Part shown: positions 1-37,475 of the stretch, in pieces
Position numbering within the stretch: position 1 is the first letter of the stretch
Layout: each line of letters begins with the position of its first letter
DNA from: a virus
Length of the DNA stretch: 37,475 nucleotides
Virus record (IMG/VR): IMGVR_UViG_3300033153_005764
Coordinates: 1 to 37,475 of that record
Strand: one strand, 5' to 3'
Made by a program: the position numbers and the translations under genes
Notes under the pieces: model-generated
Told to the model about the DNA's origin: nothing
Seen by the model: only the letters and a program-made list of their open reading frames with translations
The model's database searches: none

Positions 1-1110
1 CCAGGTTTATTGGGCCGATTAGCCGTTCAAGCTGGTCAAGCTCGTGGGCAGCAGATTCGAGCCGCCCAAGATATCCAGTTTACAAGTATGGCTATGGCTG
101 CCCAGGATCGAGCGGCTGCAAGGGGATTGGCCGCTCGTCAGCAGGATCGAGCTTTTGCATTACAGCAAGCCGCAGCGAGTCGAATGGCAAGAGAGCGTCC
201 TGCTAAACCCGGTACTCTGGATCAGCGACGAGGGTTACATCGAATGGTCTCCGAGGCAGAAGCAGCGGGAATCTATGAACCGGCACAAATTAAACAAGCA
301 CAGATTTTTGCTAAGGTGGGTGATGCAGAAGCAGTGCGATCTATTCTTGGTAAATTGCCGCAAGCTGCTGCCTCTACTGCAAGACAACGGGAACTAGCTC
401 GACAATTGACGGCTGTAACTGAAATTGGTAGGGGTGAAGTTTCGGAGCTTCAGAAACAACTCGATGCAGTTAATAACCGATTAGGAAAACGATTTACTCC
501 GGGAACCCAACGATTACTCCGGGAACGTCCCGAATATATGAAAACTGTTTCACCTGATATACAGGAATCGTTGGCTTTGCAACAGCAATTGGAAAACCAA
601 ATTTCTGCAATTTCAGATCGAACGGCGAAAATGAGGCGGATGCTGCAATTAGGTATGACCGTTCCAGAACAGATGGCATTTCAAACAAAACAAGAAACTC
701 GGTTAATCAGAGAAGAAGCAGCAGAACAAAAGCGGTTAGCTGAACAAGTTCGTGAGGCTGGTAAATTAACGGATCGCGAAGAATTGGCTATTGATGTGGT
801 GCGGGATCGAGAACAGGATCAGCGTACTACTCTCAGTCGAGAAATTACACGGCTTTCTAAAGACCTTGCCCCATTCGCGGATGAAAATGAGGACGATCAT
901 GCTAAGCGAATCGAACCCATTCAGGCCCAAATTCGTCAGTTAAACCTAGAACGAATAAAATCATATGCTCGTGAAAAGAACCAGATTGAAGAATTTCTAC
1001 GTAAAGATAAGAAAGCTGTAACTCAAATTGTTACAGATGCAGTAGGGCAGCGATGGCGTTTTACTGGTAGATACCGAAATGGCAGACCCCTCTATGAGGA
1101 AATTGACTAA
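1..1110 (+). CDS. Partial coiled-coil virion-module protein
   Basis: The reading frame is open to the left edge, so the true start lies outside the window; the first in-window start-like codon is a TTG at 10. The visible 369 residues are rich in Ala, Gln, Arg and Glu and look almost wholly alpha-helical, with heptad-like stretches around residues 130-210 and 220-320 (coiled coil). No enzymatic motif is seen. It is joined to the giant virion protein by a TAATG overlap (stop and next start share one base). In podovirus late operons such helical proteins beside a large internal protein are often internal or ejection proteins; that role is inferred from context only. I do not recognise the family. 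Confidence 0.8.
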   Translation, partial: PGLLGRLAVQAGQARGQQIRAAQDIQFTSMAMAAQDRAAARGLAARQQDRAFALQQAAASRMARERPAKPGTLDQRRGLHRMVSEAEAAGIYEPAQIKQAQIFAKVGDAEAVRSILGKLPQAAASTARQRELARQLTAVTEIGRGEVSELQKQLDAVNNRLGKRFTPGTQRLLRERPEYMKTVSPDIQESLALQQQLENQISAISDRTAKMRRMLQLGMTVPEQMAFQTKQETRLIREEAAEQKRLAEQVREAGKLTDREELAIDVVRDREQDQRTTLSREITRLSKDLAPFADENEDDHAKRIEPIQAQIRQLNLERIKSYAREKNQIEEFLRKDKKAVTQIVTDAVGQRWRFTGRYRNGRPLYEEID

Positions 1111-4100
1111 TGCCACGATATGCAACGATAGACGAAATTATTCCAATTGAAACTCCACAACGACGAGAGGCAACTCTGGACGAAATCAATGGCGGTATTG
1201 CTTCCGCGACTAACATGGGGCAAACTTGGGCACAAGAAGGTATTAATACTGGTGCTATTGATGTAACTAATTATATGCAACGAGCAGCGGATAAGATTCA
1301 ACAATACCAATTGGCCCGTGATGATATGGGTAAAAATCGCCTTACCGCTAATGAGCAACTCGCTATCGTCGATGCTTATCGACAAACAGCGGGTCTACAG
1401 CCAGAAGGTTATTATTTGACCAAGGAAGGAGCGGCGGTTCCACGGGATCGATTTGCAGAACTTCGGCGGAAACGAACCGAGGATGATGCCTGGGCGAATT
1501 TCAAGGCGAATATATCCAGTGCGACTCTACAGAATCTAGCGGGTATTCGTGGAGCACAGGCCCGTATTACAGACGCTCTTGGTATTACCAGCAATGCGAC
1601 AGCGGAAGCCGCCCATCAGAGTGAAGAAGTAACTCGAATCCTCCAACCCCTGGGCGGGAAAAGTGGATTCGCCGGTCAGGCCGTGGGTAATGTTATGAAT
1701 TTATTCCTCGCCGCCGGTCAGGCCCCGGCGATGTTTGCAACGTCAACTGCCGGTTCGACCTTTATCGACGTGGCCCAACGACGAGCAAGAGGCCAAGAGA
1801 TTTCCCCCTATACCGAATGGACCTCGGCAATTGCTAACGCAACAATAGAATACGCCCTGGAATCTTTTGGACAAGCTGTTGCTAAGAGAGCGGGTACAAA
1901 GTTGGCGGGGCGTATTGGCGATTTACGTAATGCAATTACTCAAAATGGAGTTCGTGGTGGGGTCCGTACCGCTGCTTCGGTTCTTGTAAAACACGGGTTT
2001 GAACAAGCCGGTATGGCCCTTGAAGGAGCCGCCGAAGAAGGTATAACGGAGCTTTTACAGAATACAGTTCGCCGTCTTTCCTATGCCAGTGAACAGAACA
2101 TTTTTGGTGGGGTTGGTACGGCTGCTCTACAAGGTGCGATTATGCCCGTATTGGCTGCTGGTCCTATGGCCGCAGTTCAATACGGTCGCGGTAGTGCCGG
2201 TAACTTGCCGCCGATTTCACCTAGTCCAGTGATGGGGGACCAGACCCTATCGGTGGATCGTCCTCTTGCCCGTTTAGCCAAAGTTGAGGATGCCCTCCGA
2301 TCCGAGGAAACTCTCCCGAAGAATTTAAGACGATCCCTACCTGCCGAAACCGATATTCCCAATGTCCGAACCGACTTTGAGACACCCGCTCTCAATTTAA
2401 CAGACAAATGGATAGGGGATCGTCAATTAGCCGAATTTAAAGCCGGAACTGAGGCACAGAAACATGTTGCTGAATTAAAGGAACTCTTACAAGAAGGTGA
2501 ACAACTCAATCAAGTAGACGCAGCAATGGCTGTGTATATTGATATGAAGGATAACTCAGATTCCTACACTGTTGAAAATATTCGACAGTTAACCCCGGCA
2601 CAACAGGCTCTAGTTGAACGTGCTCAATCGCTCTCGCCGGATCAACAGGCATTCGCGGAACGAATTATTGCCGAGAATCAGGCTCTTGGAATCGAGGCTA
2701 TGGAAGCGGGTATTCTTAAAAATTATCGCGATAATTATTCAGCCCGATTTTGGAAAAAGGGTAAATTTCCAGGACGTAAAAAAGCCAGATTTACAATTGC
2801 AACCCCGCGACAACGACAGCGTACTCTGCCCTCTCTAATTGAAGGATGGGCTAAGGGTTTAGAATTGGATGTACCCGGAGTAATTGAGGCCCAAATGCTT
2901 GCGAAACAACAAATTGCTCAGGTTATACACGATAGAAATCTCGTGACTCTCGGATTGAAGTCGGGTCTATTTAATCAAGCACGTACCGATGAACATTCGC
3001 ACCGTATTAAGCATCCTAACTTTGCCAAATGGGTTTGGACGGGTGAAGTAGAAAAAGGTATTACGCTTGGGCCGGAGGGTGAAGCTCGTGAAACAAAGCA
3101 GAAAATTTACGGAAAGGATATTTTTCTTGATCCCGAAGGAAATGTGTTTAAACGAGCACATGTATATGCAGATAAGAAAACTGCGGGATATTTAAATAAT
3201 GCTCTCGGAACATCCGAACTCTTTAATATCAAGGGCATCGGAGAGATTCTCAAGTATAACCAAATATTGAAACATGCCGTTCTCACAATGTCCGGCTTTC
3301 ACTATGCCGCTTTTACTCGGTCCTACATGCTCGCATCACGTGGACTTAATCCGGTTACAGGGTATCGAAATGGGCAAGAGTTAGTATTGGGTAAGAAACC
3401 TGGAATAGATGAATTAGTACGTGGCGGTTTAACTCTCGGAGATCAGATGGGTTTGGACCTTGCAGCAAACCGTGAGGCCACAAGACTTGGAAAATTAATT
3501 GATAAAATCCCAATGGCATCAGAAATTCGTAAATCTCTGATTGCCCTTAGCCGGGCCAATAGCAATTTTCTCTTTAATAAATACGGAACGTATTTAAAAG
3601 CCAATGCTGCATATTTAGATTATCAGTATCAATTAAGAAAACAAGCTAATCAAATTCGTAATGGGGAAATAAGTGAGCACGACATTGCAAAGCAAGTAGC
3701 CACTTTATACAACGACGACTTCGGTGGACTGAATCTCCAACGCATGGGACGAAATCCAACGCTTCAGGCTCTGCACCGGGCTATATCCTTAGCCCCCGAC
3801 TGGACCGAATCAAATATTAGAACAATGGTAAAGGCGTTTAAACGCGGAGATGAGGGCAGCGTATACCGTGGAATGTGGGGCCGAGTTTTAATGAAGGGTA
3901 TAGGGGCCACGGTTCTTGCAAATTTTATAACCTCGGCATTAGACGAGGAAGAAGATTTTCTCAGTCAGTATAAAAGAGCGTGGGATAAGGGAAATCTTCG
4001 TTGGCTCGATGCGGATATTACATCTATCTATCGCAGATTCGGCGGGAAATCTGCGGGTCGCAAATATCTTAGTATAATTGGACATTTCCGCGATCCCATA

Positions 4101-4475
4101 AAATTTGTTGTTACACCGTCTAGAGCGGCTAAGGGAAAAATGAGTATGCTTGCCCGTATGGGATGGGAAATGGGAACAGGACAAGATTGGAGGGGTAGAT
4201 CATTTACTTCCCTCGGTGAACTGGTAAAAAGTGGTCAAGCTGCAAAGTATAAAGTATTTAGAAGTGGACCAATTGGGTGGGAACAGGTTCCATCGTACAT
4301 TATAAAACAAGCTGAACAATCGACCCCTGTTGCTGTTCAAGCTCTTATTAATAGAATGCGTGGAGAGATTGACACATTTGATATGATAACCCATAGCATC
4401 GGTTTACCTACTGTAACGGGCAGACCCCCAAAGCACAAAAAACGCCCGCGACGTACCAGACAACGGAGAGAATAA
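1110..4475 (+). CDS. Giant LPD38-like internal/ejection virion protein
   Basis: 1121 residues. The N-terminal third has Ala/Gly-rich, membrane-prone helices (about residues 185-220 and 325-355) separated by polar segments, including AAEEGITELLQ, a phrase I associate with phage polyvalent and virion proteins. The middle (residues 440-620) is charged and helical. The segment from about 700 to 900, with HAVLTMSGFHYAAFTRSY and a later DDFGGLNLQRMGRNP stretch, resembles the LPD38 domain of large polyvalent proteins; this is from memory, not a search. Members of that group occur in phage virions or mobile elements and are thought to enter the cell with DNA. The C-terminus is very basic (KHKKRPRRTRQRRE). 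Position at the end of a late rightward operon fits an ejection or internal head protein. The start overlaps the previous stop by one base. Confidence 0.85.
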   Translation: MPRYATIDEIIPIETPQRREATLDEINGGIASATNMGQTWAQEGINTGAIDVTNYMQRAADKIQQYQLARDDMGKNRLTANEQLAIVDAYRQTAGLQPEGYYLTKEGAAVPRDRFAELRRKRTEDDAWANFKANISSATLQNLAGIRGAQARITDALGITSNATAEAAHQSEEVTRILQPLGGKSGFAGQAVGNVMNLFLAAGQAPAMFATSTAGSTFIDVAQRRARGQEISPYTEWTSAIANATIEYALESFGQAVAKRAGTKLAGRIGDLRNAITQNGVRGGVRTAASVLVKHGFEQAGMALEGAAEEGITELLQNTVRRLSYASEQNIFGGVGTAALQGAIMPVLAAGPMAAVQYGRGSAGNLPPISPSPVMGDQTLSVDRPLARLAKVEDALRSEETLPKNLRRSLPAETDIPNVRTDFETPALNLTDKWIGDRQLAEFKAGTEAQKHVAELKELLQEGEQLNQVDAAMAVYIDMKDNSDSYTVENIRQLTPAQQALVERAQSLSPDQQAFAERIIAENQALGIEAMEAGILKNYRDNYSARFWKKGKFPGRKKARFTIATPRQRQRTLPSLIEGWAKGLELDVPGVIEAQMLAKQQIAQVIHDRNLVTLGLKSGLFNQARTDEHSHRIKHPNFAKWVWTGEVEKGITLGPEGEARETKQKIYGKDIFLDPEGNVFKRAHVYADKKTAGYLNNALGTSELFNIKGIGEILKYNQILKHAVLTMSGFHYAAFTRSYMLASRGLNPVTGYRNGQELVLGKKPGIDELVRGGLTLGDQMGLDLAANREATRLGKLIDKIPMASEIRKSLIALSRANSNFLFNKYGTYLKANAAYLDYQYQLRKQANQIRNGEISEHDIAKQVATLYNDDFGGLNLQRMGRNPTLQALHRAISLAPDWTESNIRTMVKAFKRGDEGSVYRGMWGRVLMKGIGATVLANFITSALDEEEDFLSQYKRAWDKGNLRWLDADITSIYRRFGGKSAGRKYLSIIGHFRDPIKFVVTPSRAAKGKMSMLARMGWEMGTGQDWRGRSFTSLGELVKSGQAAKYKVFRSGPIGWEQVPSYIIKQAEQSTPVAVQALINRMRGEIDTFDMITHSIGLPTVTGRPPKHKKRPRRTRQRRE

Positions 4476-4476
4476 C

Positions 4477-4752
4477 ATGGACGAAAAAGATCGAAAAGAG
4501 ATGGAATTAATTGCCGAGATAAGAGTTCGACGGTTCTTCACCCATTATCTAGAAGAAATTTTCCCGCGACAACTAACAGCGACAATTGCCGCCCATAATG
4601 TAGATGTTACTGCCCATCATCGTCAAATTCAGGAGGCAATTAAAACGGAATCTATCCGTCTTAGACTATGGCTAATCGGTATGGTCTTTGTTGGCGGTCT
4701 CGGTGGAGGCGTCGGAATCGCCAAAGCTGTCGCTTTTCTTACCGGTAGTTGA
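4477..4752 (+). CDS. Small protein with one C-terminal membrane segment
   Basis: 91 residues, starting one base after the stop of the giant virion protein. Residues 1-62 are charged and helical (IRVRRFFTHYLEEIF, then HHRQIQEAIKTESIRLRL); residues 64-90 form one hydrophobic, Gly-rich membrane helix (WLIGMVFVGGLGGGVGIAKA) ending in FLTGS. The layout of a charged helix then one transmembrane segment recalls XhlA-type holin partners, but the match is to layout only. Its last 81 bases overlap a convergent leftward gene, so the membrane-helix codons are also the antisense of that gene's 3' end. Likely the last gene of the late operon. Confidence 0.7.
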   Translation: MDEKDRKEMELIAEIRVRRFFTHYLEEIFPRQLTATIAAHNVDVTAHHRQIQEAIKTESIRLRLWLIGMVFVGGLGGGVGIAKAVAFLTGS

Positions 4753-5070
4753 GAGTAAAATTTTAACTATTTCCGGGGAAATCGGTATACCCTGATTCCA
4801 AGAAATCTCATTCAAATGAGCAGGTACTTTCATTCGGGGATATAATGCATTAAGACTTCGTGCAGTTTCGTAATCTGTTTTTAGATTGTGGATAACAGTA
4901 TTGGATATTAATCTAAACATTCCCTGATTTTTCCAAATAATAATCCCGTGCTCGTCGATTAATGTTGCTACAATTGTGGGTGGGAGTCCATCATTTCCTA
5001 TGGGGAGGATAGATGCGTTGTGCTGGAAAAAATAAATAATAGGTCTATAGATTTTTTTTGATATTAACAT
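4672..5070 (-). CDS. Hypothetical protein, convergent overlap
   Basis: 132 residues, the last gene of the long leftward operon. Its ATG lies inside the stop region of the upstream gene (7-base overlap), the usual junction style here. The N-terminal half is hydrophobic/aromatic (PIIYFFQHNASILPIG) then beta-like (IVATLIDEHGIIIWKN); the C-terminal 25 residues are Ser/Thr/Asp/Lys-rich and probably disordered, and this tail is the part antisense to the membrane helix of the rightward gene. No family recognised. An internal start could shorten it, but the stop, and hence the overlap, stays. Confidence 0.55.
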   Translation of the reverse strand: MLISKKIYRPIIYFFQHNASILPIGNDGLPPTIVATLIDEHGIIIWKNQGMFRLISNTVIHNLKTDYETARSLNALYPRMKVPAHLNEISWNQGIPISPEIVKILLSTTGKKSDSFGDSDASTETANKDHTD

Positions 5071-5408
5071 TTTTTTCTCGCTAAATAAGCCTGTTGTGGG
5101 TTGTCGCCGTTGTAAATGGAATATTCTTCCTGATCGGATCGACCGATATAATATTCCCAGGGAATTGTTTCTATTATATGGGCCTTAAAAATATGGTGCT
5201 GCTCATCTGGAATTACCGCGACTATCCATGTTCGTCCGTGAATTGAAGTAAATGAAACAACCCATCCCGGCTTAGGTAATGGGGGAACTCTGCTAAAGCC
5301 CCCCATTACCTGTACCGTCCCGACACAAGCAGCCCGGCCAATCGCGTGTAGCGGAATGGCCCGACAGATAAAATTAACCAATTGTGTCCGGGTTTCAATT
5401 CGCTGCAT
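5064..5408 (-). CDS. Hypothetical protein
   Basis: 114 residues, start sharing one base with the stop of the holin-like gene (TAATG). The sequence is of mixed alpha/beta character with many aromatics; a central block (PKPGWVVSFTSIHGRTWIVA) looks like two beta strands joined by a turn, and the C-terminus (NPQQAYLARKKC) is basic. Three Cys residues, at about 15, 28 and 114, do not form an obvious metal site. It sits between the small membrane proteins and the last operon gene, which hints at a link with lysis or the envelope, but no motif supports this. Confidence 0.6.
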   Translation of the reverse strand: MQRIETRTQLVNFICRAIPLHAIGRAACVGTVQVMGGFSRVPPLPKPGWVVSFTSIHGRTWIVAVIPDEQHHIFKAHIIETIPWEYYIGRSDQEEYSIYNGDNPQQAYLARKKC

Positions 5409-5575
5409 TACTCGACCTTCTTAACCCCTGCTCTAAGACTACCAAGACCAAGAGCAATTGCCAGAGGCTCAACCCAAACGGGAATCGGAATACCGAGAAC
5501 TCCAAGGCCAGCTACAAGACCAACTCCAATTGCCACAACATACGTTTTCTTACCCTTCAAAAAATCCAGCAACAT
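5408..5575 (-). CDS. Small holin-like membrane protein
   Basis: 55 residues. I start it at the ATG at 5575, which follows an AAAGGAGAAACGATT leader with a good Shine-Dalgarno site, rather than at an upstream in-frame codon. The sequence begins LLDFLKGKKTYVV, then has a hydrophobic stretch at about 11-30 and a second at 33-47 separated by PIPVWVEP, and ends LRAGVKKVE. A KGKKTY start and a LRAGVKK end bracketing hydrophobic segments is a pattern common in small phage holin candidates. Two short membrane helices with N and C termini on the same side are plausible. A holin role is inferred; no endolysin gene is visible nearby. Confidence 0.7.
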   Translation of the reverse strand: MLLDFLKGKKTYVVAIGVGLVAGLGVLGIPIPVWVEPLAIALGLGSLRAGVKKVE

Positions 5576-5589
5576 AATCGTTTCTCCTT

Positions 5590-5664
5590 TTACTTGAACA
5601 TCCGAATAAGCGTCCCAATAGCAAAACACAACGACCCGATTAAATATAACCAGCTACTTATCAT
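5590..5664 (-). CDS. 24-aa single-span membrane peptide
   Basis: A very short gene: MISSWLYLIGSLCFAIGT followed by LIRMFK and a stop. The ATG at 5664 overlaps the end of the metallophosphoesterase gene by 11 bases, and AAAGGAGGAAG just upstream is one of the strongest Shine-Dalgarno sites in the region (it is encoded within the KEED codons of that gene). One hydrophobic helix of about 18 residues followed by a basic end suggests an inner-membrane peptide with the C-terminus inside. It ends 14 bases before the holin-like gene, so the pair may act in lysis. Longer in-frame versions starting upstream would be embedded in the phosphoesterase gene and are less likely. Confidence 0.6.
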   Translation of the reverse strand: MISSWLYLIGSLCFAIGTLIRMFK

Positions 5665-6391
5665 CTTCCTCCTTTCCATACATTTTATTATTGATAACAA
5701 CCTGATCCCCAAGAATACGTACTGGATAGAGATCGTACCATCCGTCACGATGCAAATAACCAAATGCAAATCCCTGTGCCCATCCCATTGGGGCACGATC
5801 CGCAGCCCAAGATTGCTCTAATCGACCGAGCATCCCGATTGCATATCCGACATGGGTATTAAAAGCAGCTTTCGGCCAGAATGTTTGAAAGCGATGGCAG
5901 TGCCCAAAGACACAAGTTCCATATGTTCGGGCTGTTTTGGAGGCCACATATTCATTTGCATAGAATCCGTGAAGAACTTTTAAATGTCCTATTTGCAAGA
6001 CTCCCTTTATAGGATGATAGGGGAGAAATGCAATTTTTAATTTCTCTAATTGCAAATTCGTTTGTAAATCGACAAGAGAACGTAGTCGGGGATCGAGATT
6101 CATTCCGACTCGCCGAAGTCGTTCTTCGTGATTTCCTTCGAGATAATGTGTAATCTTCCACTTTCGCAGTGTCTCCCGATTCATCTCGAATTCATCTTTC
6201 AGTTCTATTCGAGACTCAGAAGTAAATGTACTTACCTGATCGACTGTTTGCCAGTCTCCCCCGGCAATTCGTATTTGCGGTTTAAAATCAGATAGGAAAT
6301 CGGAAACTATTTTGTCAATAGCCGGATCAGATTCAGGACAATGCCGATCAAACCCAACCCAAAATTTCTTGTATGTCTGTACCCTGGCCAT
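5654..6391 (-). CDS. Calcineurin-like metallophosphoesterase
   Basis: 245 residues from the ATG at 6391, which is preceded by GGAG at a proper distance; an upstream in-frame ATG at 6403 lacks such a site. Metal-ligand motifs of the metallophosphatase fold are in order: D-R-H near residue 15, GGDW near 46, GNHEER near 86-91, a central HGF and GHCHRF near 167. Such enzymes cleave phosphomono- or diesters (nucleic acid, cyclic nucleotides or proteins) with two metal ions. The substrate cannot be read from sequence. It lies just downstream of the ERCC4-type nuclease in the replication/nucleotide operon, so a nucleic-acid or nucleotide role is favoured. Confidence 0.85.
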   Translation of the reverse strand: MARVQTYKKFWVGFDRHCPESDPAIDKIVSDFLSDFKPQIRIAGGDWQTVDQVSTFTSESRIELKDEFEMNRETLRKWKITHYLEGNHEERLRRVGMNLDPRLRSLVDLQTNLQLEKLKIAFLPYHPIKGVLQIGHLKVLHGFYANEYVASKTARTYGTCVFGHCHRFQTFWPKAAFNTHVGYAIGMLGRLEQSWAADRAPMGWAQGFAFGYLHRDGWYDLYPVRILGDQVVINNKMYGKEEDDK

Positions 6392-6404
6392 TCTAATCTC
6401 CAAT

Positions 6405-6833
6405 CTATTCAGTTAAACGACGGTATGCTCGATGAAGAAAAGAGAGTGCAATTTTTGCTGCTATTTCTCTGGTCGAACAAAAAAGTATAGGAATATTATA
6501 GTCTATCATTAATGAAAGACATAATCCCACAATTGACATAGGTCTCGCTTTACTCCGATACGACTCGGCAAATATCGCTCGCAAATCGCTTTCTACAATG
6601 ATACATTTAAATTGAAACATCCTGAATCGTTCAAGTTCCTGCTCAAATCGTTCCCGATTATGAATCAGAGTGTTAACCAGATCATTTAATGACTTCCGCT
6701 CAATAGCAACTTTATTCTCAAAACCGGTAATTGAATAGTCGCCAGTTGTTAAAGTTACTAATTGACTGGGCCGCTCGATTTTGAGGGGCTTTTGCTCTCG
6801 TGTGTCGATAGCTAATGTCCAGAGTTTAGTCAT
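6405..6833 (-). CDS. ERCC4-type (XPF-like) nuclease
   Basis: 142 residues from the ATG at 6833, one base after the stop of the upstream gene; a longer version would overlap that gene. The core is intact: I-D-T-R-E-Q (D10, E13), TTGDYS with G31-D32, and IERKSLNDL with E45-R46-K47 and D51, matching the GDX(n)ERKX3D signature of ERCC4 nucleases. The family cuts branched DNA, and stand-alone phage copies are seen beside replication genes. The length fits a nuclease domain without the helicase or HhH part of cellular XPF. It probably processes replication or recombination branches together with the VRR-NUC and Cas4-like nucleases. Confidence 0.85.
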   Translation of the reverse strand: MTKLWTLAIDTREQKPLKIERPSQLVTLTTGDYSITGFENKVAIERKSLNDLVNTLIHNRERFEQELERFRMFQFKCIIVESDLRAIFAESYRSKARPMSIVGLCLSLMIDYNIPILFCSTREIAAKIALSFLHRAYRRLTE

Positions 6834-6834
6834 T

Positions 6835-7731
6835 CTAATTTTTTCTCGTACTAATTGGTGTGGACGTGGGTAAATCGAACAAAGTATATTTAATATCTTT
6901 AGCATCAATTACGCCAAAAGTTTGTGGGTCTCTAAAAATTAACCCTAACCAAAGAGCTAAAGCTACTTCAGCCCGTGCCCCGATACTCGATAACCAATTA
7001 GGTAGAAGAATTAGACCATCACCCTGTTCTTTCTTAAGTTTTAGGATTGCCTCGCAATCACGTTTTGCGATTGATCGAAGAAATTCCGGTGTAAAATCTA
7101 TTCGGGAATTAGAATCAATTCCCTCAACACGGTCTAATTCTGCGGGATTAATAATCGAAAATCCCCGTGCCCGTGCCGCTTTTGCTACCCGATCAAATTC
7201 AGGAAAATTGAAATCTTTAATACCCCGCATCGGTCCCGCGATATAGAATGTAGGCGAGGGTAATACTTCCTTCCTAACATCCGGTATAGGATTTCCACAG
7301 TTAGACTTTATCACAACATATATTTCCTTCTCCCCCGTTTCTGGATTAATCCGCCTATCTCCAAGTTTGGGGGTTGCGTAACGAGGCATGTCATTAAGTT
7401 CGGGGGGCAATCGTCCCGCCTTGATTTCTTCTTCAAAATGAAGTGCGGCCCCAAGATTCCAACGAGCTTGAGCCAGATGATCCTCATCTATATCACCCCG
7501 CTTATATTTTTCGATATGACGTTGGGCAGAAGCAATACATTCACTGATGGGCATACCTTTTTCCCAGTTACGAGTTGCATATTTCTGTGCTCCCAGGGTC
7601 ATAATCATACCCTCACGCATTTGTGCGTGGGGTGAGATTAAATCGGGACGAGGTTTAAGGTCGCCACGGTCCCGAATTGCTCCGGTTTTAAATGTTCGTC
7701 GCTTTCCACTGTCATGCAGGGTCTGTGCCAT
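6835..7731 (-). CDS. dATP/dGTP diphosphohydrolase-like + DUF4406 fusion
   Basis: 298 residues. The start at 7731 is set by AAAGGAAA about 8 bases upstream; the ATG at 7737 overlaps the previous stop and is the alternative. Residues about 12-108 resemble the DUF5664 / dATP-dGTP diphosphohydrolase N-terminal family (DLKPRPDLISP, GAQKYATRNWEKGM, then ARWNLGAALHFEEE). After a linker, residues about 158-270 resemble DUF4406, a nucleoside 2-deoxyribosyltransferase-like fold (FYIAGPMRG, FPEFDRVAKAARARGF, INPAE, and SIGARAEVALALWLG near the end). Both parts are expected to act on deoxynucleotides, so the protein probably shapes the dNTP pool during replication. Family names are from memory of motifs. 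MazZ of 2-aminoadenine phages is, as I recall, in the same broad family; see findings. Confidence 0.8.
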   Translation of the reverse strand: MAQTLHDSGKRRTFKTGAIRDRGDLKPRPDLISPHAQMREGMIMTLGAQKYATRNWEKGMPISECIASAQRHIEKYKRGDIDEDHLAQARWNLGAALHFEEEIKAGRLPPELNDMPRYATPKLGDRRINPETGEKEIYVVIKSNCGNPIPDVRKEVLPSPTFYIAGPMRGIKDFNFPEFDRVAKAARARGFSIINPAELDRVEGIDSNSRIDFTPEFLRSIAKRDCEAILKLKKEQGDGLILLPNWLSSIGARAEVALALWLGLIFRDPQTFGVIDAKDIKYTLFDLPTSTPISTRKN

Positions 7732-7733
7732 TG

Positions 7734-8393
7734 TCATTTTCCTTTCGGTTGATCGTCATTTTTCAGAGTAACCTTGAAAAAGCAGTTTCCGGCAGTATGG
7801 TATATTACTATTCCCTCCGGTTGCAGAAATCCAGGAGCGGCAAAGCTGCCCATTTTTCGGAGTGTTTCAATAGCTCTGAAAATTGCCTCCGAACCGGATA
7901 ATCCATGATAGAGAATAGGAACAGTATCGCAACAATCAGGGGGAACTTGACACTTAGGAAATAAGTGCTCCCATCCCTTAAAGAGCGTTATTGGTCTATG
8001 CCACCGGCTCACATTAAATAAGCTAAACTGTCTATGATCAAGCCCATAGTTTCGATTAATTCCCTTGCCCCACCACTCGCCGAAATGTCGCCCCGGTCCG
8101 AGTCCTACGATCAGTTCTTCTTTATGTTCTTCAACCCAGGCAGCGAAGCCGTAGTTATCATTATCCAGAGTAAGCCAACGCTTCCGAGAACCGGCAGTAA
8201 TCCTCCCGCTTTTGCTGATACAAATTTGTGCATTGGTCCCGTCGATTTTTTCGGTAATAATTATGTTCCGATTAAACCGGGGGATTTTTGGAAATCCTTG
8301 AAATTCTGGTAGTGTCATTTTGAATGCCCTTTCATATCCCTCGTCCCATTTCTTTCGATCAAATGGTCGTATTCTATCACCTTTACCTGCCAT
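7734..8393 (-). CDS. RNA ligase (T4 Rnl2/DRB0094-type)
   Basis: 219 residues from the ATG at 8393; a tandem ATG at 8396 adds one Met. Nucleotidyltransferase motifs are present in order: motif I TEKIDGTNA with the predicted adenylated lysine K49, motif III-like FGEWWGKG with E106, motif IV PEGIVIYH near 195 and motif V FFKVTLK near 206. This is the pattern of ATP-dependent RNA ligases that seal nicked or cleaved RNA, rather than of DNA ligases with OB domains. The enzyme suggests repair of tRNAs cut by a host anticodon nuclease; no polynucleotide kinase partner is visible in the window. The gene overlaps the primase-helicase stop and runs into the nucleotide-enzyme gene by an ATGA junction. 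Confidence 0.85.
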   Translation of the reverse strand: MAGKGDRIRPFDRKKWDEGYERAFKMTLPEFQGFPKIPRFNRNIIITEKIDGTNAQICISKSGRITAGSRKRWLTLDNDNYGFAAWVEEHKEELIVGLGPGRHFGEWWGKGINRNYGLDHRQFSLFNVSRWHRPITLFKGWEHLFPKCQVPPDCCDTVPILYHGLSGSEAIFRAIETLRKMGSFAAPGFLQPEGIVIYHTAGNCFFKVTLKNDDQPKGK

Positions 8394-10671
8394 CATCTAT
8401 TCCCATATTTCTCATAACTTCCGGTCGTAATTTGAGTCCTAAAAAGATATGTTTCCGTTGGCCGTTTATTAAACGACGGGTATTTCTACATTTGGGAAAG
8501 AGGGATAGGAGGGAACGATTCATCCATCGCATAGTCTGCGATCGTTCACCGTTTTTAATCGCCCATTGTTTCCAACATTCGTATAGATGCTCGCTCAGAA
8601 TATAATAATCCGGGCCTTCTCCAAGGGAGCAATAATCACTAATGAATTCCGTAAAGGGCGTAATTTCCCCACGAACTCGGCGTAGTATTCGAGTGTGGCC
8701 CACGGGTAAAGTAAAGTTTCTATTTTTTTGCAGGCGTTGTAAACCTTTTAAGGCCCATAGTAGGATTCCGGGGGCCTCCATTTTTAACCGAGTTTTTAAA
8801 GTTATATCTTCTCGTCCTATAAAGCTCGTTAAAAATTGTATAACTAACATACGAGATTCAATTGTTCGGGCAAAATCGGGCAACTGTGGCATTACATTTG
8901 CGGCCATCGTAAAACGGGTGTATAATCTTATGCAAGTCTGCGTAATATCTTTACCCTTACGCTCAATCATTATGGCGTCATTACCAGTAATTCGTTTCAA
9001 TAAATTCAGAGCTTCAGTAGCATCATAGTTTGTACCGACAGAAACATCGCCGATAACCGCAGCGAGTTTCCCCAAAAAAGGAAATATGGCGAATCGTCGG
9101 GTATAATCCCGGAATGAAGTTGCCAGAACTTGATCTTCTCCAAGGATATAAGCTAGTACATCTAAAATTGTACCTTTACCCGCTCGCGTCGGACCAAGGA
9201 ACATCATAAATTTTTCCTGCGAATTATCGGGAATTAGATTATACCCGAACCACTCTTGCAATAGAGCAATTTTTAGAGGGTCATCCGCAAATATTTCTCT
9301 TAGAAACTTTTGCCACAAAACACAAGTTGCATTTGGACTAAATTCGTATGGATAACGTGCCAATGAGAAAAAATGTGGGGAGGATTGTTGCAATTTAAAA
9401 TCCTCGTCCCTTTGTATGTAGCTGCTAATATCCAGATAGCCATTTGGAAATACAAGAATATGTTTGGGATCGCTTGTATTATGCTTCTTATTCAGCCAGC
9501 ACGGAATTTCTTCTGCGGTAATTGGACAAAATGCTATGAGAGCATCCATAATTTCATCCAATTTGTGCTTAGTCGGTTCGTAATTAAGGATGTTAAATCC
9601 CGTTGTATGGATTTTCTTATATTGTTTATCGCCGAAAAATCTGTAAAGCTGTTGGCGAATAGTCGCCTTATCAATTTCCTTATAGCATTGCTCTGTATAT
9701 GCGTACCAGTTTCCATGAAAGACCCGTAGAGTAAAGATATCATCCGAATAGTACGTAGCTTCTAACCATTGTTTTGCTAAATCCAATGGGGCAATACTCG
9801 GTAAAATAGTTTTTTTAGGAACTGAATTACCAGTTGTTCGAGCAAGATGCAAAAGTTGTTTTTGCGTTACGCCCTGAATAACCCATTGACGTAAATCTTT
9901 AACTCCTTCAGGCGGAAGAAGTTTGGTAATACGTTTGGCATGGGGCTGAAGGACTTCAAATGTTTTCTCCATTCCTTCCACGCCTGCCCCGGCATCATTT
10001 TCTCCAAGAACTATAACATCATACCCAGCAATTAAAGTAGTTAATTTATCCAGACGACCGATATTACTGGGCCGACCAACAGCTACTAGATCAATATCTA
10101 AAGCCGCCGCAACATCCGTTGCTCCTTCTACGATTAAAATGGGATGTTCAGATGGGACCAAGACTGATCCCACTTGGGAAAGATTGCCCTCAATTTTTCG
10201 GATATGTAAATAACCAGCAGTTCCCAAATTTCTATCAGCACCCTCCTTAATTCGACCACAGAGCACCGCTTTCGGGTCATGGGGATTTTCAGCCGATACC
10301 ATGCACCAATCCGGTTTACCACAAATGGGACAAGGAATATCCTCGGAGACACGGACCCAATTTTGCGGACCGGCATGATATTTATCGGGACTAACCGCAC
10401 TACGATGTATATTAGGAACATATGTCAATCCCCGCTTAGACCCGGAGAGCATATATTTTTTATTGTTCCACTGACGGAGTGAAAGCCCGGTAATATCACC
10501 ATATTCATCTCGTTCTGGAAATGCCCAACAATTATTGTGGAGTACGTATCCGATTTCCAGAGCTTTTAATGCTCTCACACTAACATGTAATTGTTGGGAT
10601 AATTTTTCCAGTAATAATGGTAGGATATTACTCTGATACAGAATTAACTGTTCAGCGAAATTCTTAGTCAT
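8383..10671 (-). CDS. Primase-helicase with TOPRIM and SF3/D5-type ATPase
   Basis: 762 residues. An N-terminal segment carries a zinc motif (CPICGKPDWC, about 112-121, with a further Cys downstream), then a TOPRIM-type core: LIVEGATD near 178 and LGENDAG near 220. The C-terminal half is a P4/D5-like helicase: Walker A GPTRAGKGT near 491-499, an acidic Walker B segment (AAVIGDVS) near 535 and a sensor-like TMAANVMPQLPD near 586. Together these give priming and unwinding in one chain at the fork. It works with the family A polymerase encoded at 15382-17295. It starts 67 bases after the small basic gene; no strong Shine-Dalgarno site is seen, so coupling from upstream is possible. Confidence 0.93.
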   Translation of the reverse strand: MTKNFAEQLILYQSNILPLLLEKLSQQLHVSVRALKALEIGYVLHNNCWAFPERDEYGDITGLSLRQWNNKKYMLSGSKRGLTYVPNIHRSAVSPDKYHAGPQNWVRVSEDIPCPICGKPDWCMVSAENPHDPKAVLCGRIKEGADRNLGTAGYLHIRKIEGNLSQVGSVLVPSEHPILIVEGATDVAAALDIDLVAVGRPSNIGRLDKLTTLIAGYDVIVLGENDAGAGVEGMEKTFEVLQPHAKRITKLLPPEGVKDLRQWVIQGVTQKQLLHLARTTGNSVPKKTILPSIAPLDLAKQWLEATYYSDDIFTLRVFHGNWYAYTEQCYKEIDKATIRQQLYRFFGDKQYKKIHTTGFNILNYEPTKHKLDEIMDALIAFCPITAEEIPCWLNKKHNTSDPKHILVFPNGYLDISSYIQRDEDFKLQQSSPHFFSLARYPYEFSPNATCVLWQKFLREIFADDPLKIALLQEWFGYNLIPDNSQEKFMMFLGPTRAGKGTILDVLAYILGEDQVLATSFRDYTRRFAIFPFLGKLAAVIGDVSVGTNYDATEALNLLKRITGNDAIMIERKGKDITQTCIRLYTRFTMAANVMPQLPDFARTIESRMLVIQFLTSFIGREDITLKTRLKMEAPGILLWALKGLQRLQKNRNFTLPVGHTRILRRVRGEITPFTEFISDYCSLGEGPDYYILSEHLYECWKQWAIKNGERSQTMRWMNRSLLSLFPKCRNTRRLINGQRKHIFLGLKLRPEVMRNMGIDDGR

Positions 10672-10738
10672 TTAACCAGCTTTATATTAAAAGTGGCCTA
10701 CTTTGAGGAATAACATGAATTACACGGATTACCTCATT

Positions 10739-10870
10739 TCAGCCACTTTGCTTTGATAGCCAATCTTGAAAACTAAGTTTAGACTTAGCTTCTCGATATA
10801 AACGCCATTCTTTGCGGCGTCGAGCAAGAAACTTCTTACGACTATATCGTTGTGCCTTAGTTAATGACAT
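10739..10870 (-). CDS. 43-aa basic protein
   Basis: A short ORF beginning one base after the stop of the upstream gene. The 43 residues read MSLTKAQRYSRKKFLARR, then RKEWRLYREAKSKLSFQD and WLSKQSG: strongly basic and helical, with about one third Lys/Arg. This looks like a nucleic-acid or ribosome contact peptide, but no named family fits. It fills almost exactly the gap between the ssDNA-binding-like gene and primase-helicase, and its codon choice resembles its neighbours, which is why I call it real. AAGGA lies about 13 bases before the ATG, so initiation may rest on coupling. Confidence 0.6.
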   Translation of the reverse strand: MSLTKAQRYSRKKFLARRRKEWRLYREAKSKLSFQDWLSKQSG

Positions 10871-10871
10871 T

Positions 10872-11651
10872 TTAAAACGGAATCCTTATATCTCCCAATG
10901 TAGCCTCACGAATCTTTCCCCATTCTTCATTAGTTACATTATCGGTATCGGCAGCAATTTCGGTAACATGAGTAACCCAATAATCATCTAGTATCTCACC
11001 AGGTATGGGCTTTTTTAGGTTATCATTTTCTTCAATACAAGCCTGATACGCTTCTTCCTCGGTGCATGGCTTTACAGATTTCTCTATTTCTTTTGTAGTC
11101 TTGGGCGGCTTAGGCGGCTTGGGGGCAGTTACTTTTTTTGTTGTAGTTTTCTTTGTAGCTTTAGGTGTGGCAGCAACGGCTTTCTTCTTAGGAATTACTG
11201 CACCAAATTTAGCATCGAGATTAGTTAAATCCTTCCCGGAAAGTTTCCGTAAACCAACTTCGGCATCCTCGGCATCAATCCAATTAACCTTAAGGTTCAC
11301 ATTGCCATTATACGTATCCTCGATCACCCTGAATTGAACCCGTTTTCCCTTTAGGTCCATTGAAGCTAAACCGGAATACGTTTCACCGTCCCAACCAACA
11401 GCCTGCATGACCTGATCGTAGTTGAGACATTTATTAACTTGTCCGTGTGCGTCTAGACTAACCAGTACAAAATAACCCGTTATCGTCTGTTCATATTCCG
11501 CCCAGTTATCCCAGGTTTCCTCAGCATCATTATAAAGTTCAGTTGCTGAAAGAGTAACTACAAATTGCGGGAGTTTAGCCTTTCGGGTAACTGTTACGCC
11601 GAAATCTTTAATTTCACCCTGAAACAGTCCGGCTCTATCTACTTGTGCCAT
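10872..11651 (-). CDS. Possible ssDNA-binding protein with Lys/Pro/Thr linker
   Basis: 259 residues from the ATG at 11651, which has GAAGGAGG seven bases upstream; an upstream in-frame start would bury itself further in the GroES-like gene. Residues 1-140 look like a beta-rich domain (GLFQGEIKDFGVTVTRK, QFVVTLSATELYND, KRVQFRVIEDTY). Residues about 150-195 are a low-complexity Lys/Thr/Pro/Ala linker (TKKTTTKKV, PKPPKPPK), and the C-terminus is acidic and helical. A beta-domain, a flexible linker and an acidic tail beside a Sak4-like ATPase and a primase-helicase suggest an SSB-like protein. That is inference from layout; I recognise no SSB signature. Confidence 0.7.
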   Translation of the reverse strand: MAQVDRAGLFQGEIKDFGVTVTRKAKLPQFVVTLSATELYNDAEETWDNWAEYEQTITGYFVLVSLDAHGQVNKCLNYDQVMQAVGWDGETYSGLASMDLKGKRVQFRVIEDTYNGNVNLKVNWIDAEDAEVGLRKLSGKDLTNLDAKFGAVIPKKKAVAATPKATKKTTTKKVTAPKPPKPPKTTKEIEKSVKPCTEEEAYQACIEENDNLKKPIPGEILDDYWVTHVTEIAADTDNVTNEEWGKIREATLGDIRIPF

Positions 11652-11970
11652 TGGAGAAACCTCCTTCATCGGCGAAGTCGCCTGATTCCAATATCGCAAG
11701 AATCTCTCTTTCTTGAATTATATCCATTTCTCTCTCTTGAACAACGATCTTCGCAGCACCAGCCTTAAAATATAGAATGTGATCCCCTTCGTTAACCTCA
11801 ACTGGGGGTCGTTCCCCATTAGGCAACCACAAGCCCGGTCCAACCTTTTGTACAACACCACGAGTAAACTTTGCTTTTGCCTCCTGATTATCGGGTAGAA
11901 TTATTCTGCCCAATTTCATTTCAGTCCACGGTTCGGGATTGACCAATACATAGTTTGCCCGCATTTCCAT
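11635..11970 (-). CDS. GroES-like co-chaperonin
   Basis: 111 residues, close to the 95-110 of GroES. The fold signature is clear: an N-terminal strand YVLVNPEP, a mobile-loop-like region (LPDNQEAKAK), then TRGVVQKVGPG, the EGDHILYFK strand and the C-terminal closing strand REILAIL. Cpn10 rings cap GroEL chambers; T4 gp31 and similar phage proteins retune the host chaperonin for capsid folding. No GroEL is in the window, so it would have to use the host's. It overlaps the start of the ssDNA-binding-like gene by 17 bases and ends with a DEGGFSNGTSR extension encoded in that overlap. Confidence 0.85.
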   Translation of the reverse strand: MEMRANYVLVNPEPWTEMKLGRIILPDNQEAKAKFTRGVVQKVGPGLWLPNGERPPVEVNEGDHILYFKAGAAKIVVQEREMDIIQEREILAILESGDFADEGGFSNGTSR

Positions 11971-11973
11971 AGT

Positions 11974-12876
11974 CTACTCCTTATTAAATATGAACTGCCA
12001 AAGACTGTCATCACTTGGGTCCGCAAAAGCAACGCATTCAACCGGCTCTCCGTCATCTGATACAAATTTACCAAGTGTACGGCTTTTAGCCCGATAGTCC
12101 ATAGCCCCCGCGATATAAATAGCTCGTGTTGAATCCTGGCCAATGGCCTTACCCGTAACTCGATCACCTTCGGCACGAACCAGTGTATTTAAATAGCTAA
12201 TTCTGAATACGTGATCGGCCCAAGCACAAGTTTCCAACATTAGGCTAGTCTGTCGATCATGGTGCAAACGTGGGCAGGCTTGGAGATAGTCCAATCCTCC
12301 CGCATTTGTAACAGAGATTGCCTGTTCCTGACAGATAAGACCAACATTAACACCCCGGCGTACGAGGGCATCCAAATCTTGAAGGATTAATCGCACTGCG
12401 TCCAATACATGCGATGATCCGTCGTTCCAACCATAGGCTTTGATATTCTTAGCCTGGCCACCACCCTTAGAAAGTGGAACTGTCTCTAATACGTGCTGTT
12501 CAGCAACACGTTCGAGTAAGGTAAAAAAGGTATCAATAACGCAAGTCGATCCCCTGGGGAATAGATCAGCTTGTTGCAACGCCATACGGACATCTTCATA
12601 CGTTTCGATATTGGGGATATGGGTTATAGGCTTCTGTGTTTTTGGATTAATGATACGTCGCCCACCATCATCAAGCCCGATAAAAATCGGATTCGGGGTC
12701 ATAGAAAACAGGGTTGTTTTCCCCAGGCCCGTATCACCATACCCAACAATTTTTTCACCCTCATCAGCCCCAGTCCACGGTTCAACTGAAAATTTCTTAG
12801 TCGGTGCAGTCCGTGTTTTTCGAGTCGGCGACTTTGGTGGGGTCGGCTTGGGAACTCTCGGCGGTGGCTTTGGCAT
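11974..12876 (-). CDS. Sak4-like RecA-fold ATPase
   Basis: 300 residues. The first 35 are Pro/Lys/Thr-rich and disordered. The RecA-like core has Walker A GDTGLGKTT at about 46-54, Walker B STCVIDTF near 108, and a LICQEQ strand near 179; there is no RecA C-terminal domain. This is the layout of phage Sak4-type single-strand annealing/recombination ATPases. A Cas4/RecB-like nuclease upstream and an SSB-like gene downstream complete a recombination cassette. The ATG at 12876 has AGGAG eight bases upstream and is the only start ahead of the P-loop, so an 80-base overlap with the upstream gene in another frame is real. Confidence 0.85.
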   Translation of the reverse strand: MPKPPPRVPKPTPPKSPTRKTRTAPTKKFSVEPWTGADEGEKIVGYGDTGLGKTTLFSMTPNPIFIGLDDGGRRIINPKTQKPITHIPNIETYEDVRMALQQADLFPRGSTCVIDTFFTLLERVAEQHVLETVPLSKGGGQAKNIKAYGWNDGSSHVLDAVRLILQDLDALVRRGVNVGLICQEQAISVTNAGGLDYLQACPRLHHDRQTSLMLETCAWADHVFRISYLNTLVRAEGDRVTGKAIGQDSTRAIYIAGAMDYRAKSRTLGKFVSDDGEPVECVAFADPSDDSLWQFIFNKE

Positions 12877-13132
12877 TTTTCTGCTCCTGAATAATTTCCA
12901 AAGTTTCTTTCAAAGCTCGTTGAAACGCAGGTTCAAGAATTCTAACAATCGGTTCTGCCATAGCTTCGGCAACTCGATGCAATACCAGAGAAACAATAGT
13001 ATCGGGTTTATGGGCACATAAAATGTCTACTGGATCGAAGGTTGTCAGAACCCGGTATTTTTCATCTATAACATCATAGAATGCTTTATGCACCGGATTC
13101 GTTGTTGGACTTACCGCAAACTGATCGGCCAT
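12797..13132 (-). CDS. Hypothetical helical protein
   Basis: 111 residues; AAAGGAAAG lies just before the ATG at 13132. Residues 30-85 form amphipathic helices (LVLHRVAEAMAEPIVRILE, AFQRALKETLEIIQEQ), and the last 30 residues are Ala/Ser/Asp-rich. The gene overlaps the upstream nuclease gene by 47 bases and the downstream Sak4-like gene by 80 bases, each in a different frame; the disordered tail is the part encoded in the second overlap, where the partner gene encodes its own Pro/Lys-rich disordered tail. No family recognised; context says a helper of the recombination module. Confidence 0.65.
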   Translation of the reverse strand: MADQFAVSPTTNPVHKAFYDVIDEKYRVLTTFDPVDILCAHKPDTIVSLVLHRVAEAMAEPIVRILEPAFQRALKETLEIIQEQKNAKATAESSQADPTKVADSKNTDCTD

Positions 13133-14216
13133 TTTTCTTTCCTTTGTTTAAACATCTAAAACCATCGGGGACATTACCATTTGTAACGTTGAGATCGTAG
13201 TAGCAGATCGGATGAAAAGCACATCGGTACGTAGCATCACATTGGTACTCATTTCGGAACCACAACTTTTGACGAGTAGCAATATTAACCAGACGAGCTA
13301 TGTTGTCATATTCCCTATCGAGTTGTTGAAGTTCCCTATCCGTTCGAGCAATTTCTTTTCTGGCAAAATACTTCTCTGGCTGTTCCCGAATATCAGCGAG
13401 TAACCTTGCTCCGAACATTTTCGGTGTTTCGCGGATGGCAAAAGTACCCTCTTTTTTACCGAGGATTATCTCCATCCCGGTTTCATTAGCAGTACCAATT
13501 AACGCCCCCTGCGAATTGTTCAATGTAACTTCAAATTTCTCGCCAAAATACTCACCTGTTTTAATGAACTTCTTACTGTCCGCTTGGGTAAGTTTCTTCG
13601 GCCTAATTGTTGGCTTATGCCATACGTCGTAAAGCATACCAGTAATCAAAGGATCAGTCGCGGTAATTCCGAATTGTTCTAATTGACCGGCTAGTTGGGC
13701 ATGGCGGGCTTCGATCAAATACAAGGTCAATTGGGAATCGAGTTTCAGACGATTCCAGTAGAGACTTCCGGGATCAATGGGTTTAGAAGTCGATTTATAC
13801 TCTCCAAGAAGTATTTGCCCGTCCCGTCGAAGAATTCTATCTATTATTCCCCGGCGACAATAGAGTGTATTGATCTGCCTCTTGAAAGGAACTTCACGGG
13901 CAAGAGTCTCGATATGGTCATCCTGCCAATACCACTCCCACCCCAATGCAGTATAAAGAAGGATAATTCGTTCAATTTCCCAATCAGTCAATTCAACTGA
14001 AGGGGGGCATGTTGCGTACGCCTGATTAAGATGGTCGATCATGGCATCCCGGCCACCCTGGGGGTCAGTGAGTATCTCTAGGCACTTATGCCAATTTGTT
14101 CCTTGACGTAAGGTATCCGGTGTCTCAACAGGACGGAGACGCAGAACATGCCGCAAATAATACAACATTGGGCAAAGTTTAAAATCGGCGATACTTGTTG
14201 CTGATTGGTAAATCAT
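13086..14216 (-). CDS. Cas4/RecB-like PD-(D/E)XK nuclease
   Basis: 376 residues from the ATG at 14216 (a TTG at 14222 is the longer option). The N-terminus SATSIADFKLCPMLYYL with C15 is typical of the Cas4/AddB/RecB nuclease group; GTNWHKCLE follows. The catalytic block is RRGIIDRILRRDG then ILLGEYKST, giving the D...E-x-K triad at about 123-140. A C-terminal Cys cluster (CDATYRCAFHPIC, about 327-340) pairs with C15 as a likely 4Fe-4S site. Such enzymes resect DNA ends for recombination. It is the first gene after a consensus promoter, with only 12 bases between the -10 box and the ATG. Confidence 0.88.
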   Translation of the reverse strand: MIYQSATSIADFKLCPMLYYLRHVLRLRPVETPDTLRQGTNWHKCLEILTDPQGGRDAMIDHLNQAYATCPPSVELTDWEIERIILLYTALGWEWYWQDDHIETLAREVPFKRQINTLYCRRGIIDRILRRDGQILLGEYKSTSKPIDPGSLYWNRLKLDSQLTLYLIEARHAQLAGQLEQFGITATDPLITGMLYDVWHKPTIRPKKLTQADSKKFIKTGEYFGEKFEVTLNNSQGALIGTANETGMEIILGKKEGTFAIRETPKMFGARLLADIREQPEKYFARKEIARTDRELQQLDREYDNIARLVNIATRQKLWFRNEYQCDATYRCAFHPICYYDLNVTNGNVPDGFRCLNKGKKNGRSVCGKSNNESGA

Positions 14217-14228
14217 GTTCAATCTTCC

Positions 14229-14257
14229 ATTATACCCGATTTAGGGTAAGTTGTCAA
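14229..14257 (-). promoter_or_regulatory. Consensus sigma70-type promoter (leftward, PA)
   Basis: On the minus strand TTGACA (14257-14252) and TATAAT (14234-14229) are separated by exactly 17 bases, a perfect consensus for a housekeeping sigma factor. The -35 box lies inside the last codons of the VRR-NUC gene, and predicted transcription would begin near 14222, five or six bases before the ATG at 14216. It would drive the nuclease, Sak4, co-chaperonin, primase-helicase and nucleotide genes. It lacks the RTRTCG box of the small-gene promoters. Confidence 0.85.
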
Positions 14258-14654
14258 GGATAATCTCCCCGACTATTTTTGCCAGATACTCGGCTGAAGT
14301 AGTTACAATATAGAAAATACCATAGTGTCCGCAAAAGTTCTGAAATGTTTTCTGATTCGGGGATAGACGACCTTTTCCGTCAGCCCGTTTGCATTCAATT
14401 TCAATATGTAAAGGATGCCGACACTGAGTCTTAACCAGACACCAGATATCAGCCGCCCCTTTTGAACCAAATCGTACATACCCACCGCCTTGAATTTGCA
14501 ATGCCCCGGTATTCCGTCGTTCTACGTAGATAACACCGGGACATTCCCTTAAAAATCGTAGACAGTCTCGAACGACACCAGCTTCAAGATTCTTTCCCGG
14601 TGTTTTACGTCGCTTCCGTTGCAGACCTACGGGACATTCCTTGGGAAGAGACAT
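14241..14654 (-). CDS. VRR-NUC domain endonuclease
   Basis: 137 residues from the ATG at 14654, which shares one base with the preceding stop. The core is that of VRR-NUC / Holliday-resolvase-like nucleases: VVRDCLRFL, then YVERRNTGALQ, FGSKGAADIWC and IEIECKRADGKGRLSPNQ, where D, E and K supply the PD-(D/E)XK site and SPNQ is the usual Gln-containing motif. The C-terminal strand YIVTTSAEYLAKI closes the fold. It probably resolves or cuts branched DNA. The end of the gene carries the -35 box of the next promoter. Confidence 0.88.
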   Translation of the reverse strand: MSLPKECPVGLQRKRRKTPGKNLEAGVVRDCLRFLRECPGVIYVERRNTGALQIQGGGYVRFGSKGAADIWCLVKTQCRHPLHIEIECKRADGKGRLSPNQKTFQNFCGHYGIFYIVTTSAEYLAKIVGEIILDNLP

Positions 14655-14890
14655 TATTCTTTTTCCTCTGCCCGGAGTCGGGCCATCATCCAACCATTTA
14701 ACCATGCTTGATATTTATCCATGCTACTGGCCGGATCATACGGATTTGCCCTAGCTGCTAAATTTCTATTAAACGCCCTACTTCCTTCCGAAAGTTCCTT
14801 GAAGCGTTTACATTTTTTCATAATCTCCGCTTTGGAAATTGCCAGTCGTCGTAGTCGCTGTTGCTGTCGTCGGTTCACTTTAACCACCAT
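14654..14890 (-). CDS. Rmf/CrpP-like small basic protein
   Basis: 78 residues, very rich in Arg and Lys. After a basic helical N-terminus (NRRQQQRLRRL), residues 45-71 read AARANPYDP and then YQAWLNGWMMAR. NPY (or CPY) followed by AW/QWLxGW and an Ala-Arg end is the pattern of ribosome modulation factor and the related CrpP proteins; I judge this by motif spacing only. Rmf binds ribosomes and parks them as dimers; a phage copy could act on ribosomes or RNA. The ATG overlaps the upstream gene by 16 bases, with no clear Shine-Dalgarno site, suggesting coupling. Other Rmf-fold roles are equally possible. Confidence 0.65.
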   Translation of the reverse strand: MVVKVNRRQQQRLRRLAISKAEIMKKCKRFKELSEGSRAFNRNLAARANPYDPASSMDKYQAWLNGWMMARLRAEEKE

Positions 14891-15165
14891 CTATATTCAA
14901 GAGCTTCCATTGAAAGCTCAGGTAATTCCCGACTCCAATCAGCAGTTAAGGCATCACTTCCATAGGCATCAACAAATCCGTAAATATAACCGTGGGCATA
15001 TGTCTTTCTTTTCTTTTTAAAGTCTCGGACATAATCCTGTTGCGGTTCATTGCATTTTAGACCATCTACTACACCATGCACATAGCCGCTAACTTGTTTA
15101 GCCCCCCAACAGTGAAAACGCTCTTTAACAGCTTTAAAAAGTTTCTCTTGATCTTGTGGTGTCAT
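14875..15165 (-). CDS. Hypothetical protein with repeated GYxxGxVD motif
   Basis: 96 residues from the ATG at 15165, preceded by GGAGAG. Two similar segments occur: SGYVHGVVDGLK at about 25-36 and HGYIYGFVDAYG at about 57-68, so the protein may hold an internal duplication of a small aromatic helix-turn unit. The region between is basic (RDFKKKRKTY). No family is recognised with confidence. It overlaps the membrane protein gene upstream by 32 bases and the Rmf-like gene downstream by 16. Confidence 0.7.
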   Translation of the reverse strand: MTPQDQEKLFKAVKERFHCWGAKQVSGYVHGVVDGLKCNEPQQDYVRDFKKKRKTYAHGYIYGFVDAYGSDALTADWSRELPELSMEALEYRWWLK

Positions 15166-15385
15166 TTTTTTCTCTCCACCATTTGGGAACCGCAAGTAAA
15201 TATATGGCTATATCAACAAAAGATATGAATAACAATGGACGAATGCCATCAACGGTTAAAAAAAGTGCTATCCAAAGTCCTTCTTGAATAAGACAGTATA
15301 GAGGTGCGAAGAAATACTTTTTTGCGAAGAAAACTCGCCCCAGTATATGGGTTATACAAATTACAAGAGATAAATAATACGTCAT
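15134..15385 (-). CDS. Small integral membrane protein
   Basis: 83 residues, starting by an ATGA overlap with the DNA polymerase stop. Three hydrophobic segments are visible at about 3-19, 26-45 and 48-66 (LSLVICITHILGRVF, APLYCLIQEGLWIALF, PLLFISFVDIAIYLL), then a charged tail (KWWREKNDTTRSRE). A membrane protein of unknown role right behind the polymerase is odd; it could tether replication to the membrane or serve in host takeover, but nothing in the sequence decides this. Confidence 0.65.
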   Translation of the reverse strand: MTYYLSLVICITHILGRVFFAKKYFFAPLYCLIQEGLWIALFLTVDGIRPLLFISFVDIAIYLLAVPKWWREKNDTTRSRETF

Positions 15386-17295
15386 TTGCAATACCTTTTT
15401 GATACTTTGAATTCTATATCAATGGGCAAGTCTGAAGCCCAAACCGGGGGAATTCGGGCAATATCCTCAATCTGTGAACGATACGTTTCGACTTCTTTTT
15501 CGGGAACTACCGTTGACATATCATCATGTACTATAAGTGGAATCCGTACCCCTAATTTTTCAATCTTCAAAATTGCCTCTGCCAAAATATCCCGGCTAAC
15601 AGCCTGGACGATATTTTCCGCCAGATATCCGCCCCAAAAATAAATTGCATTTCCACGTGCGGGGATACTCGCTGCTGGATTGGGCATAACGAGTTGAGGA
15701 TTTCGCGTTGATCCCTCAACCTTAGCACCCATGTAATATAGCCGCCGAGTATTCGGCAATTGGATAATGGTAGTATTTTCTTCTCGGAAAAATCGTAGAC
15801 CGAATGAAAGATCATAAGTCTGCCCAGTCTGTGTTGCCAATCTAAATGCCCGTTCGATTTTTTCCCAAAATAGAACAACCATAGGATGAGTTCGTCGATA
15901 CAGATTAACGATCTTTTCAGCCGCAGCATGGTCTAAATTAATTCCGTATGTATTTTTAGCATATTCCATGCACCGATTAGCACCCATCCCGTAGCCGCAA
16001 CCCAGGATACCAACTTTGCCCATCTGTCGGTAATTGCCGTACCACTCTGCTACGGATTTACTATCTGTTTTCTTCGGTTTACGAATTTTATGCCCTGTCA
16101 ATTTGCTGGCAAAATTGGCATAAATTTGCTTGCCCTCTGCGAATGCTCGAAGCATATCATTTTGTTCCGCTAGCCAATCAAGCGTACGAGCTTCAATTTG
16201 AGCAAAGTCCCCGATAACCAGCATATGCCCCGGTGGAGCCTCGATCAAAGTACGAGTTTGACTTGCTAGTAGGTGTCCGCGAGCCGATAAGTTCTGTGGG
16301 TTAATTCCTTCCGCCCCTGACCATCTTCCGGTGTGTGCCCCACAATATTTTAAAGGAATTGGGAGGCGTCCCTTGGCACAATCGGACATGGAACAAAGTT
16401 TTTCTATTCTTTTAATATGTAGCGGCCATGATTTAACGGCCACACGGGCCTCCATTAATTGCCGAGCATGGACGTTCGGATGATTCAATAAATAGGAATA
16501 TCCCGGATCAGTTTTTGCAATGGCAAGAAGCGGCCCTCTTTTTCCCTGTTTTATAGGGGGTTCTTCAGACCCTAAAGCCTCTCGGAGCCGTAATTCAAAA
16601 GACTTATTGCCCCGGACTTCTTTCTCTGTTATACCCACGTGATCAAGGACTTTTTGAATTTCAGCCTGCATTTCTTTTTCAAGTTTTTTTGCCCGTTTTT
16701 TATTAAAGCACAAAATAGGCTTGATGAAAAGATTTCGGGTATACTCGGCAACCTGTAACTCAAAAGCCGGATTCGATAATTTCGGGAGAAGCAGCCCCAA
16801 TAAATCATACGTTCGTTCAGCATCATTACAAGCATAACCAACTAGATCGACCCACTTTTGACCATCGAAATCAACCCGGTGCAAACCTTTGAATTGACTC
16901 GTATCTCCCTTTGCGGGGAGATTATGCCGCTCGCAAAGAGCCGCAAGTGAATTTTTCCATCGCGGTTCAACATGACGGGCTAAATCCAATGTATCTATAA
17001 TAAATGGGGGATAGATTTTCTGATTAGCCAGTACAAGAGCATCAAACTTGGCATTGTGCATTACCACAGTAACCGCCCCCCAATTAAACCGGGGCAACTC
17101 TTGTACCCAACGGGCATCATCAATCCCATCTTTAATCGCCCACCCCAACAGTTCAAATCGTTTATCCGTAACAAAAGCGTAAGTTGAAAGTTTTTTCAGC
17201 TGATAATCTTGATCGAAATACGTTTCACAATCCAGGACAACTACACGCTCTGGATAGCCGCATCGTTTCAAAATAGTTTTGATTTCGACATTCAT
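15382..17295 (-). CDS. Family A DNA polymerase with 3'-5' exonuclease
   Basis: 637 residues from the ATG at 17295, which overlaps the preceding TGA. Exonuclease motifs: LDCETY (D22, E24), HNAKFDA (D85) and a YACNDAERT motif near 155. Polymerase motif A is VIGDFAQIEAR near 360 (DFAQIE instead of the common DYSQIE), motif B RQMGKVGILGCGYGMG near 420-436, and motif C IVHDDM near 587 (HDD instead of HDE). There is no 5'-3' exonuclease domain. This is the replicative enzyme, paired with the primase-helicase. The HTGRWSG and NPQNL block before motif A is usual for phage polymerases. The substitutions are conservative and activity is expected. Confidence 0.95.
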   Translation of the reverse strand: MNVEIKTILKRCGYPERVVVLDCETYFDQDYQLKKLSTYAFVTDKRFELLGWAIKDGIDDARWVQELPRFNWGAVTVVMHNAKFDALVLANQKIYPPFIIDTLDLARHVEPRWKNSLAALCERHNLPAKGDTSQFKGLHRVDFDGQKWVDLVGYACNDAERTYDLLGLLLPKLSNPAFELQVAEYTRNLFIKPILCFNKKRAKKLEKEMQAEIQKVLDHVGITEKEVRGNKSFELRLREALGSEEPPIKQGKRGPLLAIAKTDPGYSYLLNHPNVHARQLMEARVAVKSWPLHIKRIEKLCSMSDCAKGRLPIPLKYCGAHTGRWSGAEGINPQNLSARGHLLASQTRTLIEAPPGHMLVIGDFAQIEARTLDWLAEQNDMLRAFAEGKQIYANFASKLTGHKIRKPKKTDSKSVAEWYGNYRQMGKVGILGCGYGMGANRCMEYAKNTYGINLDHAAAEKIVNLYRRTHPMVVLFWEKIERAFRLATQTGQTYDLSFGLRFFREENTTIIQLPNTRRLYYMGAKVEGSTRNPQLVMPNPAASIPARGNAIYFWGGYLAENIVQAVSRDILAEAILKIEKLGVRIPLIVHDDMSTVVPEKEVETYRSQIEDIARIPPVWASDLPIDIEFKVSKRYCK

Positions 17296-17672
17296 TTTTT
17301 CTTCCGATATTCGGGTTTCAGTTGTAATACAAATCCGACATCGGCATCCTCGATTAACCGGCAACCTTCATATCCGTATCGGACCACTTTTTCCAGAAAA
17401 AAGATGTCCTTCAAAACTCTATGATATCCCTTATGATTCAAACGATATTCCCAATATCGTCGAACAATTTTCTGGATTCGGATAATGAGAGCCGAATTAA
17501 AATCTTCGGGGGTTCGTTTAGGATAGACTATAAACAAATCCTCTAACTGGTCCCGATTTAGGCCCCGGTCAAACGCTATGAACGGAAAAACACGATCAAT
17601 ATCGGTTTCCAATCCAAATCGACGGCGTATTGACCAAATCGCATCTTTAAGTCTATTGGCAACAGATATCAT
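17292..17672 (-). CDS. Hypothetical protein upstream of polymerase
   Basis: 126 residues from the ATG at 17672, which overlaps the previous stop as ATGA. The sequence is basic and mixed alpha/beta; FPFIAFDRGLNRDQLEDLF and an Arg-rich helix (RIQKIVRRYWEYRLNHKGY) stand out. Its TGA is interleaved with the polymerase ATG, so the two are probably translated together. I do not recognise a family; DNA binding or a polymerase accessory role are possible from charge and position. Confidence 0.7.
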   Translation of the reverse strand: MISVANRLKDAIWSIRRRFGLETDIDRVFPFIAFDRGLNRDQLEDLFIVYPKRTPEDFNSALIIRIQKIVRRYWEYRLNHKGYHRVLKDIFFLEKVVRYGYEGCRLIEDADVGFVLQLKPEYRKKK

Positions 17673-17824
17673 TCGTTTCCTTCCAGAAGGTATGGCGATA
17701 AACAATCGGGACAGAAAATCTCTTGCATGGGATTCATAATTTCGTCCATTTCAATGGTGAAATCTCGCCCACATGCCTCACAGATGCGAACTTCTATTTC
17801 AGATTTTGGGAGTTCCTCGCACAT
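17669..17824 (-). CDS. 51-aa zinc-ribbon protein
   Basis: I start at the ATG at 17824, giving 51 residues; longer versions lie within the upstream gene. RICEACGRDFTIEMDE followed by EIFCPDCL gives two CxxC knuckles about 21 residues apart, enough for one zinc ribbon, with an acidic linker. GGAG lies about 12 bases upstream. It overlaps the DUF6899-like gene by 26 bases. The role is unknown; one of many single-ribbon proteins in this region. Confidence 0.7.
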   Translation of the reverse strand: MCEELPKSEIEVRICEACGRDFTIEMDEIMNPMQEIFCPDCLSPYLLEGNE

Positions 17825-18104
17825 TATTAAACACGTCTCCGTTCTCCTGCATTTTCTTATCTTCATATGGTACAACGAGACGACGATATAATTCCAATTT
17901 GCAGCATTCCAGAGCACCAATGACCTGATTTAAATCATTATAAGTAAAGGAATGCGTACACAATAGTCGAAAAATTAAGGAAGCCACCGCATAATTTATT
18001 AACCCCGCTTGATGAGCCGGAGATCGCCAATCATTAATCGAGCAAACAAGTTTATCTATGGAACTATCTAATTCATCCCGTATTTCGGGGTCGATATAGG
18101 GCAT
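17799..18104 (-). CDS. DUF6899-like phage protein
   Basis: 101 residues. The N-terminal MPYIDPEIRDELD, the helix around NYAVASLIFRLL and the C-terminal block ALECCKLELYRRLVVPYEDK followed by MQENGDV match what I remember of DUF6899, a conserved phage family of unknown function usually found among replication or early genes. GGAG precedes the ATG at 18104. The gene begins 14 bases after the 3' end of a tRNA on the same strand, so tRNA and mRNA are likely one transcript that is then processed. Confidence 0.8.
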   Translation of the reverse strand: MPYIDPEIRDELDSSIDKLVCSINDWRSPAHQAGLINYAVASLIFRLLCTHSFTYNDLNQVIGALECCKLELYRRLVVPYEDKKMQENGDVFNNVRGTPKI

Positions 18105-18118
18105 TTTAATCTCCGTAT

Positions 18119-18191
18119 AGGGGTGGGAGGACTCGAACCTCCACTGAATTCAGGTTGTCCCTGCTGCCTCTACCTATTGGGCTACACCCCT
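18119..18191 (-). tRNA. tRNA with irregular anticodon arm (isotype unclear)
   Basis: The minus strand gives 73 nt with a perfect 7-bp acceptor stem (AGGGGTG / CACCCCT), TA at positions 8-9, a D arm GCCC...AGGC with the usual GGTA loop, and a perfect T arm (GGAGG-TTCGAGT-CCTCC). No CCA is encoded. The anticodon arm is the problem: at standard positions the stem does not pair. The best local pairing is CAGG/CCTG around a 5-base GACAA loop, without the normal U33. I therefore give no amino acid. It is either an unusual functional tRNA, a degraded one or a decoy. It lies between the HTH gene and the DUF6899-like gene. Confidence 0.65.
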
Positions 18192-18202
18192 TGAGGTCGC
18201 AA

Positions 18203-18388
18203 TTAAGCAACCGCGACGGGCCTTCCCCTCCCTCGGATCGTAACGTCATTTTCCTCAAGCACCCGGCGAATCACGGGAACCGAATGCCCAAATTCCGTGG
18301 CCAGAGCGACCAGTCCAACATTCTTGTTGTACTTGGACACAATCGACCTTACCTGATTCGCTGTCAACTTAACTTTTGCACGGGCCAT
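18203..18388 (-). CDS. Small helix-turn-helix DNA-binding protein
   Basis: 61 residues from the ATG at 18388 with AAGGAG upstream. Residues 7-50 (LTANQVRSIVSKYNKN, then GLVALATEFGHSVPVIRRVL) read as a Hin/resolvase-type trihelical HTH, followed by an AT-hook-like RGRGRP tail. A lone HTH with a minor-groove tail suggests a compact DNA-binding regulator. It is the first gene after promoter PB with a leader of about 35 bases, and the tRNA and polymerase genes follow it. It is a plausible candidate for recognising the repeated promoter boxes, but this is inference. Confidence 0.75.
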   Translation of the reverse strand: MARAKVKLTANQVRSIVSKYNKNVGLVALATEFGHSVPVIRRVLEENDVTIRGRGRPVAVA

Positions 18389-18429
18389 TTTTTTCTCCTT
18401 GTGTTTGGACCCTTGAACCTTACACTTAT

Positions 18430-18458
18430 AGTATACGACATTTTTCGGCAAAAAGCAA
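18430..18458 (-). promoter_or_regulatory. RTRTCG-class promoter PB (leftward)
   Basis: Minus strand TTGCTT (18458-18453), 17-base spacer ending ATGTCG, then TATACT (18435-18430). The -35 box sits just past the stop of the 100-aa gene at 18467. It drives the HTH gene, tRNA and probably the polymerase operon. Confidence 0.75.
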
Positions 18459-18466
18459 GAGAAAAA

Positions 18467-18769
18467 TCAAAGACTTTCGTATTTTGTATAAAATTCTACT
18501 AACTGTTGCCCGGCTAATTGTATATGTTCAACAGCATCAAAGTGTCTAAGGACTGTCAGAATAATTTCCATTTCCTCAAGAAGAAACATAAGGCTACGGG
18601 GATCATCGGATAAAATACATCGACTTATTAATTCTCGATTACTCGAAGCAAATTGACCATACGCTTTTTTAGTTTCTTCCGTATTTAGTTCGCCCTGCCA
18701 TTTTACTTGTGCTGCCATGGAGGCAGTGTGATAATCCTTCAACAATTGTTGTGTGGATTCAGAAGCCAT
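18467..18769 (-). CDS. Hypothetical helical protein
   Basis: 100 residues, predicted almost entirely helical: STQQLLKDYHTASMAAQVKW, then a charged middle and MFLLEEMEIILTVLRHFD, with HIQLAGQQLVEFYTKY at the end. No motif or family is recognised. It begins six bases after the stop of the zinc-ribbon gene and is the last gene of the cluster driven by promoter PC; the next promoter starts nine bases downstream of its stop. Confidence 0.7.
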   Translation of the reverse strand: MASESTQQLLKDYHTASMAAQVKWQGELNTEETKKAYGQFASSNRELISRCILSDDPRSLMFLLEEMEIILTVLRHFDAVEHIQLAGQQLVEFYTKYESL

Positions 18770-18775
18770 TATATC

Positions 18776-19069
18776 TTACTTTGAATTTAAATATCCTGCA
18801 TTAGTCGGAATTTTAAAACGTGTTGGTTCAATTGTTCGGGTATGATGGCAGACTGGGCATGTATTTCTTATTTGGGGAGCAAGTATCTCAAAATCCTCAA
18901 ACGGATCGCCCGTATTCAGACCATTAGTGGTATCAACTAGATTCCACCACGCAACCTTGCCCTTACAGTGCGGACACGTAACTACCGCACTAAATTCATA
19001 TTCGTAACAATCCATTTGAAAATAATGCCCGTGTTCACAAAGTAACTGATAGTATCCGCTGTAGCTCAT
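18776..19069 (-). CDS. Zinc-ribbon protein
   Basis: 97 residues. Metal-ligand candidates are CEHGH near residue 11, CPHC near 32-35 and CPVCHH near 71-76, sufficient for one or two zinc sites. The spacer is polar with several aromatic residues. The start overlaps the upstream stop by ATGA. It follows a SprT-like protease and another small gene, so it may be a partner in nucleic-acid handling, but no family name can be given. Confidence 0.7.
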   Translation of the reverse strand: MSYSGYYQLLCEHGHYFQMDCYEYEFSAVVTCPHCKGKVAWWNLVDTTNGLNTGDPFEDFEILAPQIRNTCPVCHHTRTIEPTRFKIPTNAGYLNSK

Positions 19070-19272
19070 TTCTTTTCTTCCACAGCATCCGCAGCATCAT
19101 TGAGGGCTTGGGCGACACGACGGGCTTTCAATGGGGAAAGCCGTGCTAATGCAGTATCATAAATACGGGCCTCTACAAATAAATAAATTTCTTGAAATTC
19201 GGGTTGTGCGATAATATTAACCTCAGTATTCTTATATCCCTGAACCTTTTTCGACCTAAATTGCTTGCTCAT
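19066..19272 (-). CDS. Hypothetical small protein
   Basis: 68 residues joined by ATGA overlaps to genes on both sides. The N-terminus is basic (SKQFRSKKVQGYKN), the middle beta-like (EVNIIAQPEFQEIYLFVE) and the C-terminus a helix ending ALNDAADAVEEKK. No motif recognised. The tight coupling indicates it is made in step with the SprT-like protein. Confidence 0.65.
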   Translation of the reverse strand: MSKQFRSKKVQGYKNTEVNIIAQPEFQEIYLFVEARIYDTALARLSPLKARRVAQALNDAADAVEEKK

Positions 19273-19853
19273 TTCTTTACCTCCGTCTCCCGGAAAGCGA
19301 CTTTATGCACGGGACATATCGGAGCACCGGCTTCAGTTAACCATTTTCGCGTTACTCGTGCAATGTACTCACACTTTGGACATTGTACTTTAATCAATCG
19401 GCTACCCTTCTGTCCCGATTTCCGTTTCTTTAATCCGAGCTTTGCATGGGGATAGGGTCCGAGCTTCTCTTGTATTACTGCTAGCTTTGCGGCTAGTTCC
19501 TCGTTTGCACGAGAACCCGTCCACGGTTTCACCATACCCACCGCTCGCATAATTTCAATGAACGGCTTTCGATGCCCCGCCTCAATTCCGGCAATCGTAT
19601 GGCAAAGTTCGTGCACAATTATCTCAAGAATCTTCAAAGAATCAGAGAATTTCGGCGAAACAAAAATCTCATATGTTTTATCCTCCGAGCGTTTAGAATT
19701 AAAACATTCGGCTCCGGTTTTATCCCGCTTCGTTGTCGGCCAGCCGCAACCAATACGAAATCGCGGAAGTTCGTAACCAGCGGGTTTGAATATCGACTGT
19801 TCAATTTGTTTAGCCGCTGCCAAGAACCAGGGTTCTCTTGTTTCATGTTTCAT
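19269..19853 (-). CDS. SprT-like zinc metalloprotease
   Basis: 194 residues from the ATG at 19853, an ATGA overlap with the previous stop. IIVHELCHTIAGIEAGH contains the HExxH zinc site (HELCH) and a downstream His. A C-terminal zinc ribbon follows: CPKCEYIARVTRKW and CPVHK. This is the SprT/Spartan-like layout, whose members cut DNA-protein crosslinks in eukaryotes and are of unclear role in bacteria and phage. An early phage copy could clear proteins bound to DNA before replication. Length and domain order are normal. Confidence 0.88.
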   Translation of the reverse strand: MKHETREPWFLAAAKQIEQSIFKPAGYELPRFRIGCGWPTTKRDKTGAECFNSKRSEDKTYEIFVSPKFSDSLKILEIIVHELCHTIAGIEAGHRKPFIEIMRAVGMVKPWTGSRANEELAAKLAVIQEKLGPYPHAKLGLKKRKSGQKGSRLIKVQCPKCEYIARVTRKWLTEAGAPICPVHKVAFRETEVKK

Positions 19854-20191
19854 CGTAGCACCATTGAGAGCCACACTTCGACCTGCAAAGTTCCCTTATC
19901 ATGGTGGAGGAACGCATTGTAACATCCGCCCTCCCGATTCGAGTTTATCCGACATTCCTGTAATTGTTCGATGAACGAGTCCAGAGCTTCGCGATCCCGT
20001 ATACCGACAGTCTCGGAGGGATTCTCGGTTAGAGCCTCGAAGGGCTTTTCAACTGGTAGGGCCAGGGCCTTCCGTTTACGCTTTGGACCTTTACCCGGCT
20101 TGAAAATAAATTCGTATCCACAATTACAAGTTTTTGTTCGCGGCCCCACTTCTGCATGACATTCGGGGCAAGTCTTATGGCCTCTCGACAT
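19850..20191 (-). CDS. Zinc-ribbon early protein
   Basis: 113 residues from the ATG at 20191, with AGGGAG upstream and promoter PC about 22 bases away. The N-terminus HKTCPECHAEVGPRTKTCNC carries CxxC and CxC ligands, a widespread phage ribbon pattern. A basic Lys/Arg block (KGPKRKRKA) follows, then a region ending in WLSMVLR. It is the first gene of the SprT cluster. DNA or RNA binding is likely from the ribbon and basic segment; no specific function is known to me. Confidence 0.75.
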   Translation of the reverse strand: MSRGHKTCPECHAEVGPRTKTCNCGYEFIFKPGKGPKRKRKALALPVEKPFEALTENPSETVGIRDREALDSFIEQLQECRINSNREGGCYNAFLHHDKGTLQVEVWLSMVLR

Positions 20192-20213
20192 TTTATTTTC
20201 TCCCTTCACTTGT

Positions 20214-20242
20214 AGTATACGATATAAATACAAGCAAAGCAA
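20214..20242 (-). promoter_or_regulatory. RTRTCG-class promoter PC (leftward)
   Basis: Minus strand TTGCTT (20242-20237), 17-base spacer ending ATATCG, then TATACT (20219-20214). It lies directly after the 3' end of the tRNA-like RNA and in front of the zinc-ribbon/SprT cluster. Confidence 0.8.
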
Positions 20243-20255
20243 ATCTTTTCTCAAA

Positions 20256-20366
20256 GCGGCGTATCAGGAATCGAACCTGACTTCGGCATTCGCCCATTCC
20301 GGGGTCCGTTGAGAACACTATTCTCGCCCGGATGGTCCAGCCACGCTTCGCCGTGGCCACCGCCGC
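20256..20366 (-). ncRNA. 111-nt tRNA-like structured RNA
   Basis: The two ends pair as an acceptor-like stem (GCGGCG with CGCCGC, six bp, then a mismatch). A D-like hairpin (GCCA / TGGC, 10-base loop) and a perfect T arm (TCAGG-TTCGATT-CCTGA) are in the right order and orientation for a minus-strand tRNA. The middle is about 55 nt instead of about 22: it forms a long helix CCATCCGGG with CCCGG-A-ATGG (one bulged A) enclosing a second hairpin GAGAA/TTCTC, then a small GGC/GCC hairpin. No normal anticodon loop can be placed. It may be a tRNA carrying an insertion, a decoy or another tRNA-shaped RNA. It sits between the gene at 20378-20560 and promoter PC. Confidence 0.5.
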
Positions 20367-20377
20367 ATTATTCTATT

Positions 20378-20560
20378 TTACCACGAATCATCTAGTTTGT
20401 CAAGGATTTTTTTCGCACATCTTTCGCAGACATACGCCGAAAACGCCGGACCATCGAGATTCGCATAAGTCAGGGGCCGATATGTACTTCCACATACTGA
20501 ACATCGGCCGTCAAGGACTATTGTTCTCCCGAAATAACCTCGGAGTCTCTTGAGTTTCAT
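20378..20560 (-). CDS. 60-aa double-CxxC protein
   Basis: 60 residues from the ATG at 20560, an ATGA overlap with the previous gene and AGGTGG upstream. RCSVCGS at about residue 19 and VCERCAKK at about 43 supply four cysteines for one zinc site. The C-terminus KKILDKLDDSW is a charged helix. Only a dozen bases separate its stop from the tRNA-like RNA. The family is unknown to me. Confidence 0.7.
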   Translation of the reverse strand: MKLKRLRGYFGRTIVLDGRCSVCGSTYRPLTYANLDGPAFSAYVCERCAKKILDKLDDSW

Positions 20561-20814
20561 GTTTTTTCCACCTGTTTGAACGTCGGGCAATTGTTCTCAA
20601 TTACAAAAGCATCGAACATTTGACTACGTTCCGATTGACAAAATATCGCATGTACCAGCGACTGATTACTGATCCCCAGGGGTACAGCATTGCCCCACCA
20701 CTGGGCATTTATGCCATCGACATAATAGCCGCCGCATTCCCCGCATGGGCAATCCCGTTTATCGCCGTTTAGGCTGAATACATGGCCGCAATTTTTACAG
20801 AATAAGAGCTTCAT
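20557..20814 (-). CDS. Conserved phage CxxC protein (MKLLFC type)
   Basis: 85 residues from the ATG at 20814. MKLLFCKNCGHVFSLNGDK, CPCGECGGYYVD and WWGNAVPLGISNQS form a pattern that I recall from many unnamed phage proteins: a CxxCGxVFSL zinc half-site, a CxCG half-site, then a conserved AVPLG segment. The function of the group is unknown. The leader carries a strong 16-bp hairpin between this start and the previous stop, so expression may be tuned separately from the gene before it. Confidence 0.78.
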   Translation of the reverse strand: MKLLFCKNCGHVFSLNGDKRDCPCGECGGYYVDGINAQWWGNAVPLGISNQSLVHAIFCQSERSQMFDAFVIENNCPTFKQVEKT

Positions 20815-20825
20815 TCTATTTCTTT

Positions 20826-20894
20826 CTGCCAAGGGCGATGCTGGTAGACAGCGGGACAATAATTAGGCCCCTATTACCGCCTACCAGCATCTTG
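20826..20894 (-). promoter_or_regulatory. Intergenic 16-bp hairpin
   Basis: An 11-bp perfect inverted repeat (GATGCTGGTAG at 20835-20845, CTACCAGCATC at 20879-20889) is extended by GCCAA/TTGGC beyond a 4-base bulge. It lies in the leader between the genes at 20907-21086 and 20557-20814. No U-run follows in the minus-strand RNA, so a classical terminator is unlikely; a processing or translation-control hairpin is more probable. Confidence 0.6.
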
Positions 20895-20906
20895 GCGGCG
20901 ACGGCG

Positions 20907-21086
20907 TTATCGAGCTTTATAGACGTTTAAACCGATCCGTGCGTCTGCATGGCCGGGAACAATCTGATTGCCTCCCGTAGTGGCGATTACAATCGTCTTT
21001 CCCGACTTCGACGGACCCTGTTCCTTCGACAGATCAACCGTGATCGTCAGGATTTCGTCCTTCACTGTCAACTCTACGTTTTTCAT
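20907..21086 (-). CDS. Conserved small phage protein
   Basis: 59 residues from the ATG at 21086, preceded by GGAAGG. The sequence NVELTVKDEILTITVDLSK, then SGKTIVIATTGGNQ and IGLNVYKAR is a compact beta-rich fold common among unnamed phage early proteins. No catalytic residue is evident. It is the first gene after promoter PD with a leader of about 15 bases, so it should be expressed early and strongly. Confidence 0.75.
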   Translation of the reverse strand: MKNVELTVKDEILTITVDLSKEQGPSKSGKTIVIATTGGNQIVPGHADARIGLNVYKAR

Positions 21087-21107
21087 TGTTGCTTCCTTCC
21101 TATCTAT

Positions 21108-21136
21108 AATATACGACACTTTCCGATGAAAAGCAA
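21108..21136 (-). promoter_or_regulatory. RTRTCG-class promoter PD (leftward)
   Basis: Minus strand TTGCTT (21136-21131), 17-base spacer ending GTGTCG, then TATATT (21113-21108). The -35 box lies 17 bases beyond the stop of the preceding gene at 21153. Confidence 0.75.
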
Positions 21137-21152
21137 ATCGAATTTCAGATTT

Positions 21153-21515
21153 TTATGCGATCTTCCGAAACGCTCCAACATAGACCTGAAATTGACCGAT
21201 GCCGGTCAACGCAAAGCCGTGATCCGGGTGTACCCGGAGATAGGCTAGCAATTGTTCGCGGAACTGATCCACTGTCAAGGCCAATTCGCCCACTTGACCA
21301 AAGCCGGATGAATCAACGAACCACGACTTATCTGTCGGTTCCCAATCCGGGGATAGAGTACAGTCGATCAAACTTGGGAAGGGGAAATTTCCTTCGCCGG
21401 TCTCCAAGCCCGCCACTTCCTCCGTACCGAACACGAACGGCTCGACAATTTCCTCAACGCCAAGATGTTCAGCCAGGTACTTATCTTCGAGTTGTGCTCC
21501 ACGTTCGCGGTCCAT
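21153..21515 (-). CDS. Hypothetical protein
   Basis: 120 residues from the ATG at 21515 with TTGGAGG upstream. The N-terminal 30 residues are a charged helix (DRERGAQLEDKYLAEHLG); the remainder is mixed, with PDWEPTDKSWFVDSSGFGQ and a helix VDQFREQLLAYLRVHPDH, ending in beta-like GIGQFQVYVGAFRK. No family recognised. It is the last gene of the cluster driven by promoter PE. Confidence 0.7.
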   Translation of the reverse strand: MDRERGAQLEDKYLAEHLGVEEIVEPFVFGTEEVAGLETGEGNFPFPSLIDCTLSPDWEPTDKSWFVDSSGFGQVGELALTVDQFREQLLAYLRVHPDHGFALTGIGQFQVYVGAFRKIA

Positions 21516-21545
21516 TATTCTGCCTCCAAAATTAGACGCCAAACT

Positions 21546-21695
21546 CTAATTACTGCTCATCGCCGCTTTTCTTGCCCGTTCTTTCAGCGTTTCGAGTCTA
21601 CGCTTGTGGGAATATCCCGCCTCATGTCGTTTCTGATTACCACAACGAATCTTCAAGCCGCACTTCTCACAACGCTTGTATTTCGATTTTGGCAT
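21546..21695 (-). CDS. 49-aa C2H2-type zinc-finger-like protein
   Basis: A short gene preceded by AGGGAGAATAGAACA. The 49 residues include RCEKCGLKIRC, then GNQKRHEAGYSHKRR, placing C9, C12, H24 and H30 in a C-x2-C-x11-H-x5-H arrangement close to a C2H2 finger. The remainder is a basic helix (RRLETLKERARKAA). C2H2-like fingers are uncommon in phage but do occur. The basic tail suggests nucleic-acid binding. Confidence 0.65.
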   Translation of the reverse strand: MPKSKYKRCEKCGLKIRCGNQKRHEAGYSHKRRLETLKERARKAAMSSN

Positions 21696-21699
21696 TGTT

Positions 21700-21948
21700 C
21701 TATTCTCCCTGTTGGTCCAATAGTTCGACTAATTCCTCAAGGTCTGTAACGAGCAATACATGCCCGCACCAACTGCACTGATACCTAATAATTTCCGTAT
21801 CATCGTTTAGTGTCGGCCCGTATTCGCAATCGACTATTCCATTGTTCCCGACAACTAGATTACTGATCTCCGTTGTAGCCGTACCTCTGGTAATCTCATC
21901 AAGTTGGTGTTTTCCGCACCTTGGGCATGTAAATTCTACCGTTCTCAT
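21700..21948 (-). CDS. Zinc-ribbon small protein
   Basis: 82 residues from the ATG at 21948, which has GGAAGG upstream and the AGAACA spacer seen in neighbouring genes. FTCPRCGKHQ near residue 8 and YQCSWCGHVL near 58 make a full four-Cys ribbon. The C-terminus is an acidic helix (LEELVELLDQQGE). It starts within the last residues of the preceding gene. The role is unknown. Confidence 0.75.
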   Translation of the reverse strand: MRTVEFTCPRCGKHQLDEITRGTATTEISNLVVGNNGIVDCEYGPTLNDDTEIIRYQCSWCGHVLLVTDLEELVELLDQQGE

Positions 21949-21952
21949 TGTT

Positions 21953-22135
21953 CTACCTTCCATTATACCGTATAAACGACCATCTATCCTCGCACGATGA
22001 AATAAACGCCCACGGCGGGCAATGTCCCCATCGGCCTATAATCCACTTTCGACACTGCCGATAAGGTCGCCAATCGGTCATAACTGAATACGTCTCGCCC
22101 CTGTTTTTGGTCCACACGCGATATTTCCGGGCCAT
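21953..22135 (-). CDS. 60-aa Trp/Arg-rich protein
   Basis: 60 residues starting at 22135 with GGAAGG upstream and promoter PE 20 bases further. It has seven Trp and many Arg residues (ARKYRVWTKNRGETY, RKWIIGRWGHCPPWAF), with two or three Cys. The composition is unusual even for small early proteins. No family recognised. A nucleic-acid or protein-inhibitor role is possible but not shown. Confidence 0.7.
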   Translation of the reverse strand: MARKYRVWTKNRGETYSVMTDWRPYRQCRKWIIGRWGHCPPWAFISSCEDRWSFIRYNGR

Positions 22136-22155
22136 TGTTCTATCCTTCCACCTGT

Positions 22156-22184
22156 AGTCTACGATATAAATTGAACCTTGTCAA
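22156..22184 (-). promoter_or_regulatory. RTRTCG-class promoter PE (leftward)
   Basis: Minus strand TTGACA (22184-22179), 17-base spacer ending ATATCG, then TAGACT (22161-22156). The -35 box overlaps the TGA stop of the gene at 22181-22483. Confidence 0.78.
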
Positions 22185-22483
22185 GTCAAATCCATATCAC
22201 AACCGCATTTGTTGCAGATGGGATTTCCACATTCTGCTATCTTCGCGTAGGACCGGCGGACGTTCCAACCGCACTCCGGGCAATTCCAGATTCGATACAT
22301 CACTGTCTGATCCATACGGGTACTTTCCGCCTCAAGAGCCGCTGCCAAAGCCAGTGCTTCGCCCCGGTCAAGATATAGAGTTACTTGAACAGCACTATCC
22401 TTATTCTTGGCAAGAATTCGGACTTCCTCGCTGGGCCACAATCTTCCAACGTCAACCGTCCCGTACCGTAATTCAAGTTTCAT
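22181..22483 (-). CDS. Zinc-binding small protein
   Basis: 100 residues from the ATG at 22483. The N-terminal 60 residues look like an alpha/beta domain (KLELRYGTVDVGRLWP, VQVTLYLDRGEALALAAALE). The C-terminus has CPECGW and PICNKCGC ligands. The protein at 25745-25909 shares the C-terminal layout (CPECDW, then AECG, PVCEKC), so the two may be related. The stop is embedded in the -35 box of promoter PE. Confidence 0.72.
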   Translation of the reverse strand: MKLELRYGTVDVGRLWPSEEVRILAKNKDSAVQVTLYLDRGEALALAAALEAESTRMDQTVMYRIWNCPECGWNVRRSYAKIAECGNPICNKCGCDMDLT

Positions 22484-22490
22484 CGGTCTA

Positions 22491-22547
22491 TCATTCTGCC
22501 TTGGGGAAAATCTCCAGAATCTTCTTGTATGCTTTATCAAAGGTCAT
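22491..22547 (-). pseudogene. 18-aa truncated copy of the MTFDEAY gene
   Basis: The ORF reads MTFDKAYKKILEIFPKAE and stops. It matches the first 17 residues of the 47-aa gene at 22990-23133 (MTFDEAYDKILKIFPHA) at 13 positions, so it is a paralogue cut short after the first helix. It retains a GGAGAATAAAATA leader and a TAATG overlap with the upstream stop, so it may still be translated. A broken copy is the simpler reading; a functional short version is possible. Confidence 0.6.
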
Positions 22548-22732
22548 TATTTTATTCTCCATGATGCTTCTAGGAACGGTAACAGAGTTTTCAAGTATTC
22601 CAATGCTGATTCTAATGTATTGTAACATTGTGTTCCAGCATTCGACTGCACGATCCAATAGAATCGACTATCTATTTGTCGTTGCCGATATTCGATTGTA
22701 ACAGCAAATTTCGTTTCTAACGGGGCCAACAT
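22547..22732 (-). CDS. Hypothetical small protein
   Basis: 61 residues from the ATG at 22732 with GGAGGACAG upstream. The sequence is beta-alpha in style: KFAVTIEYRQRQ, FYWIVQSNAGTQC, then a helix LESALEYLKTLLPFLEASW. It could be a single small alpha/beta unit. No family known. Its TAA shares a base with the ATG of the truncated MTFDKAY ORF. Confidence 0.7.
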   Translation of the reverse strand: MLAPLETKFAVTIEYRQRQIDSRFYWIVQSNAGTQCYNTLESALEYLKTLLPFLEASWRIK

Positions 22733-22773
22733 TTTTCTGTCCTCCGACCATTTCCGTGGCATCGCGGATATGG

Positions 22774-22947
22774 TCAATTTTCAGCTTCGGCAATTGCCTT
22801 ACGAGCGGCGGTACAATCGTCTAAACAACGTGCTTGTATAAAATCACTACAAACAAAATCCTTTGGTAGAGTCGCCGGGTGTTCTGGTAGTGATGTCGGG
22901 TGCTCTACCCAATAAAGCATCACTTTACATGCTTCTAACAGAGTCAT
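22774..22947 (-). CDS. Hypothetical small protein with cysteines
   Basis: 57 residues from the ATG at 22947 with GGAGGATAG upstream. It starts MTLLEACKVMLYWVEHP and ends LDDCTAARKAIAEAEN, with four Cys in all but not in CxxC pairs. Mostly helical. No family recognised. It lies between the intact and the truncated MTFDEAY paralogues. Confidence 0.68.
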   Translation of the reverse strand: MTLLEACKVMLYWVEHPTSLPEHPATLPKDFVCSDFIQARCLDDCTAARKAIAEAEN

Positions 22948-22989
22948 TATTCTATCCTCCAACCATTTTGCGTACGTCCGCAATATGGT

Positions 22990-23133
22990 CTATTCCTCCG
23001 GTAAATCGACCACATTTTCATGGTCGTCTAGGGTGCAGTCGGTGTAGATAATCAACTGCCCACAAGTTTCCTCATTGCAGGTTGCATGGGGGAAGATTTT
23101 CAGAATCTTATCATATGCTTCGTCAAAGGTCAT
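22990..23133 (-). CDS. 47-aa MTFDEAY phage protein
   Basis: 47 residues from the ATG at 23133, just after AAGGAGAACGGAACA; promoter PF lies 23 bases upstream. The sequence MTFDEAYDKILKIFPHAT, then EETCGQLIIYTDCT and an acidic tail follow a plan I recall from many phage genomes: a helix starting TFDEAY, FP.A, then GQLVIYT. The function of that group is unknown. It is the first gene of its cluster and has a truncated paralogue 440 bases downstream. Confidence 0.75.
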   Translation of the reverse strand: MTFDEAYDKILKIFPHATCNEETCGQLIIYTDCTLDDHENVVDLPEE

Positions 23134-23156
23134 TGTTCCGTTCTCCTTCTATTTAC

Positions 23157-23185
23157 AGTATACGATATAAATCCACCAAAAGCAA
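23157..23185 (-). promoter_or_regulatory. RTRTCG-class promoter PF (leftward)
   Basis: Minus strand TTGCTT (23185-23180), 17-base spacer ending ATATCG, then TATACT (23162-23157). Upstream of the -35 box is a 7-bp inverted repeat, AAATCTA (23184-23190) and TAGATTT (23194-23200), which could be an operator. Confidence 0.8.
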
Positions 23186-23198
23186 ATCTATTTTAGAT

Positions 23199-23471
23199 TT
23201 ATCTCCCTACTCGCCGGTCAATATCCTCAACTGTATACTGATCCCTATTCAGTCCCGGGCCGGGCAAAGTCTTGGCTCGAACCTGATAGGCATTGCCTAT
23301 AAGCCGGTCCAGGTAGGCATCCCGCCGGGCTTCAGATAAAAAAACGGGATAAGGAACGTGTCGTCTACCCATGCGGCGGTTTTGTTCCCGTAAACGAGCT
23401 AGGGCGAATGCCTCGCACTCTCGATCCCGTCTCTGCTGTTCTCTGTCCAGAAAAATTCTATTCCGAGCCAT
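23199..23471 (-). CDS. Arg-rich helical protein
   Basis: 90 residues from the ATG at 23471 with GGAGAA upstream. Nearly a quarter of the residues are Arg (DREQQRRDRECEAF, LREQNRRMGRRHVP), with a charged-helix character and a C-terminal VEDIDRRVGR. Likely a nucleic-acid-binding protein from charge alone. No family is recognised. It is the second gene of the cluster starting at 23662. Confidence 0.7.
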   Translation of the reverse strand: MARNRIFLDREQQRRDRECEAFALARLREQNRRMGRRHVPYPVFLSEARRDAYLDRLIGNAYQVRAKTLPGPGLNRDQYTVEDIDRRVGR

Positions 23472-23476
23472 GAGAA

Positions 23477-23662
23477 TTATTCTCCATCGGGCCAGTGCAA
23501 CGGCTGAATCGTCCCGTTCCGAAATACCCGGATTTCCATAGGCTTGACTGATTCACGTTTTGCCTTTTGTCGTTGTCGGTACGCTTTACTTGCCCGACGA
23601 CGTGCTTCACGTCCCTTGGCGGAACGGTTATACTTCAGTTGTGCTAGTTGCCTTTTATTCAT
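23477..23662 (-). CDS. 61-aa Lys/Arg-rich protein
   Basis: 61 residues beginning MNKRQLAQLKYNRSAKGREA, then RRRASKAYRQRQKAKRES and a short beta-like end (MEIRVFRNGTIQPLHW). The first 40 residues form a very basic helix that could bind nucleic acid. The ATG at 23662 is only eight bases after the -10 box of promoter PG, so the transcript would be nearly leaderless, and no Shine-Dalgarno site would be included. Confidence 0.7.
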   Translation of the reverse strand: MNKRQLAQLKYNRSAKGREARRRASKAYRQRQKAKRESVKPMEIRVFRNGTIQPLHWPDGE

Positions 23663-23670
23663 CTATTCCC

Positions 23671-23699
23671 ATTGTACGATATAAAATCGGTTTTGTCAA
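23671..23699 (-). promoter_or_regulatory. RTRTCG-class promoter PG (leftward)
   Basis: Minus strand TTGACA (23699-23694), 17-base spacer ending ATATCG, then TACAAT (23676-23671). It reads out of the long non-coding block into the gene at 23662. Confidence 0.8.
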
Positions 23700-23716
23700 G
23701 AGAGAATCTATGATTG

Positions 23717-23781
23717 TCTATTACGGTCTATCACGCGAAAACGGGGCAAAAACCGTCATAGACCGTAATAGATTTTGCCCC
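23717..23781 (+). repeat. Interleaved inverted repeats (pseudoknot order)
   Basis: A 15-bp perfect inverted repeat, TCTATTACGGTCTAT (23717-23731) with ATAGACCGTAATAGA (23758-23772), interleaves with a 9-bp pair, GGGGCAAAA (23743-23751) with TTTTGCCCC (23773-23781). The order A-B-A'-B' is that of an H-type pseudoknot if transcribed; only one of the two could form as a simple hairpin. No gene covers it. Confidence 0.75.
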
Positions 23782-24022
23782 AAACACGACCACAATGATA
23801 CATCTACCCAACGTAAAATAAGGACTTACGATCCGATAATAAAATCAGACGCCATAGTTATATCCTTGTCCCACCAGTATTTCCAAAGTTCAGAGCCAAT
23901 AGAAGTAACATTTGGCTCTGTTATATCTATACCCCATAAGTACTTAGCCCATTTGGTCGCGTACTGGGGGGGGCCTACTCCTGCTGTATACGAAAGCACG
24001 AGTATAAACTAAACCATTTAGA

Positions 24023-24118
24023 TTCTATACTTCTATACTTTTATACTTTTATACATTCTATGCTATCTATACGTCTATCTGTACTATCTATATTATCTGT
24101 ATTATCTGTATTATCTTT
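24023..24118 (+). repeat. AT-rich tandem short repeats
   Basis: Five 8-base units in tandem (TTCTATAC twice, TTTTATAC twice, ATTCTATG) run from 24023 to 24062, and 9-base ATTATCTGT units recur at 24092, 24101 and, altered, 24110. The whole tract is about three quarters A+T. It could be a DNA-unwinding element. Confidence 0.6.
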
Positions 24119-24387
24119 TCTAGTTATACCGATTGTAATATTACTTCAATTTTATTGCATGTTTTCCAGCTTTCAAATCGTTGCCCCATATCTTCATTTA
24201 TCTATCGACCAATATCTAAACAAGTATAGAATATAGATAGAGTTATAGCGGCCCCGATATAATAGTACATCAGAGCCAATATGGGTTATCGGACGTACTT
24301 CATGGCCACTATGATACAAGAATCTAAACGGAGTTCTATACAACTCGATCCAGAATCAAGACCTACAAAACGGTCCCGATAAATACT

Positions 24388-24434
24388 TGCCCCGTAAAGA
24401 GTTCGGGATAATCTATACAACTCTCTACGGGGCA
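24388..24434 (+). repeat. 16-bp near-perfect inverted repeat
   Basis: TGCCCCGTAAAGAGTT (24388-24403) pairs with AACTCTCTACGGGGCA (24419-24434) at 15 of 16 positions around a 15-base loop. No U-run follows on either strand, so it is not a standard terminator. A related motif, CTATACAACTC, occurs in its loop/right arm and again near 24336-24346. Confidence 0.65.
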
Positions 24435-24478
24435 TACAGATAACAGAGCCAAATCATACAGTATCGTCGATCAACGCA

Positions 24479-24556
24479 TCAACGATATGCCGACCAGTAA
24501 GCAACGACTTCCCAATATCCTACCCGATACATTGTGCGTGTTAGTGCCTTGGGCAT
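24479..24556 (-). CDS. 25-aa ORF, possibly truncated
   Basis: Reads MPKALTRTMYRVGYWEVVAY then WSAYR and stops. The ATG at 24556 has AAGGGAGAAAAATA directly upstream, the same start cassette as its neighbours, which argues for translation. YRVGYWE resembles the first strand of small phage YRVTY-type proteins, so this may be the N-terminal remnant of a longer one. It is the last ORF before the non-coding block. Confidence 0.45.
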   Translation of the reverse strand: MPKALTRTMYRVGYWEVVAYWSAYR

Positions 24557-24572
24557 TATTTTTCTCCCTTGT

Positions 24573-24782
24573 CTAGTCGTCCCACGAATATAAAGCCGGA
24601 AAATACGTTTTGTAATAACAGTTCCCGACATCGTTGTCGGCTTGAATCGCCTTGTCCGGGAAATCTCTGACGTATTGCGGATGCAATAACTGATTCCGGA
24701 TGCTGGTACGGTGTCCCGGTTTTCCGGCGGCTTTCCATGCCCGATCTCGATTTTGTCGATTCATAAAAGTCGGTGCAAACAT
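24573..24782 (-). CDS. Conserved small phage protein (YSWDD end)
   Basis: 69 residues from the ATG at 24782, preceded by GGAAGGGAG. NRQNRDRAWKAAGKPGHRTS, then IRNQLLHPQYVRDFPD and a Tyr-rich end YYKTYFPALYSWDD form a pattern I have seen in unnamed phage proteins. The role is unknown; the basic N-terminal helix may bind nucleic acid. An overlapping ORF shifted by one frame (24556-24738) is a shadow. Confidence 0.75.
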   Translation of the reverse strand: MFAPTFMNRQNRDRAWKAAGKPGHRTSIRNQLLHPQYVRDFPDKAIQADNDVGNCYYKTYFPALYSWDD

Positions 24783-24798
24783 TGTTTTTTCTCCCTTC

Positions 24799-24861
24799 CT
24801 ATATTAGCATCATACAATACGCCAGTATGATGTACCATAACATTCGAGTTATTTTTTTCAT
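24799..24861 (-). CDS. 20-aa membrane peptide
   Basis: The ORF is MKKITRMLWYIILAYCMMLI. It begins by an ATGA overlap with the preceding 21-aa ORF, has a basic start and one hydrophobic span, and stops just before the Shine-Dalgarno site of the next gene. No promoter or separate ribosome site is seen, so it would rely on coupling. Very small; translation is plausible, not proven. Confidence 0.5.
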   Translation of the reverse strand: MKKITRMLWYIILAYCMMLI

Positions 24862-24923
24862 GCTGATAGCCATGCTAAGAATCCGCCAATGATTATCCCG
24901 ACCAGACAGTAAATATACCACAT
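24858..24923 (-). CDS. 21-aa membrane peptide
   Basis: The 21-residue ORF reads MWYIYCLVGIIIGG then FLAWLSA: one transmembrane helix with a Gly-containing centre and almost no soluble part. AAGGGAG lies about 10 bases before the ATG at 24923, inside the end of the preceding gene, and the stop is coupled to a second membrane peptide. Its position in a tight chain of small genes supports it being real. Confidence 0.55.
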   Translation of the reverse strand: MWYIYCLVGIIIGGFLAWLSA

Positions 24924-24927
24924 GATT

Positions 24928-25086
24928 CTAATCTCCCTTCCGATAGGTTGACCGAGAAGTCAACGGGCCAGACGATGTACTGACAGGCTCGTATCCGGCA
25001 TTCTCCAGCATTGCCTTGCGTATTTCAGCCCGACGGATACTTCTCTCCGATCGCCAATCGACCGTGATGTACTCAAGTTTTTTCAT
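24928..25086 (-). CDS. 52-aa early protein
   Basis: 52 residues from the ATG at 25086, preceded by TAGGGAGATCGGGACG. It reads MKKLEYITVDWRSERSIRR, then EIRKAMLENAGYEPV and a Ser/Thr-rich tail. The middle is a basic amphipathic helix. Not a known family to me. Its last codons carry the ribosome site for the 21-aa membrane peptide, which starts four bases after its stop. Confidence 0.6.
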   Translation of the reverse strand: MKKLEYITVDWRSERSIRRAEIRKAMLENAGYEPVSTSSGPLTSRSTYRKGD

Positions 25087-25145
25087 CGTCCCGATCTCCC
25101 TAGGGGCGTCCTTGCCCTTGCCAACTCGTCCATGCTATCGGCGGA

Positions 25146-25463
25146 TTAGTCTTGCACGTAATCCGGTGTCAACTCCGCCCGGAGTAACTCGTAGCCGATG
25201 TATGAGGCATGTTCAAGACTCATTGCCGGCATCAAGTCCTTATTGAACCGGGTTATCGCTTTACGAATGGCGTTCGCCGATCCTTGCCACGACCGTATCG
25301 GTTCATTGTCGCTTGACCGCATAAGGTCCGCCCGGACTTCGACGATTGTTCCGGCGATACCCTTATGAACCGATTCTTTGGCGATGCGATGAATGATAAC
25401 GTAAACGCCGCTATCGTCCAACTCGCACTCCACGTCTTGAACATGTTCGATTTCCCATGCCAT
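25146..25463 (-). CDS. Hypothetical alpha/beta protein
   Basis: 105 residues from the ATG at 25463, preceded by CAGGAGAATAGGATT. The first 50 residues look beta-rich and acidic (IEHVQDVECELDDSGVYVII, then GIAGTIVEVRADL); the rest is helical (SANAIRKAITRFNKD, EHASYIGYELLRAEL). No motif identified. The start cassette is nearly identical to that of the next gene upstream, at 25664. Confidence 0.7.
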   Translation of the reverse strand: MAWEIEHVQDVECELDDSGVYVIIHRIAKESVHKGIAGTIVEVRADLMRSSDNEPIRSWQGSANAIRKAITRFNKDLMPAMSLEHASYIGYELLRAELTPDYVQD

Positions 25464-25484
25464 AATCCTATTCTCCTGTTAGCC

Positions 25485-25664
25485 TTATTCTTTTGCCACA
25501 AGAACGCACCATGATTGCCGGCTATTATCGCCCCTATTGTCGGTATCTATCTTGGCGATATATGTAATGCCGGGATCGCAGTTTGTCTCTAGTAAATATA
25601 CGTGGCGGATTCTCTTTGCTCTTTGTTTGGAAACTCCAAAAGCGATAACGGTTAGTTTTGCCAT
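25485..25664 (-). CDS. 59-aa small protein
   Basis: I take the ATG at 25664, which follows AAGGGAGAATAGGATT, the same cassette as at 25463. An in-frame ATG at 25745 would add 27 basic residues and couple by TAATG to the preceding stop, but has no ribosome site of its own. The protein reads AKLTVIAFGVSKQRAKRIRH, then TNCDPGITYIAKIDTD and SRQSWCVLVAKE, alternating beta strands and a basic helix. Family unknown. Confidence 0.68.
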   Translation of the reverse strand: MAKLTVIAFGVSKQRAKRIRHVYLLETNCDPGITYIAKIDTDNRGDNSRQSWCVLVAKE

Positions 25665-25744
25665 AATCCTATTCTCCCTTCTAATAGGTTCTCTCATAGC
25701 GTCAACCGTTGCCCAACCTTCATTACGTCGCGGTCGCTTAGCCA

Positions 25745-25909
25745 TTATTCATTCCCTTCGTAGGTTCGTAGTGCATCGTCAAGAACCATATCGGACGAGC
25801 ATTTTTCACATACTGGTCCGCCACATTCGGCAAGGTCCAGATAGGACCAACCGATTGTCCAATCACACTCTGGACAATCCCATCGAAGTTTTGTATCAAC
25901 TTCCATCAT
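25745..25909 (-). CDS. 54-aa zinc-binding protein
   Basis: 54 residues from the first of two tandem ATGs (25909, 25906), with GAAGGGAGAAC upstream. WDCPECDWTIGW, AECGGPVCEKC provide at least four ligands. The same arrangement, CPECGW then AECGNPICNKC, ends the protein at 22181-22483, so the two share a zinc module. It is the first gene after promoter PI. Confidence 0.7.
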   Translation of the reverse strand: MMEVDTKLRWDCPECDWTIGWSYLDLAECGGPVCEKCSSDMVLDDALRTYEGNE

Positions 25910-25926
25910 GTTCTCCCTTCTCTAGT

Positions 25927-25955
25927 ACCATACGATACAATCGACGCCAAGGCAA
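25927..25955 (-). promoter_or_regulatory. RTRTCG-class promoter PI (leftward)
   Basis: Minus strand TTGCCT (25955-25950), 17-base spacer ending GTATCG, then TATGGT (25932-25927). The -35 box overlaps a 7-bp palindrome, GGCAAAT-CT-ATTTGCC (25951-25966), a possible operator that also spans the stop of the upstream 30-aa gene. Confidence 0.7.
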
Positions 25956-25957
25956 AT

Positions 25958-26050
25958 CTATTTGCCCAACTCTTTGCCTTTATGGTGCGGTCGCTTGTGT
26001 GCTTTGCGGATTGCTTCTAATGCTTCCTCATTTATCGGTCTAGTTTTCAT
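25958..26050 (-). CDS. 30-aa basic peptide
   Basis: The ORF is MKTRPINEEALEAIRKAH followed by KRPHHKGKELGK. The ATG at 26050 is preceded by GACAAGAACA and lies about 30 bases from the predicted start of promoter PJ. A short helix followed by a His/Lys tail; no family. As the first leftward gene after the divergent control region it would be among the earliest transcripts. Its small size keeps confidence moderate. Confidence 0.5.
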   Translation of the reverse strand: MKTRPINEEALEAIRKAHKRPHHKGKELGK

Positions 26051-26084
26051 TGTTCTTGTCCTTATTCTGTCCCGTTCTACTCGT

Positions 26085-26113
26085 ACCATACGACATTATT
26101 TCCCATGATGCAA
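26085..26113 (-). promoter_or_regulatory. RTRTCG-class promoter PJ (leftward, outermost)
   Basis: Minus strand TTGCAT (26113-26108), 17-base spacer ending ATGTCG, then TATGGT (26090-26085). It is the first leftward promoter beside the divergent region. Confidence 0.7.
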
Positions 26114-26433
26114 ATATATTTCCGATATTTTTCAGTTTTTCTTTGGAATCATGTATAAATAGGTTTGGGGTATTCCCGGTTTGTAGATAGACTAGGGATA
26201 ATGTACTAGTCGTATGGGATATAGGGTTTGGCTTGTTTATCCGGTTTGGGCGGAGTATACCGGGTATGACCTTTTGCTTTTGTGTCAGCGACCGGGACTC
26301 TTATTATCATCACCAGAAAATCTACAAAAATCTAGCTTCGTAGTTTAAACGCAACTTGACGCTGGCTGTCGAAACCTGTAAGAAAGTGACGTGTATTGAC
26401 AGTTACCGGCAATATGTTGTTGGCAGAAAGTCC
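26114..26433 (+). other. Divergent intergenic control region
   Basis: About 320 bases with no convincing gene, between the leftward promoter PJ and the rightward promoter PR. It contains GGTTTGG-type motifs, with CCGGTTTG at about 26177 and 26240, and partial inverted repeats around CGGTTTG...TATACCG. An ORF from 26345 to 26617 on the minus strand reads through PR and has no start signal. These repeats could be operator sites. Strand is nominal. Confidence 0.55.
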
Positions 26434-26462
26434 TTGACACGGCCCCTCGGATATGGTATAAT
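26434..26462 (+). promoter_or_regulatory. Consensus sigma70-type promoter PR (rightward, late operon)
   Basis: TTGACA (26434-26439) and TATAAT (26457-26462) are separated by exactly 17 bases: a perfect consensus. Predicted start near 26469 gives a leader of about 18 bases to the GTG at 26487. It heads the rightward structural operon and lacks the RTRTCG box. Confidence 0.85.
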
Positions 26463-26486
26463 AGAGTATGAGGAATCGGAGAAGAA

Positions 26487-26759
26487 GTGAAAATACCGCG
26501 ATCATGGATTAATCGACTGGTAGAAGTTGCCTTTGAGGACCACGTTGAAAATAGTAAAAGTGGTCTTCCTCTTATTGAAGCACGAGGACGACTTACGTCT
26601 ATCGGGCGGAAATACATACGGATTCTAGCCTGGGAATGTGTTAATGATCCCGATATAGCAAATGGAACAACGAGTTTTCAGATTATAAAATCTACGATTG
26701 AGACTATAAATCTTTTAGATGTAGTAGATTGTGTACACCAGAATAATGACAAAGTATAA
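26487..26759 (+). CDS. First rightward gene, hypothetical
   Basis: 90 residues starting at GTG 26487, with GGAG five bases upstream and promoter PR just before. It is mixed alpha/beta with no recognised motif: WINRLVEVAFEDHVEN, then a basic RGRLTSIGRKYIRIL and a C-terminal helix TIETINLLDVVD. Its end overlaps the protease start by 14 bases. As the first gene of the rightward operon it could be regulatory or structural; nothing decides. Confidence 0.65.
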   Translation: MKIPRSWINRLVEVAFEDHVENSKSGLPLIEARGRLTSIGRKYIRILAWECVNDPDIANGTTSFQIIKSTIETINLLDVVDCVHQNNDKV

Positions 26760-27378
26760 AATATTAAAGTTGCTTTTGATTGGTGCAATATTAACGGGAG
26801 GAACTCTCTTTATAAAAACTATATTACCCGTAGCCGATCCATATAGCAGTGTATTAATAATTCAAACGAAGTCAGGATTGCTCCGGCAAAGTCAAGGATC
26901 GTGTTTTATTGTCGCCCATCAGGATGATTATTGGTATGCAATTACGGCAAATCATGTTGTTGATAATAGTTTATTTATAGTCGATAAACTTTATGAAGCT
27001 GAAGTGGTACAAGCTAATCCCGATCAGGATTTAGTTCTTGTACGATTCAAATCTCCGAGGACTTATCGACAATTTCAATTTGCTAAGGCAAAAGTGGGTG
27101 AAACGTGTAAAACAATAGGTTGGCATCAATCCACAAGAATGATTTATCCGGGTGCTATTGTAGCAGTTGGATTCCGAAATGGCCATATAGTAGCCAATGG
27201 TGGTAACTTTCCTGGTTGTTCGGGAGGACCGCTATTGAATAGGGATAATAAAGTAATAGGTATAACGATAGCTGTTATAGGATTAAATCGTCAAATATAT
27301 GATAGTACGGCTATTTATGTACCATCGAGATACATTCGTGCTTTACTTATTATGGAAGATATAAAAATAGGAGAGTAA
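26746..27378 (+). CDS. Membrane-anchored trypsin-like serine protease
   Basis: 210 residues from the ATG at 26746. A basic start (MTKYKILK) precedes a hydrophobic span at about 8-28, a signal anchor or uncleaved signal. The rest reads as a chymotrypsin/HtrA-like fold: H70 in ITANHVVD, D95 in PDQDLVLVRF and S159 in PGCSGGPLL complete the catalytic triad. There is no PDZ domain, so it is shorter than DegP. It should act outside the inner membrane or at its outer face. Its place at the head of the structural operon is unusual; roles could be virion maturation, envelope damage or blocking competitors. The start has no good ribosome site, so coupling to the previous gene is likely. Confidence 0.85.
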   Translation: MTKYKILKLLLIGAILTGGTLFIKTILPVADPYSSVLIIQTKSGLLRQSQGSCFIVAHQDDYWYAITANHVVDNSLFIVDKLYEAEVVQANPDQDLVLVRFKSPRTYRQFQFAKAKVGETCKTIGWHQSTRMIYPGAIVAVGFRNGHIVANGGNFPGCSGGPLLNRDNKVIGITIAVIGLNRQIYDSTAIYVPSRYIRALLIMEDIKIGE

Positions 27379-27381
27379 CTT

Positions 27382-27738
27382 ATGGGATCGTATAATGTAC
27401 ATGGTGAATCAATAACTGATGGCGATGCGAGTGGGGGAATTGCTGTTACATTATATGATTCCGGTTCGCCGAATACAGAGCGGACGCTTTTGGCCACAGA
27501 AGTATTGCATGTTACTGATGTGCAAATTGTTAGCGAATCGGGAGGGGAAGTTTCGCTAGTTGCAGATTCAAAGGCTGCCGGGCGATATTTAGTACATGCA
27601 ATTCTAGACGCTAAAGGTGGAATAATTTCTCATTTTTCATCGCCATATGTTTGTCCTCGCGGTACTGGATTAAAACTATTCGGTATCGCACAGGGTTTGG
27701 ATGTATGCCTGGTTCAGGGTTTCATCCGGGAAGCATAA
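27382..27738 (+). CDS. Beta-rich structural-type protein
   Basis: 118 residues, GGAG about ten bases upstream. The sequence is beta-strand-rich with few charged residues: GGIAVTLYDSGSPNTER, TEVLHVTDVQIVSESGGEV, GRYLVHAILDAKGGIISHF and a closing LVQGFIREA. I recall similar small proteins in uncultured phages, possibly capsid decoration or fibre-like proteins, but cannot name a family. Located between the protease and the terminase genes, it could be a substrate or a head accessory. Confidence 0.65.
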   Translation: MGSYNVHGESITDGDASGGIAVTLYDSGSPNTERTLLATEVLHVTDVQIVSESGGEVSLVADSKAAGRYLVHAILDAKGGIISHFSSPYVCPRGTGLKLFGIAQGLDVCLVQGFIREA

Positions 27739-27742
27739 ATTT

Positions 27743-27838
27743 ATGGCGAAGAAGAAAAGTAAGAAATTGGATAAAAGATCAAAGATTCTCGGAATGGGCG
27801 TTATCCTTAACGTGAAAACTGATAAGAATAAGAAATAA
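27743..27838 (+). CDS. 31-aa Lys-rich peptide
   Basis: The ORF reads MAKKKSKKLDKRSKILGM then GVILNVKTDKNKK and shares a base with the ATG of the next gene (TAATG). It starts four bases after the previous stop. About 40 percent Lys/Arg. It sits in a dense operon with no gap left over, which favours expression; a role in DNA packaging or condensation is possible but unsupported. Confidence 0.5.
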   Translation: MAKKKSKKLDKRSKILGMGVILNVKTDKNKK

Positions 27839-28188
27839 TGGCGAAGCAAAGTCTAACTCATCTTTTAGAGAAGATCGGCCAAGAGATTCACGATACGGCT
27901 TATGCCGATTTGAATGGTAATCTTCGGCCTATTACAAAGGATGAGCAACTTGCTCGTGAAATATGGAAGCGGGCATTGGGATACGAGAGAGAGGAAGTTA
28001 ATACTGACGGAACAATAGTTCATCAACGATACGATCCCGATCCGAAAATGCAGCAATTTTTAATCGAGCGACGGGAAGGGAAGATCGTTGCACCCCCGGA
28101 GAAAGAAACGGCTACCCTTCTTACTAGAATTTCGGAACTTGTTAAGAATCAAATGAATACCGCCGCTGAGAAAAGTGTGGATGATTGA
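27838..28188 (+). CDS. Candidate small terminase subunit
   Basis: 116 residues immediately upstream of the large terminase, overlapping it by eight bases from its preferred start. Predicted helical, with charged helices (LTHLLEKIGQEIHDTAYAD, QLAREIWKRALGYE, PDPKMQQFLIERREG) and a final LTRISELVKNQMNTAAEK that could oligomerise. No HTH is certain. The small terminase role comes from position and size; an unrelated head gene is possible. Confidence 0.6.
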   Translation: MAKQSLTHLLEKIGQEIHDTAYADLNGNLRPITKDEQLAREIWKRALGYEREEVNTDGTIVHQRYDPDPKMQQFLIERREGKIVAPPEKETATLLTRISELVKNQMNTAAEKSVDD

Positions 28189-30118
28189 ATTAGCATCTAA
28201 ACTTGAATTATCCACTCCGTTTCCCAATATTGAATCATTGTGGATTGATCCCAAGACCGGGTTAGCGATCCCCAAATCGGTTCCGGCTAATTTACGATGG
28301 CGGATTGAATTACTAAAACGAGCAGAGAATGATCCTGGTTTTCAATCTGAACTTTATACAGCCGCCAGTCAATCACTGTTATTCTTTACGAATACCTTCG
28401 TTTGGACCTATCGACTTTTTAAAATTAACCCCGATGGAACAATTCATCAGTGTGTATCAAATGAAGCTCATGTACCCTTTGTAACATGGAAGATTCAGGA
28501 TGAACATATATTGGGAATTGAAAAAGCTATTGATGAAGGTTATGATTTTCTAACTGACAAATCTCGTGATATGGGAGCAACTTGGGATCATACCGTTACA
28601 ATTTATCATAAATGGTTATTTGAGCATGATCGAAGTTTTCTACTGCTCTCACGAAAAGAAGATTGTGTAGATTCAACGGGAAAGAAGGGATTGGGGAATC
28701 CTGCCGATCCTGGTACACTATTTGGCAAGATTGACTATATTTCTGCTTGGTTGCCAAAATGGATGATGCCGTTTCATACCCGGACGACTATGCATTTGGT
28801 AAATTTGAGCAATCATTCACGAATTGATGGCGAATCAGCCAATGCTACAGCGGGTAGTTCTGACCGACGTACTGCCATTTTACTCGACGAAATGGCAAAG
28901 ATGGCTGAGGGTGAATCTATTAAACGATCTACCCGCGATGTAACTGCCTGCCGATTAGCAAACTCGACCCCAAACGGGGCGGGAACGGCTTTTTCAAAAT
29001 GGCGATTAGACGGAAGCGTAAAGGTCTTTGTTCTTCCCTGGTGGGAACATCCCGAAAAAGGTGCGGGTCGTTATATCCAAGAGAATGAACTTACCGGGGT
29101 AAAAAAAATTCGATCTCCTTGGTACGATATTGAATCAACATTACGAACGCCAAAAGAGATGGCAATTGAAATTGATATGGACCATATTGGATCGGGTGAG
29201 ACGTTCTTTGAAGCAGAAGTAATCGCAAAACATAGAAAAGCATTTGCTTCTAAATCACCTGTTTTGACCGGATATCATGTGATGTTTAAACAGAATATCC
29301 CGGTTGCAAAAATGCCGAGTATTATCCATAGAAACCAGATTGAAACTACCCAAGCACGATTCATTAAAAATGGTCCGTGGTCGTTCTTCACGCATCTAAT
29401 AGATGGCAGACCGGATCAGACTCTGGATTACGTTTTTGGAATTGATATCGGTAAAGGTATGGGGGCGAGTAATTCGGTTATTTCCGTAGGATGCGTGCAA
29501 TCACGAAGAAAGATTGCAGAATGGGCAAGTGCAAATTTTGCCCCACATGATTTTGCATTAATTACTGCAGCTTCGGCTATTTGGTTTGGTGGATCACAGC
29601 GGGGCCATAGACCCTTTATTATATGGGAAGCTAATGGCGATCCGGGTATTTATTTTGGTAAAATGCTTGTTCGAGAATTGAAATATCCAAATTATTATTT
29701 GGACCGCCATGCTGCTAATAAAATTGGATCAAAAAGGCCGGTACAATATGGCTGGCATAGTTCAACTGATAAGAAAGCAGAATTACTCGGTGAATATCGT
29801 CGAGCTTTGGATCATGGTTCGTTTATTAATCCATCGCAAATAGCTCTTAATGAGGCTGAAACTTATGTGTATTTTGCTGGTGGGCGGATTGGACCCGCTT
29901 TTCTTATGGAAGAAAATGCATCTGCTAGGAAAACTCACGGTGATCGGGTAATTGCTGATGCTTTATGTCATAAAGGAATGCAGGAATCCGGGATACGTGT
30001 AAGTAACGTAATGACGGCTCCTAAAAACTCATTCGGTGGCCGATATCGGGCTTGGCAAAGGCAACAGAAAGATATTAAATGTAAACGAAAATGGGATACT
30101 AGGAGTTTCCGAGGTTAA
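28181..30118 (+). CDS. terL: Large terminase subunit
   Basis: 645 residues from the ATG at 28181; a GTG at 28175 is the longer option. ATPase: a Walker A-like DKSRDMGATW at about 126-135 (the variant P-loop of terminases), Walker B AILLDEM with D236-E237, and a coupling-motif-like LANSTPNG near 260. Nuclease: FGIDIGKGMG with D422 and a late acidic HGDRVIADALC near 605, consistent with an RNase H-like fold. Translocates DNA into the prohead and cuts concatemers. Overlaps the small-subunit candidate and is followed by the portal. Confidence 0.93.
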   Translation: MIELASKLELSTPFPNIESLWIDPKTGLAIPKSVPANLRWRIELLKRAENDPGFQSELYTAASQSLLFFTNTFVWTYRLFKINPDGTIHQCVSNEAHVPFVTWKIQDEHILGIEKAIDEGYDFLTDKSRDMGATWDHTVTIYHKWLFEHDRSFLLLSRKEDCVDSTGKKGLGNPADPGTLFGKIDYISAWLPKWMMPFHTRTTMHLVNLSNHSRIDGESANATAGSSDRRTAILLDEMAKMAEGESIKRSTRDVTACRLANSTPNGAGTAFSKWRLDGSVKVFVLPWWEHPEKGAGRYIQENELTGVKKIRSPWYDIESTLRTPKEMAIEIDMDHIGSGETFFEAEVIAKHRKAFASKSPVLTGYHVMFKQNIPVAKMPSIIHRNQIETTQARFIKNGPWSFFTHLIDGRPDQTLDYVFGIDIGKGMGASNSVISVGCVQSRRKIAEWASANFAPHDFALITAASAIWFGGSQRGHRPFIIWEANGDPGIYFGKMLVRELKYPNYYLDRHAANKIGSKRPVQYGWHSSTDKKAELLGEYRRALDHGSFINPSQIALNEAETYVYFAGGRIGPAFLMEENASARKTHGDRVIADALCHKGMQESGIRVSNVMTAPKNSFGGRYRAWQRQQKDIKCKRKWDTRSFRG

Positions 30119-30119
30119 A

Positions 30120-31949
30120 ATGAATTTATCCGCCAAAACTTTACAAGCTGCGGCCAAGAATGGTTTTCGGCGATTACGTAACTTTCGGGCAGCCCGGATA
30201 CTATTTATTAAAGCATACGTGGGCCAATATTATGATCAAAACCACGGTGATCTTGGAGATGAACCTCTAAATCTCGCTTTTACAGCAATCCGAGCGTTGG
30301 TTCCGAATTTGATCGCCAGGAATCCTGAAAATGTAGTTGATTCTGATTATCTGATGTATCGTCAATATGGAGAATTATTGGCTTTAGCTTTGAATCTCAC
30401 ATCCAAAAAGCTAAAATTGCCTATGATTTTACAACGTGGACTCGTGGATGCCATTTTTACAATGGGTATTTTTAAAGTTGGTTTAATGACCTCCAAATCA
30501 TTGGCCTATTTTGGAGATGAAGGTGTTGATCCAGGTCAGTTATATGTCGATACAGTAGATTTTGACGACTTTACCTTTGATCCCGCTACTCGGCAACTGG
30601 AAAAGGCATCTTTTCTTGGTGAGAGAATACGAGTTGAACGAGATGAGATACTCGAATCTGGTTTATATGATAATTCCATAATCGAGAAACTTCCTTCTTC
30701 ATTGGATATGGAATTGGGTCGCCAAGAAGGTGCACATACGTTATCGGCGAAACAATTAAATCGACATTTGGCCGATAAGTTACATGACTCTATTGATTTA
30801 TTGGAATTATGGTTGCCCGGCCCCAATGTAATAGTTACTCTACCCTATCAGAGTTCTACGAATGGAAAATTTTTACGTGAGGATACATTTTATGGGCCGG
30901 AAGAAGGACCGTATAGTTTCTTGAGTTTAACACCGCCCGTTCCCGATAACCCAATACCCGTACAATTAGCTGGAATCTGGCATGATTTGCATATACTTGG
31001 TAACAGGATTGCTAAAAAGGCATTGGATCAGGCCGAAGCACAAAAAGATATTGTGGGTTATCAACGGCAATATGCGGATGATGCTCAGGAAATTGTTGAT
31101 TCTAAGAATCTAGATGTAGTTGGAATGGAAAATCCCGAAGGTGCTAAAGTATTCTCTTTGGGGGGACAAAATCCGCAAAATGAACGAATGATTGGTCAAA
31201 TATTACAGTGGTTTGACCAATTTAGTGGTAATACAAGTATGCTTGCTGGTACAAATGTGCAAACAAATGTGGCTACTGTGGCCAATATTATGAATCAGAA
31301 TTCCGCAACGGGTATAACATATATGCGGGATCGGGTGTATCAGGTAACAGAAGAAATTGAAAGAAAACTTGCTTGGTACTTATACACTGATCCTATTATT
31401 AAATTACCTTTAATTCAACGAGAAATTACGCCTGCTGAATATGATATTACGGATGAAGAAATACGAATGATTAGTCCTGCACAAGTTCAGGAGACTCAAG
31501 TATTTTTGACTCCTGAAATGCGTCGCGGAGATTTTCTTGATTTTGCATTTAGTATTAAACAAGATTCAATGGCCCCAATTAACTGGCAGTTTCGATTGCA
31601 ACAGTTAGAGACTCTGGCTATTAGAGTTATTCCGGCTGCGGCACAGGCTGCCCAAGTTTGTGCCCAAATGGGAACACCATTTAGTTTTCAACGATTTATT
31701 GTACGAGCGGCAAAAATGATGAATATTGATTGGATAGATGAAATTTTCCAAAGTCCCGAATTAATCGCCCAAATGGCAATGGTAGCACGGCAAGGTCCGC
31801 AACCTCAAAATGGAAAAGGGATGAATGTACAGCAAAATGGCGGAGCAGCGGTAGCTAAGACTTCACCACCGGAAGGAACTCGTCAAAGACAAGAAGCTCA
31901 AGTTGGGGCAGCACAGGGTCAGGCTGAATTACCGATAAGGGAAGTATAA
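30120..31949 (+). CDS. Portal protein
   Basis: 609 residues from the ATG at 30120 (GAGG upstream), one base after the terminase stop; the longer version starting at 30036 would overlap the terminase needlessly. It opens with a helical region (LQAAAKNGFRRLRNFRAA), then the stem-like and wing-like mixed segments, with LAGIWHDLHILGNRIAKKAL, and a helical crown-like C-terminus (RLQQLETLAIRVIPAAAQA) ending in a Gln/Gly-rich tail. Order (terminase, portal, scaffold, capsid) and size fit a podovirus-type portal (head-tail connector) that forms the dodecameric channel. Confidence 0.85.
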   Translation: MNLSAKTLQAAAKNGFRRLRNFRAARILFIKAYVGQYYDQNHGDLGDEPLNLAFTAIRALVPNLIARNPENVVDSDYLMYRQYGELLALALNLTSKKLKLPMILQRGLVDAIFTMGIFKVGLMTSKSLAYFGDEGVDPGQLYVDTVDFDDFTFDPATRQLEKASFLGERIRVERDEILESGLYDNSIIEKLPSSLDMELGRQEGAHTLSAKQLNRHLADKLHDSIDLLELWLPGPNVIVTLPYQSSTNGKFLREDTFYGPEEGPYSFLSLTPPVPDNPIPVQLAGIWHDLHILGNRIAKKALDQAEAQKDIVGYQRQYADDAQEIVDSKNLDVVGMENPEGAKVFSLGGQNPQNERMIGQILQWFDQFSGNTSMLAGTNVQTNVATVANIMNQNSATGITYMRDRVYQVTEEIERKLAWYLYTDPIIKLPLIQREITPAEYDITDEEIRMISPAQVQETQVFLTPEMRRGDFLDFAFSIKQDSMAPINWQFRLQQLETLAIRVIPAAAQAAQVCAQMGTPFSFQRFIVRAAKMMNIDWIDEIFQSPELIAQMAMVARQGPQPQNGKGMNVQQNGGAAVAKTSPPEGTRQRQEAQVGAAQGQAELPIREV

Positions 31950-32356
31950 TGGCACGGCAATATATGTCGCATGGATTCAAAACTGCTACTAAACATGCCC
32001 CAAAATTAAGGGCTGAACTTGCAGCAATGAGTGATAAAGCTAAACGAAGAAAAAGACTTGCAGCAAAAGCCAAAGAGAAAAATAAACTTGAAGCAAATGT
32101 AGCAGAAAATCAGAAACGAATAAAACGGGGTAAAAGAGCACGAACAATTGCTCAGCGAGATGCTGATCGACTTATTGACGCCTTTCGTTCTAAAGAACAA
32201 AAAGCCCGACGCTTAGTAGCCTATGCAGCAAAAATGAATTTTAAGGCAGGAGAAGTTGAACGTTCTGGAACGGGAAATGTAAAAGCTGCGGCTACATATC
32301 GACGAGTTGCTAGAGGATATATGAAACAAGCTGCTGCATTACGAGGAAAGAAATAA
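31949..32356 (+). CDS. Highly basic helical protein
   Basis: 135 residues with more than a third Lys/Arg and many Ala; TAATG junction with the portal. Essentially one long run of charged helices (KAKRRKRLAAKAKEKNKLEA, RTIAQRDADRLIDAF, AATYRRVARGYMKQAAALRG). This histone-like composition suggests DNA binding or a virion-internal protein, but no family is recognised. It lies between portal and zinc-ribbon genes. Confidence 0.7.
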   Translation: MARQYMSHGFKTATKHAPKLRAELAAMSDKAKRRKRLAAKAKEKNKLEANVAENQKRIKRGKRARTIAQRDADRLIDAFRSKEQKARRLVAYAAKMNFKAGEVERSGTGNVKAAATYRRVARGYMKQAAALRGKK

Positions 32357-32697
32357 TGACCTATTGCTTTGTCTGTCCAATTTGCGGCAAACGAAAAACT
32401 GTTTCTCGTCCTATGAGGAACTCTAGTTTACCCGAAATTTGCAATTGTGGACAGGAGATGATCCGCAATTATCAAATGGAGCGTGGTTCAGTTCGTGGCG
32501 ATTATAACGAACCAATTGTATCAACTTCATTGGCTTTTAACACACAAGATTTAGCTGAACATCGACGACAACATCCCGGTGTTGAACTTCAAGTAGATAA
32601 GGCCGGTCATGTTGCTTATCCAATTTTTAGAAATTTGAATCAAAAAAGAAAATATCTCAAAGCAAGAGGATGGATTGATTGTAATAGTTTTGTTTAA
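32356..32697 (+). CDS. FmdB-like zinc-ribbon protein
   Basis: 113 residues, one-base overlap with the preceding stop. CPICGKRKTVSR and ICNCGQEM give a CxxC/CxC ribbon in the first 40 residues, followed by a segment (RNYQMERGSVRGDYNEP) and a C-terminal helix RNLNQKRKYLKARGW. Phage head operons often carry FmdB-like ribbon proteins close to scaffold and capsid genes, with unknown role. Here it precedes the scaffold gene by 44 bases. Confidence 0.75.
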   Translation: MTYCFVCPICGKRKTVSRPMRNSSLPEICNCGQEMIRNYQMERGSVRGDYNEPIVSTSLAFNTQDLAEHRRQHPGVELQVDKAGHVAYPIFRNLNQKRKYLKARGWIDCNSFV

Positions 32698-32741
32698 TGC
32701 CCCCAATCCCGTGAAAACGGCTGCGGACAAAGGAGAAAACA

Positions 32742-33788
32742 ATGGATGGTGATATGGAAAAAGCTGATCAGTCGAATCAAGCTGCGGATTCTGAACAGGA
32801 ATCTTCAACCCTTGAGGCTGTTGAGGCAAAGATGGCGGCACTTCGAGGTGAGGGTACGGAGGATAGTGACGATCCTCAATTAGTTAACGACGAAAAGGTG
32901 GATTCACCCGATTCGACCGATTTAGAAGTAGATGATTCTAATAAGGAAGAAGAAGTAGATGATTCCGACAAGGAAGAAGCAGATAATAACTCTGTAATGC
33001 TTCCGTCTGGTCATCGTCGGGCTGCTTTGGCTCGTGGTTATACGAATGAGGAAATAGAGCATTACCTCGAAATTAAACCCGATGAAGCTGTCGCAAGATT
33101 TAGAGACATTTTCGATGATTGGCAAAAAGAAAATGCTCGCTGGTCGGAACGTGGTAGACAATTAGCTGCGGTGGATCAAAGAACATCTGAAAAGAGTAAA
33201 GATGAGGGTAAGACCCAGGAAACTTCTACAACTCTCCCTCATTATGATACAAAGGCATTAATTGAGGAACACGGAAATGAGGATTTAATTAACGCCCTAG
33301 TTGGTCCACTTAATGCTGTGATTGATCGCGTGAATGATGCTGCTGGAAAACTTTCTAAATCTGAAGGGTTTTTACGGGAGACAGAGGAAAATGCATTAAC
33401 AGATGCAACACAAGAATTTCTAAAGAGCGACGAAATGAAGTCATTTAGAAATAAATATGGAACAGAAATCAAAGATTTAACAGAGGAACAAGTAAAAAGT
33501 CGTTTGGAACTATTTGGACAAGCTGATATTATTGTAGCCGGTGCGAGAGATCATGGTGTGGATATTACGGTTCAGGATGCTTTAGAACGTGCCCATATAC
33601 TCGTTTCACAGGGTACGCGGGACGAGGCTATTCGACAAGATATCCGCGATAGTATGAAAAAGCGAACTAAAACTACAAAGAGTTCACATCAGCGAATGTC
33701 TACATCGGACGCAAATCAGCCGGTTTCGGATGAAGAATTGGTAAAACGAACGGAAGCGAAACTAAAAGCATTGAGAAATAGAACATAA
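32742..33788 (+). CDS. Scaffolding protein
   Basis: 348 residues, AAAGGAGAAAAC before the ATG. The N-terminal 100 residues are strongly acidic with short repeats (EVDDSNKEEEVDDSDKEEAD). The middle and C-terminus are charged helices with heptad character (ALIEEHGNEDLINALVGP, DAAGKLSKSEGFLRET), ending basic (RTEAKLKALRNRT), as in scaffolds whose basic tail binds the capsid. Directly upstream of the capsid gene. No protease motif is seen in it. Confidence 0.85.
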   Translation: MDGDMEKADQSNQAADSEQESSTLEAVEAKMAALRGEGTEDSDDPQLVNDEKVDSPDSTDLEVDDSNKEEEVDDSDKEEADNNSVMLPSGHRRAALARGYTNEEIEHYLEIKPDEAVARFRDIFDDWQKENARWSERGRQLAAVDQRTSEKSKDEGKTQETSTTLPHYDTKALIEEHGNEDLINALVGPLNAVIDRVNDAAGKLSKSEGFLRETEENALTDATQEFLKSDEMKSFRNKYGTEIKDLTEEQVKSRLELFGQADIIVAGARDHGVDITVQDALERAHILVSQGTRDEAIRQDIRDSMKKRTKTTKSSHQRMSTSDANQPVSDEELVKRTEAKLKALRNRT

Positions 33789-33799
33789 AGGAGACTAAC

Positions 33800-34882
33800 A
33801 TGGGTGTTGCAATGGAGGACCATCTGGATTTACTGCGTACAACTTTGGCCGATCTTCCGAAGAATCGGTTTGAGGTGATGTGGACCTATCAGCGGTACGA
33901 GTTTAATCGGATTTTCAATGAGAAGAAGTTGACGATTGACGGTGGTACATCTGTTAAACGGAATGTTGTATTAGACCATACGGGTCAGGCTAAGTTCCGC
34001 CAGATGTTTGACGTGGATGCGGTGAATGTGGCTCATGTTCACAAGCAGATTGATGTGCCGTGGACGCAGCTTTCAACCCAGTATGCCTGGGATGAAGTCG
34101 AACTTTTATCGCAGATGAATTCGGCTAAGGGTTATATCAGTCTGATTAAGACTCGTGTTAATGATTCACTGTGGGCTTGGGCTGATCTGGTTGAGGAACG
34201 TGGTTGGCAGACTCCCACGAGTGCCACTGACAATTTGTATCCTTACGGTGTGCCGTATTACTTGAATCAGTTGACCGCTGCTCAGTCAGCCGGATTTAGT
34301 GGTCAGACGATTACCTATGGCGATGCAAGTACGGGTACGGTTTGTGCGGGTATTGATGCCTCTGCCGAACCAAAGTGGCGTAATTATGCCGATACTTATA
34401 CTGTTGTTGATAATTCACTGCTAAAGAAATTCCGTAAGGCTTTCCGTCTTACTCGTTTCTTCCCGCCTCGTTTTATTAACAATCCCGGTCAGGATGCGGA
34501 AGTCGATCGTCTGGTTTATGCTCCCGGTGATGCATATGATGCACTCTGTGACATGCTTGATAAGCGGGATGATCGTCATACGCCGCAGGATTTGATGGGT
34601 GGTGTGAGGGTACGGATCAATGAGAACGGCGTTCCGTTTATCAATGGGCATCCGATTGTTTATATTCCTTATCTGGACAACGATGAATATAATCCGATCT
34701 ATGCCGTGGATTGGACGAAGTTGCGTACTGTGGCACAGGATGGTTACTGGATGAAGGAAAAGAGTCCTATGCAATCACCGACTCAGCACACAGTTTTTGT
34801 AGTTTACGTGGATGGTAGATGTTGTGTGCTTTGCCTAAATCGCCGTACCGCCGGTTTTGTATTGCATCTTGCCCACAGTTAA
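33800..34882 (+). CDS. Major capsid protein
   Basis: 360 residues, GGAGACTAAC before the ATG, 11 bases after the scaffold stop. The N-terminal helix region (HLDLLRTTLADLPKNRFE), the middle (DVPWTQLSTQYAWDEVELLS) and the C-terminal beta-rich P-domain/A-domain-like segments (GVRVRINENGVPFINGHPIV, QHTVFVVYVDGRC) fit an HK97-fold capsid protein. Codon choice is visibly different from its neighbours: more CTG, AAG and G/C-ending codons, consistent with very high expression. The HNH gene follows after nine bases. Confidence 0.85.
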   Translation: MGVAMEDHLDLLRTTLADLPKNRFEVMWTYQRYEFNRIFNEKKLTIDGGTSVKRNVVLDHTGQAKFRQMFDVDAVNVAHVHKQIDVPWTQLSTQYAWDEVELLSQMNSAKGYISLIKTRVNDSLWAWADLVEERGWQTPTSATDNLYPYGVPYYLNQLTAAQSAGFSGQTITYGDASTGTVCAGIDASAEPKWRNYADTYTVVDNSLLKKFRKAFRLTRFFPPRFINNPGQDAEVDRLVYAPGDAYDALCDMLDKRDDRHTPQDLMGGVRVRINENGVPFINGHPIVYIPYLDNDEYNPIYAVDWTKLRTVAQDGYWMKEKSPMQSPTQHTVFVVYVDGRCCVLCLNRRTAGFVLHLAHS

Positions 34883-34890
34883 GAGTAATA

Positions 34891-35343
34891 ATGGCTGAAA
34901 TAACCAAAGTTTGTACGGTTTGTGGCAAAGAACTTCCCCTAGAAGCCTTTGCTTATTCGCGAACCAGTCGTGCTAAATATGATCGTCGTGGTGAATGTAA
35001 AAAATGTGCTAATGCAAAAGCACGAAAACGTCGAAAACGTAATCCGCAAAAATGGAACAGAGTTCGACGTGATTGTCATTTGCGTTGGTGTTTTGGTATA
35101 ACACAGAAAGACTATGACAAAATGTTTGCACGACAAAATGGTAAATGTGCAATTTGTAAACAACCGGAGACGATTAAAAGAAAAGGAATATTAATTCGTC
35201 TCGCTGTAGATCACGACCATAAAACAGGAAAAGTTCGTGAATTGGTATGTGGTAAATGTAATAAAGCATTAGGTTTTTTGGATGAAGATGAAAATAGGTG
35301 TCGATTGATGATAGCCTATATTCGTAAACACAAAAACAAATAG
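34891..35343 (+). CDS. HNH endonuclease (endonuclease VII type)
   Basis: 150 residues from the ATG at 34891. Two zinc regions: CTVCGKELPLEAF and CKKC at the start, then CAICKQPET and CGKCNKALGF. The core reads LAVDHDHKTGKVRELVCGKC, where DHDH is the catalytic site of the T4 endonuclease VII / recombination endonuclease VII family. The gene is AT-rich like the scaffold, unlike the G/C-ending capsid gene before and decoration gene after, so it looks like an insertion between two highly expressed structural genes, as free-standing homing endonucleases are. It may instead serve in junction resolution. Confidence 0.88.
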   Translation: MAEITKVCTVCGKELPLEAFAYSRTSRAKYDRRGECKKCANAKARKRRKRNPQKWNRVRRDCHLRWCFGITQKDYDKMFARQNGKCAICKQPETIKRKGILIRLAVDHDHKTGKVRELVCGKCNKALGFLDEDENRCRLMIAYIRKHKNK

Positions 35344-35355
35344 AAGGAGTTAAAA

Positions 35356-36162
35356 ATGGCAAAGGGTAAAGCAAGGACAAAATTGCTTAATCATTCGGCT
35401 GGTTTAGTCGGAGGTAATGCGGGTGGTTCAAGTTGGGGATTTATTTATCAGACATCAACTGTGAAGCATCCCGATTATAATATCGGTGATCGTGTCGCAT
35501 TGCCCGATGGTCGTGAATTCGTATATGCGAAATCGGCTGCGGCCTGTCACACGAACAAAGCGTGTGAGTTTACGGCTACGGGCTATGTTTCTTACACGGC
35601 GTTCGCTACTAATCACGCTGTCGGTGATGCAGATGTTACAGTTCCGGCTGCGACTCATGCGGCACTGGCGGAGGACGAACTCCGAGGCGGCTATGTTATC
35701 ATCTTCGATGGTGCGGCCACGAGTTATATTCAGTTTCGTGGTATCATCGGGAATGATGCGGCTGCGGCAAACGCGGCCTTTAACGTCTATCTTGATGGTC
35801 CACTGACCGATGCCGTAGCTTCAGGGACCGAGGCAATTGAGGTTTACCAGAACCCGTTCGCTGCATTGCAGGATGGCGGCACTACGACACTACCAATCGC
35901 CGGTCTCCCGGCGACGGAAGTATCTGCTGCCAATAAGTATTTCTGGGTTCAGGTGAAAGGTCTGTGCTGGTCCTCGCCGCAGGCGGGGGTCGGTGGGACG
36001 AACGGGCAATTTGGTGCGTTCTGGCGACATGATGGATCGATTGAAAAGGCCGATACTGCTCTGGCCACGACAGTACCCGCATTTTCCAGTTCCCAGTATG
36101 CAGGCTATTGCGTAGAAGGAAACGCCACAAATAATGGCCCCCTATTTATGTTGCAAGGTTAA
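35356..36162 (+). CDS. Capsid decoration/minor head-type protein
   Basis: 268 residues, AAGGAG upstream. A basic start (AKGKARTKLLNHSAG) precedes Gly/Ala/Thr-rich beta strands (VGDADVTVPAATHAALAED, GGYVIIFDGAATSYIQF, GLCWSSPQAGVGG). It shares the G/C-ending codon preference of the capsid protein, implying abundant expression. Likely a decoration or second major head protein; family not recognised. Confidence 0.7.
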   Translation: MAKGKARTKLLNHSAGLVGGNAGGSSWGFIYQTSTVKHPDYNIGDRVALPDGREFVYAKSAAACHTNKACEFTATGYVSYTAFATNHAVGDADVTVPAATHAALAEDELRGGYVIIFDGAATSYIQFRGIIGNDAAAANAAFNVYLDGPLTDAVASGTEAIEVYQNPFAALQDGGTTTLPIAGLPATEVSAANKYFWVQVKGLCWSSPQAGVGGTNGQFGAFWRHDGSIEKADTALATTVPAFSSSQYAGYCVEGNATNNGPLFMLQG

Positions 36163-36173
36163 AGGATAGAAAC

Positions 36174-36359
36174 ATGGAACTCACGAAAGAGCTACTTGAA
36201 AAGCGTATCAAAAATTTGGAAGCTCAAAAGGCACAGATGGTTGCAAATGTTAATGCTTGTGAAGGCGGCATTGTTACTATACGTGGACTTCTGAATGAGT
36301 TAAATCGTGAGGAATCCAACGAGAATAATGGGGATGAGCAATCAAGCCCATCCCCTTGA
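36174..36359 (+). CDS. Small coiled-coil protein
   Basis: 61 residues starting 11 bases after the previous stop. ELTKELLEKRIKNLEAQKAQ is a clear amphipathic coiled-coil start, followed by VNACEGGIVTIRGLLNELN and a disordered acidic tail. Similar short coiled-coil proteins occur in phage head operons, function unknown. One Cys at about residue 28. Confidence 0.7.
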   Translation: MELTKELLEKRIKNLEAQKAQMVANVNACEGGIVTIRGLLNELNREESNENNGDEQSSPSP

Positions 36360-36368
36360 GGGAGAAAA

Positions 36369-36506
36369 ATGCCGCTTACTAAAAAAGGTAAATCTATTCT
36401 CGCAACCATGAAGAAACATTATGGCAGAGTCCGGGGTAAACAAGTCTTTTATGCTTCCCAACAAAAGGGAGTAATTAAAGGCACTCACAAACAGAGGAAG
36501 AAATGA
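36369..36506 (+). CDS. 45-aa basic head-operon protein
   Basis: The ORF reads MPLTKKGKSILATMKKHYG, then KQVFYASQQKGVIKGTH and KQRKK. The YG...VFYAS...KG plan is one I recall in many small phage head proteins. GGAGAAAA precedes the ATG at 36369, and the stop overlaps the next start as ATGA. Basic, possibly DNA or capsid binding; function unknown. Confidence 0.75.
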   Translation: MPLTKKGKSILATMKKHYGRVRGKQVFYASQQKGVIKGTHKQRKK

Positions 36507-37475
36507 GTGAATCGGCTTTAACTTTTGATGATCTTGTAACTCATGTGGCATCTCAATTGGGAGTTGCTTATTACGGAGCAGCCGGGGATGAAGTAGCCCA
36601 AGCACCTGTAGATACGTATACATTACAGATGGTTAAGGATTATATCAACGGCGGTATCCGAATGTTTCTGAATGATGCCCCACCGGAAGGTTGGCGATTT
36701 CAACAGCCAACGGCATCGGTCGATTTATGGGCAACAATTACAACTGGGGTGATTACGGTAAGTGGTGACGGTGATATGACATTGACTTCCGCTTCGGCCG
36801 ATTTTTATCCGTCAATGGTGGGCCATGCAATTGTAGCTGATACTTCAGGAACTTCGTATACTATTACAGCGTATACTAGTTCAACAGTTGTTACCGTAGA
36901 TGCAGATGCATCAGCCGATGATGGTGATACTTTTACATTAACTGCCGATGGAAATTATACTTTACCAGCTACATTCGGCGGTGAATATCTTGGTCCAATC
37001 AGCTATGAGGCCGGAGCAAATCCCGGAGCTTCAATTCAATGGACCTCGGAGGGTATGATACGAAGATTACGAGAAAACGTAAGCTCGCAAACTGGATATC
37101 CGACATTGGCCGCTGTTCGGAAAATGGACGCAACAAACGTAGCTCGTCGATGGGAATTGACAGTATACCCAACACCCGGCGGGGACTACACAATTGAATT
37201 CCCATACGAGTTATATTTTACTGCTTTAACAGAAACTACAGATTTACATCCTGCTGGTGCTCATTACGATGAAGTCATCATAGCAGCTTGTGAAGCGTAT
37301 GCCGAAATGAAGGGTGAGGATAAACTACAGGGACGAGTTCAATACTATCAACAGAAGGCCCTAGCGGGAGCCTATCGTCGAAATCGGCGAAGTGCACCAC
37401 GAAGATTAGGGAATCTTTTAAAGCGACGATCAGGTTTAGACTGGCGGGATTCAGTATCTCGGCCCAATGTTACTA
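36503..37475 (+). CDS. Partial neck/head-tail adaptor-like protein
   Basis: The frame is open to the right edge, giving 324 visible residues. It begins SESALTFDDLVTHVASQLG, then a helix (MVKDYINGGIRMFLND), a Thr/Asp-rich beta region with repeated strands (TASVDLWATITTGVITVSGD, YTITAYTSSTVVTVD), and a helical stretch YDEVIIAACEAYAEMKGED with basic end. The N-terminal helices plus beta core resemble podovirus adaptor/tubular-type neck proteins in position and layout; the role is inferred. The start overlaps the upstream stop. Confidence 0.7.
   Translation, partial: MSESALTFDDLVTHVASQLGVAYYGAAGDEVAQAPVDTYTLQMVKDYINGGIRMFLNDAPPEGWRFQQPTASVDLWATITTGVITVSGDGDMTLTSASADFYPSMVGHAIVADTSGTSYTITAYTSSTVVTVDADASADDGDTFTLTADGNYTLPATFGGEYLGPISYEAGANPGASIQWTSEGMIRRLRENVSSQTGYPTLAAVRKMDATNVARRWELTVYPTPGGDYTIEFPYELYFTALTETTDLHPAGAHYDEVIIAACEAYAEMKGEDKLQGRVQYYQQKALAGAYRRNRRSAPRRLGNLLKRRSGLDWRDSVSRPNVT

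Follow-up and report, generated by a model that had tools for sequence, protein, structure and literature searches.

Predicted promoters with a variant extended −10 element ahead of the small-gene cassettes of an uncultured phage

Organization of the locus

The window analysed is the whole of IMG/VR virus record IMGVR_UViG_3300033153_005764 (37,475 bases), from an uncultured phage. Among its leftward genes are those for a family-A DNA polymerase, a D5-type primase, a Sak4-like annealing protein, a PD-(D/E)XK exonuclease and an RNA ligase, and a terminase, an SU10-type portal and endonuclease VII are among the products of the rightward genes. Between the polymerase gene and the divergent structural promoter PR lies an accessory region of small leftward genes, which gave no match to phage records by megablast; the eight promoters described below are all located there (Table 1).

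Several other features were recorded in the window. The tRNA-Cys has an unusual anticodon call, ACA. The structured RNA downstream of promoter PA (20252-20368; L095:1290-1427, both minus strand) has a tRNA-like acceptor and T-arm (GCGGCG...CGCCGC) and a fold z of −2.45, and was called by neither ARAGORN nor Rfam; an RNA in the related contig G007 (see below) has a nearly identical start, GCGGCGGTGGCYACGGC. At the edge of the non-coding block, directly ahead of the 23671 promoter, there is a long inverted repeat (TCTATTACGGTCTAT ... ATAGACCGTAATAGA).

Table 1. Coordinates of the predicted promoters and of neighbouring features in the window
Feature	Coordinates	Strand	−35, spacer, −10	Block before −10	Context
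Promoter	18430..18458	−	TTGCTT-17-TATACT	ATGTCG	Precedes gene for 61-aa HTH_58-domain protein (HTH_58 E 7.6e-07)
Promoter	20214..20242	−	TTGCTT-17-TATACT	ATATCG	ATG at 20191
Promoter	21108..21136	−	TTGCTT-17-TATATT	GTGTCG	ATG at 21086
Promoter	22156..22184	−	TTGACA-17-TAGACT	ATATCG	ATG at 22135
Promoter	23157..23185	−	TTGCTT-17-TATACT	ATATCG	ATG at 23133
Promoter	23671..23699	−	TTGACA-17-TACAAT	ATATCG	ATG at 23662
Promoter	25927..25955	−	TTGCCT-17-TATGGT	GTATCG	4/29 bases changed in L098
Promoter	26085..26113	−	TTGCAT-17-TATGGT	ATGTCG	Deleted in L098, with start of its gene
PR	26434..26462	+	TTGACA-17-TATAAT	ATATGG (canonical extended −10)	Drives rightward structural genes
PA	20375..20403	−	TTGACA-17-TAAAAT	CGTGG	Drives structured RNA
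tRNA-Cys	18118-18191	−			
Structured RNA	20252-20368	−			Transcribed from PA
Inverted repeat	23717-23773				Upstream of 23671 promoter

Architecture of the promoter family

The pattern RTRTCGTANNNT occurs eight times in the window, on the minus strand only and within one 7.7-kb region; in 100 dinucleotide-preserving shuffles the mean count was 1.09 and the maximum 3. An initial annotation had described eight sites with a TTG −35 box, a 17-base spacer and a TAnnnT −10 box, all with RTRTCG. Every coordinate proved correct, and in 8/8 the spacer is of exactly 17 bases and ends in RTRTCG. The −35 box is TTGCTT in four copies, TTGACA in two, and TTGCCT and TTGCAT in one each. Among the 93 TTG-N16..18-TANNNT sites on both strands RTRTCG is found in eight, which are the family itself.

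All eight sites have the elements of a sigma70-type promoter (a TTG-type −35 box, a spacer of 16-18 bases and a TAnnnT −10 box). A scan for generic σ70 promoters returned 45 promoter-like sites in the region against 44.2 expected, with no excess, and the case is therefore carried by the fixed block and the spacing and not by the hexamers alone. Seven of the eight promoters are followed shortly downstream by a Shine-Dalgarno sequence and a start codon, with a leader of about 11-35 bases. At the 23671 promoter the predicted +1 falls at the ATG or at most 2 bases from it, so the mRNA would be nearly leaderless.

Relation to the extended −10 element

RTRTCG occupies positions −18 to −13, directly over the extended −10 element (TRTGn), in which TRTG lies at −17 to −14 in Gram-positive bacteria (PMC2613000). 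T-17, R-16 and T-15 are present in all eight sites, and position −14 is C in all eight; because of this C in place of G, the sites are termed an extended −10 variant and not members of the class.

The block was said at first to be lacking from PR and PA. For PR that contrast comes down to one base: its ATATGG differs at −14 only (C/G). PA has CGTGG. G at −14 is also found at two sites of G007, the PR counterpart (+5622, block ATATGG) and a leftward promoter (−45625, block ATGTGG), and the block at the PR counterpart of L100 (+1071) is ATGTGG. In distant relatives RTRTGG was counted eight times at 17-base spacing, against eight summed over six control spacings.

Conservation in related phages

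Two near-identical strains, L098 and L099, have structural genes almost the same as those of the window (their terminase genes differ at 0 and 1 of 1,726 bases), and both are missing a cassette near 25.46-25.74 kb. The changes in the L098 copy of the 25927 promoter include T-17→C and a −10 change from TATGGT to TATAGT; a stronger −10 box with a weaker extended element would fit compensating (mix-and-match) σ contacts, in this single case. The proposal that a real, conserved promoter family serves the small-gene clusters is supported. RTRTCG itself is not invariant between strains, being GCATCG at this L098 site.

Of 2.9 million viral contigs scanned, seven matched the strict form TTGCTT-N11-RTRTCGTATACT. 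One was G007 (IMGVR_UViG_3300008517_000162), whose polymerase, at 60% identity, is the closest relative of the window's polymerase in the scanned collection; the other six had one site each and no polymerase match. Polymerase relatives were obtained from alignment-based scans, and a single-protein polymerase scan gave none. G007 is colinear with the window except in the small-gene region, in which the two have few genes in common, and its larger core genes show about 60-80% protein identity. In the G007 DNA polymerase (L097:9732-12515) an extra stretch of about 270 residues lies in frame; its ends are intein-like (it starts with CLAGHTRVVTDRG and ends with VHN before C), and the window polymerase lacks it.

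A weight matrix built from the window sites found four strong sites in G007 (2153, 3655, 2601 and 5288; PWM >17) and lower-scoring ones at positions 802 and 45625; 0/15 random sequences scored ≥15. All of these sites point leftward and lie within the small-gene region, ahead of mostly non-orthologous genes. Conservation in related phages had been proposed as a check on the family, and G007 has the boxes in the same region with mostly different genes behind them. Judged by sequence comparison, the promoter design is retained while the genes behind it change. All eight window sites have C-14, and so do the two G007 sites that score highest; the block has drifted to GTGTCT, GTGGCG, GTATTG and GCATCG among the G007 and L098 copies.

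Alternatively, a single promoter fragment may have been copied recently as cassettes duplicated, in which case the fixed block would reflect common ancestry and not selection. The 20214, 22156 and 23157 promoters do have ATTTATATCG in common beyond the core, and cassettes beside the promoters are gained and lost between strains. However, the −35 box, spacing, block and −10 box agree while the remaining spacer and the flanks are unrelated, and the same elements recur in G007 at about 60-80% core protein identity, so that recent duplication is very improbable.

The RTRTCG family was absent from the more distant polymerase and terminase relatives examined. Two related phages have comparable families in which the fixed block is RTGGTG instead: L207 has three TTGACN-N10-GTGGTG-TANACT promoters (spacer 16) at 1373, 2912 and 11453, and L018 two TTGCTT-N11-RTGGTG promoters (spacer 17) at 2967 and 8613. 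Across relatives RTRGTG was counted five times at 17-base spacing and 0 times in six control spacings. On these small numbers, multi-copy promoters that are specific to a lineage may be frequent in the phage group.

Occurrence of the block in bacterial chromosomes

When 257 Gb of bacterial genomes were scanned with the strict pattern, 29 matches were returned, against about 30 expected by chance (a back-of-envelope figure that takes base composition as even). Two of the 29, the only unusual-looking ones, were in Candidatus Poribacteria. In 85 Poribacteria genomes TTGCTT-N11-RTRTCG-TATANT gave 21 matches against 0 in the control; these were set aside as promoter evidence, being mostly one dispersed repeat together with a tRNA promoter (two genomes). 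The dispersed repeat (L265-L283) contains TTGCTTTT...RTATCGTATANT, and about 100 bases downstream of it are also similar.

Since the TTGCTT matches were mostly one repeat, the enrichment was retested with TTGAC −35 boxes. TTGAC-N12-RTRTCG-TANNNT gave 107 sites in Poribacteria, which may not be the phylum of the phage's host, against 11 in the reversed control. The 107 sites represent about 44-57 independent promoter families (clustered at ≤2 and ≤3 mismatches; ≤4 merges even shuffled spacers), and TATAAT is the −10 box in 58 of the 107. RTRTGG with TTGAC was counted several hundred times against 8 in the control, with 48 against 0 in one genome. In the phyla to which a Lachnospiraceae and a Lentisphaerae genome belong, RTRTCG was counted 13 times (control 6) and 3 times (control 2), respectively. 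At least one phylum, Poribacteria, thus uses both forms of the block in predicted promoters of its chromosomes, with little or no such use in two others.

The preference at −14 is C eight times and G once in the phage, and the reverse in Poribacteria. No relative of the phage terminase was found in Poribacteria genomes, in a search that had no positive control. The chromosomal evidence may therefore come from a clade other than that of the host.

Interpretation

We think it probable that the eight sites are early-type promoters for the host housekeeping (sigma70-type) polymerase, with a C-14 extended −10 element and one copy per cassette; host sigma recognition, the early timing, the positions of the transcript starts and what C-14 does are all inferred. 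The host housekeeping RNA polymerase would read the TTG −35 box, the 17-base spacer and the TAnnnT −10 box, and RTRTCG would be a Gram-positive-style TRTGn with C for G at −14. The block would supply double-stranded contacts for sigma regions 2.4/3, and these added contacts may let promoters with a weak −35 box (TTGCTT) or −10 box (TATGGT, TATACT) fire. A promoter copy ahead of every small-gene cassette would allow cassettes to be gained, lost or swapped without loss of expression, and the short leaders would put the ribosome-binding site near +1. No sigma70 region-2 domain was found in the window phage or in G007, and a phage σ factor was therefore rejected.

In E. coli, G-14 is the base that defines TGn, and C-14 removes that base. 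The phage preference for C-14, opposite to that of Poribacteria, could reflect selection for something besides strength. RTRTCG was first proposed to be a special contact or an operator half-site, and it might overlap or form an operator of a phage or host regulator, such as the 61-aa HTH_58 protein, with the eight promoters making up a coordinately repressed or activated regulon. The retention of C-14 in 8/8 window sites and the two strongest G007 sites, though G would be the better sigma contact, is in keeping with an operator, as is the position of the small HTH protein gene directly behind the 18430 copy. Against this, no consistent dyad or second half-site was seen: CGAT lies upstream in some copies at varying distance, and an operator half-site with CGAT as partner was rejected because the copies are few and the distances differ. 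Furthermore, G007, where the boxes are kept, yielded no homolog of the HTH protein, the block drifts in the G007 and L098 copies, and an unrelated phylum has RTRTCG in many of its chromosomal promoters. An operator is unlikely. The special role first given to the block is not borne out, as RTRTCG overlies the extended −10 element, the PR block has G-14 and both forms occur in the chromosomes of one phylum. Nothing was found that points to an operator or regulon specific to the phage, and a shared promoter class does not by itself make a regulon.

It is unlikely that C-14 marks a second promoter class, apart from the G-14 promoters PR and PA, by which a phage-modified polymerase or the small HTH regulator could switch the accessory region independently of the structural genes. 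Decidedly unlikely is a scheme in which C-14 promoters are read by another holoenzyme (a host group-2 sigma, or a phage-modified sigma as with T4 MotA/AsiA), RTRTGG promoters such as PR being left to the housekeeping sigma. There is a likeness between TTGCTT and the T4 MotA box core, (a/t)(a/t)TGCTT(t/c)a (PMC2988021), and positions −35, −14 and −8 tend to change together between the C-14 and G-14 sets. However, TTG is invariant and CTT variable (TTGACA twice, TTGCCT, TTGCAT), the pattern of a sigma region-4 contact; the box is at −35 spacing, about 2 bases off the MotA box; and neither the window phage nor G007 yielded a sigma domain. A search for the MotA protein gave no match, and its control was likewise empty. 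T4 middle (MotA-box) promoters were rejected as an identification, since CTT is missing in 4/8 copies and the box is at −35 spacing and not centred at −30.

A single promoter design is thus retained in the phage as the genes it precedes are replaced, which would make expression modular, and the design is linked to a promoter element in the chromosomes of at least one uncultured bacterial phylum. Should the block reflect a lineage-specific host-σ preference, multi-copy promoters could help to assign hosts to uncultured phages and could yield ready-made promoters for uncultured bacteria.

Comparison with known promoter systems

Extended −10 (TGn/TRTGn) sigma70/sigmaA promoters have the same T-17, R-16 and T-15 and identical placement before the −10 box, and the phage sites likewise pair a −35 box, a 17-base spacer and weak −35/−10 hexamers with the block (PMC2613000); unlike them, the window sites have C-14 and not G, and fixed G-13 and R-18. 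T4 early promoters are also multi-copy, over-specified strong host-sigma promoters spread across small early genes, with conserved bases beyond the −35 and −10 boxes (PMC2988021), but the block of the window family differs. In the PeSL promoter-terminator cassettes of T4-type phages, as summarized in PMC4503421 (Arbiol 2010; Comeau 2014), a repeated promoter precedes swappable small-gene cassettes, whereas the window promoters appear without an adjoining terminator stem-loop; no terminator-like minus-strand site in the window adjoins any of the eight. The SAS/ESAS of cluster K mycobacteriophages are short motifs that recur before many small phage genes (PMC12699233); SAS is GGGATAGGAGCCC beside start codons, in contrast to the window motif, which lies within a −35/−10 promoter.
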